Origin: Lentilactobacillus diolivorans DSM 14421
GTDB lineage: Bacteria > Bacillota > Bacilli > Lactobacillales > Lactobacillaceae
DNA: 64,000 nucleotides
Reading direction: 5' to 3'
Assembly (NCBI RefSeq): GCF_001434255.1
Contig: NZ_AZEY01000098.1
Location: 91,985-155,984 of the forward strand
Part shown: piece after piece, positions 1 to 64,000 of the stretch
Layout of the letters: each line of letters starts with the position of its first letter
Position numbering within the stretch: the stretch's first letter is position 1
Translations under genes and position numbers: made by a program
Notes under the pieces: generated by a model
The model's database searches: none
What the model was told of the DNA's origin: nothing
The model's input: the letters and a program-made list of their open reading frames with translations, nothing else

Positions 1-1662
1 AGGGCTCCGTCTTTTTTCCTTTTGATATACAATATAAGGCGTCAAAACATCTGCATTAGCAGAGATATCTGGAAAGTTTCTTCCTTGACCCGTACCCGAA
101 ATAAGCGGTGCATTAAAGATTGGATAATTGTATTTTGTAAGTAATTTTCGAGCATTAAATGTATTCACACCAGGAACGCTTTGTTGATAGCTCGGTGTTG
201 CATATGATTCGGAAAATCCGCCACCATCACCGACCGTGAGTCTAAGTCTAATCATAGGATTCTTTTTTACTAATTCAGGTTTACTTTGTAAAGGTTTCAT
301 GAGGCTTGATCCCCATGCCCGTTCAGTTTTGTTACTAATGTTTCCGAATTCTGAATATCCTAGCGTGGATCCCTTGTAAGAATAAGGTAACGTTGTGCCG
401 CCACAACTTGTCAGCCAAGGGTTGGTAGTAACAATATCATTAGAATGCTGACTATATCCTAAGGTCGCATAATTTTTCTTGATTCGTTTCACATAATAAT
501 TTCCCGCGCCCGTATCACCGCTACCAACAAATGTCGAGATTCCTTGAAGATCACCTTGCGCAAATGTTAAGCTAAGAATTTTTAGATAGGCTTTAGGAAG
601 CATTCCATACTTTTCCATTAAAGCATTAGTTTTGCTACTTTGAAGTCCCCAACTCATAGATAGAGAGCTGACTTTATTTTCATCATAAGCAGTGTTAAAT
701 AAACTTACAGTATTAAGAAGGCTTGGTACTGCACTTTTTTCGCGATACATTCGAATATTGGCTTGTGGTGCAACCGATCCTGCATATTCAACATCCATGG
801 TAGCTTCCATACTGTCGTTTGAAACCATCTTTGGATTAAAGAAACTTCCTTGGACATTTTTTACCGTAAAACGATCTGGGGAAAGACCGGCGTGCTCATG
901 CTTCCAAAAATGAAACACATTGCTTCTATGGATTTCCTCAAAAGAAACGATACCAACAGTGTTTCCTTTACCGTTAAAACCTCTTTCAAGCAATGAATTT
1001 AGATGATAAGTTTTTGTGAAGCGATTCGTATAACCACCCATCTTATGAACCAGAGAACTTGTTTTAGTTAACTGATCTGTATTAGGAAAGACATTATTAT
1101 GACTATGGTCAGTCATTCCCACGATTGCTAATAAGCTGTTAGAAAGACTTTTAGGAAATTTGGGTCTCACTTTTCCGAATTGAAGTGGATTATGGTGATA
1201 CTTAGCAGAATTTAAATTTGTTTTGAAAAGTTTACCGATTGTACCGGCTTTTCCGGACACAAAAATAACCCGTTTATTCTTTGATATGGTAGTTTTTAAA
1301 CCATGTTTTTTCAAAAAAGATGTCCAGTCACTTATGACTGAATTTGATTGCCCGAATTTATTGCCGATTTCAGTTGGCGTCAGATAGTGCTTAAATTGAC
1401 CATTCCCAGGAGTATTGACATCAAGTGATTCTTGGAAATATTGATGCTCGTGTTTAGGCTTTAAGAAAACATCAAAGGTAGTTTCTTGATCTGATTTGAT
1501 TTTTGATGGTCGTTGTAGTTTCGATTTAGTTAAAATCTCATTAACTTGTGTATTATTTAACTGTTTTGCCTTTGCATTTACTTGAACATTGTTCATAATA
1601 ATTCCGGTAATTACAGTTGAAATTGCCAGTATCGATAGCCAAAAACGCTTCATCTTATTCAT
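1..1662 (-). CDS. Sedolisin-family (S53) secreted serine peptidase, C-terminus cut by window edge
   Basis: The reading frame is open for 554 codons from the ATG at 1662 to the window edge. A GGGGGAG ribosome site lies about 6 bases upstream, which favours this start over the ATG three codons later. Residues 6-30 form a hydrophobic signal or anchor segment. Residues 60-165 look like the pro-kumamolisin activation domain (FDVFLKPK, then HYLTPTEIGNKFG). Residues 210-554 are the peptidase domain. Glu286 and Asp290 (SMEATMD) fit the catalytic Glu/Asp pair, and SGD at 381-383 fits the oxyanion Asp. LTSCGGTT, GDGGGFSESY and NFPDISANAD are family-typical segments. The catalytic Ser (usual GTS motif) would lie just past the window edge, so activity cannot be judged. 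Sedolisins are typically acid-active exported endopeptidases. A role in extracellular protein digestion in acid is inference. Confidence 0.85.
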   Translation of the reverse strand, partial: MNKMKRFWLSILAISTVITGIIMNNVQVNAKAKQLNNTQVNEILTKSKLQRPSKIKSDQETTFDVFLKPKHEHQYFQESLDVNTPGNGQFKHYLTPTEIGNKFGQSNSVISDWTSFLKKHGLKTTISKNKRVIFVSGKAGTIGKLFKTNLNSAKYHHNPLQFGKVRPKFPKSLSNSLLAIVGMTDHSHNNVFPNTDQLTKTSSLVHKMGGYTNRFTKTYHLNSLLERGFNGKGNTVGIVSFEEIHRSNVFHFWKHEHAGLSPDRFTVKNVQGSFFNPKMVSNDSMEATMDVEYAGSVAPQANIRMYREKSAVPSLLNTVSLFNTAYDENKVSSLSMSWGLQSSKTNALMEKYGMLPKAYLKILSLTFAQGDLQGISTFVGSGDTGAGNYYVKRIKKNYATLGYSQHSNDIVTTNPWLTSCGGTTLPYSYKGSTLGYSEFGNISNKTERAWGSSLMKPLQSKPELVKKNPMIRLRLTVGDGGGFSESYATPSYQQSVPGVNTFNARKLLTKYNYPIFNAPLISGTGQGRNFPDISANADVLTPYIVYQKEKRRSP

Positions 1663-1881
1663 ATCCCACTCCCCCATTCTCCTATAATTCGTTTTCAGTA
1701 TACATCAAATCAAATAATTTCTATAAAAGATACTCGTCATAAATCAATTCAATTAAAGGGCAATTCTGTATATACCTATTACTATTGTCTAAGAAATAAA
1801 TAAGATCCATCCGAAGTAATCTCTCAATCCCGTTCAACATGTTACAACTGAGCCAGTAAAAACTATTCGGGGGATATCTTG

Positions 1882-2712
1882 ATGAAACATCGTAAACTTA
1901 TTTTTGGAGGTCTGGGAATCGCTGCACTTATCGGGATTGGATTGGTTTTTGTCAAAGCGACTTGGAGTCCCAACGAGGTACCAACTTCTGTCACCGAGGT
2001 TAAACAAACTGTGGCGCCAAATCACATTTACCAATCATATCGATTCCCATATAAACTAACTATTTCGACCCCAAAAGCCAAACTATACACTGCGCCTGCC
2101 GGAACTAAGGGGTCGCAATACTTGGGAACAGTCGGCACCAAACATCTCCAGAACCACATTACGGGTCGGATAAGAGATGATTTGAATCATAATCAGCGCG
2201 CTGGTTATATCAAGTTTAAGCAGGATGGTCACACCTATTGGATTAGCGCACAGCAAACGCGATTTCGCGGTTTAAATGCACTCAAAGGACATAACAAATC
2301 AATTGAAACAGCCATTAACGCCGGTCTAAAACTTGTTGGTCATTCTAAATACGACTATGGCGGCGGTCGAAATTCAGCCGATATCCGTCATCATCGCTTT
2401 GACTGCTCATCATTTGTGAGATATTGCTACGGTAAGGCTGGCATCACACTTGGAAATCTGGATAGCGTAACGACTTTTACGCTGGTTACAATGGGCAAGC
2501 CGGTTGGTTTTAATCATATGAAACGCGGCGATTTGTTCTTCTTCACAAATGCAAAGGGCCAAGTGAACTCACACGTTGCCATTTATTTAGGCGATCATTT
2601 ATTCTTGCATGATCATGGTCAATCAGATACCGGTGGTGTCGGCATTACCTCGCTTAATGCACCCAGCTGGCGAAAAGAAACAAACGGAACGGTTAGACGA
2701 ATTGTTAATTAG
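1882..2712 (+). CDS. NlpC/P60 family cell-wall hydrolase, membrane-anchored or secreted
   Basis: This 276-residue protein starts at the ATG at 1882; a TTG directly before it is also in frame, and the site GGGGGA is upstream. Residues 6-27 are a single hydrophobic segment (signal or anchor). Residues 50-135 resemble a bacterial SH3-like domain (KLYTAPAG, then GYIKFKQDGHTYWIS). Residues 145-276 are the NlpC/P60 domain, with the nucleophile in FDCSSFVRYCYG (Cys near 175) and the His in SHVAIYLGD (near 231). The family cleaves gamma-D-Glu-diamino-acid bonds in peptidoglycan stem peptides. It stands alone between the divergent sedolisin gene and a repeat-rich gap. Family call is firm; the substrate is inferred. 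Confidence 0.88.
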   Translation: MKHRKLIFGGLGIAALIGIGLVFVKATWSPNEVPTSVTEVKQTVAPNHIYQSYRFPYKLTISTPKAKLYTAPAGTKGSQYLGTVGTKHLQNHITGRIRDDLNHNQRAGYIKFKQDGHTYWISAQQTRFRGLNALKGHNKSIETAINAGLKLVGHSKYDYGGGRNSADIRHHRFDCSSFVRYCYGKAGITLGNLDSVTTFTLVTMGKPVGFNHMKRGDLFFFTNAKGQVNSHVAIYLGDHLFLHDHGQSDTGGVGITSLNAPSWRKETNGTVRRIVN

Positions 2713-2779
2713 TCAATACTCATTTATGTCTCCTTCACTCGGAAAGAATGTTTTAATTAATCTAATTTGGGTTATAAAG

Positions 2780-2975
2780 AAGAGGCTGAGGCAAAAATAA
2801 TTTTGTCCCAGTCCTGTTTTGTGTAATCACGATTATTACCGAGTGGAAACGTGCGCCAAAAGGCAACTTCCTGCCGCGTAACCGAATTATCCAAACATTC
2901 AAGCCCGGAATATTCGGATAATCCAATTACGCTCTGGAAGTTAACCGCCTTTCGTCCCACTCTCTTTGTTTATTA
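2780..2975. repeat. Intergenic repeat family A, copy 1 (hairpin plus palindromic block)
   Basis: The left part is a terminator-like hairpin (GAGGCTGAGGCAAAA paired with TTTTGTCCCAGTC), so it may end transcription of the NlpC gene. It is followed by the box ACGATTATTACC. The right part contains CCGAATTATCCAA and AATCCAATTAC and ends in an arm that reads GGGACGAAAGGCGGTTAACT on the other strand. Related blocks occur at 6541, 36590 and 59999, always between genes. No coding content is seen. Confidence 0.7.
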
Positions 2976-3033
2976 TTGGGCTAAATGGGGACAAGACCTT
3001 TTTGCCTATCCGTAAGCCGACAATCATTTTTTA

Positions 3034-3327
3034 TTAGCTTCTTTTTTGGAAAAACATGAAAACCTCAAACAGAAATAGGACGCCTACAAGAATCCCAATT
3101 ACGCCAATAATTAGTGCATAGCCAAAGTTATGAAAGGGAGAAATTAGAAAAATAACGCCCAATCCATTCGAAGCCAATCCGATAAGCGTTAGTAAAACTT
3201 CCAAACCGATTTTCAATGGCTGACTCTCGGTTACGTGAACCCACTTTGATAAAAGTAACCATGTGATACCGCCGAGAAGAATCACTAAAATTAATAAATA
3301 GAGCGTGAAATCACTCCAGATTTGCAT
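3034..3327 (-). CDS. Small membrane protein of unknown function (97 aa)
   Basis: The ATG at 3327 is preceded by a full AGGAGG site at ideal spacing, which makes this a credible gene. The protein has about three hydrophobic segments: residues 5-27 (LYLLILVILLGGITWLLL), 40-62 and 66-90. It ends in a short basic tail. I do not recognise a family. It is transcribed alone, toward the repeat block at 2780, and its far side is the tandem repeat region starting near 3396. No function is proposed. Confidence 0.75.
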   Translation of the reverse strand: MQIWSDFTLYLLILVILLGGITWLLLSKWVHVTESQPLKIGLEVLLTLIGLASNGLGVIFLISPFHNFGYALIIGVIGILVGVLFLFEVFMFFQKRS

Positions 3328-3395
3328 GATAGGCCTCCTGTGGTTATTATAGCAAATCCTGGACGTTTTCCTTGATGATCGGAAATCCGTGTTGA

Positions 3396-3766
3396 GGGTA
3401 AATGTACAAAAAGTGTCAGTAACGTTTGGCCATATAAGGTACTTAGTCCCAGATATCCTCTGTGGTTAATGTTTTGGGTTACAGAGATTAAACGTGTAAA
3501 AGAGCCGCAACTTCCGGCCAGATATCCCAATATGGTTAATGTTTTGGGCTACCCAGCCAAAATGAGCAAAAGAGCCACAACCCTCGGCCATATAAGCTAC
3601 TTAGTCCCAGCTGTCCTCTGTGGTTAATGTTTTGGGTTACCGAGACTAAACGTGCAAAAGAGCCGCAACTTCCGGCCATATAAGCTCCTCAAACTAATAT
3701 CCCCCAAAAACGGGAATATTAGTTTGAGGAGCTTATATTCTGGAAGCTACCCGCGGCTTTTTGCAC
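3396..3766. repeat. Intergenic repeat family B, copy 1: tandem half-units capped by a long hairpin
   Basis: The sequence TGGTTAATGTTTTGGG recurs at 3463, 3533 and 3621, giving unit lengths of 70 and 88 bases; the middle unit lacks about 18 bases. Each unit also carries AGAGCCGCAACTTCCGGCCA or a variant. The array ends in a near-perfect hairpin at 3652-3766: GTGCAAAAGAGCCGC pairs with GCGGCTTTTTGCAC, and the centre CTCCTCAAACTAATAT pairs with ATATTAGTTTGAGGAG. The same family is present at 19826 and 22893. The hairpin abuts the stop codon of the DJ-1-like gene and could stop its transcript. No open frame is convincing here. Confidence 0.85.
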
Positions 3767-3770
3767 TCTC

Positions 3771-4457
3771 CTACTTCAGCAACGCCTTAATCACCGCTTC
3801 GCCCACACCCGTTGCCGAATTTGGGTTTTGGCCCGTAATTAGTTTGCCGTCCGTTACCACATTGGGTTGGAACGGATCACTCTTTGAAAAATCCGCTCCC
3901 GATTTTTTTAACTCATCCTCTGGTAGAAACGCGACATCATTAGTTAAGCCGTTTAGTGCCTCTTCGTCATTTGTAAAGCTGGTTAGTTTTTTGCCATGGA
4001 CGAATCGTTTGCCGTCAGTTGTTCGCATTGCCAGCAATCCTGAAACGCCCACACAATTTGCAGATAAAACGCCGCCCCTTTCGTAGATTGATGACGCAAT
4101 CTTTGCCAAGTCCTTATTTTCAGGAAAATCATACATTGCACCGTGACCACCTGCGTAGTAGATGACTTGATAGTCGTCCGGATTGACATCAGCTGGCTTC
4201 AGCGAATTTGCCAAGTGGACGTTTCTGGTCTTATCGTCCAGATAGAAGTTCCAATCAATAGAATCCATATCATCTGGTGCTAAACTTAAAGGATCTATGG
4301 GGACGTAACCGCCATTTGGGCTGACATAGTCAACATCGATTTCATTTTCTTTCATCACATTATCGAAGTGGGCTGCCTCGTGAAACCATAAGCCGGTGGC
4401 TCGGTCCATTTCACCAAATTTGGGATGATTTGTGACGACAATTAATGCTTTCGTCAT
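3771..4457 (-). CDS. DJ-1/PfpI-family protein (type 1 glutamine amidotransferase-like, Hsp31-related)
   Basis: A 228-residue cytoplasmic protein. The start MTKALIVVTNHP at 4457 is chosen over upstream in-frame codons because it matches the family N-terminus and sits 11 bases after GAGG. YYAGGHGAMYDFPEN (about 115-130) is the family glycine loop, and SANCVGVSGLLA (about 145-157) is the nucleophile elbow with Cys. In Hsp31-type proteins Cys is followed by the catalytic His, but here Val follows, so the triad may be arranged differently. Family members are chaperone or glyoxalase/deglycase-like stress proteins. Its role here is not shown by context. Confidence 0.85.
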   Translation of the reverse strand: MTKALIVVTNHPKFGEMDRATGLWFHEAAHFDNVMKENEIDVDYVSPNGGYVPIDPLSLAPDDMDSIDWNFYLDDKTRNVHLANSLKPADVNPDDYQVIYYAGGHGAMYDFPENKDLAKIASSIYERGGVLSANCVGVSGLLAMRTTDGKRFVHGKKLTSFTNDEEALNGLTNDVAFLPEDELKKSGADFSKSDPFQPNVVTDGKLITGQNPNSATGVGEAVIKALLK

Positions 4458-4610
4458 ATATTGCATTACCTCACTTTGAATTCGTAGGTCTAACATTGTC
4501 CGTGGGAGATAATAACCCTATTGACGAAATTAAGCAAATCTTAACTCTGAGTTCGCATAAATGTTATGAATAATATAGAAAGTTTCTGATTTTTGAGGTC
4601 AGGATAAACG

Positions 4611-4727
4611 ATGTCTCAAAGCGCAATTCCAGTAAGAAATGCCATGTCGCTATTGTCTGGAAGCGGTTTAGTATGTTATTATCAGTGCAACTTGTACATA
4701 TTAGTTATGGTTAACTTAGCTAAATAA
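4611..4727 (+). CDS. Possible 38-residue short ORF upstream of the ABC exporter
   Basis: ATG at 4611 has AGGA six bases upstream, and the frame runs 38 codons to TAA at 4725, ending 71 bases before the ABC ATPase start. The peptide has a hydrophobic C-terminal half (CYYQCNLYILVMVNLAK). It could be a leader peptide or chance. Nothing else was seen in the gap 4458-4798. Confidence 0.2.
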   Translation: MSQSAIPVRNAMSLLSGSGLVCYYQCNLYILVMVNLAK

Positions 4728-4798
4728 AATAATGGCAAGTGATGACTTTTTGCGTATATAAGTATTGTAACCTTACCATCGTCCATAAGGAGGAAAAC

Positions 4799-5716
4799 AT
4801 GGCAGATACAGATACAATTTTGCAAGTTGAGCATCTTAATAAGAGTTTTGGCTCTAAAAAAGTATTACAAGATGTTTCATTTACAGTTCAACGCGGACAC
4901 ATTGTTGGATTAGTAGGTCCTAACGGTGCCGGTAAATCAACAATCATGAAAGCTATTTTGGGCTTATTCAATTATTCAAGTGGTCATATCAGCATTGATG
5001 GTGAAGCTGTTTCACCAACTAGCCACAAAGCAATGGATAAAGTCGGGGCATTAATTGAATATCCAGGGATTTATCCGTTTTTAACCGGGTATCAGCATTT
5101 GAAATTATTTTCAAAAGATGGGACGCCTAAAGCTCAGATCATGGATATTGTTGATAAGATGAAAATGGGCGGTTACATTAATCGAAAGGCAAAGACCTAT
5201 TCGCTGGGAATGAAACAAAAGCTGGGGATTGCGTTGGCATTGGTTAATCGGCCGGACTTAGTTATCCTTGATGAACCAATGAACGGATTAGATCCACAAG
5301 CCAACAAGGACTTGCGGACAATTATTCTTGATTTGGCCAAACAAGGAACGACATTCTTAATTTCAAGTCATATTTTGAGTGAACTGGAAAAGTTGGTTGA
5401 TGATTTAGTCGTGATTGATAAGGGCCAGATTGTTTATCAAGAAAGTATGGCAGCTTTGGAAAACGGCAGCGCTAAGTTATTGATTTTAAAGACATCCAAC
5501 GATTCGAAGGCTAAAGATATTTTAACGCAAAATGGTTACGAACTTAGTCAATCTGATCAAGTTGCAGTGGTGGAAAAAGCAGATACGAAGATGCCTGATA
5601 TTATCAAACTATTATCAGCTAGTGACATTGATATCGATGATGTTCAGCATGTTCACAGCGACTTGGAAACTTCATTATTGAAACTGTTGCAAAACGATAA
5701 AGTAAAGGAGTCGTAG
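4799..5716 (+). CDS. ABC transporter ATP-binding protein (BcrA-like, ABC-2 type exporter)
   Basis: The start is the ATG at 4799, directly after AAGGAGGAAAAC; an in-frame codon at 4739 lacks a ribosome site. The 305-residue protein has Walker A GPNGAGKST (residues 40-48), the signature SLGMKQKLG, Walker B LVILDEP and the switch-His segment ISSH. The C-terminal 80 residues are a regulatory tail typical of bacitracin/antimicrobial-peptide export ATPases. The permease gene follows after 6 bases, so the pair forms one transporter. Family knowledge suggests drug or peptide export or immunity; the substrate is unknown. Confidence 0.93.
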   Translation: MADTDTILQVEHLNKSFGSKKVLQDVSFTVQRGHIVGLVGPNGAGKSTIMKAILGLFNYSSGHISIDGEAVSPTSHKAMDKVGALIEYPGIYPFLTGYQHLKLFSKDGTPKAQIMDIVDKMKMGGYINRKAKTYSLGMKQKLGIALALVNRPDLVILDEPMNGLDPQANKDLRTIILDLAKQGTTFLISSHILSELEKLVDDLVVIDKGQIVYQESMAALENGSAKLLILKTSNDSKAKDILTQNGYELSQSDQVAVVEKADTKMPDIIKLLSASDIDIDDVQHVHSDLETSLLKLLQNDKVKES

Positions 5717-5722
5717 GCTGAA

Positions 5723-6496
5723 ATGATAACTTTAATTAAAGAAGAGAGCTTTAAATTACTGCATAAACGAAGTACGCCGGCAATTACAATTATTTTGTTG
5801 GTCCTTATGACCGCCTTTGGCGTACTTGCTAAGTCTTATCCGAAGTTTTATTCGCCACGGACATTATTCGTGCAATCATTTACTGGTGATTCTTGGGTGG
5901 TTTTATTTATGATTGCGGCATGTAGTTCAATTATTGCCATGGAATTTCAATATGGGACGATTAAAGAGGTGCTTTATCGGAAATATTATCGTGGCCAAAT
6001 TTTAGTTAGTAAATGGTTAACAATGCTGATTTATTCGATTTATCTCTTTGCCTTAGTGTTCGTTTATTCACTGATTTTGAAATTCGTTTTGTTTAACAAT
6101 ACGTTTGATCTTGGCAGGAAATACGGAGCTGAACATAGTGTCTTTACGTCATTTTCTTATACCTTAATTGGTGATTTTGTGGGTTTGTGGCTGATTTTAA
6201 GTTTGGTTTTGTTACTTGCTAATATCTTCAAGAGTTCGGCTGCTGCGATTTCGGTCGGAATTATCGGGTATTTTGCCCTTGGAGTTATTGCTGGTCTCAT
6301 GACGTTAGCCATTCAAAAATGGAACTGGTTAAAATGGAATCCATTGAATATGATGAATTTGTCAGGTCAAATGAACACCCCATCAATGTCTAAGGTGACG
6401 ATGTTGTCGACACCCGAATTGGCATGGGGAAGTTTGGCTTACACGGCGATCTTCTTGGCAATTAGTTACGTTGTCTTTAAGCGTCGCAGTGTTTAG
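5723..6496 (+). CDS. ABC-2 family transporter permease
   Basis: A 257-residue integral membrane protein with about six hydrophobic segments: residues 20-38, 52-72, 98-122, 142-168, 174-196 and 232-250. The N-terminus (ITLIKEESFKLLHKRST) is a cytosolic amphipathic stretch common to ABC-2 permeases such as BcrB/YtrF-like subunits. It lies 6 bases after the ATPase gene with ribosome site AAAGGAG, so translation is probably coupled. The following hairpin at 6541 likely ends the operon. Confidence 0.9.
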   Translation: MITLIKEESFKLLHKRSTPAITIILLVLMTAFGVLAKSYPKFYSPRTLFVQSFTGDSWVVLFMIAACSSIIAMEFQYGTIKEVLYRKYYRGQILVSKWLTMLIYSIYLFALVFVYSLILKFVLFNNTFDLGRKYGAEHSVFTSFSYTLIGDFVGLWLILSLVLLLANIFKSSAAAISVGIIGYFALGVIAGLMTLAIQKWNWLKWNPLNMMNLSGQMNTPSMSKVTMLSTPELAWGSLAYTAIFLAISYVVFKRRSV

Positions 6497-6540
6497 TTAT
6501 TTGATCATCTTGTGAATCATTATTGAGTACTATTTAGAAA

Positions 6541-6584
6541 AGCGGGGCTGAGACAAAAGAAATTTTGTCCGGCCCCGTTTTGAG
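6541..6584 (+). terminator. Terminator hairpin, also copy 2 of repeat family A
   Basis: GCGGGGCTGAGACAAAA pairs with TTTTGTCCGGCCCCG around a short loop and is followed by TTTTG. It lies 45 bases past the ABC permease stop. Downstream (6585-6615) is ATGATTATTACT, the box also found in the repeats at 2780 and 59999. Confidence 0.75.
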
Positions 6585-6680
6585 TTATCATGATTATTAC
6601 TTAGTGGAACGTGAGGAAAAGAACAGCCCCCCTACACTCTGTTTTGATATTCGGGAACATTTATTAAATCTAGAATTCAG

Positions 6681-7211
6681 TTATGAACGATCACTGACCG
6701 AGTTAGATCGAGTCTTAAAAATAAGGTAAACCGTATACAGAACCAGCCAAATCAAAATATTGGTCAGTGTTCCCCCACCAAATAAACTAATTCCGGTAAG
6801 ATTGAAAATCTGACTCGCAAATGATCCGATATAAGCGGCCACGATATAACCACCGTCAGCGATCAGGATTAATTTGAAGTTAGTCATATTGATGGCATCC
6901 AGAGTGGGCTGTTTACGAAAATCATCCGTCAATCGAAACAACCCAAGGGCAACTCCAAACCGGGCTGCCAGGGTGATCAGTAGTATTAACCAAAAGAAGA
7001 TAATCTCCCACAGGGAAGCGTCTGTCATACCAGCGTCGATTAGTTGTTGCATCATGAACGAGTGAATGGTTGGAATGGACATTAATAGGAAACCAAAGAT
7101 GGAAATGAAGGTAAACAAGACAAGTCGGATTCCGAGAATAATAGAAAAAACAGCAGCAATGCCATAAAGAATGTTCAGAGATTGGTTCGAGCGTTTAGCT
7201 GAAATCATCAT
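6681..7211 (-). CDS. Membrane protein of unknown function (176 aa)
   Basis: Start ATG at 7211, directly followed by a second ATG, with GGGAG six bases upstream. Four hydrophobic segments are visible: about residues 12-48, 66-90, 108-135 and 142-168. The C-terminus is basic. I do not recognise the family; the general pattern resembles uncharacterised lactobacillus membrane proteins. A short ORF ends 3 bases before its start, suggesting a two-gene transcript. Confidence 0.8.
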   Translation of the reverse strand: MMISAKRSNQSLNILYGIAAVFSIILGIRLVLFTFISIFGFLLMSIPTIHSFMMQQLIDAGMTDASLWEIIFFWLILLITLAARFGVALGLFRLTDDFRKQPTLDAINMTNFKLILIADGGYIVAAYIGSFASQIFNLTGISLFGGGTLTNILIWLVLYTVYLIFKTRSNSVSDRS

Positions 7212-7214
7212 AAG

Positions 7215-7412
7215 TCACTCCCTTCTTGTCGTTATTTTATGCCATTCGTTACTCTGCATAAAGAAATAACCACTTTTATATTTGAGGATAAAAGTTGAGA
7301 AGCCGATTTTGATATGTGCAGAATTTTCTTCGTTTATTTGAATAAAATCGAACTGATAATTCATGATTTGGAGAAAGCGACTTTCTGTTGCACCCACAAT
7401 ATATTGTGCCAT
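7215..7412 (-). CDS. Possible small hypothetical protein (65 aa)
   Basis: An ORF on the same strand ends 3 bases before the next gene, and the ribosome site of that gene lies within its last codons, which suggests translational coupling. The start is uncertain: ATG at 7412 or ATG at 7364, neither with a clear ribosome site. The sequence is polar to mixed (IGFSTFILKYKSGYFFMQ) and matches nothing I know. It could be a remnant or chance. Confidence 0.35.
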   Translation of the reverse strand: MAQYIVGATESRFLQIMNYQFDFIQINEENSAHIKIGFSTFILKYKSGYFFMQSNEWHKITTRRE

Positions 7413-7521
7413 AAATGTACATAACACATATATATTGTATTTCAAGGCTTTCTTTTATTCTTTTATGAGATAAACTAAAGGGTAGTGAAATCGAATAAAT
7501 AAGCAGAAAGCGGTGGGCGAA

Positions 7522-8288
7522 ATGGCTTCAGCAACATCATTATCAGAGGAACGAATAGCAAGGTTACCAAAATATGCCGGTGTTAAAGTTGCCACATCCC
7601 TATTTGATTGGCATCAGCTTGGTGAGACTTCCTGGAATTGGAATGTTAATCCAGCCGCCATGCAGGAATTAGCGTCTGTTGGTGGCCGGATTCCGTCATT
7701 CTCCGGTCATTTGTCAGATAAGACAATTCTCAAGTTGTTGGCCGCTCAAATGGAAAAAAGTAATCGGCGTTCGGCTTTATTGGCTCATTATCAACAGGCA
7801 ATTAATTGCATTGCAGTGCAGTGCTTGTTCCTGATAATGTCCGGTTGCATCACAAGTTGAACTTAACTATTGATGCGGATAGCAGCCACCCGGAAGCTTT
7901 AACAGTAGTCACGGTGATGGGAAGCAATAGTAGGCTCAGTTTAAATCAAGACATTGAAGTGAGTGGCATGGCGAACTGTGTCAGTGTCATTGTTGATGGT
8001 ACGGTCGGCACGAGTAGTCAGTTAAATGCGACGACGATTGTCAGAAGTCACCAGCAGGTTGATATGACAATTGTCGCCAATCAAGAATTATCAGCCAAAG
8101 CATCCAATAATTGGTCAGTCATGGCAGCCACAAAGGGTGCGTTATTAGGAGATGTTAAAGTTAACTTGAACCAAACGGGCAGTCGAGCTGAACTGAGTAC
8201 ATTGGGAATCAGTGAAGATCAAGAGGTTGGTCTACCGACAGAAGTGAACCATTTGGCACCGCATACGGTTAGCAAGGTAAATGTTTAG
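7522..8288 (+). pseudogene. SufD-like Fe-S assembly gene, frameshifted and truncated
   Basis: Two frames join into one SufB/SufD-like protein. The first (from 7522) reads SLFDWHQLGETSWNWN and so on, and runs into a wrong frame after INCIAV. The second resumes with VLVPDNVRLHHKL and continues through repeated beta-strands (VTVMGSNSRLSLNQ) to PHTVSKVNV. The join lies at a 5-bp tandem duplication, GCAGT GCAGT at 7813-7822; removing one copy restores the frame, giving about 253 residues. Even so, the protein would end far short of the roughly 400-plus residues usual for SufD, with the C-terminal part absent. No suf neighbours are present. It is most likely a dead relic, with a short lineage-specific protein as the alternative. 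Confidence 0.7.
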
Positions 8289-8346
8289 ACGATCTAATCA
8301 GACCATTTATTTGTGATATTCTGTGGAGCGAAGAAAAAATGGAAAA

Positions 8347-8402
8347 GGCGAGACGGTGATAGATGGGGGATTTCCCCCACCTGTCACTGTCTCGCTTTTT
8401 TT
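8347..8402. terminator. Strong hairpin terminator between converging genes
   Basis: GGCGAGACGGTGATAG and TGGGGG pair with CCCCCA and CTGTCACTGTCTCGC, followed by eight or more T residues. It can end the SufD-like transcript. On the other strand it sits just past the end of the exporter gene. Confidence 0.9.
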
Positions 8403-8420
8403 TATTTCAAAATGTGATGA

Positions 8421-10124
8421 TTATTTAAGATAGTTCCGTTTTCGTTCAAATAAGAGACTGGCAAGTGCTGCAATAACAGCAAATGGAAGTGCCGTTTTAT
8501 ACAGTTTCATAAAGGCGTTTGTCATGTTTTGCTTAGTGTTGGACTTGATTACTTTTGCAATTGCGCTAATTTGAAGATTTTGTTTTGCGACCGTCTTTTT
8601 GACAAGTTTTGCAATTTTGGTGTGAATCAAGGCTTTTTGTTTTTTTGGCATCATTTTAGCATTTGGAATTTTGGCAATGGCTTGTTGATAATTGGATTGA
8701 ATGAGTTGGCTGGTCTTTTTAGGCGTGATGCCCTGAGCACTATTTGAATCAGTTGTCTTACCATTGTCTGAGATGGCTTTTTTGACGTTAGCTGCGACAT
8801 CGGTTTTTGCTTTGGTAGATAGCTGAGTGGTCTCAATTTGGGTGTTGGCTTGAGTGATGGACTGACTTCTTGCAGTAGCCAAGTTCGCGGTTAGAGCAGA
8901 AACAAAGATGGCGACTGCAAGTAACGTGCCAACTTGGCGAAACACGCCAAGGACGCTTTGGGAGGCGGAAAGGAGTTTTCCAGTAAAATTTGAAGCGCCC
9001 AAAACAACGAGGGGACCGGCGATAATGCCAAAACCACCACCAATTAACACTAGACTAATTATTGTTTGACCATAGTTTGCCGGATTGATAACTGAAAGGA
9101 CAATGTAGCCGATGATTATTTGAAGAAAGCCTACCGAAACTAGTAACCGAGGCCCAATTTTATCGTTTAATAAACCGCCAATTGGTGAAAAAATAAAAAT
9201 CATGAGTGATGTTGGCGTAATCATAAAGGCAGCAATAAGCTCTGATTTATTAAGAATATTCGTGAAAAAAGTGGGCATGATGACCAAGACCGCGACTAAG
9301 AAAATTTCTGTTAAAACGGTGACAAGAGAAGCGCCGGTGAATTGACGGCTTTTGAATAGCGTTAATGGGACCATCGGATCTTTGGTAAAATGTTCAGCGA
9401 CAATAAAACCAATCAGAGAAATAACAGCCGCTATAAATAATCCAACGATAATATGGCTGGACCATCCCCAGTCATTGCCTTTAACTAAGGCCAAAGTTAA
9501 GCTGAATAATGTGCCCATTGAAAATAACATGCCCCAGAGATCGATCTTGGCCTTAAATTGGTGTTCGTTTTTTAACGGTAGTAGGACAACACATAGAATT
9601 AGAACGATTAAAATGAGTGGCAGGTTGATCAGGAAGACGTAGCGCCAACCCAGATATTGAGTGACAACACCACCAATGGTCGGGCCAAAGGCTGAGGCGA
9701 ATCCTTGGGTTACACCCAGTGCGGCTAGAATGCCTGTTCGATGTTTCACGTCGGCTGTTGAAATACCGATAGTCATGCTTGCGGGAAAGATAATTGCAGC
9801 GCCCAGACTTTGGATACCTCGACCGGTGATTAAGAATCCGGCACGATTAGCTGATCCGGATAGTAGAGATCCCAGTGCGAAAAGAATTAAACCAAATACG
9901 TACATCTTATTTCGTCCCACAATGTCGGCAATTCGACCAAATGGAATAGTAAAAACCGCAAATGTGATTGTGTAGATATTTAAAGCCCATGATAAGTTCC
10001 CCAAGTTTACCTTGAGGTCGCTCTGAATGGCTGGCAACGCAATATTCATAACAGTTGTATCCAGCATACATAAGAAGATACCGATCATCATGGAAAAGAT
10101 AATGAGTTTTTGTTTTTTGTGCAT
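8421..10124 (-). CDS. DHA2-family (EmrB/QacA) multidrug MFS exporter with large external loop
   Basis: The start is the ATG at 10124 (MHKKQKLIIF), with AGGGAGA upstream, rather than the longer frame. The 567-residue protein has about 14 membrane segments. Motif LDTTVMNIALPAI (near residues 20-32) is the DHA2 D1 motif, and GRIADIVGRNKMYV is the MFS loop 2-3 motif. Between the last two segments lies an unusually long, Lys/Thr/Gln-rich extracytoplasmic stretch of about 110-130 residues (near 405-535). It diverges from a TetR gene 140 bases away, a layout typical of a drug-responsive repressor controlling its exporter. The substrate is unknown. Confidence 0.92.
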   Translation of the reverse strand: MHKKQKLIIFSMMIGIFLCMLDTTVMNIALPAIQSDLKVNLGNLSWALNIYTITFAVFTIPFGRIADIVGRNKMYVFGLILFALGSLLSGSANRAGFLITGRGIQSLGAAIIFPASMTIGISTADVKHRTGILAALGVTQGFASAFGPTIGGVVTQYLGWRYVFLINLPLILIVLILCVVLLPLKNEHQFKAKIDLWGMLFSMGTLFSLTLALVKGNDWGWSSHIIVGLFIAAVISLIGFIVAEHFTKDPMVPLTLFKSRQFTGASLVTVLTEIFLVAVLVIMPTFFTNILNKSELIAAFMITPTSLMIFIFSPIGGLLNDKIGPRLLVSVGFLQIIIGYIVLSVINPANYGQTIISLVLIGGGFGIIAGPLVVLGASNFTGKLLSASQSVLGVFRQVGTLLAVAIFVSALTANLATARSQSITQANTQIETTQLSTKAKTDVAANVKKAISDNGKTTDSNSAQGITPKKTSQLIQSNYQQAIAKIPNAKMMPKKQKALIHTKIAKLVKKTVAKQNLQISAIAKVIKSNTKQNMTNAFMKLYKTALPFAVIAALASLLFERKRNYLK

Positions 10125-10199
10125 AAGATTTTCTCCCTGTAAAGTAAGTATGGTTAAGCGGAGAATGACGTTATCTGTCTTTGACCCTCGCTTGCTTTC

Positions 10200-10218
10200 A
10201 TACATTAACATGCTGTAT
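10200..10218. promoter_or_regulatory. Candidate TetR operator
   Basis: ATACA and TGTAT are inverted around nine bases in the 140-bp gap between the divergent exporter and TetR genes. The position fits a shared operator, but the assignment is by location and symmetry only. Confidence 0.35.
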
Positions 10219-10264
10219 CCTTATCAGAAATAAATAGGTTACAAAAGGGAGGGAATTGTAAACC

Positions 10265-10774
10265 ATGTCTCCACACGAAGTTAAAGAACAAAAACTAACA
10301 GCGACATTTAAGGCATTAATAAAGTTACTAAAATCAAAGCGGTTTGAGGATATTTCAATCACGGAGTTGACTCGAACGGCCGGTGTATCGCGGACTTATT
10401 ACTATCGTAATTTTAAAACATTGGATGATGTGATATCAGCTTATGAAATGCTGAGGATTATTCAGTATCTTCGGCAGTTACCAAATAATCCCGTAAAATT
10501 AACTTTCGAGACGATGATGACCCACTATTTTCAATTAGTTGCCGATGATGCGGATGATCAGCTTACTTTAATTGCTGCTGGTAAGGAACAAGTGATTATT
10601 AAGGCGTTTAATACGTCTTATCATTATTTGCAAAAAGATAATGTTGAGCAAATTGATGAATATGACTATGATTTCCTATCCGGAGCGGTTGTTAATGTTT
10701 CAATTCACTGGTTGAAAAATGGCATGGTTGAATCGGCCGAACTAATGGGGAAAAAGATTCGGCAGTTCCTGTAG
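10265..10774 (+). CDS. TetR/AcrR-family transcriptional regulator
   Basis: A 169-residue protein starting at ATG 10265 after GGGAGGG. The helix-turn-helix is residues 28-62 (FEDISITELTRTAGVSRTYYYRNF), the classic TetR N-terminal DNA-binding pattern with a Tyr-rich recognition helix. The C-terminal helices are ligand-binding and not conserved enough to name a ligand. It is divergent from the DHA2 exporter and probably represses it and itself. Confidence 0.9.
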   Translation: MSPHEVKEQKLTATFKALIKLLKSKRFEDISITELTRTAGVSRTYYYRNFKTLDDVISAYEMLRIIQYLRQLPNNPVKLTFETMMTHYFQLVADDADDQLTLIAAGKEQVIIKAFNTSYHYLQKDNVEQIDEYDYDFLSGAVVNVSIHWLKNGMVESAELMGKKIRQFL

Positions 10775-10937
10775 TTGCTAATTCTCTTATTAAAAATAGA
10801 AGAGTTAGCCGTTACTTATCAGCTGTCGTTGACCTGATTTTTGAGTATAATAAATTGTGCTAAACGTTTTCGGCTTATTTAGAGTGACCATTAGCCATTG
10901 TTTTGACAGATCAACCGAGGGGAGTTTGATTATTACC

Positions 10938-11387
10938 ATGACCTTTTACACCTATAATTATTTGCACGCGACTCAGCACACTTGGCAGTACGCGCGGGTA
11001 ATTGTGATCAGTATTTTAGTCGTTATCTTTATTCTATTCATGCTTCATTATCTACGAAACAAAATGGATATTAAATATAAAGACCTAAGTGTGATTATCG
11101 CAACGTTGCTTTTATTAATTTTGGGGATGCAGTATGACGATTACAGCAACATCAAGTCATCGTCGCAGCAGACCGGCCAGATGACAACTTTAGTTAAGGA
11201 AGTTGCCAAACGGTTGGATGTCCAGACAGATGAAGTAAGCGTGAATGCCACGTCTCAAAATCAAAACTTGTTGGTAAAGACGCCAAAGGGGTACTATCGA
11301 GTTGATTTTAATACTGATGGCAGCCAGTTTGTTCTTGAAAAGGTGGATTTACACCAGGCAAATAATATTCAAGTGGAGGATAAATAA
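10938..11387 (+). CDS. DUF3290 family membrane protein
   Basis: The start is taken at the ATG at 10938 (MTFYTYNYLHATQHTW), 13 bases after GGGGAG; an in-frame TTG at 10926 is too close to that site. The 149-residue protein has two membrane segments (about 20-42 and 50-70) and then a soluble C-terminal domain (about 75-149). I recognise the DUF3290 pattern, which in lactobacilli is typically paired with a DUF421 protein, as here with a 1-base overlap. A TATAAT box lies near 10847. The biochemical role is unknown. Confidence 0.85.
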   Translation: MTFYTYNYLHATQHTWQYARVIVISILVVIFILFMLHYLRNKMDIKYKDLSVIIATLLLLILGMQYDDYSNIKSSSQQTGQMTTLVKEVAKRLDVQTDEVSVNATSQNQNLLVKTPKGYYRVDFNTDGSQFVLEKVDLHQANNIQVEDK

Positions 11388-12019
11388 TGTTTACATATTC
11401 AGATGTCACAATGAAGTTAATTGTTGGATTTGCATTTATCACCGTCCTGATTAACTTGACCGGAAAGGGAAATCTCGCGCCAACTTCGGCAATGGACCAG
11501 CTGCAAAACTATGTCCTTGGTGGCATTATCGGTGGTGTGCTCTATAACCCGGCAATTACAATGGCCCAATTTGTGGTTGTTTTGCTGCTTTGGTCATTGT
11601 TGATTTTGGTGACTCGCTATTTAAAAACTCATATTCACTGGTTTGGCAAGTTTGTTGAAGGTGAGCCGATTACAATTGTTCGAAACGGCGAACTGTTGGT
11701 TGAAAATTGTTTAAGAGCTAATTTATCAGCCAAGGATGTTGATTTTAAATTGCGAACGGCTGGTGTTTATGACTTTTCAGAGGTTAAACGGGCAATTGTG
11801 GAACAAAACGGTTCGCTAACAGTTTTGCGTCATGGTGACGGTAGTATTCGCTACCCGGTCATTGTCGACGGTCAGATTGATCCCGATGTCCTTGATATTA
11901 TGGAAAAAGACGAAGACTGGTTGATGAGGATGTTGAAGCAACAGGGAATCGATAATGTTAAGGATGTCTATATGGCAACTTACCGGGATAATAAGATGAC
12001 AATTGTGAGTTATAAATAA
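11387..12019 (+). CDS. DUF421 (YetF-like) membrane protein
   Basis: A 210-residue protein whose ATG overlaps the stop of DUF3290 (TAATG), so translation is coupled. Three membrane segments lie at residues 5-28, 40-58 and 62-82, followed by a cytosolic alpha/beta domain (EGEPITIVRNGELLVENCLR, then FSEVKRAIVEQNGSLTV). This matches the DUF421/YetF family, known in spore-formers and lactobacilli but without a settled function. No clear terminator was seen after it. Confidence 0.9.
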   Translation: MFTYSDVTMKLIVGFAFITVLINLTGKGNLAPTSAMDQLQNYVLGGIIGGVLYNPAITMAQFVVVLLLWSLLILVTRYLKTHIHWFGKFVEGEPITIVRNGELLVENCLRANLSAKDVDFKLRTAGVYDFSEVKRAIVEQNGSLTVLRHGDGSIRYPVIVDGQIDPDVLDIMEKDEDWLMRMLKQQGIDNVKDVYMATYRDNKMTIVSYK

Positions 12020-12499
12020 AGATTCGTTTGGATAAGCATTGCCAATTAAGCCATTTTAAGCGGTCATCAACAATAGATAAAAAATCAGACCCTCAATTTA
12101 GAATCCTGAAGTTTACTAAGCTGACTTTCCGTTACATTTCTTCAAAGTTCCACATGAAACATTGCTTGAATCAGTTATTTTTCAATGGATTAGCTTATTT
12201 TTCCAAACTAACAGGCTGATCCCTTTTTGCTTGACCGGCTTGTTATAAAATCTAACACTACGAAAATTTGAAGTTGAAGTGAGACCTAAGAAAAACTGTA
12301 TGAATAAACAATGAAAGCGATAGAAATGATTGAGTATTGACGTGAAGATGTCATAAACGTATTTTTATGCAAATTTTCTTGGTTGAACACATTGACTTCT
12401 CATCATTTTGTTATATGATTAAGTTTAACTTTTAGCAAGATCGTTGGAAGTCAATTCGGTGTTGATTTATCAACAAACTAAACTCTCGGAGGTAGTAAA
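12020..12499. other. 480-bp gap with a promoter and little else
   Basis: No credible gene is present; a 63-codon frame at 12028 lacks a ribosome site and coding character. A cre-like box TGAAAGCGATAGAA lies at 12312-12325 (about 12 of 14 consensus positions), upstream of the promoter at 12392. Confidence 0.5.
12392..12419 (+). promoter_or_regulatory. Sigma-A-type promoter of the aminotransferase gene
   Basis: TTGACT at 12392 and TATGAT at 12414, spacer 16 bases. The start codon is about 80 bases downstream, leaving an untranslated leader. Confidence 0.65.
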
Positions 12500-13672
12500 A
12501 TGGAATTAGATGAAATTAATCCAAACGTGTTAAATGTCAAACCATCTGCCATGCGAAAATTTGATCATGATATTAGTTCAGATCCTCAAATCGTTAAGTT
12601 AACGCTGGGCGAACCAAACTTTAATGTTCCAGAGCATATTAAAAAAGCAGCTCATGAGGCCATTGATAAAAACGAATCTCATTATGCGTACTATTGGGGT
12701 GTTGAAGAGCTTCGCGAAGCAGCATCTAATTACTACCGAGATAAATTTGGCTACCATTACACGAAGGATCAAATTGTGGTTACGGTTGGCGCAACTGAAG
12801 CTTTATCGTCAACGGTTAAGACTTTGTTTAAACCTGGCGATGCTGTTATTTTACCAACGCCGGCTTACCCACTCTATAACGCGCTATTAACATTAAACGA
12901 TTTAAAGACGATCTTAATTGATACGAGTGATTCTGGATTTGTATTAACCCCGGAAAAAGTGCAACAGGCGATTTCTGATTATCCCGATTACAATATTAAA
13001 GGGTTGATTTTGACTGATCCCAACAATCCAACCGGTGTGGCTTACACGCAAGAGCAGATTGAAAATTTGGCACCTGTCTTAAAAGACAATGGTATCTGGG
13101 TGATTAGTGATGAAATTTATGGTGAACTGACTTATGGTCAAGCACACTATTCGATTTCGAAGCTATTGCCGGATCAAACCATTGTGATTAATGGTTTATC
13201 CAAGTCACACGCAATGACCGGCTGGCGGATTGGTTTTGTTTTTGGCCCAACTGGGTTTATTGATCAAATTGCCAAGGTGCACCAATTTACGGTCACGACA
13301 CCAACTTCAATTGTTCAATATGCATCGATTGAGGCACTGACAAATGGTCAAAACGATGCGGCAGCGATGAGAAAAGAATATCTGAAGCGGCGGGACTTTG
13401 TCGCAAAAGAGATGAAAGAAGCCGGTTTTGATGTTGTCCATCCCGGTGGGGCATTCTACGTCTTTGCCAAGATTCCGGCTGGATTGCATATGGATAGTTG
13501 GGATTTTGTGAAGACATTAGCCAAGGAATATCATATCGGCTTAATGCCTGGGGATGCTTTTGGCGATAACGCGTATATCCGAATTAGTTATGCTGCTAGT
13601 GATGAAGCATTAAGTACCGCAATGAAAGCCATTAAACAGATGGTAAAAGATAAGACAAAGGAAAAAGTATAG
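12500..13672 (+). CDS. PLP-dependent class I/II aminotransferase
   Basis: A 390-residue fold-type I aminotransferase, starting after CGGAGG. LTDPNNPTG (about 171-179) binds the substrate/cofactor, ISDEIYGEL (about 202-210) supplies the Asp that pairs with the pyridine nitrogen, and SKSHAMTGWRIG carries the Schiff-base Lys near 235. Length is normal for the PatA/AraT-like group that transaminates aromatic, branched or other neutral amino acids with 2-oxoglutarate. It could feed 2-oxo acids to the reductases at 33.5 and 39.5 kb. The specific substrate cannot be read from sequence. Confidence 0.93.
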   Translation: MELDEINPNVLNVKPSAMRKFDHDISSDPQIVKLTLGEPNFNVPEHIKKAAHEAIDKNESHYAYYWGVEELREAASNYYRDKFGYHYTKDQIVVTVGATEALSSTVKTLFKPGDAVILPTPAYPLYNALLTLNDLKTILIDTSDSGFVLTPEKVQQAISDYPDYNIKGLILTDPNNPTGVAYTQEQIENLAPVLKDNGIWVISDEIYGELTYGQAHYSISKLLPDQTIVINGLSKSHAMTGWRIGFVFGPTGFIDQIAKVHQFTVTTPTSIVQYASIEALTNGQNDAAAMRKEYLKRRDFVAKEMKEAGFDVVHPGGAFYVFAKIPAGLHMDSWDFVKTLAKEYHIGLMPGDAFGDNAYIRISYAASDEALSTAMKAIKQMVKDKTKEKV

Positions 13673-13705
13673 GATTCCAGTCATTATAAAATCAACTTAC
13701 CTTTA

Positions 13706-13766
13706 GAAAAAAAGACCGTTGCAGTTGATGTCAGTTTGTGACACTCACTGCAACGGTCTTTTAAAA
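13706..13766 (+). terminator. Terminator after the aminotransferase gene
   Basis: AAAAGACCGTTGCAGT pairs with ACTGCAACGGTCTTTT across a 20-base loop region, with T residues following the stem. Confidence 0.85.
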
Positions 13767-13809
13767 TATTAAAAATTAATGGTGGACGGGTACATGGGAC
13801 TGTTGATAA

Positions 13810-14013
13810 GGTACATGTGATGAAACAGGCCTTAGAGATACGTTAATTGGAAAAATGTATTGGGATGGAACCGATTTTGATCAAACCCCTATTCTCAATA
13901 ATGATTGGACACAGTCGTTAACAGAAATTGAGAATTTGCAAATCTTCGGTGATGAATTGTATATTACGGTGACTCAGCATCAAAGCCCAACGAAAGTTAC
14001 GTATATCGAGTAG
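13810..14013 (+). pseudogene. Fragment resembling the C-terminus of helveticin-J-type class III bacteriocin
   Basis: A 67-codon open stretch ends at TAG 14011 and is bounded upstream by stop codons, with no ribosome site or natural start. Its end, TEIENLQIFGDELYITVTQH, resembles the last strand of helveticin J as I remember it (EVESIQIIGEN, then YLTVAYH). The N-terminal roughly 250 residues expected for such a protein are absent. It is read as a gene relic, and the family link is inference. Confidence 0.4.
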
Positions 14014-14051
14014 ACAAATCTGATTTTTAACTATTACTTTTAGCTTTTAAT

Positions 14052-14100
14052 CCAAAGAAGCCAGAAATGGACTGTTTATCCATTCCTGGCTTCTTTGTTT
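14052..14100. terminator. Hairpin terminator
   Basis: CAAAGAAGCCAGAAATGG pairs with CCATTCCTGGCTTCTTTG and is followed by TTTTG. It follows the bacteriocin-like relic and could also serve the secreted-protein gene on the opposite strand. Confidence 0.75.
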
Positions 14101-14177
14101 TGTAATAAAAAAGAATTTCTAAATCGATTTTGTCACAAATAAATACATTTAAATCAAGATAAAACTAATAATGGCGA

Positions 14178-14936
14178 TTAGTTCTTTGGTGGCATTAATA
14201 TTAATGCACCAGATCCGTAATAGCTGCTTGAGTATGGATAAGCATAGATCCCCATTCGCCAATTTTGTAGATCATTAATTGACTTTCCCAGTTTGGTTTG
14301 CAAAGCATTTGTGATTGCGGTTTTTACGTAAGGGCCATAGTTTTGTGGGCTTTGAAGGAGAGGATTGACTGATTGATCATCAAAGATAACCAGTTTGTGT
14401 TGTGGCCCTAATACACGGTCTAGCATGTTAGAATATTCGTCGAAATCATCGCCCGTTATATTCTCACCATAGGCGTTGGCTAGTGATTGAAGCTGTTGAT
14501 CGGATTCTAATCCAGGGAGTTGATTAATAAGTTGTTGCTCTAATTCAGCGGAATTATTTAGGCTGCGAGCAGGGTTCCATCCCTTGGTTAAGTAGCCTCG
14601 ATAAATATAGCCGTTAACATTACCGATACTAGATACACGATAGAATATTTTACGTTTTGTGCCTTGTCTTAGTTCAACACTCTTTTCAAGCCAAAAACTA
14701 GTTCGAGGGTAATTTTTTAAATTATGAAGTCGCTTGGTATGATGCAGGTTCCACATGTATACATTACCCTTTTTATTGACATAATATGGCGTGGATAAAG
14801 CTGATCGTGAATGAGTGTAATCCCTGGTTTTAATCACCTGCCAGGCAGCCGCATCAGCAGGTTGTTGGTTGGCGATAAATCCTAAGCAACTTGTTAAACC
14901 ACCTAATGTTAAAGCGATTAAGAATGTTTTTTTCAT
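14178..14936 (-). CDS. Secreted protein with SH3-like wall-binding module, unknown function
   Basis: A 252-residue protein. The ATG at 14936 gives a classic signal peptide (MKKTFLIALTLGG, then QQPADA|AAW with an AxA-type site near 30). Residues 35-125 form a module ending VNGYIYRGYLTKGW, similar to the tail of the GH25 enzyme at 50219 (GGWIWRGYL) and the S-layer-type protein at 16757 (RGWIYGG). This suggests a shared wall-binding domain. Residues 125-252 are Gln/Leu/Asn-rich with no catalytic motif I recognise. It is transcribed alone. Confidence 0.8.
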   Translation of the reverse strand: MKKTFLIALTLGGLTSCLGFIANQQPADAAAWQVIKTRDYTHSRSALSTPYYVNKKGNVYMWNLHHTKRLHNLKNYPRTSFWLEKSVELRQGTKRKIFYRVSSIGNVNGYIYRGYLTKGWNPARSLNNSAELEQQLINQLPGLESDQQLQSLANAYGENITGDDFDEYSNMLDRVLGPQHKLVIFDDQSVNPLLQSPQNYGPYVKTAITNALQTKLGKSINDLQNWRMGIYAYPYSSSYYGSGALILMPPKN

Positions 14937-15004
14937 TTCTATCATCTCAGCTTTCAAATCCATTATATCGCTAATTAAGGTGGTTATTCATTTTGGTTAG
15001 CAAA

Positions 15005-15040
15005 AACCGTTTCCCAGTTAAACGAGAAACGGTTTGGGAT
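15005..15040 (-). terminator. Hairpin, probable terminator of the antitoxin transcript
   Basis: AACCGTTTC and GAAACGGTT are inverted around 12 bases. Read on the minus strand, the stem runs into TTTTTG. It lies between the antitoxin/toxin relic and the secreted-protein gene. Confidence 0.6.
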
Positions 15041-15157
15041 TTGATATTAACGATGGCGATTATTTATCTTATTTTAGACGATGATAATTGTGAGAACGTG
15101 TTTAAGGCTACGTATATCAATTCTAGTCAAGTTCTCAATCGCCTCTAAGCTTGCCGA

Positions 15158-15255
15158 TCATTCGTTATAATTACTTAGAACCAAAGTTGGTCGTCTTTTG
15201 CACCATTTTCTTGGACAAAGGCAACATACAAGGTATCGAACGGCTTAGTAATCAT
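15158..15255 (-). pseudogene. Broken PemK/MazF-like toxin gene
   Basis: ATG at 15255 overlaps the antitoxin end by 11 bases, the usual toxin position. The frame reads MITKPFDTLYVAFVQENGA and then goes wrong. In the next frame the text continues KRRPTLVLSNYNE and stops at 15158. KRRPxLVL is a hallmark of PemK/MazF toxins. One A missing from a run (AAAA where AAAAA would be needed) explains the frameshift. Only about 30 of the usual 100-plus residues remain, so no active toxin is expected. Confidence 0.65.
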
Positions 15256-15544
15256 GTCTTGGATCGTTAAACCAATCTTCTATTTTTTGGGGGGTATCTA
15301 AACGTTCTACAGGAGTATTTTTTGAAAGCTGCTGGATTTCATAGGCATCTTTATCATCTTGATTCGGTGTTAAGTCAAATGGAATTCCGCCGGTGCTAAT
15401 GACCTTTCGATAAAAGGCGTTGATCGCTGCGGTGGGAGTTAAACCGACCTTATTAAAGATATCTTCTGCTTGATTGGCAACGGTTTGATTAATACGAATT
15501 TGAATGAGCTGATTGGGTTCTTGTTTTTGGGGCTTAGGGTCCAT
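15245..15544 (-). CDS. RelB/DinJ-family antitoxin
   Basis: A 99-residue protein; the ATG at 15544 is preferred because AAGGA lies 8-9 bases upstream, whereas the codon at 15562 has none. Residues 12-55 (LIQIRINQTVANQAEDIFNKVGLTPTAAINAFYRK) form the ribbon-helix-helix DNA-binding fold. The acidic C-terminal half is the toxin-binding tail. The downstream toxin is a relic, so this is an orphan antitoxin that may still autoregulate or neutralise other toxins (inference). Confidence 0.85.
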   Translation of the reverse strand: MDPKPQKQEPNQLIQIRINQTVANQAEDIFNKVGLTPTAAINAFYRKVISTGGIPFDLTPNQDDKDAYEIQQLSKNTPVERLDTPQKIEDWFNDPRHDY

Positions 15545-15689
15545 TACGAATATTCCTTTCATCTTTTATTTCCAAGACTATGATGTGTTATTGGTAACAA
15601 AATATGTTGCTGGTTTCCTGCCGATATGGAACCAGTTAAGCTGTTTAGAAAACAGTTTGCTCACTGATGATCATACAATACGTAAAGGA

Positions 15690-15965
15690 CTAAATGACCA
15701 TCACCAAAAGTAATATTAGAAAACAGATTTCAATAAAAGCCACAGAAAGGATACCACCGTCGTCATAAAATTTGCTGAAGACAATGCCACTTATTGTTTT
15801 GAAAATGCTGTATAGGAAGATGATGATATAAAGCCCAAGAATCACTCTACTGATCCCTTCGTTGACATCAAAAGCTGAAAGAATGCTAAATGACAAGATA
15901 CAAAAGAAGTCCAGCAGTCCCCAAAGATAGATATTTTTGGAAGTTGGACGACTGATTTTATTCAT
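15690..15965 (-). CDS. Small membrane protein of unknown function (91 aa)
   Basis: ATG at 15965 (MNKISRPTSKNIYLWG) follows GGAGGAGATCAC, a strong ribosome site. Three hydrophobic segments lie at about residues 14-34, 42-64 and 70-91. No family is recognised. It sits upstream of the antitoxin on the same strand with a 145-base gap, so co-transcription is possible but not shown. Confidence 0.7.
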   Translation of the reverse strand: MNKISRPTSKNIYLWGLLDFFCILSFSILSAFDVNEGISRVILGLYIIIFLYSIFKTISGIVFSKFYDDGGILSVAFIEICFLILLLVMVI

Positions 15966-16265
15966 AGTGATCTCCTCCAAACTATTCGGTTACTTTTTCT
16001 TCAGAATATACCCATTGTGAAATATGTTCAAATAAATAGGTCTATAAATTGTCTATCTATTTGAAGAGGGGTTCTGAGCAATTAACGTTATTGGTCCGTC
16101 GAAAGTTATTGATTAACTTTGTCACAATTTAAAGATTTGATAACCTTTTTGCTGAACTTGAATTAGAACCTGATCTATCCTGTAAAAGTTGTTAGACTGT
16201 GATTAACGATTGAGAATATTTTGAGATTACAATTGAAGGATAAACAGAAGAGGGGGTTAATAGTC

Positions 16266-16640
16266 GTGCTTAAAAACGGCGAACATAAAAAGTTGAAACT
16301 TACATTAATAACATTATTTGTTATTGCGGCTGGTGTCGTCTTTTTGTTTTTTTACATGGGCTTTAACGTGAAATATGATTTACGTTGTCAAGTTAACTCA
16401 TACTTGGCAACCCCTACAAAAAGGAATCACAGAATTCTAAAGAAGATATCCGCTAATTGAAGCACCTTTATTTTCTTAAAAAACGCTCCCGGTAACAAAG
16501 TTAGCAGCCTTTCAGATGCGAAGGGTGGCGATTTCAACGATGAATACTTTGCCTGTTCAATTAACGATAAACAAACAGATTTAGTGATGACCAAGAAAAA
16601 TGGATACTGGCATGTGACATCAATTCAAGTATCCAGGTAA
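16266..16640 (+). pseudogene. Membrane-anchored small protein interrupted by an in-frame TGA
   Basis: GTG at 16266 follows AGAGGGGG and begins a basic N-terminus and one membrane segment (LTLITLFVIAAGVVFLFFYMG). The frame stops at TGA 16458 after KKISAN but continues in the same frame for another 60 codons (NAPGNKVSSLSDAKGG, then KKNGYWHVTSIQVSR) to TAA 16638. The downstream part has coding character like a small lipoprotein or DUF-type C-terminal domain. A single nonsense change is the simplest reading. Confidence 0.6.
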
Positions 16641-16669
16641 CAAAAGTTGGAAAGTGATGAAATCAAATC

Positions 16670-16722
16670 AAAATTAGATCCGGCCAAAAACTGATTAAAC
16701 AGTCTTAACCGGATCTAATTTT
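16670..16722. terminator. Bidirectional hairpin terminator
   Basis: AAAATTAGATCCGG pairs with CCGGATCTAATTTT; both strands end the stem in T-rich sequence. It lies between the interrupted plus-strand gene and the converging S-layer-type gene. Confidence 0.75.
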
Positions 16723-16756
16723 AGATTATTTTTTTACGTATGTTCTATAACAGAAA

Positions 16757-18091
16757 TTATTTGATAAGATTTTCAGCATAGTACAGTTTGATTGTATCGC
16801 CGTACTTGGCATTAGCATTGGCTTGCTTAGTTTTATTAGCATCAAATTTCCAACTTGGCGTAACGAGTTGGCCGTTGGCGCTTACTTGATTGCCAGTTAA
16901 AGCGGCTAATCTTCCAGTCGTGAAGATGCTGTTATCAAACAACGTTGGTGCAATTGTAGCTTGGGTTGAACTGCTGAAGAGACCCTGTTCAGTTGTGGTT
17001 AATTGTGGATATGAATTTTCAACCAGTGCTGAATTTGGAATCGGATTACCTGTGTTTGAATCATAGTATGTCAGTTGTGATGCATACTTTTGAACCGCTT
17101 GATCAACATAAACCGAGTAGGTGCTGCCAACGGTAACATTGGTGTAAGGATGACTTGGATCTTGCGTCTTACTTACTGTATAGCCGGTAGGAACGTTCTT
17201 ATTGGCAACATCTTCAAGTTGAGTGGCATTGGTTAAGATATCAGTTAGTTTAGCACCATTAGTTAGCTTAGCGCCACTTCTCAAGTCACTGTTTTGGATA
17301 ATCCAGTTGTATGTTTGACCAACCTGTTGACCTGAAGCATTTAAATAATTAATTTGAACGCTATTATCTTTGGTAGGTGTCGTAGTTGGTGTCGTTGGCG
17401 TTATCGGTGTTGTACTTGTTGGTGCGGTCAGGCCGCCAGCAAATACCCAACCAGTAACCGCTGAATTGTTGTCATCTGTGACTTGATAATATAACCAACC
17501 TTCACGGGTTTTGGTTGCAGCACCGGTAATGGTAAAGGTATCGCCGGTTTTGTAGCCGCTCATATCAGCTGCCTGAGCTTTATACTGGCTCCACTTTGGA
17601 TTAACCCAGAGTGAATTCTTGGCGGCGTTCGTTAAAGTATATCCCTTGGTGATAGTTGGTAGACCAGCTTGGGTCATTGTGTTTGTGGATGAGATACCAC
17701 CGCCAAAGGTGTTTGTACTTTTGCCGCCGTAGATCCAGCCACGAAGATTACCATTGAAGGAGACAACCTTGTAATAAACAGAACCGCGGTTGGTTGTTGC
17801 GACCCGGTATGCCCGGAAATATTGTTGCGAACTATTTGAGCTGCCATATGATGATAAGGTCCCCTTACCAGCAATGACTCGGGCACCACGTAAGGTACCA
17901 GCTTTAGTATACAAAGCGTTGGTGCCGTTTGTCGCCACGTTGCGGGTGGTTGGGTCAGTTGTTAATGTTGAGTTCGAATTCACAGTTGCGTAAGTTTTGG
18001 CACTAGCGTTGGTTGCGGCAAAACCCGTTGCGGTAACCATGGAGAGTGCGGCCAAGCCAACGTAAAGTGACTTTTTTAAATTAGATTTCAT
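16757..18091 (-). CDS. S-layer-type secreted surface protein
   Basis: A 444-residue protein. The ATG at 18091 (MKSNLKKSLYVGLAALSMV) gives a typical signal peptide cleaved near NASA|KTYA; the upstream codons in frame lack a signal. Residues 35-260 contain repeated SH3-like/S-layer anchoring modules (YFRAYRVATTNRGSVYYKVV, RGWIYGGKS, then KTREGWLYYQV and GWVFAGG). I recognise this arrangement from S-layer proteins of L. kefiri/buchneri relatives. Residues 262-280 are a Thr/Pro linker. Residues 285-444 include MucBP-like beta-rich modules (INYLNASGQQVGQTY, LTYYDSNTGNPIP). It probably binds the wall and faces out. Its leader shares GATATGGGGGCA with the GH25 gene at 50219. Confidence 0.85.
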   Translation of the reverse strand: MKSNLKKSLYVGLAALSMVTATGFAATNASAKTYATVNSNSTLTTDPTTRNVATNGTNALYTKAGTLRGARVIAGKGTLSSYGSSNSSQQYFRAYRVATTNRGSVYYKVVSFNGNLRGWIYGGKSTNTFGGGISSTNTMTQAGLPTITKGYTLTNAAKNSLWVNPKWSQYKAQAADMSGYKTGDTFTITGAATKTREGWLYYQVTDDNNSAVTGWVFAGGLTAPTSTTPITPTTPTTTPTKDNSVQINYLNASGQQVGQTYNWIIQNSDLRSGAKLTNGAKLTDILTNATQLEDVANKNVPTGYTVSKTQDPSHPYTNVTVGSTYSVYVDQAVQKYASQLTYYDSNTGNPIPNSALVENSYPQLTTTEQGLFSSSTQATIAPTLFDNSIFTTGRLAALTGNQVSANGQLVTPSWKFDANKTKQANANAKYGDTIKLYYAENLIK

Positions 18092-18230
18092 ATTCTTTAT
18101 GCCCCCATATCTGATTTGCGCGATATTTCTATCACAACTCCAATGTAACACCAGGTAGAAACGAAGGCCTAATTTTAACACTGAGTTTAGCCAAATGGGC
18201 ATTTTCTTGGGATAATCTTAAGAAGTGTGA

Positions 18231-18292
18231 CAGATAAAAATCCGCTGGTCAACGAATTTCATAACTCGTTTAGATCAGCGGATTTTTATCTG
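18231..18292. terminator. Bidirectional terminator
   Basis: CAGATAAAAATCCGCTG and CAGCGGATTTTTATCTG are perfectly inverted around 28 bases. It ends the exporter transcript on the minus strand, just upstream of the S-layer-type gene. Confidence 0.85.
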
Positions 18293-18297
18293 ATTCA

Positions 18298-19728
18298 TTA
18301 AGCGTGGTTTTCTTTAATGGTTAATGACAGGCTAAGCGCCAAAATTGCAAATACTAATGGGAAAATGAGACCGACGTGGACACCGGTTGTAAAAGCAACC
18401 TGATGACTGGCGGTACTAGATAATTGTTGACCAAATGCCAGTAAACTAGTCGCGATCGCGGTGGCAATCGCACCAACAATTTGTTGAAAGGTATTCATAA
18501 TTGTGCTGCCGTCACTGGAAGTTCGTTGATCTAATGCACCGAGGCCAAACGTTTGGGCCGGCGACATCGATAGTGGGACACCGACCATCATAATGATGTG
18601 TGCCATGATGACATACCAAACCGGTGATGTCGAAGTGGCGAATAATAAGGCGATGATCCCAATAATGGTGATGCCAAATCCCAATGTGGTTAGTAATCGT
18701 GGGCTGACTGTATCAGAAGATCGACCGGCGATCGCGGAAACAATTGCGTTGACGATGCCACCAGGCAGCATGACAATTCCAGTTAACGCAACCGGGATGG
18801 CTAATCCATTTTGCCAGAACATTGGTAGAAGGTACATCGATGATAAAATGATCCCGAAGTCCAACATAACCAGAATGGCACCGGTCCGGAACTGTTTGTT
18901 GGCAAAAACTTTGAAGTTTAATATTGGCGTGGCTGATTTAACTTGGCGATGAATATACCAGCCAAGTAAAATAACCGCAACAACAAGGGTTCCCAGCACA
19001 CTGGGGGAAGTCCAGCCGGAGTCGCTGGCCAGGCTGACGCCAGTTACCAGGCCGCCAAATCCCAGTGTTGATAGTAAAATTGAAAAACTGTCAATTTTTG
19101 GTTTCGTAATGGTTCCGACGTTTGGCAGATATTTGAAAGCCAAAAAAAAGCCAATTAATAAAAATGGGACGAACAACCAAAAAATCCACTGCCATGAAAG
19201 GATTCCTAAGATCATTCCGGCCAAAGTCGGGCCAATGGCTGGGGCAAACATAATGACCAAGCCAATCATCCCCATTGCGGATCCTAATTTATAAGGTGGG
19301 AAAATTAAGGTTGCAACTGTGAACATTAACGGTAAAATCAAGCCGGTCGCAATTCCTTGAATCATTCGACCAATTAGCAGCATGCCAAAGCTGGGAGCCA
19401 GTGCAGAAATGGTGGCTCCAACCATGAAGTCAATTAAAGCGAATAGAATAATTTGACGAGTCGAGAAAATTCGGCTGAGTAGACTTGATAATGGCAAAAC
19501 AATTCCAATAATGAGCATGTAGCCAGTAACCAACCATTGGATAGTCCCAATATTGACGTGCAACTGAGTCATTAAGGTTGGCAGGGCGATGTTGAGGGAT
19601 GTTTCGCTGAGCATTCCCACAAAGCCACCAATCAGCATTCCCAGCATGGCCAGAAACGGGCGGGTAACCGGTTTGGCAGCTTGTTTTGGCTCTGCAGCTT
19701 CATCGGCTGTATTTAAAGATTTTTCCAT
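18298..19728 (-). CDS. DHA2-family multidrug MFS exporter (LmrB/EmrB-like)
   Basis: A 476-residue, about 14-segment membrane protein. SETSLNIALPTLM (about 42-54) is the DHA2 motif, and GRMIQGIATGLILPLMF is the antiporter motif region. The N-terminal 22 residues are polar and cytosolic (AAEPKQAAKPVTRP). AAGGAG lies 13 bases before the ATG. The far side is 640 bp of repeats and then a TetR gene facing away, so a regulator-exporter pair separated by repeat insertions is possible. The substrate is unknown. Confidence 0.92.
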   Translation of the reverse strand: MEKSLNTADEAAEPKQAAKPVTRPFLAMLGMLIGGFVGMLSETSLNIALPTLMTQLHVNIGTIQWLVTGYMLIIGIVLPLSSLLSRIFSTRQIILFALIDFMVGATISALAPSFGMLLIGRMIQGIATGLILPLMFTVATLIFPPYKLGSAMGMIGLVIMFAPAIGPTLAGMILGILSWQWIFWLFVPFLLIGFFLAFKYLPNVGTITKPKIDSFSILLSTLGFGGLVTGVSLASDSGWTSPSVLGTLVVAVILLGWYIHRQVKSATPILNFKVFANKQFRTGAILVMLDFGIILSSMYLLPMFWQNGLAIPVALTGIVMLPGGIVNAIVSAIAGRSSDTVSPRLLTTLGFGITIIGIIALLFATSTSPVWYVIMAHIIMMVGVPLSMSPAQTFGLGALDQRTSSDGSTIMNTFQQIVGAIATAIATSLLAFGQQLSSTASHQVAFTTGVHVGLIFPLVFAILALSLSLTIKENHA

Positions 19729-19825
19729 TTAAGTAATGACGCTCCTTTTCTGAAAACAATTCTGTAACGACAATTGATTACATTACCATAGTTGGGAGTT
19801 TTTCGTAAGTGTTTTCTGGTATAGA

Positions 19826-20180
19826 GTGTGACAGCAAGCGGTTAACTCCCAGAATATAAGCCCCTTAATCGAATAATCTGGGTCTGAATATTGGATTAAG
19901 GGGCTTATATGGCCGGGATCTGCTTTCTGTCGGCTCTTTCCATGCTTCAACGAGCAGGTAAGGATATTTAGACCACAAAAATCACGAAAACGCTATGGAA
20001 TCCTTTTTACATTTTGAAATCTTATTTGTAAAACCATTAAATAAGAATGTCGCTCAACCGTGGAAAGAGCCTTTCTGTCACACGTTTCAGCCAAGTAAAC
20101 AGGCCACCGAACATTCAAAGTTTGAATATTGAGTTAAGGGCTTATATGATTGGGAGATAGTCGTCCTTTGTCACCCATTT
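19826..20180. repeat. Intergenic repeat family B, copy 2, interrupted by a MITE
   Basis: The left arm GTGTGACAGCAAGCGGTTAA is followed by AGAATATAAGCCCCTTAATC; the complementary arm GATTAAGGGGCTTATATGGC leads into GGGATCTGCTTTCTGTC. The last few bases of the right arm are displaced 148 bases downstream by the insertion at 19932-20071. A further half-unit follows (GAGTTAAGGGCTTATATGAT near 20130). The block fills the gap between a DHA2 exporter and a TetR gene; no gene is seen in it. Confidence 0.85.
19932..20071. mobile_element. 140-bp MITE-like element with terminal inverted repeats
   Basis: The left end reads GGCTCTTTCCATGCTTCAAC and the right end, on the other strand, GGCTCTTTCCACGGTTGAGC, giving imperfect inverted ends. 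The octamer TTTCTGTC flanks both sides (19924-19931 and 20072-20079), a target-site duplication. There is no ORF, so it must be moved by another element's transposase. An 8-bp duplication and GGCTCTT-type ends recall the ISL3 family, which is inference. Joining the flanks recreates the sequence seen uninterrupted in repeat B at 22,990-23,005. Confidence 0.82.
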
Positions 20181-20366
20181 CAGCGCTGTAACTTGGGGAA
20201 CATGGAGATTTCAAAATTAAAAGCTTTGCCGATTAAGGGCTACACGTGGCAGTTTCAATTAATAAAAAATTTGATTGAAAAAATGATTACGCCAAAAAAT
20301 CCTTTTTATCCTGTCATAATTGCCGGCTATAATATAGGTAAATATCCAACTCAGGGAGGGATGCAG

Positions 20367-20939
20367 ATGGCTAAACAAGCGACGAAATGGAAACTGGCTG
20401 AAACGTTAAAAACAATGATGTTAACGACGTCCGTTGACCATATCACGATTGAAATGCTGACAAAAAAGGCGAAGCTGACCCGAAATACGTTTTATTATCA
20501 TTTTGATGATATCTATTCATTGCTAGAGTGGATTTATAAGCAGGAATTATTGGCAAACATTGAAGCTTATACAAAGATTGAGGATTGGAAAATTGCCTAT
20601 CGATTGATTCTTGATTACATTGAAGATAACCAACAATTTTGTCTGGAAACATTTCGTTCGGTTGCCCGTGATCTGCTTGAAAACTTTTTGTATTCAGTTG
20701 CCCGTGATTTAGTGAAAAAAGTGATTGTTCATTCTCAGTTGACGGTTTCACCCAAGCTTCAAAAGTCGATTACCAATTTCTATGGATGGGCGTTGGTGAT
20801 GCAAGTTGTTCAGTGGTTGGCCAATGGTTTGAAGGAGCCTAAGGGGGCAGTTGTCTTACGGGCAGAAATTATGCTAACCGGTGGAATCGAAAACGCGATT
20901 CAAAATGGTCGTCAATTCCCTGATTTTGGGCAAAGTTAA
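20367..20939 (+). CDS. TetR/AcrR-family regulator (DhaS-like)
   Basis: The ATG at 20367 (MAKQATKWKLAETL) lies six bases after GGGAGGG, so the 58 extra upstream codons are excluded; the protein is 190 residues. The helix-turn-helix is at about 22-50 (VDHITIEMLTKKAKLTRNTFYYHFDDIYSLLEW), a pattern close to TetR regulators with a DhaS-like C-terminal domain. It precedes the 43-residue peptide gene and oleate hydratase on the same strand by about 110 bases. It may sense fatty acids and control that operon, or control the exporter at 18298. Both are inferences. Confidence 0.88.
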   Translation: MAKQATKWKLAETLKTMMLTTSVDHITIEMLTKKAKLTRNTFYYHFDDIYSLLEWIYKQELLANIEAYTKIEDWKIAYRLILDYIEDNQQFCLETFRSVARDLLENFLYSVARDLVKKVIVHSQLTVSPKLQKSITNFYGWALVMQVVQWLANGLKEPKGAVVLRAEIMLTGGIENAIQNGRQFPDFGQS

Positions 20940-21047
20940 CCAATTGACCATTTATTTTCGATTGGAAACCTTTACAATGATAGGTAGAACAAATTAGTAA
21001 CATTTAAAACGATGACTGCAAGGCGTCATGTTTGAGGAGGCTTTCCG

Positions 21048-21179
21048 ATGAAACATAAAAAATTAGTTGTTACCGGTGTGGGAGTTATCATGCTGGGCGT
21101 TTATTTCTTAAAATCAATTGGCTGGTTTGAAAATGATGCTCATTTATACGATCAGTTTGAAGATTCCGATAATCGATAA
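21048..21179 (+). CDS. 43-residue membrane peptide in the oleate hydratase operon
   Basis: ATG at 21048 has GAGGAGG nine bases upstream. The peptide MKHKKLVVTGVGVIM and so on has a basic start, one membrane segment (about 6-22) and an acidic tail (HLYDQFEDSDNR). It stops 14 bases before the oleate hydratase ATG, so they are very likely co-transcribed. No known family. It could be a small accessory or membrane-targeting peptide for the fatty-acid enzyme, by position only. Confidence 0.65.
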   Translation: MKHKKLVVTGVGVIMLGVYFLKSIGWFENDAHLYDQFEDSDNR

Positions 21180-21193
21180 GGAGGAGTTCACAT

Positions 21194-22888
21194 ATGACAA
21201 AAAGTAAAGCCATTATGATTGGTGCCGGTCTGGCAAATATGGCTGCCGCTGTTTACTTAATTCAAGAAGGTCATTGGCAGGGTAATCAAATCACCTTTTA
21301 TTCAATTGATGATCATGGTTCCAATGATGGTTCGGCTGCCGATGAAGCTGCTGACGAATATTGGAACAAGAATCATCCCTTAGATAATACAAAAGGGTTT
21401 ATTGCTCGTGGTGGTCGGATGCTTAATTACCGGACATACGTTGATTTGATGGATCTGTTGGATCGGGTACCATCAGCTACTGAACCGGCAATGACGGCCG
21501 CTGAAGATACTCGTGATTTTGATGCCCATCACCGGACCTTTGATAAAGCCCGGTTGATGGAAGGCGGCAAGGGCATTATTGACGGCGGTAAGTTGGGTCT
21601 CAACAACAAGGATCGTTGGTACCTGACGAAACTAATTCTGATGCCGGATTCTAAGGAAGAAGAACTTGATAACGTCACGATTGCTGATTATTTCAAAGAA
21701 GATCAACATATCTTCCAAACTAATTTCTGGTATATGTGGGAAACAACCTTTGCTTTTCGAACTCAGAGTTCAGCTCAAGAGTTACGTCGATATATGCACC
21801 AAATGATCTATGAATTTACTCAAATTGAGCATTTGGTTGGGGTTAACCGAACCCGATATAATCAGTATGAGAGTATGATGCTGCCGCTAATTAACTATTT
21901 GAAAGAGCAGGGCGTCAATATTGTTTTGAACCGACGAGTAACGGATTTTGAATTTAAGGACACGCCAATGCAGGATCAAATTACTGTTACTGGCTTAAAA
22001 ATGACAAATACTGAAACAGATGAAGTCGAACATGTCGATGTTGATGATGACACCGCCGTTATCTTCACCAATGGGTCAATTACTGATTCTGCAACGTTAG
22101 GTGATTATAATACGCCTGCTGCGGAAAATATGGATTATGGGGCCGCTGCCAGTTTATGGAAGAAAGCAACCGATCGTTTCTACAACTTGGGCAATCCTGA
22201 TAAGTTCTTCGCGGATCGGGATGCCAGCGAATGGGTTAGTTTCACATTAACCACCAAGAATCATACGTTGTTAAATGAAATTACCCGAATCACAACGCAG
22301 GTTCCTGGGAATGCGTTAAATTCGTTCTTATCAACATCTCCAATTACGCCGTTAGGTAACAAGGATGTCAATATGTCGATTGTGGTTCATCATCAACCAC
22401 ATTTTACAACCCAAAAGCCAAATGAATCGGTAATCTGGGGGTATTTCTTGTATCCACGCCGTCGGGGCGAATTTGTTGAAAAACCGTATATTGAAATGAC
22501 GGGTAAAGAAATGGCCGAGGAGTTAATTGGCCAATTATCCAAGGTTGATCCAGGTCCGGGTAATATTATGGATAAAAAGCAGGAAATTTTGGATAGTATT
22601 ATCAATAATATTCCGTCATATATGCCATATGCGTCCGCTCTATTTAATAATCGGGCAAAGGCAGATCGCCCGTTGGTCATTCCGGCTCATTCAACAAACC
22701 TAGCCTTCACGGGTGAATTTGCGGAACAGCCATATCAAATGGTCTTCACGGAGCAGAGTGCGGTTCGATCCGGTGAAATTGCCGCATATCACTTTGCGGG
22801 CATCCCAATGTCTAAGTTAGTGAAAAATCCAAGGTACGATAAGGATCCAAAGACATTAGCGAGAGCAACGCGGAAGATGTTTAGGTAA
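21194..22888 (+). CDS. ohyA: Oleate hydratase (10-hydroxy fatty-acid forming; MCRA family)
   Basis: A 564-residue FAD-binding protein of the 67-kDa myosin-cross-reactive-antigen family. The N-terminal Rossmann motif is IGAGLANMAAAVYLIQEG (residues 9-26), and later family segments include ARGGRMLNYRTYVDLMDLL and the C-terminal TGEFAEQPYQMVFTEQS. Members add water to the cis-9 double bond of oleic or linoleic acid, which detoxifies free unsaturated fatty acids, and work at the membrane face. The start follows AAGGAGGAG. A MFS exporter follows after a repeat block. Length fits the lactobacillus enzymes. Confidence 0.95.
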   Translation: MTKSKAIMIGAGLANMAAAVYLIQEGHWQGNQITFYSIDDHGSNDGSAADEAADEYWNKNHPLDNTKGFIARGGRMLNYRTYVDLMDLLDRVPSATEPAMTAAEDTRDFDAHHRTFDKARLMEGGKGIIDGGKLGLNNKDRWYLTKLILMPDSKEEELDNVTIADYFKEDQHIFQTNFWYMWETTFAFRTQSSAQELRRYMHQMIYEFTQIEHLVGVNRTRYNQYESMMLPLINYLKEQGVNIVLNRRVTDFEFKDTPMQDQITVTGLKMTNTETDEVEHVDVDDDTAVIFTNGSITDSATLGDYNTPAAENMDYGAAASLWKKATDRFYNLGNPDKFFADRDASEWVSFTLTTKNHTLLNEITRITTQVPGNALNSFLSTSPITPLGNKDVNMSIVVHHQPHFTTQKPNESVIWGYFLYPRRRGEFVEKPYIEMTGKEMAEELIGQLSKVDPGPGNIMDKKQEILDSIINNIPSYMPYASALFNNRAKADRPLVIPAHSTNLAFTGEFAEQPYQMVFTEQSAVRSGEIAAYHFAGIPMSKLVKNPRYDKDPKTLARATRKMFR

Positions 22889-22892
22889 CAGA

Positions 22893-23115
22893 GTGTGACA
22901 GAAAGCGGTTAGATCCCAGAATATAAAGCCCCTCAACCGGATACCCAGAACTTAGGGTATCCGGTTGAGGGGCTTTATATGGCCGGGATCTGCTTTCAGT
23001 CACACGTTTTGACTAGGTAAAAAAAGATATCCCAGAACTTGGGGTATCGGGCCGAATGGCTTTATATGGTCGGGATCTGCTTGTGGTCACACGTTTTAGC
23101 CGGGTAAAAAAGGAT
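22893..23115. repeat. Intergenic repeat family B, copy 3 (intact hairpin plus half-unit)
   Basis: GTGTGACAGAAAGCGG pairs with GCTTTCAGTCACAC at 22893-23005. Inside, AAAGCCCCTCAACCGGATAC pairs with GTATCCGGTTGAGGGGCTTT. A half-unit follows (GGCTTTATATGGTCGGGATC near 23059, then GGTCACACGTTTTAGC). The hairpin directly follows oleate hydratase and could act as its terminator. The junction CTTTCAGTCACACG is the empty-site counterpart of the MITE at 19932. Confidence 0.88.
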
Positions 23116-23292
23116 ATGCAAAACTAGGAGCACTCAGCCAAGAGTTATCTTCCAAAACATGTCCTTATTCAGCAAAAATTAGTGCTTAATTTTTAAGACT
23201 TTCCAATTTAGCCTGAACAAATCGAAACTAATCTTCTCCTAAATCTTCAGTTTCGTGTTATAAATGTGGGTGAAAAGAAGGGGGAGTTCATT

Positions 23293-24726
23293 ATGGCTGA
23301 GAGTAGAGGGAAAAATCTTTCTGTGATTGGCGTGCTGGGGATGTTTTCATTTCTAACAGCACTTTCAGGTTCGAGTACAAGTTTAGCAATTCCCAAAATT
23401 GCGGTTACGATGGACGTATCGAGTAGTGCTGCTACCTGGGTTGTTCAAACCGGATTAATTACAACTGCCATTTTATTAGTTATGTTTGGTCATTTAGGTG
23501 ATATTTTATCCAAAAATTGTGTCTTTTTAGCCGGTGGTTCTATTTTTGTTCTTGGTGCTGCGATAACTGGGCTTGCACCAAGTTTTGTTATTTTGCTATT
23601 TGGCCGAGTGATCGAAGCGATTGGATCGGCGATGATTATGGCCAATTCGATGGGGATTGTGACGCAATACTTTCCAAACGACCGGCGTGCTGAAGCATTG
23701 GCAATGATCTCAATGTTTATTTCGGTGGGATCAATATCCGGTCCAGGGATTGGCGACTTCATTATGTCAATTTCGAGTTGGCGATGGATTTATCTATTTA
23801 ACGTGCCATTCGGCCTGTTTGTCTTATGGCTGGGATTCAAATTTTTGCCCATTCCAAGAGAAACTTGGTCAAATATTCTAAAGGTAACCAAGGGAGCTAA
23901 TTGGACTGGCCAAAATCTGTTTACAATTGGTATTATCTTATTTTTCTTGAGTGGTACTTTTTTCCAAAGTGGTAGATCCGGGCTGCTGATGGGGTTAGGA
24001 TTCTTCGTGGTTGGTGGTGCAATTACGATTTACTCGTTTTTCCAAGATGACAAGGCAAATTTGCCATGGATTGCCCCCGAAGTGATTCGAAACTGGGGGT
24101 TTATGACGTCAATTTTAGCGCTGATGCTGGTCATGCTGGTAAATGCAATTTCAAATATCCTGTTGCCATTTTATTTCCAAAGCTTCAATGGGATGACGCC
24201 TTTTACCAGTGGTCTGATTATTATGTTGCAATCCGTTGCGATGCTGGTTACGACGCCTTTTACCGGTTTCCTGGCCGATCGAATTAATCGTGAACTAATG
24301 ACCGTCATTGGGCTGGCAGTGTTGATGATTTCTCAAATCGGTTACGCACTGTTTCCGGAAGGGTTGAACATGTATCGTATTATTCCCGCAATTTTATTAA
24401 ATGGGATTGGCATGTCAATTTTCTTATCACCCAACAATGCCTTAACAATGGGAATGGTTGATAAAAAATTAGCCGGGGTTGCTGGCTCATTTAACTCATT
24501 TGCCCGGACACTGGGGTTGACGATCGGGATTAGTTTTGGCTCCGCAATCCTGTTCTTCCAGCTTCCAGGAGTTGGTCGAATTACGTCAACTTTAGGTAAT
24601 CGGTTTATGCAGGCTTTCACCAATGTCTTCTGGGTTGCAACGACGGTTTCCGCGATTGCATTGGTCATTGTTTTAGTAAGATATCTGAGTTCGAAACGTC
24701 ATCCCGAGAAAGCTGTCAACCAGTAG
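23293..24726 (+). CDS. DHA2-type MFS transporter
   Basis: The ATG at 23293 (MAESRGKNLSVIGV) follows GGGGGAG at good spacing; upstream in-frame codons lack a site. The 477-residue protein has about 14 membrane segments. SSTSLAIPKIAVTM (about 26-39) takes the place of the usual DHA2 D1 motif, and GRVIEAIGSAMIMANSMGI corresponds to the antiporter motif. Its place after oleate hydratase might suggest export of fatty-acid derivatives, but the repeat block separates them and the substrate is not readable. Confidence 0.9.
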   Translation: MAESRGKNLSVIGVLGMFSFLTALSGSSTSLAIPKIAVTMDVSSSAATWVVQTGLITTAILLVMFGHLGDILSKNCVFLAGGSIFVLGAAITGLAPSFVILLFGRVIEAIGSAMIMANSMGIVTQYFPNDRRAEALAMISMFISVGSISGPGIGDFIMSISSWRWIYLFNVPFGLFVLWLGFKFLPIPRETWSNILKVTKGANWTGQNLFTIGIILFFLSGTFFQSGRSGLLMGLGFFVVGGAITIYSFFQDDKANLPWIAPEVIRNWGFMTSILALMLVMLVNAISNILLPFYFQSFNGMTPFTSGLIIMLQSVAMLVTTPFTGFLADRINRELMTVIGLAVLMISQIGYALFPEGLNMYRIIPAILLNGIGMSIFLSPNNALTMGMVDKKLAGVAGSFNSFARTLGLTIGISFGSAILFFQLPGVGRITSTLGNRFMQAFTNVFWVATTVSAIALVIVLVRYLSSKRHPEKAVNQ

Positions 24727-24872
24727 CAACTGTATCCAAGTTACAGCGGTTATTAGTTCGTTGAGAAAATTATTATTAACGCTTGATTAACGTCAGCTTT
24801 GCGAGTAAATTAGTCGTTAAAACATTATTTAGATTGATACTATTTTTGGACGATTAGAGGTTGAATTAAGCA

Positions 24873-25034
24873 GTGACAATTTATCAGAAAATTTTCGCAA
24901 TTTGGGTGATTCTTTTGGTAGGTTTGCTTTATGCAATTGTTCGAAAAAATAAAACGCAAATTGCTTTTTGTGCAGTGGCGTGGGTTGGCTTTACATTATC
25001 CACGTTTGCTGGGGTTGTGTTGGTGTTAAAATAG
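24873..25034 (+). CDS. Small membrane protein (53 aa)
   Basis: GTG at 24873 begins MTIYQKIFAIWVILL and so on, preceded by GAGG at 12 bases. Two hydrophobic segments (about 7-23 and 29-52) are joined by a basic loop RKNKTQ, an ordinary two-helix topology. It ends just before a strong terminator, supporting a real transcript. It may be co-transcribed with the exporter 146 bases upstream. No family is recognised. Confidence 0.5.
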   Translation: MTIYQKIFAIWVILLVGLLYAIVRKNKTQIAFCAVAWVGFTLSTFAGVVLVLK

Positions 25035-25068
25035 TTTTTGAATACACACAGTCATCGTAATCAAGTTG

Positions 25069-25116
25069 ATCGGCCGCCGAAGATTATTGAAAGATGATCT
25101 TTGGCGGCCGATTTTT
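25069..25116 (+). terminator. Strong terminator before gdhA
   Basis: ATCGGCCGCCGAAGATTA is inverted against GATGATCTTTGGCGGCCGAT and followed by TTTTTG. Confidence 0.88.
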
Positions 25117-25264
25117 GATGTAAATGGAATGATTGTTTTTAATCCGATGTTATTTTACGTGTGTTTCAATCAAAGGATATATTATGTTTCAATTTGCCTT
25201 TGGAGATAGTTTTGATATGTTTAGTAAAAAATTCATAAAGTGAGAAGATTTTTCATAATAATTC

Positions 25265-25300
25265 TGATAATATAGATAACATACCGACGTAAGTTATCTT
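25265..25300 (+). promoter_or_regulatory. Inverted repeat in the gdhA leader region
   Basis: AGATAAC and GTTATCT are inverted around ATACCGACGTAA about 60-85 bases before the gdhA start. It may be an operator or leader hairpin; function is unknown. Confidence 0.3.
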
Positions 25301-25326
25301 TAGTAAGCTGTATGTTGGTCTGTTGA

Positions 25327-26703
<1,377 letters not shown>

Positions 26704-26718
26704 GCTAACCATTAAAAA

Positions 26719-26762
26719 TCATTTAGACGCCTCAAGCTCGCGTTTGGATGATTTTTTATTTT
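26719..26762 (+). terminator. Terminator after gdhA
   Basis: ATCATTTAGACGC is paired imperfectly with GCGTTTGGATGAT, followed by TTTTTATTTT. Confidence 0.7.
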
Positions 26763-26998
26763 GGCAGTAAATGTGATGTTTTATGTCATCCAAGGCATTA
26801 AATGTATTAATATTTTAAAAGGTGAATAAAAAAATAGCTAAAATTAGAGAAACACTCATAAGAATTGTTATTACAAGTGTTTGTTTGATAAAAAAACGTC
26901 ATTTATATAGTAAAAAAGTAAATAAAAAAATGATTTCACTTCCTATAAGGCTGATATAATGCTATATTTTATAAAACGACTTTTAAGGAGTGGGTATT

Positions 26999-28462
26999 TT
27001 GAAGTGGATTAGAAAAATCCTAATTTCAGGATTGATAATTTTTGCGTCGATGTTTTTAATGAATAATATTGCATCCGCAAAATCAGCAGAACATTATACG
27101 ATTGGTGTGGGGCCAACCTTTGTACCATTTGAAATTCAGAATAAGCAAGGATCTTATAATACGAAGCATCCGGGCTTAGATGTTGAAATTTTGCGGGCAA
27201 TTGCCAAGAAGGAAAATTTTACATATACGTTTAAGATTATGAACTTTGCCGGTGCGGTTCAAGCGCTTGAGGGTAATCAGGTAGATGGTGTTATCGCTGC
27301 AATGATGGCGACTCCTGAACGGGCAGAGAAAATTGATTTTTCCAAACCTTATTACAATGTTGGTTTGGCATTAGCCGTTCCTAAAAACAGTGACGTTAAG
27401 AGCTACAAAGACTTGAAAGGAAAGGTAGTGGCTGTTAAAACCGGGTCAACTTCGGAACAATATGCTGAAAGCGTCCAGAAGAAATATGGGTTTCGGGTTC
27501 AGCGGTTTAATGATAGTAACACGGAGTTGAGCAATGTATTAGTTGGTAATTCGGATGCAGCAATTGATTCGACTGCCACATTATTGTACTCGATAAAAAA
27601 CCACATGAATTTAAAATTGGTTGGCGCCGCCAAGAATAAAAATCCAGTTGCTTTTGGTGTTAAAAAGGGTCAAAACGCTGAACTGTTGAAGCGGTTTAAC
27701 GCTGGCTTGGCCGCCATTAAGAAAGATGGCACGTATGCTAAAATTGTCCACTTTTATACTGGTGAAAAGAGTAAGTCAGCGATTCCGGTTGAATCTAAAT
27801 CGGATCGAACTTACTTTGGCTTATTAAAGAGTAACTCAACGTCATTTATTAACGGTATCAAAATGACGCTGGAAATTACGGTTGTGGCCATCTTTTTTGC
27901 GACGATTATTGGGATCATTTTAGGTGTCCTAGGTTCACTGCCAAGTAAACTCTTACGGGGGATTTCATCGACGTATGCGTTTGTTTTTAAGAGTATTCCC
28001 GTCATGGTTCTGGCCTTCTTCGTTTATATTGGGATTCCGAACTTAACAGGTGAAAAAATTCCATTATTTATCGCTGGGGTGATTACCATTGTTATGGAGA
28101 ACAGCGCCTATACGGCATCGTTTGTTAGAGGTGGCATTGAGGCGGTTGATTCAGGACAAATGGAGGCCGCACAGTCGAACGGAATGTCTTATTGGCAGGC
28201 AATGCGATACATTGTTTTACCACAGGCATTGCGAATTATGGCACCGTCGTTCATTAATCAATTTATTATTGCATTGAAAGGAACCTCAGTATTATCGGCC
28301 ATTGGGGTTGCTGAATTAACGCAACAAGGGACCATTATCATTTCACGAAATATGGAGGGCTTTAAAGTCTGGTTGTTAGTATCGCTGATGTATTTGGCCA
28401 TGATCGGACTATTGTCTTACCTATCAAACTTGGTGAAGAAGCATTATCAATTGGATAAATAA
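26999..28462 (+). CDS. Amino-acid ABC transporter: fused substrate-binding protein and permease
   Basis: The TTG at 26999 (MKWIRKILISGLIIF) lies eight bases after AAGGAG and gives a clean signal sequence; the GTG at 26990 overlaps the ribosome site. The protein has 487 residues. Residues 1-27 are the signal (cleavage near ASA|KSAE). Residues 30-255 are the type-2 periplasmic-like binding domain (YTIGVGPTFVPFEI, MMATPERAEKIDFSKPYY). Residues 280-485 are a HisM-type permease with the EAA-like loop EAAQSNGMSYWQAMRYIVLP. This GlnPH-like fusion imports glutamine or other polar amino acids. The partner ATPase gene is not adjacent; terminators flank both sides. Confidence 0.93.
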   Translation: MKWIRKILISGLIIFASMFLMNNIASAKSAEHYTIGVGPTFVPFEIQNKQGSYNTKHPGLDVEILRAIAKKENFTYTFKIMNFAGAVQALEGNQVDGVIAAMMATPERAEKIDFSKPYYNVGLALAVPKNSDVKSYKDLKGKVVAVKTGSTSEQYAESVQKKYGFRVQRFNDSNTELSNVLVGNSDAAIDSTATLLYSIKNHMNLKLVGAAKNKNPVAFGVKKGQNAELLKRFNAGLAAIKKDGTYAKIVHFYTGEKSKSAIPVESKSDRTYFGLLKSNSTSFINGIKMTLEITVVAIFFATIIGIILGVLGSLPSKLLRGISSTYAFVFKSIPVMVLAFFVYIGIPNLTGEKIPLFIAGVITIVMENSAYTASFVRGGIEAVDSGQMEAAQSNGMSYWQAMRYIVLPQALRIMAPSFINQFIIALKGTSVLSAIGVAELTQQGTIIISRNMEGFKVWLLVSLMYLAMIGLLSYLSNLVKKHYQLDK

Positions 28463-28489
28463 GTAAAATGAGGCTTGATAACAAAATTA

Positions 28490-28539
28490 AAATCGGTAAC
28501 TAATCAGAAAGTAAGTGATTGATTAGTTGCCGATTTTTT
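28490..28539 (+). terminator. Terminator after the amino-acid transporter gene
   Basis: AAATCGGTAACTAATCA pairs with GATTAGTTGCCGATTT and ends in a T run. Confidence 0.85.
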
Positions 28540-28602
28540 GGGAGATGAAAGGTGATTTATAGGGAAAGTGAACAATCCGTTTTCAATAAATGAGAACTTA
28601 AA

Positions 28603-28637
28603 AGAAACCAGTTTTCATTTATTGAAAACTGGTTTCT
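28603..28637 (-). terminator. Terminator of the M20 peptidase operon
   Basis: AGAAACCAGTTTTCA is inverted against TGAAAACTGGTTTCT with a 5-6 base loop. It lies just past the minus-strand stop at 28643. A partial copy (CGTTTTCAATAAATGAGAAC) sits beside it. Confidence 0.75.
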
Positions 28638-28642
28638 GATGA

Positions 28643-29899
28643 CTATTTTAAATATTGGCTGCCAATTTCTTGATAAGTATCAATCATGTTAAAGTATGTG
28701 TTTAAGTCGACATACTCATCGTGTTGGTGGCTGGTGGTGTTTCCTGGTCCTAAGACAACCACGTCCATTTTAGGATTTACCCGAGTATATTCTGAAGCGT
28801 CGGTTCCCAGTGATACCCCAATCGTTGGTAAATCAAGTGATTCATGAAGATGGTGTTTCCCGGCTGCTTGCGCAATATCAATAATCTTTGAACCTGGATG
28901 GTTAATGACAGGTCGTTTACTGGCAATTTCAATTGACAGATTGTAGCCAGGTCGCTGATTGAGTTCGGTGATCATTTCATGAAGTTTGTTGATGATTGTC
29001 TGGTTATCGAATTCGGGGATTGTTCGAATTTTAACTTGGAGAGTTGCTTTGTCAGGAATACTGTTAATTTGTTTCCCACCCTGAATAATTGTTGGTGCAT
29101 AGACTGTCTCACCTAAAACCGGATCTGAAGCTTTAATCGTTTGATAAAATTGCTTTTCTTTTAAGTAGTAATTAATCAGCATATCAATTGCGTTAACGCC
29201 CATTTTAGGCATTGAGGAATGAGCGGCTTTACCATGCGCCGTTACTTTATACATGAGCCAGCCCTTATGAGCGTAAAAAATAAAATGTTGTTCTGCGGCG
29301 CCATTATCGTGGCTGACTTGATGAAGCTGGGCTGCTAATTTTGATGGGAACTTAGCCCCGCCGCTGTCAACATAGTCATCTAAACGTTCTTTTGAAACAC
29401 CGCTGGGTTCACCAATTACAACCGCATCCAAGTCATCAACCAAGCCGTCGTCGGCTAAAAGTTTAGAACCGAGTTCACCGACCTCTTCACCCATTGTAAC
29501 GTAAAGTCGCAATTTTCCCTTTTTGATTTGATGTGCTTCAATTAATTCAATAAACGCAATTGTTAACCCGGCTGTACCGCCTTTCATGTCAGAAGTGCCC
29601 CGACCATACAAACGATTATCGCGAACACTGGGTTCGAATGGCGGTGTGGTCCAAGTTGAAAGGGCTCCCTCATGGACAACATCAGCATGACCGGAAAAAC
29701 CAAGAACCGGGCCAGGGTTTCCAGTATCAAATTCTGCGACTAAATTATCCCGACCCTCGGCATATTGAACATATTTGGATGGGATACCATGATTAGCTAA
29801 CAGATCGTGTAAATAGCTGGTCACTAAATGTTCATTATCGTTAACAGTCCGGAATGAAATGAGATCTTCTAATATTTGTAGTTTTTCACTTTTATCCAT
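28643..29899 (-). CDS. ArgE/DapE-family M20 deacylase
   Basis: A 418-residue zinc amidohydrolase. FSGHADVV (about 70-77) gives His and Asp, GRGTSDMKGGTAG the bridging Asp region, and TMGEEVGELG (about 134-143) the catalytic/metal Glu pair. The dimerisation domain lies at about 200-310. Relatives annotated as succinyl-diaminopimelate desuccinylase or acetylornithine deacetylase hydrolyse N-acyl amino acids; the exact acyl donor is not determined. It starts 5 bases after an amidohydrolase of the same superfamily, so the two act as an operon. Confidence 0.92.
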   Translation of the reverse strand: MDKSEKLQILEDLISFRTVNDNEHLVTSYLHDLLANHGIPSKYVQYAEGRDNLVAEFDTGNPGPVLGFSGHADVVHEGALSTWTTPPFEPSVRDNRLYGRGTSDMKGGTAGLTIAFIELIEAHQIKKGKLRLYVTMGEEVGELGSKLLADDGLVDDLDAVVIGEPSGVSKERLDDYVDSGGAKFPSKLAAQLHQVSHDNGAAEQHFIFYAHKGWLMYKVTAHGKAAHSSMPKMGVNAIDMLINYYLKEKQFYQTIKASDPVLGETVYAPTIIQGGKQINSIPDKATLQVKIRTIPEFDNQTIINKLHEMITELNQRPGYNLSIEIASKRPVINHPGSKIIDIAQAAGKHHLHESLDLPTIGVSLGTDASEYTRVNPKMDVVVLGPGNTTSHQHDEYVDLNTYFNMIDTYQEIGSQYLK

Positions 29900-29904
29900 T
29901 ATGG

Positions 29905-31074
29905 TTAGTCCCTCTCAAAACTTTCGTGATGGTTTAATGCATTAAGCAGTGCTAATGCGGCCTGTTCATGATATTTGGCAGCATATTGAAGTCCGTCTGG
30001 ATTAGCGATCATGTCAGGATGATGGAGATTTGACTGTCCCTGACTTCCCATGAACGCGTAGCAGCCGGGAACATATTCTTCATAGGTAGCGAAATCGTCG
30101 TCAGCATTTGAAGGAATTGCGGGGACAACATCCATGAAGGTTTCTGCTGCATGCTGGATAATATCAGTCACGTCTTCATTATTATCAACTGGTGCCGGTC
30201 CCTGGTCCCAACTGATGGCAGCTGACTGATCATAGGCAGCAGCAGTCTGATTGACAATTTCGTAAAATCGTTTTTTAGCAAGTTTGCGGTCGGTTGCCGA
30301 AAAGGCTCGGATAGTTCCCTTAAAACCAGCCGTCTCAGGAATGACGTTATTGGTGTGACCACCACGAATTTGGCCAACGGTTAATACTAACCGATCCGAG
30401 GGTGAAATATTTCTGCTGACGATGGTTTGCAATAGCATGATAATACTGGCAGTAGCAACAATTGGATCGCGACCAGTCTGTGGCATGGCAGCGTGAGAGC
30501 CAATTCCAGTAATCGTGACGTCAAAATTATCGTTTGAAGCCATCAATTTACCAGTCTTAATGCCCACTGTTCCAACTGGTAGGGTGGGCATATTATGGAT
30601 GCCTGAAATGGCCTTAACATCCTTTAAAACGCCAGCAGCAATCATTTCGACTGCCCCGACGTGTCGTTCTTCACCAGGTTCGAAGATGAAACGAATTCGC
30701 CCCTTTAATTGCGATTCTTGCGTTTTAAGTAATTTTGCGGCACCAAGCAATGCCATGATATGAAAATCATGACCACAGGCATGGGCAACACCAGCAATTT
30801 TGGATTGATAAGGCAGACCACTCTCCTCTTGAAGGGGCAGTGCATCAATATCTGCTCGCAGTGCGATGATTGGGCCATCGGTTCCAAGTTCCGCAACAAC
30901 ACCACTTTTGATCGGAAAGTCCAGCAATGGAATTCCGATCCGGGTTAATTCGGCCTTAATTCGTTTGGTTGTCCAAGATTCCTGATGACATAGTTCCGGA
31001 TGTTCATGGAATTCTTTAAAAATTCGAATCATCCGTTTATTTAATTCCGGCGGCACTACAGTTTGCCCATTCAT
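29905..31074 (-). CDS. M20 family amidohydrolase (N-acyl-amino-acid/hippurate hydrolase type)
   Basis: A 389-residue protein; the ATG at 31074 is eight bases after AGGAG, while the GTG at 31083 overlaps the site. Metal and catalytic regions are GVAHACGHDFHIMALLGAAK (about 93-112) and FEPGEERHVGA (about 130-140). This is the IAA-amino-acid-hydrolase/aminoacylase clade. It probably releases free amino acids from N-acyl forms, with the downstream DapE-like enzyme adding specificity. Both are first in a minus-strand operon with no other gene. Confidence 0.92.
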   Translation of the reverse strand: MNGQTVVPPELNKRMIRIFKEFHEHPELCHQESWTTKRIKAELTRIGIPLLDFPIKSGVVAELGTDGPIIALRADIDALPLQEESGLPYQSKIAGVAHACGHDFHIMALLGAAKLLKTQESQLKGRIRFIFEPGEERHVGAVEMIAAGVLKDVKAISGIHNMPTLPVGTVGIKTGKLMASNDNFDVTITGIGSHAAMPQTGRDPIVATASIIMLLQTIVSRNISPSDRLVLTVGQIRGGHTNNVIPETAGFKGTIRAFSATDRKLAKKRFYEIVNQTAAAYDQSAAISWDQGPAPVDNNEDVTDIIQHAAETFMDVVPAIPSNADDDFATYEEYVPGCYAFMGSQGQSNLHHPDMIANPDGLQYAAKYHEQAALALLNALNHHESFERD

Positions 31075-31457
31075 GAAGGTCACTCCTAATAATTTTCTAA
31101 TGCATATTTAATAATACACTAAGAGTTCTATTCAGGATAGTCAAGGAAATTAGCTGTTATTATTAATTTTTGATAACTTATTATGTCAAAGCAGGTCAAA
31201 TGAGTTTATACCAGAAAGCATAGCTATTTCTATCTATAAACAGACAAAGGAGTGTTTTTTTAATATCGTGTAAAGAAATAATTAAATGACGTGATTGTAA
31301 GGGTCATTTAACCCCTGGATGAAATCCTTGATTTACAATTAAGTTGTATACAAAAAAACAAGAATTAGTTAATTGTTAAGGTTAGCGGCCAAAGTATCTT
31401 TTCCGAACCACCCTGATATGGTATGTTTGTAGTCAAATAGAACAAGGAGGACCCAAA
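31075..31457. other. 383-bp divergent promoter region, no gene seen
   Basis: The region between the M20 operon and lemA is AT-rich and must hold promoters for both directions. I could not pick a convincing operator or RNA. A TATGGT hexamer near 31418 could be the -10 box for lemA. Confidence 0.4.
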
Positions 31458-32009
31458 ATGATATTATTAATTTCTGGAATTATCATCGTCATTATCATTT
31501 TCGCCGTGATTGCGTTGTATAACGGGCTGGTTAATCAGCGAAATCTGGTTGACGAAGCTGCCAGTCAAATCGACGTCCAATTGCAACGACGTGGCGATCT
31601 ATTGCCCAATTTACTGGAAACAGTTAAAGGATATGCTAAGCATGAACAGGAAACTTTTACCAAGGTAACTGAAATGCGTTCACAGATTTCTGACCCGAAC
31701 ACGAGTTTAGGTGACAAAGTAAAAGCTGATAATGAATTGACCGGTGCCTTGAATCATTTGTTTGCCGTTTCAGAAAATTATCCAGAATTAAAAGCAAATC
31801 AAAACTTTCTTTCGTTACAAGAGGAATTGTCTAATACGGAGAACAAGATCGCTTTTTCTCGGCAAAACTATAACAGCAATGTGATGGCTTATAATAATAA
31901 GCTACAGACTTTTCCAAGTAACTTAGTTGCCAAATTCGGAACCTTCCCTGCCCATAGTTATCTGGAAGTTCCCGAAGCATCTAAAGAAGTTCCTCAAATG
32001 AAATTTTAG
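31458..32009 (+). CDS. lemA: LemA family protein
   Basis: A 183-residue protein starting after AAGGAGGAC. One N-terminal membrane helix (about 2-22) is followed by the antiparallel-helix LemA domain (LVDEAASQIDVQLQRRGDLL, then LETVKGYAKHEQETF, and FSRQNYNSNVMAYNN). LemA proteins face the outside with a long helical bundle; function is poorly defined. It pairs with HtpX after 17 bases, a conserved gene pair in lactobacilli and streptococci. Confidence 0.95.
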   Translation: MILLISGIIIVIIIFAVIALYNGLVNQRNLVDEAASQIDVQLQRRGDLLPNLLETVKGYAKHEQETFTKVTEMRSQISDPNTSLGDKVKADNELTGALNHLFAVSENYPELKANQNFLSLQEELSNTENKIAFSRQNYNSNVMAYNNKLQTFPSNLVAKFGTFPAHSYLEVPEASKEVPQMKF

Positions 32010-32026
32010 TTGAAGGGGGACTGATC

Positions 32027-33028
32027 ATGGATACCATAAATCAGCAGGTTAAACAAAATCGCTACCGCACGTGGTTTGTGATGAGTGGCTTTACTATTCT
32101 GATTGCGATCATTGGTTTTCTGATCGGTTGCATATTTGCGAATCAGAATGATTATTTTGATATTATGATTCCTATTTACACAATGCTGGGCTTTTTGGCT
32201 GGAGCAGCGATTTATTCAGTAATTGTGTACATGAGTGTTACCAATATTTTAATGCGATCAAGTAAGGCTGTTCAATTGCAGGAATCAGATGACCCACAGC
32301 TGTTTAATATTGTCAGTGATCTCGCAATGGTGGCCAACATACCAATGCCGGATATTTACTTAATGGATGACCCGGCACCGAATGCATTTGCGACCGGCCG
32401 CGATCCAAAACATGCAGCAGTTGCCGTTACAAGCGGGTTGCGAAAGATGATGGATCGAGAAGAACTTGAAGGGGTTTTAGCCCACGAAGTTTCTCACATT
32501 AAGAATTATGATATTCGAGTCTCTTCAATCACGGTTGCCCTAACCACCTTTATTGCTGGAGCAGGTGCGACATTAATTATTTTAGGTGTTAGTCTGATGC
32601 GTGGCGGTAATTGGATGGGATTTTTCGGTGGCAATGATCGTGATAATGACTCAAAGAGCTCCTCTTACTTTTGGCTGGCAGTCTTAGGCTTTGGTTTTAT
32701 CATCTGGATCGGTGGTTGGATTATTCGCATTATTGGGGTACCAATCGCACAAATTATGCAGTTTGCGGTTTCCAGACAACGAGAGTCGCTGGCAGATGTT
32801 TCCGGCGTTAACCTGACGCGTGATCCGCAGGGCTTAATTGACGCGCTAACCCTACTGAAAGATGATACCACTCCAACATCTAATCCGGCGGCTAAAGGGG
32901 CGGCTCTTTACATCAATGAACCGGTAACGAAACAAGGACGCACGCCGTTTTTAGTTAAAATGTTTGATACGCACCCACCTTTGGATGAACGAATTGCTCG
33001 TCTAAAACGGTTGTTGGGTGAAAATTAA
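32027..33028 (+). CDS. htpX: Membrane zinc metalloprotease HtpX (M48)
   Basis: A 333-residue protein with membrane segments at about 19-40, 47-70, 165-188 and 212-238. HEVSH at about 153-157 is the HExxH zinc site, with the third ligand Glu in RQRESLADVSG (about 255). The C-terminal FDTHPPLDERIARLKRL is the family end motif. HtpX cleaves misfolded membrane proteins under stress. It forms an operon with lemA and is followed by a terminator at 33047. Confidence 0.95.
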   Translation: MDTINQQVKQNRYRTWFVMSGFTILIAIIGFLIGCIFANQNDYFDIMIPIYTMLGFLAGAAIYSVIVYMSVTNILMRSSKAVQLQESDDPQLFNIVSDLAMVANIPMPDIYLMDDPAPNAFATGRDPKHAAVAVTSGLRKMMDREELEGVLAHEVSHIKNYDIRVSSITVALTTFIAGAGATLIILGVSLMRGGNWMGFFGGNDRDNDSKSSSYFWLAVLGFGFIIWIGGWIIRIIGVPIAQIMQFAVSRQRESLADVSGVNLTRDPQGLIDALTLLKDDTTPTSNPAAKGAALYINEPVTKQGRTPFLVKMFDTHPPLDERIARLKRLLGEN

Positions 33029-33046
33029 ATCTATTTTTTGAAAAAT

Positions 33047-33094
33047 AATCTCGTTAAAATGTTAGTTTCCTTGGCATTTAACGGGATTCTTTTA
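33047..33094 (+). terminator. Terminator after htpX
   Basis: AATCTCGTTAAAATG is inverted against CATTTAACGGGATT, then CTTTTAT. Confidence 0.75.
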
Positions 33095-33135
33095 TATTAA
33101 AGGCCAACTAAAAACGATTATTTTTAAAATTTATG

Positions 33136-33164
33136 TTGACAATTAAAATTTCATGGGTTAGATT
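33136..33164 (+). promoter_or_regulatory. Promoter of the first T-box transcript
   Basis: TTGACA at 33136 and TAGATT at 33159 with a 17-base spacer, about 30 bases before the T-box stem I. Confidence 0.75.
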
Positions 33165-33189
33165 AAAGTCACATTAAAATTTGATTGAA

Positions 33190-33462
33190 AGAAATGCAGC
33201 GATGAGGAGAGTAACTTTGCGAAATCATTTCAGGGAGTCCCGTTAAGTGAGAAGGGATAATGAGTCGTTAGGTGAAAGTAACCTCTAAGCAGTAAATGCG
33301 AAGAAATGAGTATTTACGGTGGGCACCCCTTAAAGTGCTAGCGTATCGTCGTCTTAGACTGTACGCGAAGAGACGATTTGTGTGAGCAGATCGTGAATAA
33401 AGGTGGTACCACGCATAAGCGCCCTTGATCTTATAAAAAGATCAAGGGCGCTTTTTTTAGTC
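33190..33462 (+). ncRNA. T-box leader with Val (GTA) specifier
   Basis: A full T-box riboswitch. Stem I runs about 33195-33290, with the GAG/AGTA bulge near 33206. On its 3' side is the specifier loop GUGAAA-GUA-ACCUC, with GTA at 33278-33280; GAGG near 33205 pairs with CCTC beneath it. The T-box core AAAGGTGGTACCACG (33400-33414) offers UGGU to the tRNA end. The terminator AAGCGCCCTTGATC/GATCAAGGGCGCTT (about 33417-33456) ends in T residues. Uncharged tRNA-Val should favour antitermination. It controls the ketopantoate-reductase-family gene that starts 33 bases later. Confidence 0.9.
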
Positions 33463-33494
33463 AAAAATATATTAGAAAATGGAGAGTGATTTTT

Positions 33495-34505
33495 ATGAAG
33501 TTCGCAATGATTGGTGCAGGTGCAATGGGGTTACGTTACGGAATTTTACTGCAGGAGGCCGGCAACGATGTCACGTTTATTGATACTTGGCAACCACATA
33601 TCGATAAAATCCGTGAGCAGGGCGGCGTCTACGTTATGCGGGATCATAAAGATCGCCACCTGACAAAGATTAAATTGGAAACTCCTGAAACTTATGATGA
33701 TGATCCGGATATGCTGATTTTCTTCACAAAGCAAATGCAGTTGGAAGATTACCTGAAACGCTGCGAGCACTTCTTTAATGATCGTCAGTATGCCTTTACC
33801 TGTATGAATGGGATGGGCCACATTGAAAAACTGCAGAAGTACTTTGCCGATGACAAAATCATTGGTGGCACTGCTTTAATTGCCACGGTTTTACCAGGTC
33901 CCGGTGAAGTTGATTTTATGGGCAAACGTGGTGCCGGTATGATGAACATGTGCCCGTTGAATGAAAAGCCGGATGACATGTGCTATCAACTATTCAATGA
34001 GTTAAAGAAGGCCCAAATGAATCCAACTTTAACTAATGACTTTACTGGAACTTTGATGACAAAAGTTATTTTTAACTCTGTTATCAATACGATTTGTACA
34101 ATGTTTGAAATTCCGATGGGTGAATTTGGTAATTTCAAAGGGGCTTATCAAATGGGCCGTCAATTAATTGATGAAGCTTATGACATTTGTGCTCGTGCCG
34201 GCATTCATTTGGTTTCAACCCGAGATGAAGAGATGGCAGCTTTGGATCACAATACCCGAATTGATATGCCGCTTCATTACCCTTCCATGTATCAAGATAT
34301 GATTAAGGATCGCCCAACTGAAGTTGATTATATCAATGGCTACATCGCGAACTTGGGTCGTAAATATCATTATGAAGCTGCGACTCACTTGTTTGTTACC
34401 CAAGCGGTTCATTTAGCAGAATATCACCGACAAAATGAAGCTAAAAGGCGAGCTGCTGAAAAGCAACGGGCAGAAATTGAAGCTCAAACGGCTCAAACAG
34501 CGTAA
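33495..34505 (+). CDS. Ketopantoate-reductase-family (PanE/ApbA-like) 2-oxo-acid reductase
   Basis: A 336-residue protein; ATG 33495 follows GGAG at 10 bases. MKFAMIGAGAMGLRYGILL is the N-terminal NADP Rossmann motif, and the C-terminal helical domain contains LMTKVIFNSVINTICTMFEIP, with the conserved Lys/Asn pair of the family. The last 25 residues are a charged Ala/Glu tail. Annotated PanE proteins reduce 2-dehydropantoate, but the Lactococcus enzyme of this family reduces branched-chain 2-oxo acids. The upstream Val T-box fits a branched-chain role here. It overlaps pheA tail-to-tail by 13 bases. Confidence 0.88.
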   Translation: MKFAMIGAGAMGLRYGILLQEAGNDVTFIDTWQPHIDKIREQGGVYVMRDHKDRHLTKIKLETPETYDDDPDMLIFFTKQMQLEDYLKRCEHFFNDRQYAFTCMNGMGHIEKLQKYFADDKIIGGTALIATVLPGPGEVDFMGKRGAGMMNMCPLNEKPDDMCYQLFNELKKAQMNPTLTNDFTGTLMTKVIFNSVINTICTMFEIPMGEFGNFKGAYQMGRQLIDEAYDICARAGIHLVSTRDEEMAALDHNTRIDMPLHYPSMYQDMIKDRPTEVDYINGYIANLGRKYHYEAATHLFVTQAVHLAEYHRQNEAKRRAAEKQRAEIEAQTAQTA

Positions 34506-35335
34506 AAGCCGAGTAGGTGAACGTGATATAGTGAAGCAAGTTCTGTGAGCGTTGCGAATATTTCCTCCTGTTGATCGCGCGTTCCGGAAACTTCAATGTA
34601 AAACGAGTAAACACCAAGCTCAGTTTTGGTTGGAAGAGACATTAGGGTAATTAAGTTTAGCTTAGCCTTAGCAAAGTAACCCAATATCTCATATAGTGTT
34701 CCTGGTTGGTCGTTGAAGGAAGGTGTAACGAAGAGTGGGGCCTTAAAGTGGTTTGTATCAAGGGGTTGTTTGGATAATTCATCCAAATTGGCTGGTTGGT
34801 TTTTAAAAATGATGAATCGGGTGTTGTTATCATCTTGATCAGCAACATGATTCTTCATTAACGGAAACTGTAAACCTGACATTTCTGATTGTGGAACGAT
34901 CGCAGCGTCGCCAATCTCGCCCGTTTGAAATTTTTCCAATGAAATCATATTTGATGATGTCGTCATGATTTGCACACTAGGTAATTGAGAAAGTAGATTT
35001 TGGCACTGCCCTTCAGTTTTGAATTGAACATAGATTCGCTTAATTTGATTTAAGTTGGCAACGTTTGCCACTAACCCGAAGTTAACTGGGATAGTGACTT
35101 CACCGATTTCCGTGACGTCGGCAGTTTGTAAACGTTGTAAGGTTGCGGACACATAACCATCAAGCTGATTTTCCAGGGGTAACAGACCAAGGTTGTCTCG
35201 GCAAACAGCTTGATAGACCTGATCAAAAGTGGGGTGATAGTCAAGCGTAACTGTTGTACCAGGCTGGGTTTTTAAATAGGCTTTTGCGGCTGCATCGGTA
35301 AACGTGCCGGCGGGTCCAAGAACTGAAAGTTTCAT
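34493..35335 (-). CDS. pheA: Prephenate dehydratase
   Basis: A 280-residue protein starting at ATG 35335 (MKLSVLGPAGTFTDAAAKAYL), eight bases after AAGGA; the ATG at 35344 overlaps that site. The catalytic domain includes GLLPLENQLDGYVSATLQRL (normally the Asn/Ser/Thr-containing region) and NNTRFIIF near 180. Residues 200-280 are the ACT regulatory domain (FVTPSFNDQPGTLYEILGYF). It converts prephenate to phenylpyruvate in phenylalanine synthesis with feedback by Phe. No other aro gene is adjacent, so it is a single-gene locus. Confidence 0.92.
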   Translation of the reverse strand: MKLSVLGPAGTFTDAAAKAYLKTQPGTTVTLDYHPTFDQVYQAVCRDNLGLLPLENQLDGYVSATLQRLQTADVTEIGEVTIPVNFGLVANVANLNQIKRIYVQFKTEGQCQNLLSQLPSVQIMTTSSNMISLEKFQTGEIGDAAIVPQSEMSGLQFPLMKNHVADQDDNNTRFIIFKNQPANLDELSKQPLDTNHFKAPLFVTPSFNDQPGTLYEILGYFAKAKLNLITLMSLPTKTELGVYSFYIEVSGTRDQQEEIFATLTELASLYHVHLLGFYAV

Positions 35336-35473
35336 AAGCACCATCCTTTAAGTGAGCGATTTGTTGATTAATTGAAAGTTATCTAAAATTCTAAATTCGT
35401 TAACTGATATTATCTCACATCCACCACGATTTAAATACATTCGAAAAATGATAAAAATGAAATTGAAATGACT

Positions 35474-35530
35474 CCCTTCAAGCCATCTTAAGAAAAACGG
35501 AATTTCTTAGGTTGAATTGAAGGGATTTTA
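35474..35530 (+). terminator. Unassigned terminator-like hairpin
   Basis: CCCTTCAA pairs with TTGAAGGG, and CTTAAGAAA with TTTCTTAGG inside, followed by ATTTTATT. It lies between the divergent pheA and hydrolase genes, where no plus-strand gene ends. Confidence 0.55.
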
Positions 35531-35603
35531 TTGTAAAAAATAAGATCTGGTAAATATGACCTTGGGTGAAGCACTAAATGACATCACTCTGAAGGAAAGT
35601 TGT

Positions 35604-35609
35604 TATAAT
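35604..35609 (+). promoter_or_regulatory. TATAAT -10 box of the hydrolase gene
   Basis: A perfect TATAAT lies 32 bases before the start codon; no clear -35 box at standard spacing was seen. Confidence 0.55.
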
Positions 35610-35640
35610 GAATCTTATGTAAGAAGGGGTGTGCCAACAA

Positions 35641-36582
35641 ATGCTAATGCAGAAAAAGTCATCACTAAAACCGTTACTAATTCCACTAACCGCTATTACA
35701 GCTGGCAGCTTCTGGATTAGTCACAAATTATTTAACGTTGCTTTTAAACGGGTTAATTATGTTCCAGAAACTTCTAAAGAAAAGCAAAAGTATGCTGATA
35801 GTTATTATGAATATGTTGATTGGTTTCATAAAGTGCCATCCGAAACATGGTATCTAAATGATCGTTCATCGGAGAACAAGGTGGTTGCAACCTATATTCC
35901 AGCTGCCCAGTCAACGACTAAGACCGTTATTATTTCCCACGGCTATAAAGGGAATCGTGAAACAATGGCCAATTACGCGAAAATGTTTCATGATATGGGA
36001 TTCAATGCGTTGGTTCCTGATGATCGCGGGCATGGTGAAAGCTCAGGTGATTATATTACTTTCGGCTGGTTAGACCGACTGGATTATTTGAAATGGATTA
36101 ACCGCGTGATTAATTATATTGGGACAGATAGTCAAATCGTTTTGTTTGGTGTCAGTATGGGTGGCGCTACGGTCGAAATGGTTTCTGGTGAATCTTTACC
36201 ATCTCAAGTCAAGGCATTGATTGCAGACTGTGGTTACGCCAGTATCCGCGAAGAATTGATTTATTTGTTAAAGCAACAGTATCGATTGCCCAAATATCCT
36301 GTTGAACCACTGGTAAGTGAAATTAATAAACGACATTCAGGCTTTTATTTGGGGAGTGCCTCATCAGTTGATCAACTGGCTAAGAATGACCGGCCAATTT
36401 TGTTTATTCATGGTGGCAAAGACACTTATGTGCCGGTGAAGATGGCCTACGAAAATTATCGGGCAACCAAGGCGCCAAAGCAGTTGTGGATCGTTAAAAA
36501 TGCGACTCACGCCGAAAGTTTTTGGTATGACCCGGAAGCTTATCGACGACGGGTACAAGGATTTTTGAAGACGTATTTGTAA
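35641..36582 (+). CDS. Alpha/beta-hydrolase with N-terminal membrane anchor
   Basis: A 313-residue protein starting at ATG 35641, 11 bases after AAGGGG. Residues 10-30 are a hydrophobic anchor. The hydrolase core has HGYKGNRETM (oxyanion region), GVSMGGATV (nucleophile Ser near 172), GGKDTYVPV (acid Asp near 265) and KNATHAESFWYD (His near 295). This matches the serine aminopeptidase S33/BAAT-like group common in lactobacilli. The substrate may be small esters or acyl compounds, not determined. Monocistronic, ending in repeat family A. Confidence 0.9.
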   Translation: MLMQKKSSLKPLLIPLTAITAGSFWISHKLFNVAFKRVNYVPETSKEKQKYADSYYEYVDWFHKVPSETWYLNDRSSENKVVATYIPAAQSTTKTVIISHGYKGNRETMANYAKMFHDMGFNALVPDDRGHGESSGDYITFGWLDRLDYLKWINRVINYIGTDSQIVLFGVSMGGATVEMVSGESLPSQVKALIADCGYASIREELIYLLKQQYRLPKYPVEPLVSEINKRHSGFYLGSASSVDQLAKNDRPILFIHGGKDTYVPVKMAYENYRATKAPKQLWIVKNATHAESFWYDPEAYRRRVQGFLKTYL

Positions 36583-36712
36583 TAGCGCGGGATAAAAGAT
36601 AACTTCCGGCCGTGTGACCGAATTATCCAACTAGAGCTTATTCGAACAATCCAATTACACTATGGAAATTAAGCCCCTTTTATCCTGCGCCCTTTTTAGG
36701 CTTAAAAGGGGC
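36583..36712. repeat. Intergenic repeat family A, copy 3
   Basis: The left arm is GGGATAAAAGATAACTTCC. The shared core has CCGAATTATCCAA and AATCCAATTAC, and the right arm reads AGGATAAAAGGGGCTTAATT on the other strand, so the block is an imperfect palindrome. A further CCCCTTTT/AAAAGGGG pairing lies at its end. The remaining gap to 36908 holds nothing recognised. Confidence 0.7.
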
Positions 36713-36908
36713 ACTTGTGTCGTGGGTTGCTCGCTTATGTTACTAAATGATTACAAAAGCGGTGCTTTTTTATTCAAGAATTGATAAATGATTATTCCCA
36801 AAAAATCTACTGTAAATATTGATATATCAGTCTTTGTGTAAAAATTCCTTGGAATGTTTCACAAAGTTTAACTTTTAATTAAGCCAATTAGGTTACAAAA
36901 ACATTTCG

Positions 36909-36937
36909 TTGACATTATTTTGTAACGTGGTTAAAAT
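36909..36937 (+). promoter_or_regulatory. Consensus-like promoter
   Basis: TTGACA, 17-base spacer, TAAAAT, about 30 bases before the small secreted-protein gene. Confidence 0.85.
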
Positions 36938-36966
36938 GAGTCCATAAATAAGGAGGTATCATTGTT

Positions 36967-37383
36967 ATGAAAAAATTTGCGACCGTTATTACCGCTGTAT
37001 CACTTGCATTACCTTTAGCATTTGCCGCACCACTTGCTGCCAATGCTGCAACCAAGCCAGTTGCTACAAAGACTGTTAAGGCTGCCAAAGGGACGACCTA
37101 CACGATTGCTAATAAGGGTGCTCAATTCTTTAGCAAAGCAAAGACTTATCACACCAAAGATGCTTCACCAGCTGTTTACAAAGGCTTAGTTTACGCTGAT
37201 GCACCTAAAGTAACGTTTACTAAGAAGGGCAACTTAAAGTCTGGAACAACTTATAAAGTAACCCGTTCGCTGAAAACAGCTGCAACCAAGACAACTAAGG
37301 CAAAAACGTTCTTTTATGTAAAGGGACAAGGTTGGGTATTGGCTTCTGCATTAACTAAGGGACCATTCCAACAAGCTGACTAA
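36967..37383 (+). CDS. Small secreted protein with SH3-like fold signature
   Basis: A 138-residue protein with a strong promoter and AGGAGG site, so likely abundant. MKKFATVITAVSLALPLAFAA is the signal peptide, cleaved near ANA|ATKP. The mature part is Lys/Thr/Ala-rich and basic, ending FFYVKGQGWVLASALTKG, similar to the SH3-like wall-binding ends of other secreted proteins here. It may be a surface-associated basic protein; no enzyme motif is present. A perfect terminator follows. Confidence 0.8.
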   Translation: MKKFATVITAVSLALPLAFAAPLAANAATKPVATKTVKAAKGTTYTIANKGAQFFSKAKTYHTKDASPAVYKGLVYADAPKVTFTKKGNLKSGTTYKVTRSLKTAATKTTKAKTFFYVKGQGWVLASALTKGPFQQAD

Positions 37384-37458
37384 GCATCTTGAATTAATAA
37401 TATGCTCTAAATAATCATTATTTTAAAATGTATTTGAACTAAAATAACATCCAACTTC

Positions 37459-37494
37459 CACAAAAAGCTGACCATTTCCGGTCAGCTTTTTGTG
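37459..37494 (+). terminator. Terminator after the small secreted protein
   Basis: CACAAAAAGCTGACC and GGTCAGCTTTTTGTG are perfectly inverted around six bases. The rest of the gap to 37713 shows no gene. Confidence 0.9.
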
Positions 37495-37713
37495 TTGTAC
37501 CACACTTTAATTTAGAAAAAATTGGTTAATGCTTTGATCGCACTAAATAAGCAGGCAACTAAATATGAAGCCACGGCGCTAAATGACATGTTCTCACTTC
37601 CCAGGATTTGTTATTGCTATTTTAACTCAATTTGTAACGATTGTTATAAGTGACTTGGATTTGGATCCAAAAGGTTCGGGTCGATTTTGGATGGTTGGCA
37701 GATCAGGTCCTTT

Positions 37714-38601
37714 TTACTCGCTCGCATTGGCGTGAACGATTTTGACAATTTCTCTTAAAAGCGCCTGGGCAGGTGAAGAGGGTGATGCTTCTTTATTCCA
37801 AACGAGAGTCGACTGGGCCGTTAGTTGTGGATAAAGTGGCCTGAAAACAAGATTTGTACCATTTAAATTAAGGATGCCATCAAAAGTAAGTGCGTAGCCA
37901 ACTCCAGCCGAAACCAACAGTGAAGCATTATAAAGCAGATTGTAGGTTGAGACGATGTTCAAAGCATGATGAGTGCCACCAAGCCATTCATCAAATTGCT
38001 GATTAACCCCTGTTTGGGTTGAAGCAATTAGTTTTAATCCATTTAGGCTGGTAGGTGTAATTGTTCTCTTCCGGGCAAGTCGGGTATCGCGAGGCATCAA
38101 TAGCCCCCAGATATTCTCAATGGGTAAAGTAAGAAAATTAAAGTTTTGTTTGTTGGTTGGACCGAGAACGACCCCGAAATCGAAGATACCAGTTCGCAAA
38201 CCTTTGCTGACTTCATCAGCGTTTGTACTAACGATGTTTACACGGATATGCGGATATTGTCTTATAAGGGACTTGATTGCTTTGGCGATCAATCGAACGG
38301 CTGGGGATTCGCCGCTGCCAATGGTAATGCTACCGGAAAGATCCTTATTTTGATTCATATTGCTTGTGGTTTGGTCAGCGATTGAAATGATATGCTTTGC
38401 CTGTTGAACCAAATAATCGCCATGTTCAGTCAATTCGATTTTGTGTTTTGATCTGTTAAATAGTGGGACACCCAATTCGATTTCGAGTTCCTTTAACTGA
38501 CGCGAAATGGTGGGTTGAGAAACATGCAGTTTTTTTGAGGCTTTAGTCATATTTAATTCTTGAGCAACCGCTAAAAAATAACGTAATACGCGAATTTCCA
38601 A
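37714..38601 (-). CDS. LysR-family transcriptional regulator
   Basis: A 295-residue protein starting at TTG 38601, seven bases after AGGAGG, which fixes this rare start. Residues 1-60 are the LysR winged helix (LRYFLAVAQELNMTKASKKL, then QPTISRQLKELE), and residues 90-290 the two-lobed effector domain. It diverges from an acetyltransferase gene 120 bases away, the classic LysR layout. The coinducer is unknown. Confidence 0.92.
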   Translation of the reverse strand: MEIRVLRYFLAVAQELNMTKASKKLHVSQPTISRQLKELEIELGVPLFNRSKHKIELTEHGDYLVQQAKHIISIADQTTSNMNQNKDLSGSITIGSGESPAVRLIAKAIKSLIRQYPHIRVNIVSTNADEVSKGLRTGIFDFGVVLGPTNKQNFNFLTLPIENIWGLLMPRDTRLARKRTITPTSLNGLKLIASTQTGVNQQFDEWLGGTHHALNIVSTYNLLYNASLLVSAGVGYALTFDGILNLNGTNLVFRPLYPQLTAQSTLVWNKEASPSSPAQALLREIVKIVHANASE

Positions 38602-38629
38602 TTGAACGCCTCCTATAGGACCAAGTTAT

Positions 38630-38645
38630 TAATCATGATTGATTA
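38630..38645. promoter_or_regulatory. Candidate LysR operator
   Basis: The perfect palindrome AATCATGATT within TAATCATGATTGATTA lies in the divergent LysR/acetyltransferase gap. Assignment is by position and symmetry. Confidence 0.4.
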
Positions 38646-38721
38646 TAGGTATTAGACATCAATCGCGTCAACTTTTAAACTGGTTATTGAAAGATAATTT
38701 CGAACGGGAGGCAGTTAATAG

Positions 38722-39300
38722 ATGAGTTTTAATACTTCAGAAAATAGTTTGTTGGCAGATGCTTTGGCGGGAAAACAAATTTTATTTGATGACTCGAGAT
38801 TTAGTGAAATTGATCGTATTGTTGAGCAGAATACAGAGTTACTACGGCAATTTAACTATATTGCCAATACTCGGCAGGCCCGGCGGCAACTTATTAAAAA
38901 AGTAATTGGTAAGCCTATCCAAGAGGGGACTGATATTAATCCGCCATTCAATTCTGATTTTGGTCGGCATATTTTTATTGGCAAGAGAGTCTTTATTAAT
39001 CGTGATTGTATGTTTGTTGATCTTGGTGGTATTTATCTGGAGGATGATGTATTAATTGGGCCCAAAGTCAGTTTACTATCGGTTAATCATAATCAGGAAA
39101 ATGGCCATCGACGAGACTTATTACCACAAGCTGTTCATATCAAAAAGCACGTCTGGATTGGGGCTGGCACAGTTGTATTACCTGGTGTAACGGTTGGCGA
39201 AAATGCGATTGTGGGCGCTGGATCGGTTGTCACAAAGAACATTCCAGCTAATACAGTAGTGGTTGGCAATCCGGCACGGATGGTTCGCAAAACAATATAG
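38722..39300 (+). CDS. Hexapeptide-repeat sugar O-acetyltransferase (maltose/galactoside acetyltransferase type)
   Basis: A 192-residue protein after GGGAGG. The N-terminal helical cap (residues 5-60) precedes left-handed beta-helix repeats (FIGKRVFINRDCMFVDLGG, then VWIGAGTVVLPGVTVGENAIVG). The acetyl-CoA/catalytic His lies in SVNHNQ (about residue 120). The family acetylates the 6-hydroxyl of sugars such as maltose or galactosides. Control by the divergent LysR is likely. Confidence 0.9.
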   Translation: MSFNTSENSLLADALAGKQILFDDSRFSEIDRIVEQNTELLRQFNYIANTRQARRQLIKKVIGKPIQEGTDINPPFNSDFGRHIFIGKRVFINRDCMFVDLGGIYLEDDVLIGPKVSLLSVNHNQENGHRRDLLPQAVHIKKHVWIGAGTVVLPGVTVGENAIVGAGSVVTKNIPANTVVVGNPARMVRKTI

Positions 39301-39401
39301 GGTGTTTCCTGAGATAGAAAGGTTCATCATAAAAAATAGAAGAGGAAGAATAAATATTGCTTCGAGCTTTTGATGTCAAAAAAATGATTGATCGAAAACC
39401 T

Positions 39402-39448
39402 AAAACGAGAAACAGCAACCTCTAAAAATGATTACTGTTTCTCGTTTT
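39402..39448. terminator. Terminator between converging genes
   Basis: AAAACGAGAAACAG is inverted against CTGTTTCTCGTTTT. Confidence 0.85.
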
Positions 39449-39523
39449 ACATATACTGGATTGTGATTGAAAGTGGGCAACTATTTTAAATTTGTACATG
39501 TCACCTAATAGTCTTATTACAGC

Positions 39524-40495
39524 TTATTCAACATTATTGATAACGTATTGTGGCTTGTTGCCTTGATCAACAGCAACCGTATTTTGAGCAACAATTTCTG
39601 CCATTGCATTACGTGCTTCGACAGTTGCGTTTCCAATATGAGGGGTCAAGATAACGTTCTTAAGGGCTTTAAAACCATCGTCGACATGGGGTTCCTGTTC
39701 GTATACATCCAAAGCAGCCCCGGCAATTTCATGATTGACTAAAGCATTGTATAAGGCTTTTTCGTCGATAATTGGTCCACGAGCAGCATTAATTATAAGG
39801 GCGTTGGACTTCATTGCCTTAAACTGATCTGCACCTAATAAGTGATGAGTTTCAGGAGTTGCCGGTGCGTGAATGGTGATGACATCAGATTTTTTCACAA
39901 TCTCATCAACTGATGCAAAGCTTGCACCAAGTTTGCGCTCGGTTTCCGAATCTAATTGGTGATGTTTATTGTATAAAATATCCATATCAAATGCGTGCAT
40001 TCGTTTGGCAACCGCTTGACCGATATTCCCCATTCCAATAATGCCCAAAGTTTTATGTGCTAATTCATTTCCAAGGAAGAAGAGGGGTGCCCAACCGGTG
40101 AATCCAGTTGTTCGCATCACCTGGTCTCCTTCAACAATTCGGTGAGAGAGGCTTAGCATAAGCCCCGCCGTTACTTCGGCAACAGATGTTGTTGAAACAC
40201 CTGGTGTATTGGTAACGGGAATCCCTTTTGATTTGGCATAGGCAATATCGATGTTATTGAAGCCGGCACCATAATTTGCGATTAATTTCAAATTGGGTGC
40301 ACTGTCAATGACCACTTTGTCCACCTGTGTTGAGAGTGGCGTAATTAAAAAGTCTTTATCTGCGATGTCATTGATTAATTCATTCTTTGTAATCAAATTC
40401 TGACTATCATCATAAACATCAACATCCAGTCCAGCATCTTTAAGAATACTCATGGCATGGTCTGGAATCCTACCTGCAATTAATACTTTTGACAT
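39524..40495 (-). CDS. D-isomer-specific 2-hydroxyacid dehydrogenase
   Basis: A 323-residue NAD(P)-dependent reductase. The GIIGMGNIGQAVAKRMHAF motif (about 148-166) binds the dinucleotide. Catalytic regions are NAARGPIIDEKAL (Arg near 235), the Glu in YEQEPHV (near 264) and LTPHIGN (His near 283). It is related to the glyoxylate/hydroxypyruvate and phosphoglycerate dehydrogenase group. It probably reduces a 2-oxo acid such as hydroxypyruvate or phenyl-/branched-chain oxo acids to the D-hydroxy acid; the substrate is not fixed. A cre-like box lies upstream. Confidence 0.92.
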   Translation of the reverse strand: MSKVLIAGRIPDHAMSILKDAGLDVDVYDDSQNLITKNELINDIADKDFLITPLSTQVDKVVIDSAPNLKLIANYGAGFNNIDIAYAKSKGIPVTNTPGVSTTSVAEVTAGLMLSLSHRIVEGDQVMRTTGFTGWAPLFFLGNELAHKTLGIIGMGNIGQAVAKRMHAFDMDILYNKHHQLDSETERKLGASFASVDEIVKKSDVITIHAPATPETHHLLGADQFKAMKSNALIINAARGPIIDEKALYNALVNHEIAGAALDVYEQEPHVDDGFKALKNVILTPHIGNATVEARNAMAEIVAQNTVAVDQGNKPQYVINNVE

Positions 40496-40555
40496 AAATG
40501 TTCACTCCTTTGAAAGATTATATACAATTCTATTATAGAGCTTTAGATATCAGAT

Positions 40556-40569
40556 TGGAATCGCTTTCT
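40556..40569 (-). promoter_or_regulatory. Cre-like box upstream of the D-2-hydroxyacid dehydrogenase
   Basis: TGGAATCGCTTTCT fits about 12 of 14 positions of the CcpA consensus and lies about 60 bases before the start codon, next to TATAAT-like boxes on the minus strand. Confidence 0.5.
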
Positions 40570-40626
40570 ATTTTGTACAGGTTGTGTTATTAGTGACAAC
40601 TAATTAAAATAATTTAGTTGTCACTA

Positions 40627-40658
40627 TTGACATTTCTATGACAGGATATTAGTATAAT
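40627..40658 (+). promoter_or_regulatory. Promoter of the second T-box transcript
   Basis: TATAAT at 40653 with TTGACA at 40627; the 20-base spacer is long, so the -35 assignment is uncertain. Confidence 0.5.
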
Positions 40659-40679
40659 TGGCAAATAGTTAGAAAACGC

Positions 40680-40945
40680 TGTGAGAAAGTTGAGTAATGT
40701 TTTACGATTCTAAAGCGAGCTTCGTTTGGTGAGAGGAAGCAGAACGATAAACGTGAAAATCCCTTTCGAGCGATGTACCGAAGACAAAGTAACGTGCATT
40801 GGTGACACCCATTATCGTGTTAGCGTATCGCTTTTTTAGCCGTACGTGAAAGGCAGCTTTAGTGATAGAGCTGCAAACATAAGGTGGTACCGTGCCATAA
40901 GCACCCTTAATTCAGTGTCAGACTGAGTTGGGGGTGCTTTTTTAT
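40680..40945 (+). ncRNA. T-box leader with Ile (ATC) specifier
   Basis: Stem I closes by GAAAG (40685) against CTTTC (about 40763); the GAGTA bulge follows the 5' strand. The specifier loop reads GUGAAA-AUC-CCUUUC, with ATC at 40759-40761, aligned exactly with the Val leader at 33278. The T-box core AAGGTGGTACCGTGCC (40881-40896) exposes UGGU. The terminator GCACCCTTAATTCAGT/ACTGAGTTGGGGGTGC ends in T residues. It controls brnQ, 150 bases downstream; that interval holds no convincing gene. Confidence 0.88.
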
Positions 40946-41094
40946 TTGTCGTTATCAAGGTTTAAAGTTCTAACTGTCATTAACTCAAATCTCAATGATG
41001 AAACGGAAGTGGTTTTCTTGGAATCTCAGATTAGTATTGGTCCGATTAGTCAGCTGGTAAAAATTCTATCAAAAACAAAGGGAGTTCTTCATAA

Positions 41095-42492
41095 ATGCGA
41101 GATTTACAAGACTTAAATCCGAATCCATTATCAAAAAAAGATTACTTTATCGTGAGTTCAATGTTGTTTGGGCTATTTTTTGGAGCCGGTAACTTGATTT
41201 TCCCAATTCATTTAGGGCAATTGGCCGGTTCACATTGGGTGTTGGCAACGGTTGGCTTTTTGGTAACCGCGGTGTTACTACCGTTACTATCAGTGTTAGC
41301 TGTTAGTGTTACCCGTTCCGAAGGGGTTTACGATATTGGTAAACCACTTGGGCCGGTTTTCGCGCTTGCTTTCATGGTTCTTATCCATGCAACGATTGGC
41401 CCTTTGTTTGGGACACCCCGAACTGCAACGGTACCATTTACCGTGGGGATTCAACCTATGATTCCTGCTTCGTGGGCACATGTCGGATTGCTATTATTCT
41501 CAGCAGTATTCTTTGGACTGGCATTTCTGATTTCATTTAGGGAGTCCAACATTATGACCAGTGTTGGGAAGGTTCTTAATCCGGTATTCTTATTGCTATT
41601 ATTCAGCGTTTTCCTGTTGGCCTTTTTAAATCCAATGGGTCACGCAGCTGGTCAAGCGACAACCGCTGCTTATAAACATGCCTCTTTCTTTAACGGTTTT
41701 CTGCAAGGATACAACACCATGGATGCACTTGCTGGTTTGGCATTTGGGGTGACTGTCGTGACTGCTGTTCGTCAACTCGGTAAAACCAAACCCAGCAGTA
41801 ATGCGAAAGTAACGGCTAAAGCAGGTCTGTTCGCGACATCAGCAATTGGGTTCATCTACGTGGTTCTAATCTGGATCGGTGCAACAACGTTATCGACTTA
41901 TCGCCCCTCGGTTGATGGTGGCGTTGCCTTCAATCAATTGGTGACTTATTATCTTGGTGGTTTTGGCCACGCACTATTAGCAACCTTGATTACAGTAACT
42001 TGTTTGACGACCGCCGTTGGCTTGGTTGCCGCCTTTGCTCAAGATTTTCACAAACATTTTTCTAAAGTCAGTTATCGCACGTGGTTGGGTTTTATGTGTT
42101 GTGCTTCATTTGTGACTGCCAACTTTGGTCTTGATCAGATCATCTTATGGTCAACACCAATGCTTATGTTTCTATATCCATTCGCAATGGTTTTAATCCT
42201 TTTGTCAGTCTTTTCACCATTGTTCCATCGTGATCCGGTTGTTTATGGATTTGTCGTTGGTTTTACAACGGTTCCGGCACTGCTTGATATGGTCTCTGCA
42301 TTTCCTCCCGTTGTTAGTCAAAGTGCATTTGGCCAAGCCTTAACTGCCTTCCAGCATAGCGTCTTACCATTTGCCAACTTAGGAATGGATTGGGTAGTGC
42401 CAGCGGCTGCCGGTGCGGTTCTCGGTTTGGGTTTGCATTTCCTGAAACCGGTATTTGGCAGAGCACGACAAACAACTTCTGAACATGATTAG
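41095..42492 (+). CDS. brnQ: Branched-chain amino-acid carrier BrnQ
   Basis: A 465-residue protein with about 12 membrane segments. The N-terminal LFGLFFGAGNLIFPIHLGQLAG is the LIVCS-family hallmark; further conserved parts are TRSEGVYDIGKPLGP and GYNTMDALAGLAFG. It imports Leu, Ile and Val with a cation. The Ile-type T-box upstream ties expression to shortage of charged tRNA. The start at ATG 41095 follows GGGAG. Single-gene unit with its own terminator. Confidence 0.96.
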   Translation: MRDLQDLNPNPLSKKDYFIVSSMLFGLFFGAGNLIFPIHLGQLAGSHWVLATVGFLVTAVLLPLLSVLAVSVTRSEGVYDIGKPLGPVFALAFMVLIHATIGPLFGTPRTATVPFTVGIQPMIPASWAHVGLLLFSAVFFGLAFLISFRESNIMTSVGKVLNPVFLLLLFSVFLLAFLNPMGHAAGQATTAAYKHASFFNGFLQGYNTMDALAGLAFGVTVVTAVRQLGKTKPSSNAKVTAKAGLFATSAIGFIYVVLIWIGATTLSTYRPSVDGGVAFNQLVTYYLGGFGHALLATLITVTCLTTAVGLVAAFAQDFHKHFSKVSYRTWLGFMCCASFVTANFGLDQIILWSTPMLMFLYPFAMVLILLSVFSPLFHRDPVVYGFVVGFTTVPALLDMVSAFPPVVSQSAFGQALTAFQHSVLPFANLGMDWVVPAAAGAVLGLGLHFLKPVFGRARQTTSEHD

Positions 42493-42577
42493 ATCGCTTC
42501 TTACTTGTAAAACAGGTTAGCGAAATTAGTATAGATTTAAACGACATATCATTACTTTCCTCCTAAAACACATAAAT

Positions 42578-42622
42578 AAAGAGACTAACGGGCTTTTTGA
42601 CAATAACCTGTTAGTCTCTTTT
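42578..42622. terminator. Terminator after brnQ
   Basis: AAAGAGACTAACGGG is inverted against CCTGTTAGTCTCTTTT; it also faces the converging isochorismatase-family gene. Confidence 0.85.
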
Positions 42623-42641
42623 ACTGTTTTTGAGTGATTAA

Positions 42642-43256
42642 TTAGAATTGGGTAAAGGCACCAACTTCACTTAATGCTTGAATAAAGCCGGGTACGGTAT
42701 CAGTCCGATTCCAATCACGTTGTAATTCACAAGCTAATTGTGGAATCGTGATTAAATGTGCGCCGGCCTGCTCAACTCGACGAAGCGCTGTCTCATGAGA
42801 AATGGTGGATGTTCCACCCACGGCATCGACAACCGGATAAACATCGTAGCCTTCCGCAATGGCATCAATTGTTGGGAAGGTTAAACAAGCTTCGGTCCAT
42901 AGCGCAAGAATAATAATTTTCTTTCGTTTTGTGGCCTTGATTGCCGCGTTATATTCCTTATCTTCCCATGCATTGATTGATGAACGATCATATGAAGGAA
43001 CATCACCAATTTCCTTTTGTAACGAAGGAATGGTTGGTGAATTTCTTGAAGTATGGGCATTAACAGTTGAAAGAATAATTGGAATTTTATACAGATTAGC
43101 AATCTTAGCTACCAATTCTGCATTTTTAATTAAATCAGCGTGTCGCATTGAGCCAATCGAATTGATTTGGACTGGTTGGTAGTCAATAATTGTTAAAACT
43201 GAATTGTCGGGTGATAATAAGCGGTCCTCTGGGCCTCTTTTTTCAAAACTTGCCAT
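42642..43256 (-). CDS. Isochorismatase-family hydrolase (YcaC-like)
   Basis: A 204-residue protein; the ATG at 43256 lies nine bases after GGAGG, while the ATG at 43262 is only three bases away. The cysteine-hydrolase triad is suggested by TIIDYQPVQI (Asp near 24), the Lys in KRKKIII (near 110) and LWTEACLTFP (Cys near 120). YcaC-like members act on small amides or are of unknown substrate. It is not linked to an enterobactin or nicotinamide gene, so the role is open. Confidence 0.88.
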   Translation of the reverse strand: MASFEKRGPEDRLLSPDNSVLTIIDYQPVQINSIGSMRHADLIKNAELVAKIANLYKIPIILSTVNAHTSRNSPTIPSLQKEIGDVPSYDRSSINAWEDKEYNAAIKATKRKKIIILALWTEACLTFPTIDAIAEGYDVYPVVDAVGGTSTISHETALRRVEQAGAHLITIPQLACELQRDWNRTDTVPGFIQALSEVGAFTQF

Positions 43257-43502
43257 ATTCATAAGCCTCCCTAGAAATTTAAATATCTGAATTCGTTTTC
43301 ATAATACATCAGAAAGCGACATGCGACTATTATTTGCACTCCCAGAATGACAGTTCTGTGACTTTACGATTAAAAACATTAAACTTTTCATTTTAGCTTG
43401 TTTTGGAAACGCATTAGGATACACAATAAGAATAGTTGTTTTAGGTTTAATTCATCATTGGTAAATACATACAAGCCGATAACAGAGAGGGGTATTTTTC
43501 TA

Positions 43503-46500
43503 ATGGATACGGTAACGACCCGTTCAACTAGGAAGACACGAAAAATTCCAATATTTTTACTATATACAATTTGTTTTGGCATTATTTGTTTATTAACCTA
43601 CTCGTTACCCTGGTTAGCGGGCCGGACGTTAATTTGGAATGTGGATGGCATCGCCCAACATTTTCCGATTTTGGCGCAATTTCAACGAATTTTACAAGGA
43701 ACGGCTCATCAGTCGCTATTTGGCTGGTCATGGAACTTAGGGGCCGGCGCTGACCAGTTGACGACATTTGCCTTCTATATTGTTGGTGACCCGTTTAGCT
43801 ATTTGATTGCACTATTTCCTGCCAGCCAACTTGAGCTCGGGTATCAAGTTTTAATTCTTGTCCGACTTTATTTCGTTGGTCTATCATTTCTTGCTTGGGC
43901 AAATCAGCGGTCCTTTAGTCGTCACAGTAAATTAATCGGGACGTTGATTTATACGTTTGCGGGGTATAACTTCTATGTTTCAATGCACCACCCGTTTTTC
44001 CTACTGCCAATGATTATTTTCCCATTACTCGCGATGGGGATCGAAAAAGTCCTTCATGGACAAAATTGGTTACCGTTAGCCATTGCGGTTGGCCTAGCGT
44101 TAATTAGCAACTTTTATTTTGCGTATATGCTGGCATTAGGGACATTGGTTTATTTACTAACCCGATACTTTCATTTGCGGGCGATCATTCTGGATCATTT
44201 ACCACCACTTAGGATTCTATATTGTCTTGGTCAGGCAATTGTGACCGGTTTATTAATGGCTGGGGTAGTCTTATTTCCAACCTTATTAGCCGTTTTTCAA
44301 TCAACCAGAATTGCTTACCACGCGAAGTTTGCGAATGGTTTGCTGTTATATCCGCCTAAATACTATTTATCCATACCAAATCAATTAATCACCAGCACGA
44401 CAATTAAAGATTATTGGCTTGTGTTGAACTTCTGTGGGGTTGTGTTTCTGGCAGCGATCTTTGTGTTGCGGCATTTTAAACAATACCGAGCCTTAGCGAC
44501 TATTATTGTATTAACATTCGTTGCGATCTTATTGCCACAAGTCAGTGCAGCCGCAAATGCACTTTCGACACCATCAAATCGTTGGTTATTTTTAACGGTG
44601 CTACCACTTAGTCTGGCTGTGATGATCTTTGTTGATCAGTTACCTCATTTAACCAGTAGTGATTTACGGTGGCTGATTGGGGCAACATCGGTTTTGATTG
44701 TTTTAGTTTTTGTAAGTAAAGGATTCACACTTAAGATTCCCCAAAATGATTTGATTGCATATGGCTTTTTAATCGCTTTTCTACTGTTAATTGCTTGCCA
44801 AAAGTCGTTGAACCTTTCGGCTAAAGGTGTGGCACTTGTGTTAACTGGTTTGGTATTAGTTAACATTATTAGTAATGGTCAGGGATGGCTCAGTCCAAAT
44901 AACAGTCGAAATCTGGATTCCGAATTAGGGACTGGAACAGCATCGAAATGGGCAAAAAATTACTATGATGGTGCTGAAAAGGGATTGCCTAAGAATGAAG
45001 GATTTTATCGGACAACCACGATGACCAATTTTTATCCTCGCCGAACGGCTGGCAACAATATTCCAATGATTTTGGGAACTCATGATTTGGGCGATTATTA
45101 TTCAATTCAGAACGGTTATCTTTATAAATTCAGCCGGTCACTTGGAAATGCTCAAGCGGTTGTTAATTCCGTGGTTGGTGAGGGTGATAGTCGGACAACG
45201 TTGTTAAATTTGCTGGGCGTTCGTTATATGTTTGCAAAAACGGATATTGTTAAACGACCACAAGCAATTCCATATGGGTTTCACTTTGTCAGAAATCCTA
45301 ATGGGTCAATTACGGATTTTCCAGAATTGCCAGTTCCTGGATTAAGTAATCACTCTGGAACGGTTTTGTTAAAATCTGATTTTGCGTTGCCGTTAGTTTA
45401 TATGCAAAAGCATGTCATTTCAGCAACTGATTATCATGAAATGGATGTGCTGCAGCGGGAACAGTCCCTTTTACAGGGAGCCCAGGTAGAAAAGCCGGTT
45501 TCAGGTATTTCGCGCACTCAGCCTAATCCCAAAACAGACTCGGTTTCTTATACAACCCGTCTGTTTGATCAGCATCTTGTTGATAATCCGGTTAAAGCAG
45601 TCATGGCTAGATTGCGGAAATCTCCGAATGCCAGATACCGGGATACGGCTAAGAAGTATCAAACTACGTTACCAGCAAACAAGGTGGCAATTTGGGAAAA
45701 GGCAACCGGCCTTAATCCAAATGGCAAACCGCTAAATAAGATCATTTCTCAAAATAGGGCAGTGATTTCCCGGAATATTAAGGAAAATCGGTCAGGGTTG
45801 CATTTAATGGATAATGACGCTCAAGGCCGACACCTGTCATATCAATTGAGGATTAATCACCCGCAACGTTATCGTAACAGTGAACTGTATCTGGTTATTG
45901 ATGGCATTTCAGAGACTCGTCATTCAATGATGGATCGATTAAACACTTTAAGAGCTGATTCTATTGTAACGGGGACCCCGGTTTCGAAATTACAAAAAAT
46001 TGATCGACTTAGAACAGCTGCCCAAGTACCTGATTTAGGCGGCTTCAGTGTTTCCGTCCGACTCGCCAATAATTTAGCGAAATTCCGACAATTACCAATG
46101 AATAATTTGTCGGATTATGAAGACCGGCAGCACGTGGTCCTAAATCTCGGCTATTCAAAGCGGCCCCAACAGTCAATGGTCGTTCGATTCGCTGGGGTTA
46201 AACAATTACGTTTCAAGCGTTTGAAATTGGTTGCAGTTCCATTTAACAAAAACTATGATCGTCAGGTTCGCAAACTTCAACGAACTGGTCTGCAATCCCA
46301 AAGAGTAACTAATGATGCCGTTACTGGTTACACACGGTTTAACAGTCAACCGCAGGTGATGGCAACTTCAATTCCGTACTCACCCGGTTGGCAGTTAAAA
46401 GTGGACGATCATCCAATTAAAACTTTTAAAGTTAACCAAGGATTTATTGGCGCTAGAATCCCAGCTGGAAGGCATTATATTCAGTTGAAGTATGCGACCC

Positions 46501-46604
46501 CAGGATTTAAATTAGGTATTATTTTGACAATGATTGGTATTGTCTGGTTTGGGGCTTTCTCAATTGGTTCTGGAATTCAGTTCCTTTATCGAAAGTGGCA
46601 TTAA
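43503..46604 (+). CDS. YfhO-family large membrane protein (GT-C-like)
   Basis: A 1033-residue protein. The ATG at 43503 follows GAGAGGGG; longer in-frame starts are unsupported. About 12-14 membrane segments fill residues 20-475 and one closes the C-terminus (1000-1025). LIWNVDGIAQHFPIL is the first external loop, in the position of the acidic motif of GT-C glycosyltransferases. Residues 480-990 form a large extracytoplasmic domain. YfhO relatives take part in sugar modification of teichoic acids or other wall polymers. It is monocistronic, and the exact polymer is unknown. Confidence 0.9.
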   Translation: MDTVTTRSTRKTRKIPIFLLYTICFGIICLLTYSLPWLAGRTLIWNVDGIAQHFPILAQFQRILQGTAHQSLFGWSWNLGAGADQLTTFAFYIVGDPFSYLIALFPASQLELGYQVLILVRLYFVGLSFLAWANQRSFSRHSKLIGTLIYTFAGYNFYVSMHHPFFLLPMIIFPLLAMGIEKVLHGQNWLPLAIAVGLALISNFYFAYMLALGTLVYLLTRYFHLRAIILDHLPPLRILYCLGQAIVTGLLMAGVVLFPTLLAVFQSTRIAYHAKFANGLLLYPPKYYLSIPNQLITSTTIKDYWLVLNFCGVVFLAAIFVLRHFKQYRALATIIVLTFVAILLPQVSAAANALSTPSNRWLFLTVLPLSLAVMIFVDQLPHLTSSDLRWLIGATSVLIVLVFVSKGFTLKIPQNDLIAYGFLIAFLLLIACQKSLNLSAKGVALVLTGLVLVNIISNGQGWLSPNNSRNLDSELGTGTASKWAKNYYDGAEKGLPKNEGFYRTTTMTNFYPRRTAGNNIPMILGTHDLGDYYSIQNGYLYKFSRSLGNAQAVVNSVVGEGDSRTTLLNLLGVRYMFAKTDIVKRPQAIPYGFHFVRNPNGSITDFPELPVPGLSNHSGTVLLKSDFALPLVYMQKHVISATDYHEMDVLQREQSLLQGAQVEKPVSGISRTQPNPKTDSVSYTTRLFDQHLVDNPVKAVMARLRKSPNARYRDTAKKYQTTLPANKVAIWEKATGLNPNGKPLNKIISQNRAVISRNIKENRSGLHLMDNDAQGRHLSYQLRINHPQRYRNSELYLVIDGISETRHSMMDRLNTLRADSIVTGTPVSKLQKIDRLRTAAQVPDLGGFSVSVRLANNLAKFRQLPMNNLSDYEDRQHVVLNLGYSKRPQQSMVVRFAGVKQLRFKRLKLVAVPFNKNYDRQVRKLQRTGLQSQRVTNDAVTGYTRFNSQPQVMATSIPYSPGWQLKVDDHPIKTFKVNQGFIGARIPAGRHYIQLKYATPGFKLGIILTMIGIVWFGAFSIGSGIQFLYRKWH

Positions 46605-46757
46605 TGGCTTAAAACCCGGTTGGCAATTGAGAGTTTAAGAATTAGCCGAGTGAGCGTCATTATTGAACTTATCAGAACACATCTTCTTGAAAATTGAACG
46701 CATAATGACTAGCATATTAATTGAATGCAAAAGATAAAGTGGTGAGGCTTAGGAATA

Positions 46758-47429
46758 ATGAAGAGACTAATTGAATTGATAATGATCGGATTTGTGGTGA
46801 TGATATCAATGGTGGTAGCAGATACTCAAGTGAGTGCTTCTGCGGTTAACAATTACATTGCAAGTCATAACATTACAAATGTTTCGATCACTAAGCAGAT
46901 TTGGGGAGGGTTTCCAAAGTATAAGTATCGTCATGGTAAAGGCAAGCCTGAGGGAGTCGTGGTCCATGAAACAGGCAATTCTAATTCAACTATTTTTGAC
47001 GAGATCGCTTATATGAAGAAGAATTATCGGAACGCTTTTGTCCACACCTTTATTGATGATGATCACATTATTAATATTGCCAACACCGATTATCTTTGTT
47101 GGGGCGTTGGTTATCCGGGTAATGCGCGTTTCGTTCAATTTGAACAGGTTCAGATGCACAGTAAGTCCAGCTTTGCTCATGAAGTTGAAAATGCAGCTTA
47201 CTACACGGCATATATTTTGAATAAATACAATCTTAAGCCAAATGATGCCGCGTATGATGGTAAAGGGACGGTCTGGTCACATAACTCAGTTGCCAAACAT
47301 TTGGGCGGCTCCGACCACACTGATCCGGTTGGGTATTATAGCCGAACTAGTAAGAAGTATTTTCATCATAAGTATACGATGAAACAGTTTTATCATTTGG
47401 TTTTAACAAATTATCACAATTTAAGCTAA
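46758..47429 (+). CDS. Secreted N-acetylmuramoyl-L-alanine amidase (Amidase_2/PGRP type)
   Basis: A 223-residue protein with signal peptide MKRLIELIMIGFVVMISMVV, cleaved near VSA|SAVN. The zinc fold is shown by GVVVHETGN (His near 70), RNAFVHTFID (about 95) and GGSDHTDPVGYY (His/Asp near 187). It cuts the bond between MurNAc and L-Ala in peptidoglycan. There is no separate wall-binding domain, unlike the GH25 enzymes nearby. The gene ends in a perfect terminator at 47433. Confidence 0.92.
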   Translation: MKRLIELIMIGFVVMISMVVADTQVSASAVNNYIASHNITNVSITKQIWGGFPKYKYRHGKGKPEGVVVHETGNSNSTIFDEIAYMKKNYRNAFVHTFIDDDHIINIANTDYLCWGVGYPGNARFVQFEQVQMHSKSSFAHEVENAAYYTAYILNKYNLKPNDAAYDGKGTVWSHNSVAKHLGGSDHTDPVGYYSRTSKKYFHHKYTMKQFYHLVLTNYHNLS

Positions 47430-47432
47430 AGT

Positions 47433-47483
47433 AAAAAAGTTGTTTGTAAAAGTCATGATTACTATTTACAAACAACTTTTTTT
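47433..47483 (+). terminator. Terminator after the amidase gene
   Basis: AAAAAAGTTGTTTGTAAA is inverted against TTTACAAACAACTTTTTT, with further T residues. Confidence 0.9.
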
Positions 47484-47501
47484 ATATTATGATCATTAAG
47501 T

Positions 47502-47512
47502 GTAATCGTTAC
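47502..47512 (+). promoter_or_regulatory. Candidate metal-regulator operator
   Basis: GTAATCGTTAC is a short inverted repeat just before the metal-binding lipoprotein gene. It recalls part of a Zur-type box but is not a full match. Confidence 0.3.
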
Positions 47513-47536
47513 TATTTAATAGGAAGAGGTAGAGTT

Positions 47537-48445
47537 ATGTTACATAAGTTGTTTAGATTCAAAACAGTTTTGCTGGCAGGATTGTTGGTCATGCTGGCAG
47601 TAGTTGGTGCGGGTTGTTCACAAAGCTCGTCACCAAGCAATGGTAAGATTAAAATCACGGCCACCACTGATTTTTATGGTGAGGTTGCCAAGGCCGTTGC
47701 CGGAAATAAGGGAACGGTTAATTCAGTAATTACCAATCCGAATGTTGATCCTCATGATTATGAGCCAACAACCAAAGTAGCCAAGGACGTGGTTGGTTCA
47801 AAAGTTGTTCTTGCCAACGGAATTGGTTACGATGGCTGGATGGATAAATTAGTCAAGAATACCAAGAACGTTGATTACATTAAAGTTGGTAACGACTTAA
47901 TGGGGAAACAGAATGGTGATAATCCACATCTTTGGTATAATCCAAAGACAATGCCAAAAGTTGCCAATACCATTGCAACTAAGCTTGGTAAGATTCAGCC
48001 AAAGAACAAGCAATATTTCAAGAATAATGCGAAGAAGTACATTAATTCACTCAAGCCAGTTAATACGAAGATTGCGCAATTAAAGAAAGTTGCTGCAACA
48101 AGCAAAAATAAGGATGTTTATACGAGTGAACCGGTTTTCGATTATGCGTTAGAGGCAATCGGCTTTAAAGTTGGCAATCCTCAATTTGAAAATGATACTG
48201 AAAAGGGTGTTGATCCATCACCACAAACGATCAAGACGATGCAAAATGGAATTAAGTCACATAAAATTGCCTTCTTCGTTTATAACTCACAGGTTGACGA
48301 TAAAACCGTTAATAATCTAGTTGCACTTGCTCATAAGAGTAATGTTCCTGTTTTGAAAGTTACTGAAACGTTACCATCTGGCAAAAATTACAAGTCATGG
48401 ATGGTCAGTCAATATAGTAGTTTGCTACAGATCTTGGAGAAGTAA
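47537..48445 (+). CDS. Metal ABC transporter substrate-binding lipoprotein (ZnuA/AdcA-like)
   Basis: A 302-residue protein starting at ATG 47537 (MLHKLFRFKTVLLAG). The lipobox VVGAGCSQ has its Cys near 28. Cluster A-I metal-binding features are NVDPHDYEPTTK (His near 73), GDNPHLWYNP (His near 137) and a C-terminal GVDPSPQTI (Asp/Ser). The third ligand region YTSEPVFDYALEAIGF carries Glu where many Zn proteins have His. It should bind Zn or Mn outside the membrane. The ATPase and permease are not adjacent, so it is an orphan component. Confidence 0.9.
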   Translation: MLHKLFRFKTVLLAGLLVMLAVVGAGCSQSSSPSNGKIKITATTDFYGEVAKAVAGNKGTVNSVITNPNVDPHDYEPTTKVAKDVVGSKVVLANGIGYDGWMDKLVKNTKNVDYIKVGNDLMGKQNGDNPHLWYNPKTMPKVANTIATKLGKIQPKNKQYFKNNAKKYINSLKPVNTKIAQLKKVAATSKNKDVYTSEPVFDYALEAIGFKVGNPQFENDTEKGVDPSPQTIKTMQNGIKSHKIAFFVYNSQVDDKTVNNLVALAHKSNVPVLKVTETLPSGKNYKSWMVSQYSSLLQILEK

Positions 48446-48480
48446 TGATTTGAGTTAGTTGTTAATAAGTTTACAAATCA

Positions 48481-48532
48481 AAAACGGGAAGTTCAAACAA
48501 AGATAATCTTTGTCTGGGCTTCCCGTTTTTTT
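48481..48532. terminator. Terminator between converging genes
   Basis: AAAACGGGAAGTTCAAACAA is inverted against TTGTCTGGGCTTCCCGTTTT, then T residues. Confidence 0.88.
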
Positions 48533-48541
48533 GGAGTCGTT

Positions 48542-49009
48542 TTAGTGAACAGGTTTTAGTTGAATCGCTTCTTTGAGTAATCGTTCAAGAATTGCTGCAA
48601 AAGTGGCTAAGATATATGGAACTGCCACGATGGCACTCATCATCAGAACCATCCCAGGTGCCTGTTCGATAATGGCAACGCGATAGATAAATGGTAAGAG
48701 AAACATATAGCAAACACCCATCCCAAAGACGGCTTTTTTAACTTTAATAATCGCGTTAAGTGCCGTGGTTGAGAAAGCAGTGTGATGATCGATAAGATTC
48801 AAAATGCGATAAGCGTTTATCGAAGCAAAGTAGAAGAGAATGGCTGATGCGTAAAGACCTGCTATAAAAAGTGATTGTTCAAGGAAGTAATGTGGATAGA
48901 TTATTTTGAGCTTTTCAAATAAATCAGGGAATCCCAAAGTGCAAAGTAGTAGAACCATTAACCCAAGGACAATCAATATGAGCTTTAAGAATAGAGTTAG
49001 AAATTTCAT
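48542..49009 (-). CDS. DUF2975 family membrane protein
   Basis: A 155-residue protein; ATG 49009 (MKFLTLFLKLILIVLG) follows GGAGGG. Four membrane segments lie at about 4-25, 42-64, 88-110 and 120-142, a DUF2975 pattern with NLIDHHTAFS between the second and third. In many genomes this family sits next to a small XRE regulator of the YozG type, absent here. Function unknown. Confidence 0.75.
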   Translation of the reverse strand: MKFLTLFLKLILIVLGLMVLLLCTLGFPDLFEKLKIIYPHYFLEQSLFIAGLYASAILFYFASINAYRILNLIDHHTAFSTTALNAIIKVKKAVFGMGVCYMFLLPFIYRVAIIEQAPGMVLMMSAIVAVPYILATFAAILERLLKEAIQLKPVH

Positions 49010-49295
49010 TGTTAAATCCCTCCTCAATTGGACCAAGCGTATCATTGCCCACTTGGTTAATCAATCAAGGGTGCTCAATCAAGGCGAACTTTAAGCAAAA
49101 CTGAAAATTATTACAAAACATTGACAGGGTGGCTGAGATTGTCATGTGAATTTAACTAAAGTAGTTAGATTGGTGAGGCAGAAGAATTTATCAATATCAT
49201 TCTAATTTCGGAATAGTCGGGTTTTATGGTATATTGCTATTATATTTGTCATTATCGTTATTTTTGAAAATGGATTAGCAGGAGTGAATAAATAA

Positions 49296-49988
49296 ATGAA
49301 AAGATCAAAAAAGATAGTCGCAGCGTTAATTGCTCTGACTGCTGGCGGCTTTCTCGCCATTAGCAGTACAAGTGTTTTGGCAAGTCAGCCCAAGACCGAC
49401 ATGGTTGATTTGTCAGCTTGGCAGGGTGCGATTAGTAACCTTGGTTACCAAAATATGAAGAATTCAGGCGTTAAAGCAATTACGATAAAAGCAACGGAAG
49501 GCACGTTTTATAAGAATCCACTGCTTGGGCAACAAACAGATACGGCGGTTCAGTCAGGGATGAGCATTAATTTTTATCACTTTGCTAATTTTACGACTAA
49601 GGCACAGGCGAAGAAAGAAGCCAAGTACTTTGTTAAAGCAGTTGAGTCAGTAACGAACCAGAAGAATGTGGTGATGGTTATTGATTTTGAAGCATCAAAA
49701 TTGGCTAAGCTGCCCATTGCGACTAATAATCGAAATGTGAAAGCCTTCAATAAAGTCGTTAAAGCTGCCGGATATTCGAAAACCGATCTTTATACGAACG
49801 CAAACTGGGTTGACAGTTATATTAGCATGACTTCTAAAAATAAGGGGTGGCTGGCGTCATACCCAACTAATCCAACTGGGGTGAGATATGCCGCAGCAAA
49901 TGCCTGGCAGTGGTCAAGCAGTTATAAATTTGGTGGTAAGACGAGCAGCCTTGATGTCAGCCAGATGAATAATGACTACTATACTTAA
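49296..49988 (+). CDS. GH25 muramidase, secreted, catalytic domain only
   Basis: A 230-residue protein with signal peptide MKRSKKIVAALIALTAGG, cleaved near VLA|SQPK. The GH25 barrel begins TDMVDLSAWQG (Asp) and has the catalytic pair in MVIDFEASKL (Asp and Glu near 125). The end NAWQWSSSYKFGG, then LDVSQMNNDYY, is family-typical. It hydrolyses MurNAc-GlcNAc linkages. It is about half the sequence of the next gene and lacks that gene's Ser-rich linker and SH3-like tail, suggesting duplication. Confidence 0.93.
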   Translation: MKRSKKIVAALIALTAGGFLAISSTSVLASQPKTDMVDLSAWQGAISNLGYQNMKNSGVKAITIKATEGTFYKNPLLGQQTDTAVQSGMSINFYHFANFTTKAQAKKEAKYFVKAVESVTNQKNVVMVIDFEASKLAKLPIATNNRNVKAFNKVVKAAGYSKTDLYTNANWVDSYISMTSKNKGWLASYPTNPTGVRYAAANAWQWSSSYKFGGKTSSLDVSQMNNDYYT

Positions 49989-50087
49989 CTCATAAAAGCA
50001 AGTGGACGTTTCTTCATAACGTTTCGATTTTTCATGATCATTAGCCGTCAAACAGTAAGCAACTGATGATTGAATGGATTTTAACGA

Positions 50088-50138
50088 TAAACACCCCCGA
50101 TACCTTAGCGTTTTGATGAGGTATCGGGGGTGTTTATT
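50088..50138. terminator. Terminator between converging GH25 genes
   Basis: TAAACACCCCCGATACC pairs with GGTATCGGGGGTGTTTA, with T residues. Confidence 0.92.
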
Positions 50139-50218
50139 TAATTGGAATTATGCTTAGTGACAACCAAAACTATGAGTTATCAAGAACGTGGCCTGAAAGA
50201 CAACTTTCGTCCTACTAT

Positions 50219-51373
50219 CTATTTATTGAGATAACCACGCCAGATCCAGCCACCGTGATTACCAGTCGTGCTCTTAACGTGGTAGTAAATGGCATATTTG
50301 CCAGTATTCTTTTTGTATAATTTTTGGTGTGCATCTGTGACCCAAGTAACATTTGGTAGATCAGCGTTATAACCGTAGCGAGTTCCCAGGTGTTTTGAAT
50401 AACGGGCACCAGCAGTTGTTTTATAGTAATGACTGTTCATCCCTCGTCGCCAAACCAGTTTGACGGAATTTGATCGGGCTGCTGAGTATTGACTACCTGA
50501 GGATTTAGATGGTCCAGGAACCATCACAACATTACCAGGTTGCTTACTGGAGCTGGAGGAAGGCGTTGAACTTGATGATGAACTGATTGAAGAACTCGAA
50601 GAACTTGAACTGGTAGTGTCTGTTGAGCTCCCTGTTGTTGATCCGGTACTTGCAGCCGTCGAGTTAAGATAATAATCGTTATTTAATTGACTGACATCAA
50701 GGTTTTGATTAATCGATGGGAATCGATAATCAGAAGCCCATTGCCAAGCATTGGCGTTGGGATATTTGGAACCGCTTGGTGCAGCCGGGTAGTCAGCAAT
50801 CCAGCCTGCATTAGCTGAGTTGGTGTCGATTACCTTGCCAACCCAGCTGGCCATGGTATATAAATCAGTCTTGTTATAACCAGCTTGATTCAGTGCGGAA
50901 TCAAAGGCAGCTAAATTAGCATCATTGTTTGCCTTGCCAAGGGATCCTAATTCGGAGGATTCAAAGTCGGCAACCATGACAACGTCCTTTGATGATGTCA
51001 CGGACTGGACGGCGTTTACAAAGTTTTGGGCTTCGCTGGTTGCGGCTGACGGACTTGTAAAATGAACAAAATGGTAAAAATTAATACTTAAACCGGCTTG
51101 TTGCGCATATTGAACTTGTTGGCTGAGGTCGGGATTAATGTATCCTTGACCCTCAGAGGCTTTGATGGTGACAGCTTTAACACCATTAGCAGCTAATGTT
51201 TGGTAGTCAGCGGCAGTTAAATTTCCCTGCCAGCTGGATACATCAACCATGTTGGTTTGCGGTAATGTGCTCGATGGGTAAAGTGCGGCATTGGCTGTCG
51301 TCGATGTGCCCATTAAGATACCACCAGCAATTAGGCCAAGAACTGCCAGCCCGTATTTTCGGTATTTCTTCAT
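50219..51373 (-). CDS. GH25 muramidase with Ser-rich linker and SH3-like tail
   Basis: A 384-residue secreted protein, with signal peptide MKKYRKYGLAVLGLIAGG, then TANA|ALYP. GH25 domain: TNMVDVSSWQGNL, VMVADFESSELG (Asp/Glu pair near 139-141) and LDVSQLNNDYY. A Ser/Thr-rich linker lies at about 238-290. The C-terminal module (about 300-384) ends GGWIWRGYLNK, similar to the modules at 14178 and 16757, probably for wall binding. The leader carries GATATGGGGGCA, shared with the S-layer-type gene. Confidence 0.93.
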   Translation of the reverse strand: MKKYRKYGLAVLGLIAGGILMGTSTTANAALYPSSTLPQTNMVDVSSWQGNLTAADYQTLAANGVKAVTIKASEGQGYINPDLSQQVQYAQQAGLSINFYHFVHFTSPSAATSEAQNFVNAVQSVTSSKDVVMVADFESSELGSLGKANNDANLAAFDSALNQAGYNKTDLYTMASWVGKVIDTNSANAGWIADYPAAPSGSKYPNANAWQWASDYRFPSINQNLDVSQLNNDYYLNSTAASTGSTTGSSTDTTSSSSSSSSISSSSSSTPSSSSSKQPGNVVMVPGPSKSSGSQYSAARSNSVKLVWRRGMNSHYYKTTAGARYSKHLGTRYGYNADLPNVTWVTDAHQKLYKKNTGKYAIYYHVKSTTGNHGGWIWRGYLNK

Positions 51374-51570
51374 GATTATATTGCCCCCATATCACATTTA
51401 TCGTTCATCGTGATAGTAACATGAATGGCGCCTTTGCAAAAGGCTTTTAACTTGGTTTTAACTTAATGAAGATCAATTGAAAACCGGTGGTAAATAATTG
51501 GTAATATTGGCTGGAAAATGTCATTAAAACTAAATCTTACGAGCTTGACAGGATCAATTTTGTGATGCAT

Positions 51571-52521
51571 TTACTCTGGAATATCGCCATTTTCAGGAAT
51601 ATAGTCAATCGAATCGGCAATTCGTTTTGGAATTGGAATTTGTGGGTCAACGTGAGGATTGTTTAAATGAATCAGGTTGTATGATTTGCGATACTCAGTC
51701 GGTGATAGGCCGGTTGAACTCTTAAATCGACGCATAAAGACTTTCGGATCGTTGAAATACGAGCTGTCAGCAACCTGTTTAATTGGCATTTCAGTTCGGA
51801 TCAGCAGCAGCGTTGCCACTTCTATTTTGACGTGGTTGAGGTACTGCAGAGTGGTCATCCCAGTATATTGTTTAAATAGCCGCGTTAGATAATCTGGATT
51901 AAGGTGGACCCGGTTGGCAATTTCAGCTACGGTCAGGGTACTGGACATGTTGGCTCGAATCCATTCTTTCATATAATTAATCCGGGTGCTGTCTTCATTT
52001 GAATCGGGTCGATTAAAGTATGACTTATAGAGCTGAATTAAAAGGGCAGATACCAAATAGTCGCGTTCCTCAATAAATGAAAGTTCGTTATGGATCGATA
52101 AGATCTGATGAATTAGGATTGTGGCCTCTTCATAATCGGTTAACTTAAAATACATAGGAAGAAAGATTTTGTGCTTGGCGGTTTTGTTTGCCCGAACTTC
52201 AGAAGTCATCGTTGCTTCGTCGGATTCAAAAGCGTCTTCCTTGTGTTGTGAGAAGAAGTGAAGCCAGTAAAAATCAACGTCATTCTCTGAGTCCTGATAA
52301 CCATAAAATGTTGTAAATGGTGGGACAATTAAGACTTCGTGGGGCTTTAACGTAAAGCGTTGATCGTTAATTTGTAAATAAATCGGTCCCTTAATACATA
52401 AAATGAGTTCGTAATCGCCCTTATGGTACATGCGACGATGCTTCCACGGACCATGCGCGATGAATTCACCACCTTTGTAATAAAGAAGTGTTTTTGCAAT
52501 TGTAAACGTTGAAAATAACAT
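51571..52521 (-). CDS. AraC-family regulator of the arabinoside locus
   Basis: A 316-residue protein starting after GGAGG. Residues 10-100 form the cupin-like sensor domain (YELILCIKGPIYLQINDQRF, then LKPHEVLIVPPFTTF). Residues 190-290 carry two helix-turn-helix motifs (LTVAEIANRVHLNPDYLTRLF and PIKQVADSSYFNDPKVFMRRF, then GLSPTEYR). Diverges from the GPH symporter and GH127 genes, which it should activate with a sugar ligand. Direct repeats in the gap are its likely sites. Confidence 0.92.
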   Translation of the reverse strand: MLFSTFTIAKTLLYYKGGEFIAHGPWKHRRMYHKGDYELILCIKGPIYLQINDQRFTLKPHEVLIVPPFTTFYGYQDSENDVDFYWLHFFSQHKEDAFESDEATMTSEVRANKTAKHKIFLPMYFKLTDYEEATILIHQILSIHNELSFIEERDYLVSALLIQLYKSYFNRPDSNEDSTRINYMKEWIRANMSSTLTVAEIANRVHLNPDYLTRLFKQYTGMTTLQYLNHVKIEVATLLLIRTEMPIKQVADSSYFNDPKVFMRRFKSSTGLSPTEYRKSYNLIHLNNPHVDPQIPIPKRIADSIDYIPENGDIPE

Positions 52522-52544
52522 TTTTTAGAGCCTCCAATCTTATG

Positions 52545-52562
52545 TCGGAAATGATCACCAAA
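52545..52562. promoter_or_regulatory. Candidate AraC-site repeat 1
   Basis: TCGGAAATGATCACCAAA; 17 of 18 bases match repeat 2. It lies 24 bases upstream of the AraC start codon. Confidence 0.6.
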
Positions 52563-52590
52563 CCTACACAAATTAAGAAAAACACAAACA

Positions 52591-52608
52591 TCGGAAATCA
52601 TCACCAAA
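52591..52608. promoter_or_regulatory. Candidate AraC-site repeat 2
   Basis: TCGGAAATCATCACCAAA in direct orientation, 46 bases from repeat 1. Confidence 0.6.
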
Positions 52609-52673
52609 TGTTCAAAATGTATGAGTAACGGGCGTCTTAGCGGTCTGTTCAAGGATTAATTTATATTAACTAG

Positions 52674-52688
52674 TCGGATAAAATCACC
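52674..52688. promoter_or_regulatory. Candidate AraC-site repeat 3 (degenerate)
   Basis: TCGGATAAAATCACC matches repeat 2 at 12 of 15 bases. It lies just before the extended -10 box TGCTATTAT near 52694, where an activator bound upstream would touch RNA polymerase. Confidence 0.45.
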
Positions 52689-52720
52689 TCTTGTGCTATT
52701 ATAGACCTTTTTTATTTACT

Positions 52721-52734
52721 TGGAAACGCTTACT
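52721..52734 (+). promoter_or_regulatory. Cre site upstream of the GPH symporter
   Basis: TGGAAACGCTTACT fits the CcpA consensus at about 12 of 14 positions, just past the likely promoter, in a position suited to block elongation when preferred sugars are present. Confidence 0.7.
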
Positions 52735-52861
52735 ATAATAACCGTAATATGAATCATATCTTTTAACTCAAATCAACGAGAGGGTGATTGTTTTAAAAGC
52801 CAGTGTGACTGGTTGACACTGGTAACCAGATTCAAGCGTCAGCTATTTTTTATCATCTTTA

Positions 52862-52875
52862 TGTAAGCGTTTAAA
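52862..52875 (+). promoter_or_regulatory. Second cre site in the GPH leader
   Basis: TGTAAGCGTTTAAA lies 25 bases before the start codon; close fit to the CcpA consensus. Confidence 0.65.
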
Positions 52876-52899
52876 TTATTCTATATGGAGGCTAGTATC

Positions 52900-54318
52900 A
52901 TGAGTTCAAACTCAAATCACGTAGATGCAAATACAGCATCTGCCCAAGCATTATTGGCAAGCGACACGTTGCCATGGCACAGAAAGATTACCTATGGGTT
53001 TACGGATATGTCCGGGAACCTGCTGTACTGTATTATTAGTAGTTACATGCTTTACTTCTTCACCAACGTTTTTGGTCTCTCAGTTGGAACTGCCGGTGTC
53101 TTACTGTTAATCGGCCGGATCTTTGATGCCATTGGTGCACCGGTCATGGGGATCCTGGTTGACCACACCCACAGTAAATATGGTAAGAGTCGTCCTTGGT
53201 TCCTGTGGATGTCATTACCATTTGCCATCTTCGTTTGGCTACTGTTTACCACCCCTGCTTTGAGCGGAACGGCTAAAGTTCTGTATGCCGGTGTGATGTA
53301 CATTTTAGCCGACTTATCATATACGGCAATGTCAACACCAATTACTTCAGTATTGCCAAACTTGACATCTGACACTGACGGCCGGATGCAAGCCAACTCA
53401 ATTCGTTTAGTTCTTGGGAATGTTGGTAACTTCTTCGCTGTAACTTTCATCATTCCATTCGCCGGTGTTTTAGGCAATGGAAACGAACAACGCGGTTGGT
53501 CGTTAGCCGTTGGGGTTTACTCAATCGTTGCCTTTATTCTTTTGATCGTAGCCTTCTTGGATATGCGTGAAAAGAACATCGAAAACGAAAAAGTAATTAG
53601 TATTAAGGAAAGTTTGAAAGCCACAAAGGGTAACTGGCCTTGGGTCTTGATCGTTGTTGCCAACCTTGCTTACTGGACAGCATTTATTGTTCGTAACTCA
53701 TCAATGCCTTACTACTTCCAGTACAATATGGGCAGCAAATCATTAATTTCATTCTTTAACGGTTTCACAATTATCCAGGTTATTGGGATGGCATCTGTTC
53801 CATTCTTCGTTAAATTTATGCACAAGTGGGGCACAACCGTCTTCTTCCTGGCAATGACCATGGTTGGTCAAGCTTGGATGGGCTTTGCCGGTTCAAACAC
53901 GACTTCAGCATTAATTGCTTGGTGTGTGGCATGTATCGGTTCCGGCTCTGCCTGCACGATGTTCTTCGCCATGGTTGGTGACACCGTTGACTTCGGTGAA
54001 TGGAAGACCGGTGTTCGTGCTAACGGGTTCTTAACGGCGATTGGTGCTTCATTCTGTATCCAAATGGGTTCAGGATTCGGTTCATTTATCGCTTCAATGA
54101 TTCTGAGTGCCTTCGGTTTCAACGCTGCTCACGCCACTCAATCTGCTGGTAGTCTTTCAGGAATCAGCTTCACCTTTGTCTGGGTTCCAGTCATCATTTA
54201 CGCAATCAGCTTGATCTTGATGATTGTTTACCGTAAGTGGGAAAATCATGAACCAGTTGTTAAAGCTGATCTTGCAGAACGGAATGCGAAAGCGGAAGCT
54301 GCTGCAGCCAACAACTAA
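52900..54318 (+). CDS. GPH-family sugar:cation symporter
   Basis: A 472-residue, 12-segment transporter. ATG 52900 follows TGGAGG; five upstream codons lack a site. YGFTDMSGNLLYCIISSYML and GRIFDAIGAPVMGILVDHTHSKYGKSRPW are the glycoside-pentoside-hexuronide family motifs. No EIIA-like tail is present. It precedes the GH127 gene by 54 bases, so the imported sugar is probably an arabinofuranosyl disaccharide or arabinoside. Controlled by AraC and CcpA sites upstream. Confidence 0.93.
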   Translation: MSSNSNHVDANTASAQALLASDTLPWHRKITYGFTDMSGNLLYCIISSYMLYFFTNVFGLSVGTAGVLLLIGRIFDAIGAPVMGILVDHTHSKYGKSRPWFLWMSLPFAIFVWLLFTTPALSGTAKVLYAGVMYILADLSYTAMSTPITSVLPNLTSDTDGRMQANSIRLVLGNVGNFFAVTFIIPFAGVLGNGNEQRGWSLAVGVYSIVAFILLIVAFLDMREKNIENEKVISIKESLKATKGNWPWVLIVVANLAYWTAFIVRNSSMPYYFQYNMGSKSLISFFNGFTIIQVIGMASVPFFVKFMHKWGTTVFFLAMTMVGQAWMGFAGSNTTSALIAWCVACIGSGSACTMFFAMVGDTVDFGEWKTGVRANGFLTAIGASFCIQMGSGFGSFIASMILSAFGFNAAHATQSAGSLSGISFTFVWVPVIIYAISLILMIVYRKWENHEPVVKADLAERNAKAEAAAANN

Positions 54319-54372
54319 TCGATTTGTTAATTAAAAACAGTTTAAGTGATATCTTAGGAGGACGACACATTT

Positions 54373-56343
54373 ATGCAAGTTAAAACGACACCCAAATTAG
54401 ATAAGGTGGAAGTTACTTCAGATTTTTGGAAACGTTATCGTGAACTCGTTGTTAAGGAAGTCTTACCATATCAATGGAAAGTGATGAACGACGAAGCCGA
54501 TATTTCAATTGCTGAAGATCCGCAAAACAACGGCCAAGACAAAAATAGTCACGCTGTTGCCAATTTGAAGATTGCTGCCGGCGAAATGAAGGGCCATCAC
54601 TATGGGTTCCCATTCCAAGACACTGATGTGTACAAGTGGTTGGAGGCCGCCGCATATTCATTCGGTTACCATCCCAATCCAGATTTGAAGGAAATTACCG
54701 ATAATTTGGTTGACTTGATCGCCAAGGCGCAAGACGACGACGGTTATTTATCGACTTACTTCCAAATTGATGCTCCGGAACGTAAATTCAAACGATTACA
54801 GCAATCTCACGAATTATATACAATGGGTCACTACATTGAAGCTGGTGTTGCTTATTACAATGCTACCGGTAATGAAAAAGCCTTGGACATTGCTAAACGC
54901 ATGGCTGACTGTATCGACAAGCATTTTGGCCTTGAAGAAGGTAAAATTCCTGGATACGATGGTCACCCTGAAATTGAATTGGCATTGTCACGACTCTATG
55001 AAGTTACCAATGACGAGAAGTATCTTGATTTAGCGCATTACTTCTTAACCCAGCGTGGCCAAGATCCTGCCTTCTTTGAAAAGCAGATCAAAGCTGACGG
55101 TGACAGTACTGATCGTGATTTGATTCCCGGTATGCGTGATTTTCCTCGTGAATATTACTTAGCCGCAGAACCAATCAAGGATCAAAAGGTGCCTCATGGT
55201 CATGCTGTTCGAGTCGTTTATCTTTGCACCGGAATGGCTTACGTTGCCCGTTACACTGGCGATAAAGATTTATTAGCTGCCTGTGACCGCTTCTGGAACG
55301 ATATTGTTAAACGTCAAATGTACATCACTGGTAACATTGGTCAAACCACTACTGGTGAAGCCTTTACCTACGACTATGACTTGCCCAATGATACGGATTA
55401 CGGTGAGACTTGTGCCTCAGTCGGCATGTCATTCTTTGCTCGACAAATGTTGAATATTCATGCTAAGGGCGAGTACGCTGATGTTCTTGAAAAGGAACTC
55501 TTCAACGGCGCTTTAAGCGGGATGTCACTTGATGGTAAACACTTCTTCTATGTTAACCCGTTGGAAGCTGATCCAGCTGCCAGCAAGGGTAACCCAGGCA
55601 AGTCACATATCTTGACTCATCGGGCTGATTGGTTTGGTTGTGCATGCTGCCCTGCCAACCTGGCACGGTTGATCACTTCTGTTGACGAATACCTTTACAC
55701 GGTTGACGAAGACACTATCCTGAGTCACCAATTCATTTCCAATAATGCTGAATTCGACAATGGGGTTAAGATTTCGCAAACTAACCACTTCCCATGGAGC
55801 GGTGATATTCATTACGAAATTGCCAATCCAAACAACGAATCAGTTAAATTGGGCATCCGAATTCCAAGTTGGTCAGTTAACAATTACGACGTTTCAGTTG
55901 ATGGCAAGAAGGCTGATCCTGAACTTAAAGACGGCTTTGTTTACTTCGATGTTGATGGCAAATCATTAACCATTGATTTGACACTTGATATGAGTGTTAA
56001 GTTTATGAAAGCAAACAATCGAGTTAAGGCTGACTTTGGTAAGGTTGCCGTTCAACGGGGACCAGTTGTCTTCGCCGCTGAGCAAACTGATAATGAAGCC
56101 CCACTTTGGGACTACGAAGTCAATACCGACGCTAAACCAAGTTATCACTATGATGATAAATTATTAGACGGTGTTGGTGTTGTCAAAGTAGCTGCCAAGA
56201 AACAAGACCCTGACTCAACAGATGCCCCATTATACACGGAGGTAGCCTCTGAGGATGCAAAGGATGTGGACTTAACCTTAGTTCCGTACTATGCATGGGC
56301 TAACCGTGAAAATGGTCAAATGAGAGTTTGGTTGAATAAGTAA
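54373..56343 (+). CDS. GH127 beta-L-arabinofuranosidase
   Basis: A 656-residue cytoplasmic glycosidase starting after AGGAGG. The alpha/alpha-barrel N-terminal domain includes FPFQDTDVYKWLEAAAYSFG. GETC (Glu near 345, Cys near 347) and CACCPAN (Cys near 425 and 426) match the zinc-binding Glu-x-Cys and Cys-Cys of characterised GH127 enzymes, where Cys acts as the nucleophile. C-terminal beta-domains follow (about 480-656). It should release L-arabinose from beta-arabinofuranosides of hydroxyproline-rich plant glycoproteins; that substrate is inferred from the family. Confidence 0.95.
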   Translation: MQVKTTPKLDKVEVTSDFWKRYRELVVKEVLPYQWKVMNDEADISIAEDPQNNGQDKNSHAVANLKIAAGEMKGHHYGFPFQDTDVYKWLEAAAYSFGYHPNPDLKEITDNLVDLIAKAQDDDGYLSTYFQIDAPERKFKRLQQSHELYTMGHYIEAGVAYYNATGNEKALDIAKRMADCIDKHFGLEEGKIPGYDGHPEIELALSRLYEVTNDEKYLDLAHYFLTQRGQDPAFFEKQIKADGDSTDRDLIPGMRDFPREYYLAAEPIKDQKVPHGHAVRVVYLCTGMAYVARYTGDKDLLAACDRFWNDIVKRQMYITGNIGQTTTGEAFTYDYDLPNDTDYGETCASVGMSFFARQMLNIHAKGEYADVLEKELFNGALSGMSLDGKHFFYVNPLEADPAASKGNPGKSHILTHRADWFGCACCPANLARLITSVDEYLYTVDEDTILSHQFISNNAEFDNGVKISQTNHFPWSGDIHYEIANPNNESVKLGIRIPSWSVNNYDVSVDGKKADPELKDGFVYFDVDGKSLTIDLTLDMSVKFMKANNRVKADFGKVAVQRGPVVFAAEQTDNEAPLWDYEVNTDAKPSYHYDDKLLDGVGVVKVAAKKQDPDSTDAPLYTEVASEDAKDVDLTLVPYYAWANRENGQMRVWLNK

Positions 56344-56369
56344 TCTGATTGTCATATCAAATCATTAAG

Positions 56370-56414
56370 AAGGGGGGATGGGAGATTGAACGCGTCTTCC
56401 ATTCCCCCTTTTTG
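56370..56414 (+). terminator. Terminator of the arabinoside operon
   Basis: AAGGGGGGATGGGAGA pairs with TCTTCCATTCCCCCTT, then TTTG. Confidence 0.88.
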
Positions 56415-56606
56415 TATCAGATGTTCAGTGTTAGAAGAAGGCAGGATTGGCATTTAAAAGTGACCATTCTAATCTTGTAAAGATGGTTACTGAGCTCGTT
56501 AGAAAGATCAAAGTAGTTGTTGATTGATCGGATTAATTTTGAGAGCTGCTGGAATTGTTTAGATTGTTAAACCAATGACGAAGCTTCTTCTTGAGTTTCA
56601 AAAAGG

Positions 56607-56636
56607 TTGAAACCTAATAACACCTCATGTTACACT
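56607..56636 (+). promoter_or_regulatory. Promoter of the candidate small RNA
   Basis: TTGAAA at 56607 and TACACT at 56631 with an 18-base spacer; predicted start near 56643. Confidence 0.55.
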
Positions 56637-56642
56637 ATTAAA

Positions 56643-56767
56643 AAGTTATCAATCGAATAAGTAAACGCTATTTCTGACATGGCGTTTCGAAACCCCATTC
56701 GATCTTATTCGAGATAATATTTGAGCTTTGCAAAGTAGATGATGCTATTTTGCAAAGCTTTTTTATT
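56643..56767 (+). ncRNA. Candidate independent small RNA with three-way junction and terminator
   Basis: About 125 nt with no ORF. The closing helix pairs GTTATC (56645) plus TCGAATAAG (56653) with CTTATTCGA (56704) plus GATAAT (56713): 15 pairs with a two-base bulge. Inside are a 9-pair hairpin, AAACGCTAT/ATGGCGTTT with a 7-base loop, and a 4-pair hairpin, CGAA/TTCG with loop ACCCCA. The terminator GCTTTGCAAA (56725)/TTTTGCAAAGC (56749) then runs into TTTTTT. The CCCC loop could pair with GGGG-type ribosome sites. It does not match riboswitch patterns I know. The neighbouring gapN gene has its own promoter. Confidence 0.6.
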
Positions 56768-56890
56768 TTGAAAACTAAGTTGTGTTTATTCAGAGACATT
56801 TTCACAAAAATCAGGAAAACAATTTCAACTGTAGATCTTTCTGATTAATGGTTATAGGGTGTCAAATGAGCTGGTATATCACATTTTCAG

Positions 56891-56919
56891 TTGACTTTCA
56901 TAAATGAGGACACTATAAT
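56891..56919 (+). promoter_or_regulatory. Promoter of the GapN-type gene
   Basis: TTGACT, 17-base spacer, TATAAT: an excellent sigma-A match, downstream of the small-RNA terminator. Confidence 0.85.
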
Positions 56920-56996
56920 TTCTAGTTAAACGACTAATGAAAGCGGGATGAAAATACCTTGATTTAGTCAAAAATTATGAAAAAGAGGTTGATTGA

Positions 56997-58436
56997 ATGG
57001 ATGTCTTAACGACATATCAAGCATATTTAGCTGGTAACTGGCAAGACAGTGATTCTAAACGAACGATTGAAATTGTTTCGCCATGGCAGCATCAGCCAAT
57101 TGGGCGAGTCCAAGCAGTTACCCAAGACGAAGTTGATCAAGCAATTCAGCAAGCTCAAAAAGCGCAACCTGCATGGGCCTCATTGTCACTTGGCGAGCGC
57201 GGCGCCTATTTAAACCGTTGGGCAGATCATTTAGATCAATCCGCCGATGATCTGGCAATCTCTGTAATGAATGAAGTTGGTAAAAACTATGATGACGCTA
57301 AGAAGGAAGTTCTTAGGACAGTTGATTTAATCAGATATACAGTTCAAGAGGCATTGCATATGCATGGTCAAAGTGTCCGTGGGGATGGCTTTCCCGGTGG
57401 CTCAAAAGAAAAATTGGGGATTGTTGAACGAGTCCCATTAGGCGTTGTTTTGGCAATTTCACCGTTTAATTACCCTGTGAATTTATCAGCATCTAAGATT
57501 GCACCAGCGCTGATGGCTGGTAACGCAGTGATTTTCAAACCAGCAACCCAGGGATCAATTAGTGGTATTAAAATGATTGAAACGCTTGATCAAGCTGGCC
57601 TTCCTAAGGGTTTGATTAGTTTATTAACTGGACATGGTTCAGAAATTGGGGACTATTTGATTGAACATCCGGGTATTAATATGGTTAGTTTCACTGGCAG
57701 TACCCAAACTGGAAAGCATCTTTCAGAAAAGTCAATTATGGTCCCAATGGTCTTGGAACTTGGTGGCAAGGATCCGGCCATTGTTTGCGAGGATGCCGAT
57801 TTAGATGTAACGGCTAAAAATATTATTGGCGGTGCTTTTGCTTATTCAGGTCAGCGCTGTACGGCCGTGAAACGGGTATTGGTTAATGATCAGGTTGCTG
57901 ATAAATTAGTTGAGAAACTTAAGTCAGGCGTTGAAGGTTTATCCGTTGGGAATCCAGACGAAGACAATACAATTGTCCCGTTGATTGATGATAAATCAGC
58001 GGACTTTGTTCAAAGGTTAATCGACGATGCATTGGGCAAGGGTGCAACACTTGTAACAGGAAATCATCGTCAGGAAAATTTATTGGCACCAATATTATTG
58101 GACCATGTCACCCAAGATATGGATGTTGCTTGGGTTGAGCCGTTTGGGCCGGTGCTACCTATTATCCGGGTTCATTCTGATGAGGAAGCGCTCCGAATTG
58201 CTAATAAATCGCAGTTCGGCTTGCAGGCTAGCGTGTTTACCAAAGATTTAGATGAGGCTTTGGAACTTGCAGGGAAGCTTCAAGTTGGAACTGTCCAAGT
58301 AAATGGTCGACCACAAAGAGGACCTGATAATTTTCCGTTTCTAGGGGTTAAGGCATCTGGAATGGGGACTCAAGGTGTTCATAATAGTATCTTATCGATG
58401 TCACGGGAAAAATTAACCGTTATGAATTTAAAGTAG
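56997..58436 (+). CDS. gapN: NADP-dependent non-phosphorylating glyceraldehyde-3-phosphate dehydrogenase-like aldehyde dehydrogenase
   Basis: A 479-residue aldehyde-dehydrogenase superfamily protein. ISPFNYPVNLSASKIAPALM (about 156-175) and MVSFTGSTQTGK frame the NADP site, VLELGGKDPAIV holds the catalytic Glu (near 254), and YSGQRCTAVKRVLV the nucleophile Cys (near 288). The C-terminal QVNGRPQRGPDNFPFLGVKASG resembles GapN, which oxidises glyceraldehyde-3-phosphate to 3-phosphoglycerate while making NADPH. Other aldehyde specificity is possible. Single gene with a strong promoter. Confidence 0.88.
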   Translation: MDVLTTYQAYLAGNWQDSDSKRTIEIVSPWQHQPIGRVQAVTQDEVDQAIQQAQKAQPAWASLSLGERGAYLNRWADHLDQSADDLAISVMNEVGKNYDDAKKEVLRTVDLIRYTVQEALHMHGQSVRGDGFPGGSKEKLGIVERVPLGVVLAISPFNYPVNLSASKIAPALMAGNAVIFKPATQGSISGIKMIETLDQAGLPKGLISLLTGHGSEIGDYLIEHPGINMVSFTGSTQTGKHLSEKSIMVPMVLELGGKDPAIVCEDADLDVTAKNIIGGAFAYSGQRCTAVKRVLVNDQVADKLVEKLKSGVEGLSVGNPDEDNTIVPLIDDKSADFVQRLIDDALGKGATLVTGNHRQENLLAPILLDHVTQDMDVAWVEPFGPVLPIIRVHSDEEALRIANKSQFGLQASVFTKDLDEALELAGKLQVGTVQVNGRPQRGPDNFPFLGVKASGMGTQGVHNSILSMSREKLTVMNLK

Positions 58437-58725
58437 GATTTTCCAGGACGATTGCTATTGGTAAGTAGGGTGAAATTGATTTATCATTGACTTTCCCTAA
58501 ATAATTTGAATATGATTGTTGTTAGCTAGGCTCTGAAAATTAATCTAATATTGATTTTCAAAGCCTATTTTCATAAATAAACGGTTCCAAAACACCGTGA
58601 TAACGCTTTATTAGGTTCTTTTAAAAAAATAGTTATTTAATCTTTCTTTCGCTTTCATTTTGGCTTACAATGTTTTTGATCTTTAAAGATATGTTGTGGG
58701 TGGATTGAACTGGGAGGATAAAAGG

Positions 58726-59913
58726 ATGCAAAAGAAATCAGGAATGATGGCATTTTCACTATTAGCGTTGTCGTTATTGCCAATGTCAACTGGTGCAACG
58801 GCTGCAACAATTCCGGACTTGATGAAAACATTTCCAAGCATGACACAAGAAACGGCAGAATTAACCGTAACAATGCCATCTTTCACAATGGCTTTAGCGA
58901 TTGTGATAAGTAGTTTTATGGTAAAACGCTGGGGAACAAAGAAACTTGTGCTTACCGGCACAGCTTTAACAGCGGTTGGTGCTCTGGCTTCAATGCTGGC
59001 ACCAAATGTTTTGATTCTGCTTGCTGCCAGAGCCGTGATGGGAGCTGGGATCGGTCTATTTAACGCGCTTTGTATCAGTTTAATTGATCTACTATATACT
59101 GGGCAGCAACGTGAACGTTTACTAGGCTTTCAAAATACGTTTCAAGGACTGGGTGCCGCTGGTGGTGCATTGATTGTTGGCCTTATTTTAATGAATACGA
59201 GCTGGAAGATGGCATTTTCCTTCTATTTAATTAGCATTCCAATATTCCTTCTATATTTAATATTTGTTCCCGAGGTTCGGTATGATGCACCCGATGTTAA
59301 AGAAACAGTCTCCGTGAATGAGAAGGTGACAACGGCATCAAAAGTTCAATTTGGTTATTATTGGATTGTCTTATTTATTGTGATGGTGTTCTATATGACG
59401 GTTAATGTTAAGATTCCGAGTTATATTTTGAACAATCATTTTGGCCCATTAGCCGTTGGATCAAGCGCGGTGGTCATGATGTCGGTTGGAACGATTATTG
59501 GCGGTTTAATTTATGGTATTTTCTATGAAATTGCTAAAAAATATACATTGCTGTTGGCGATTGTGATCGAGGCTGTCAGCGTCTTTACAATTAGCGCCGC
59601 CGATTCATCGATTGCCTGTTTTGTGGGTGCCATTGGGGTTGGCTTTAGCTTCGGCCTATTTATTCCGTTTATCTTTTCCAAGGGACTTTCCTTTGTTCCT
59701 AAAAAGTATGGGAATGATGCCAGCACGATTTTAATGATTGCGACCAATTCGGCGAACTTCCTCTGCCCGTATGTTGGCAAATTAATTAATGTTGGTGGGA
59801 CGGATCAAAGCTTGTTTATGGTTTCAGGCATTATTGCCTCGGTGGTTGCAATGATTGAACTAATTAAACTCTTGAGTGGGCACCGGATGGCTGCTTTACG
59901 GCAGGAAATATAG
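58726..59913 (+). CDS. MFS transporter (12-segment, Cmx/CynX-like)
   Basis: A 395-residue protein; ATG 58726 (MQKKSGMMAFSLLALSL) follows GGGAGG. It has about 12 membrane segments. MSTGATAATIPDLMKTFPSM near the first helix and FQNTFQGLGAAGGALIVGL (segment 5) fit drug/metabolite exporters of the DHA1 or CP type. It lies 290 bases after gapN and is not clearly in an operon. Substrate unknown. Confidence 0.85.
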   Translation: MQKKSGMMAFSLLALSLLPMSTGATAATIPDLMKTFPSMTQETAELTVTMPSFTMALAIVISSFMVKRWGTKKLVLTGTALTAVGALASMLAPNVLILLAARAVMGAGIGLFNALCISLIDLLYTGQQRERLLGFQNTFQGLGAAGGALIVGLILMNTSWKMAFSFYLISIPIFLLYLIFVPEVRYDAPDVKETVSVNEKVTTASKVQFGYYWIVLFIVMVFYMTVNVKIPSYILNNHFGPLAVGSSAVVMMSVGTIIGGLIYGIFYEIAKKYTLLLAIVIEAVSVFTISAADSSIACFVGAIGVGFSFGLFIPFIFSKGLSFVPKKYGNDASTILMIATNSANFLCPYVGKLINVGGTDQSLFMVSGIIASVVAMIELIKLLSGHRMAALRQEI

Positions 59914-59998
59914 ATATAAACCAAGAGATAAAAATCAAAATGGATGGATTAGATGATCAGCTGCTATCGACGAGATCAATCCACGATTATTTCAAAAA

Positions 59999-60070
59999 AT
60001 CAGAGCGGGACAAAAGGCGCTTAACTTCCGGCCGTGTTTTTACTTGGTAATAATCGTGTTTACACTAACA
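59999..60070. repeat. Intergenic repeat family A, copy 4 (half element)
   Basis: The left arm GGGACAAAAGGCGCTTAACT and core TTCCGGCCGTG are present, then on the other strand ACGATTATTACC. The right palindromic arm seen in copies 1 and 3 is missing. It fills part of the 402-bp gap 59914-60315. Confidence 0.65.
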
Positions 60071-60112
60071 GAGACTGGGCAAAATGACTATTGTCCCAGT
60101 CTCATCTTTTTT
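60071..60112. terminator. Terminator hairpin, part of repeat A copy 4
   Basis: GAGACTGGGCAA is inverted against TTGTCCCAGTCTC and followed by a T-rich run. Same design as the hairpins at 2780 and 6541. Confidence 0.8.
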
Positions 60113-60274
60113 ATTTTCCTAAAATTTTTACATGTGTTGTTATCAGATTGAAACCTTACAAACCGGTGCTTTTCTTTACTGAATTGATATTATCCCAATT
60201 AAATCACTAATTAAAATCATTAAAATAGTAAAACTGTGTTGAAATTTAGTAAAATAAGCAGTATTCTTTAATTG

Positions 60275-60288
60275 TTGAAGCGCTTACA
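60275..60288 (+). promoter_or_regulatory. Cre-like site before the DUF2264 gene
   Basis: TTGAAGCGCTTACA, about 12 of 14 consensus positions, 28 bases before the start codon. Confidence 0.6.
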
Positions 60289-60315
60289 AAAATAATCAAA
60301 CGAGGTGAATTTTAA

Positions 60316-62202
60316 TTGAAACGCAAATTATTTAACGAACAAATTAAAGATAATCCGTTGCGCAGTAAAGCTGATGTCAAAGCAGCTTTAACTGATATTT
60401 TGGCACCGGCAATGACTGTTCTGGCTCAACAGAAACAAAAGGGCCGCTTCCGAATGAGCGACAGTGGTGCGGTATATATTCAAGAAAAAACTGAAATTGA
60501 AGGATTCATGCGTCTTCTCTGGGGACTAGGCCCCTATTTTAGTGACAGGGAGCGTATTTATGAACATCCGGATTGGTATGAACTAACCACGGAAGGTATT
60601 TTAGCGGGAACTGACCCCGATTCGCCCGACTATTGGGGTGGCGAGTTAGGTGACTATGATCAACTATTTGTTGAAATGGGTGCCTTAACTGCCTTCTTAT
60701 ATGAAACCAAATCGACCTTCTGGGATCAAATGTCTACTGTTCAGCAGAAACGAATTGTGGATTGGATGGATCAGGTTAATCATAAGACAATTCCAAAAAC
60801 AAACTGGCTATTTTTCCGAGCAATGGTTAATCAATTTATCACTGACTCAGGATATCACGATAATCAGAAGTTGATTGACGATGATTATGCCATCACAAAT
60901 CCACAATATTTAGGCCATGGCTGGTCATATGATGGCTATGTTAACCAAATTGATAACTATATTCCATTTGCCTATCAGTTCTTTACAATTTTAACTGTTG
61001 GGTTGGCCAAAACAGATAACAAACAGGCCAAACTACTGAAAGAACGTGCTAAAGCATTCGTGCCAAGCTATGCCAACTGGTTCGCAAAGGATGGCGCAGC
61101 GCTTCCATTTGGACGCAGTTTGGATTATCGATTCGCCCAAGCAGCATTTTGGGCTGCCTATGCTTATGCGCACGTTGATCTACCGGATGGTTATACGCTA
61201 GGTGATATTAAACATCTATTGTTGCAGAATTTACGTTGGTGGTTCCGGCAGAATATTTTTCAAACCGATGGGCTGATTCCGATTGGGTATTCATATCCAA
61301 ATATGAATTTTGCTGAAGGATACAATGGTCCGGCCTCTGCTTACTGGGCGTTAAAGACGTTTATTTTCTTCGCATTACCGGACGATGATCCATTTTGGAC
61401 AACTAAGGAAAGCGATGACTTTAAGTTTGAGCCTTTGAAGAAGCAACCCGAACCCAGGATGTTAATTGCCCACAGCAAAACTGGTTTGGAGGTTCAATCA
61501 TTTACAGCTGGGCAACACTCACATGAACATGCTCATGGTGAAGCAAAATATGAAAAGTATGTTTATTCAACGACGTTTGGTTTTAGCACGCCTAAAGGGT
61601 CGGTATTGCTGAAACAGGGGGCTTATGATAATACGTTAGCGGTTTCCGAAACGGAGAATTTCTGGCGGACAGCGTTCAAATATGAAGATTATGCGATTCA
61701 TGATGATTATGTTTACAGTGATTGGAAGCCATGGGACGATGTTGAGATTAAAAACTTTGTTGTACCATCAATGCCTTGGCATGTTCGGGTTCATAAAATT
61801 GATACCAAGCGGACAGTTCATTTAGCAGAAGGCGGTTTTGCGGCGCCAGACTATGGGACGGACAATCAAAAAGAAATTTCGACCAATATTAATAATGCCA
61901 TTTTTTACAGGACTGAGGTTGGGATTACCGGAATAATCGGGTTATCCAAGGAACTTAAAGCCGAATTATCGGTTCCTGAGCCTAACACGAATATTCTTTT
62001 TCCTAAAACAAAGATTCCTTTACAAACTGGTGTCCTAAAACCAGGCAAGTATACACTGGTTTCACTTTATTTAGGTGATCGCGAACTTGAAAGCCTTGAT
62101 GAAAACGGGAACTTAATCATTCCGAAAATTCAATTAAATGGCAATCAGCTTTCAATTTCAATTAAAAATCATACCTCATCAATAATGCTAGCTGAATTTT
62201 AG
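60316..62202 (+). CDS. DUF2264 domain protein (GH154-like)
   Basis: A 628-residue cytoplasmic protein starting at TTG 60316, about nine bases after GAGGTG. The N-terminal 400 residues are an alpha-helical barrel pattern (FMRLLWGLGPYFSDRERIYE, then NWLFFRAMVNQFITDSG, GHGWSYDGYVNQIDNYIPFA and RSLDYRFAQAAFWAAYAYA) with conserved acidic and Trp residues, as in DUF2264. The C-terminal part is beta-rich. Some DUF2264 proteins are glycosidases (family GH154, beta-glucuronidase in Bacteroides), so a role on plant or uronic-acid oligosaccharides is plausible but not shown. It is under cre control and followed by a LacI regulator. Confidence 0.82.
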   Translation: MKRKLFNEQIKDNPLRSKADVKAALTDILAPAMTVLAQQKQKGRFRMSDSGAVYIQEKTEIEGFMRLLWGLGPYFSDRERIYEHPDWYELTTEGILAGTDPDSPDYWGGELGDYDQLFVEMGALTAFLYETKSTFWDQMSTVQQKRIVDWMDQVNHKTIPKTNWLFFRAMVNQFITDSGYHDNQKLIDDDYAITNPQYLGHGWSYDGYVNQIDNYIPFAYQFFTILTVGLAKTDNKQAKLLKERAKAFVPSYANWFAKDGAALPFGRSLDYRFAQAAFWAAYAYAHVDLPDGYTLGDIKHLLLQNLRWWFRQNIFQTDGLIPIGYSYPNMNFAEGYNGPASAYWALKTFIFFALPDDDPFWTTKESDDFKFEPLKKQPEPRMLIAHSKTGLEVQSFTAGQHSHEHAHGEAKYEKYVYSTTFGFSTPKGSVLLKQGAYDNTLAVSETENFWRTAFKYEDYAIHDDYVYSDWKPWDDVEIKNFVVPSMPWHVRVHKIDTKRTVHLAEGGFAAPDYGTDNQKEISTNINNAIFYRTEVGITGIIGLSKELKAELSVPEPNTNILFPKTKIPLQTGVLKPGKYTLVSLYLGDRELESLDENGNLIIPKIQLNGNQLSISIKNHTSSIMLAEF

Positions 62203-62253
62203 AAGCGGTTTGGTAGTTGTAATGATTGGAAAATAAGTTTGTGTGAGACTCTT

Positions 62254-62308
62254 AATGAGTGCTAATCCTTTACCTAAGTATTTTTAAAGGGTTGGGACTC
62301 ATTTTTTA
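62254..62308 (+). terminator. Terminator after the DUF2264 gene
   Basis: AATGAGT and AATCCTTTA pair with AAAGGGTT and ACTCATT, followed by TTTTT. Confidence 0.75.
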
Positions 62309-62469
62309 CATATGTTGGCGCTATTTGATTGATCCACTTTAATTATCGACATAGTTGTTTATTGCGATTAGTCCAAGTGTTACACTAAATTAGTATAGAT
62401 TTAGGCACAATTTTAGCGAATAACCATTTCTAAAGTGGGAAGTTTTACCAAATGAATATTAATGGGTGA

Positions 62470-63471
<1,002 letters not shown>

Positions 63472-63488
63472 TTTATCTACTTTTAGTG

Positions 63489-63528
63489 AAAAGTCCGGTT
63501 TTCGAAAATCGCAAACCGGACTTTTTTA
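63489..63528 (+). terminator. Terminator after the LacI gene
   Basis: AAAAGTCCGGTTT pairs with AAACCGGACTTTT, then T residues. The rest of the 375-bp gap holds the promoter and cre sites of the next gene. Confidence 0.9.
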
Positions 63529-63763
63529 TTGTGCCATTAATTAATTTTTAACTTGTTTATCTATTTTAGTAAAAGGAGACCATGTTAGTATAGTTTTTTG
63601 CAATTTAATTATTCCGAACGCTAGATATAATCAAAGATTGATTTTTCTTTAAAGAAGGTAAATCAGTTAACCTTGCGATTTAATAGTCGTTTCAAGAAAT
63701 AAATTTACGAAAACTCATATATTAATTCGAATATTTTACTAAAATACTATTTACATTACTAAA

Positions 63764-63777
63764 TGAAAGCGCTACAA
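63764..63777 (+). promoter_or_regulatory. Cre-like site 1 before the last transporter
   Basis: TGAAAGCGCTACAA, near the TACTAT -10-like box at 63745. Confidence 0.5.
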
Positions 63778-63783
63778 TCTGTT

Positions 63784-63797
63784 TGTAAGCGTTTAAC
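63784..63797 (+). promoter_or_regulatory. Cre site 2 before the last transporter
   Basis: TGTAAGCGTTTAAC is nearly identical to the second cre site at 52862, 20 bases after site 1. Confidence 0.65.
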
Positions 63798-63846
63798 ATT
63801 TCTTTTCTATCTCTGTAATTTATTTTATCGAATGGAGTGATATATC

Positions 63847-64000
63847 ATGTCTCAGAATAATGATTCCAAGGAACCGGTTAAGACAGTTGTTGGGGAAATT
63901 ACTAACGCTAAAATAAAAGATTCACAACAACCAAAACTACCTTGGATGGTTTCGTCGGCTATGTTTTTAGCACCACTTTGCTGGTATGGGCCAATTGGTT
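63847..64000 (+). CDS. Start of a probable MFS transporter, cut by window edge
   Basis: ATG 63847 follows GGAG, and 51 codons are visible. After a polar cytosolic N-terminus (NDSKEPVKTVVGEITNAKIK) begins the first membrane segment (LPWMVSSAMFLAPLCWYGPIG). The length and start pattern fit MFS sugar or organic-anion transporters, and the LacI gene with cre sites upstream supports a sugar link. Too short to assign further. Confidence 0.6.
   Translation, partial: MSQNNDSKEPVKTVVGEITNAKIKDSQQPKLPWMVSSAMFLAPLCWYGPIG

Follow-up and report, generated by a model that had tools for sequence, protein, structure and literature searches.

Among the described small RNAs (sRNAs) that come closest to the RNA analyzed here are the csRNAs of streptococci, in which anti-Shine-Dalgarno (anti-SD) and anti-AUG sequences occur (PMC3091779). 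The csRNAs (CiaRH) resemble the present RNA in being multicopy, related in sequence, transcribed from their own promoters and complementary to both the SD and the AUG. The locus compared here lies in a window of 64,000 nucleotides from Lentilactobacillus diolivorans DSM 14421, the window being the whole stretch of DNA that was analyzed. Its predicted RNA carries both kinds of complementarity, as judged from sequence only: loop B is complementary to GGGG and loop A to AUGUCAGAAA. The csRNAs hold both stretches in a single unpaired segment that separates two stem-loops, whereas here each stretch has a hairpin loop of its own within a three-way junction; reports of CiaRH are confined to streptococci (PMC3091779), and both the genus and the associated genes differ here. 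The LhrC1-5 RNAs of Listeria are likewise multicopy and use several C-rich sites against mRNA (PMC4132741). They are induced by envelope stress via LisRK and have three redundant CU-rich sites, whereas the present RNA combines one CCCC loop with a different conserved loop and is associated with sugar operons.

Other likenesses are partial. RsaE/RoxS, other UCCCC sRNAs and the icaR 3' UTR share a C-rich motif directed against G-rich SDs (PMC3868564); the present RNA differs from RsaE/RoxS in lacking an Rfam match and in presenting ACCCCA in a hairpin with a near-invariant stem. The sRNA gene argX of Lactococcus lactis lies just behind a metabolic regulator gene and has its own promoter; its RNA, ArgX, is ∼66 nt long, overlaps the argR 3' UTR and shares its terminator (PMC6586332). 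In contrast, the terminator of the preceding gene is separate in the window, and copies in relatives have an SD in place of the promoter. RsaG of Staphylococcus aureus is a Gram-positive 3'-UTR RNA left over from 5'-to-3' decay with RNase J trimming, and a stable hairpin is the block there (PMC9438474); the block proposed here is a ribosome-binding sequence. Finally, a STAB-SD is an SD at which translation does not begin but RNase J1 is halted (PMC4113751, PMC3997798). The STAB-SD of cry3A has the capacity to bind 16S rRNA, initiates no translation and blocks RNase J1 (PMC4113751). A strong complementarity to 16S rRNA is found in 9 of the 10 non-promoter copies scored and is absent from the window copy. 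The cry3A element lies in a 5' UTR and protects a coding sequence, whereas the sequence here is part of a 3' UTR, has a structured RNA 45-60 nt downstream and is of low predicted accessibility.

A predicted small transcription unit behind a GH127 gene

The GH127 gene upstream of the RNA spans 54373-56343, and its product matches the Pfam GH127 catalytic domain. The initial annotation had placed a terminator behind this gene, and a strong one is found at 56369-56411 (+), outside the RNA, consisting of an 18-pair hairpin with a U tract (MFE -29.8, z -6.0). Downstream, on the same strand, an aldehyde dehydrogenase gene occupies 56997-58436, and the promoter of its own that had been proposed for it is found as a promoter-like site, TTGACT-17-TATAAT, at 56891-56919 with 11 of 12 consensus positions. 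The gene had been named gapN; aldehyde dehydrogenase stands, but the specific name finds no support among the best 25 of 45 NCBIfam matches, none of which lies above its cut-off, and the best of which is a lactaldehyde dehydrogenase below it.

The unit between these genes, read on the forward strand, begins with a -35 box TTGAAA (56607-56612), found by promoter scan, followed after an 18-nt spacer by TACACT (56631-56636), part of an extended -10 box TG-T-TACACT (56628-56636) identified by scan and by conservation. Consensus scans of 55500-57500 remain at chance level, with 4 promoter-like sites observed against 4.7 expected and 1 terminator-like site against 1.4; comparison among copies must therefore decide on both elements. 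This comparison raises the window promoter above chance, since TTGAAN-17/18-TG-N-TACACT is kept in all five copies of one clade (group I), the window copy included. The group I alignment also picks out a block within the spacer, CACCTCATG at 56621-56629 (+), which reads CACCCCATG in two of four relatives and close variants of it in the other two. The block CACCCCATG repeats the loop B motif ACCCCAT, of which the window version is ACCTCAT; it is possibly an operator, possibly a chance resemblance.

The predicted sRNA is ∼125 nt long (56643-56767, +), its start placed from the -10 box and its end from the U tract. In the predicted fold, closing helix P1 (5' strand 56645-56661, 3' strand 56704-56718) has 6 + 9 = 15 pairs, the number given by the initial annotation, and encloses hairpin A (56664-56686), with loop UUCUGAC at 56672-56678, and hairpin B (56687-56702), with loop ACCCCA at 56692-56697. 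Hairpin A has 8 pairs instead of the 9 first proposed, and hairpin B has the loop as described on a stem of 5 pairs instead of 4. The intrinsic terminator and U tract of the RNA lie at 56723-56767, with the terminator hairpin at 56723-56760, as seen by terminator scan, by folding and by comparison of copies. The three-way junction is well supported: the whole RNA folds at -44.0 against -20.2 for shuffles (z -7.5), and the part without the terminator at -22.6 (z -4.4), a value equalled by 1 of 200 shuffles. No sense-strand open reading frame (ORF) of at least 20 aa lies within the RNA, in line with the earlier claim; a 32-aa sense ORF begins in the terminator, and the opposite strand holds ORFs of 22 and 45 aa. 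The observation as a whole, namely promoter, junction, terminator and lack of a sense ORF at 56607-56767, is confirmed. An own promoter and terminator without a coding frame, the features of a trans-encoded sRNA, are thus present at the level of sequence.

Rfam gives no match at the locus at the gathering threshold, and below it (E up to 1) only microRNA matches. The sole gathering-threshold match in the window is a T-box leader at 40672-40911. At the level of search results, with subscription papers mostly outside its scope, a literature search returned no description of this RNA.

Distribution, conservation and context of the copies

Distribution of the RNA was followed with covariance models of the two hairpins, built in a first (R1) and a second (R2) round. 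The first-round model gave 22 matches, of which two were removed to leave 20: L042, which has no hairpin besides B, and L043, which on inspection by eye lies within a long frame. The second-round model gave 22, of which L042 was removed to leave 21. The two-hairpin core is accordingly present in 21 copies, spread over 14 of 24 Lentilactobacillus genomes. The copy found last, in G011, lies outside the counts of covariation, SD, promoter, P1, neighbours and terminator, which refer to 20 copies. L042 (L. farraginis) has hairpin B alone, TTCGAAACCCCATTCGAA, behind a different AT-rich stretch and is possibly a diverged copy of the RNA, and two weak model matches, L063 and L064, were judged false by eye. 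In 40 relatives, blastn finds four orthologues of 81-83% identity that span most of the interval from promoter to P1, together with four core-only matches in three genomes; five short terminator-only matches, one of them the window's own palindrome, were set aside.

The family appears confined to the genus. In a collection of ∼85,000 species with one genome per species, all 13 exact-pattern matches fall in Lentilactobacillus, in ten named species. The two-hairpin core is found in none of 373 other Lactobacillaceae genomes, and a sample of 395 genomes of the order contains no carrier outside Lentilactobacillus, the large genome samples having been scored with stricter filters at which weak matches are lost. 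An exact-pattern search of viral contigs and a blastn search of plasmids gave no copy.

Conservation differs between the parts of the RNA. In hairpin A, 98% of cells in the 20-row alignment are paired, and double-sided changes occur in 6 of 8 pairs, in 20 cells, a level reached by 0 of 500 shuffles; in G016 much of the stem is exchanged and compensated. Its loop is near-invariant, with UUUCUGACA kept in 18 of the 20 rows (G016 and G014b differ) and changed also in the G011 copy outside the alignment. Hairpin B, CGAA(A)CCCCAUUCG, is near-constant, stem included. None of its four aligned pairs has a double-sided change, and the stem therefore looks to be held by sequence. Apart from the optional A, loop and stem are kept in 16 of the 20 rows and altered in G014b, G008a, G006b and G022c. 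The sequence CCCCAUUCG may also be complementary to 23S rRNA. Both loops are predicted to be at least 0.90 unpaired in all nine promoter-driven copies folded, the tenth lying outside the fold set. Loop A, UUCUGAC, has the shape of an anticodon loop, but a reading as anticodon loop or T-box decoy was dropped, as such a fit is expected for about one in eight of all 7-nt loops.

P1 is more diverged than the hairpins. Own flanks pair at -10.5 kcal/mol on average against -6.4 for swapped flanks, although the own 3' flank ranks 1-3 of 20 in only 11 of 20 copies and 7th in L. hilgardii; in the group I alignment 1 of 26 pairs has a double-sided change, the five copies being too similar for much covariation. 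An intrinsic terminator is found in 17 of the 20 copies.

In 16 of the 20 tabulated copies the RNA follows a glycan-operon gene on its own strand, encoding GH127, a GPH sugar symporter, a GH39-like surface protein or a melibiase (one member of each family assigned by Pfam or NCBIfam, the rest by shared ends and clusters). For the copies G018, G019, G008a and G006b, the preceding called frame lies on the other strand. The genes 3' of the 20 copies vary and include those for an aldehyde dehydrogenase, an MFS protein, a LacI protein, a DUF2264 protein, a glutamate dehydrogenase (one member assigned for each of these five types) and large surface-type proteins. No degenerate copy is seen by eye before the glutamate dehydrogenase gene of the window. 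In L. otakiensis (L045) several sugar genes lie between two copies, at 5898 and 12943, a distance of 7 kb. The copy at 12943 is degenerate, with an SD region that is antisense to both of its own loops.

Homologues of GH127 occur in 16 of the 24 genomes, and the RNA is found in 13 of these 16 versus 1 of the other 8. L. hilgardii (G018) has no GH127 match, yet promoter, both hairpins and terminator are kept there, with a weak P1. The RNA is retained in L. farraginis, where GH127 is broken. The L. kefiri copy at the GH127 locus has lost its neighbour, and its P1 pairs no better than swapped flanks; core, -10 box and a terminator-like hairpin are still present. Within 500 nt behind seven further GH127 genes, inspected by eye, the RNA is found in no case, and it lies further downstream in G004 and G014. 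This pattern of presence, loss and absence indicates that the RNA is more than a terminator of GH127. Broken or split GH127 orthologues are found in L061 (L. farraginis) and L051 (L. parakefiri).

An RNA gene at this locus is close to certain, and in the window the predicted RNA is very probably free-standing, as the initial annotation had suggested: promoter and hairpins are conserved, the family has 21 copies, changes in hairpin A are compensated, and the copy in L. hilgardii is kept without GH127. Three aspects go beyond that annotation, namely a multicopy, genus-specific family, a loop A conserved equally to loop B, and an SD arrangement in relatives.

Two proposed kinds of 5' end

Ten GH127-locus copies, in two clades, have a conserved promoter directly before the RNA. 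Alongside the group I promoter, TTTNAW-17-TATAGT is found in all five group II copies. The TATAGT site is the best of a weight-matrix scan in two of these five, where 68 and 11 of 200 shuffles score as high, and conservation is the evidence for this putative promoter.

A strong SD (TAAGGGAGGTGAT-like, matching the 16S 3' end at -15.9 to -20.6 kcal/mol) is found in 9 of the 10 non-promoter copies scored and in none of the ten promoter copies, the window copy included. This super-SD lies 45-60 nt before hairpin A and is without a convincing ORF. The nine copies do not amount to nine independent cases, because they comprise six distinct sequences, one of them shared by four copies. Among control 3' ends of other genes, 1 of 90 and 1 of 104 are as strong, in sets that overlap and come partly from orthologous loci; a 105th entry, copy G022c itself, was excluded from the second. 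A start codon follows 2 nt past the G-rich core in five of the nine and opens ORFs of 7-26 codons; in one it follows at 15 nt, and in three there is none within 15 nt. G016 has neither promoter nor SD, and none is seen by eye in G011. The SD copies in L. kisonensis and L. fungorum share the locus of the window copy and are followed by DUF2264 and LacI genes.

In the nine promoter-less copies a 30S subunit could park on the ribosome-binding sequence 45-60 nt upstream and halt 5'-to-3' decay of the operon mRNA, so that the RNA would be left as a stable 3' fragment whose 5' end is set by the SD. TIGR00649, which we take to be ribonuclease J, is represented by two whole genes in 23 of the 24 genomes and by one whole gene and one in two pieces in G019. 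The super-SD is predicted to be 0.19-0.45 unpaired in the nine SD copies, in which loop A is predicted to be 0.46-0.97 unpaired and, in the eight computed, loop B 0.19-1.00. This low predicted openness weakens the case for both a roadblock and loop pairing in these copies. SD-capped biogenesis from the 3' UTR in relatives is a possible route that we advance with less than even confidence. The wider proposal is that one family of two-loop SD/start sRNAs has two exchangeable origins, transcription from a dedicated promoter or cleavage from the 3' end of sugar operons at a 30S-parked untranslated super-SD; we consider it less likely than not.

Proposed action, candidate targets and alternative readings

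Taken together, the evidence moderately favors a genus-specific multicopy sRNA that would act in trans and block translation, with loop B on the SD and loop A on the start region of an mRNA. The RNA would be transcribed after its own promoter or following sugar-operon activity. Loop B (ACCCCA) would then be presented to the SD of a putative target mRNA and loop A (UUUCUGACAU) to its start-codon region (AUGUCAGAAA), and pairing of both loops would block translation. The GGGG complementary to loop B is present in many SDs, and the complement of loop A, AUGUCAGAAA, is a common start of genes encoding M-S-E. The order of the loops in the RNA, A and then B, fits an SD followed by an AUG in an antiparallel target.

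The two-loop pattern, GGGG followed after 2-16 nt by ATGTCAGA, has 71 matches in the 24 genomes versus 6 for the reversed control; the 71 include RNA copies, longer G runs that were counted more than once and gene starts of the usual kind, and 30 loci were inspected. One candidate, a gene that we take to be pncB, has GGGG...AUGUCAGA in 5 of the 24 genomes, all of them carriers; it was rejected, since four group I carriers have AUGCCAAAA and the non-carrier G009 has a AUGUCAGAA start. A start that is presumably valyl-tRNA-synthetase-like shows one 19-nt site with one varying base in G000, G008, G009 and G022, of which G009 is a non-carrier and only the G009 and G022 loci were inspected. A third multi-species candidate gene is found in G011 and G016. 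None of 18 gene clusters near the copies, 12 of which are listed, was judged to have a convincing conserved site. Candidate starts in the window (for example near 1677, 26990 and 51373) come from an unfiltered list and are without cross-species support. The loop B complement GAATGGGGTT occurs 4 times in the window's own genome against 8 for the reversed control, which is no enrichment, and 36 times against 20 in four genomes. In the same four genomes ATGTCAGAAA occurs 53 times, RNA copies included, against 12 for the reversed control, an enrichment that probably reflects just the common M-S-E gene starts. The earlier suggestion that the CCCC loop pairs with ribosome sites stays plausible: loop B is near-constant and predicted to be unpaired in promoter-driven copies, but neither the 18 neighboring clusters (12 of them listed) nor pncB supplied a convincing site.

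Several other readings account for part of these observations. The near-invariance of hairpin B, whose stem never covaries, fits protein recognition equally well, and the 11-13 nt held near-invariant per hairpin exceed what a short seed needs; loops and hairpin B stem could then be the recognition site of a protein- or ligand-binding RNA (a sponge, scaffold or sensor) instead of an antisense seed. We consider this rather unlikely, as no Rfam match is found at the locus and as the window copy shows neither an overlap between P1 and terminator nor, with its relatives, a constant downstream gene, and therefore no riboswitch expression platform. The glycan-operon gene on the same strand before 16 of 20 copies would suit a 3'-UTR element acting in cis, in which either the loops would base-pair within their own operon mRNA, at its 5' UTR or SD, or the structure would do no more than protect the operon 3' end. 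A precedent is the icaR 3' UTR of S. aureus, which uses UCCCC against its own SD (PMC3868564). The conserved promoter of ten copies, the strong terminator between GH127 and the window copy, the persistence of the RNA in L. hilgardii without GH127 and the seven further GH127 genes without it in the next 500 nt (by eye; further downstream in G004 and G014) make such a cis element unlikely.

Two further readings carry far less weight. Multiple copies, and a reverse complement that reads ATG TCA GAA (MSE), might point to a selfish palindromic repeat or to a conserved opposite-strand micro-ORF (ATGTCAGAAAT...), but the opposite-strand frames diverge just past the loop and range from 7 to 42 codons among the copies listed, and the copies keep a promoter or SD and mostly a terminator, all of which renders this reading very improbable. 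The position of the RNA 5' of the aldehyde dehydrogenase gene and on the same strand is that of a leader or attenuator. Such a role is negligibly probable, in agreement with the initial annotation, given the near-consensus promoter (11/12) of that gene itself and the variable downstream neighborhood, in which aldehyde dehydrogenase ('gapN') is the first or second downstream gene in none of the other 19 tabulated copies.

Should the trans-acting sRNA with two kinds of 5' end prove true, it would establish that Gram-positive bacteria can produce 3'-UTR sRNAs by means of a ribosome roadblock. The occurrence of a promoter or a strong SD before the same RNA body makes this second kind of block directly testable. 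These food lactobacilli inhabit kefir, wine and silage. For them, the RNA would likely provide a post-transcriptional link between the use of plant glycans and other genes.
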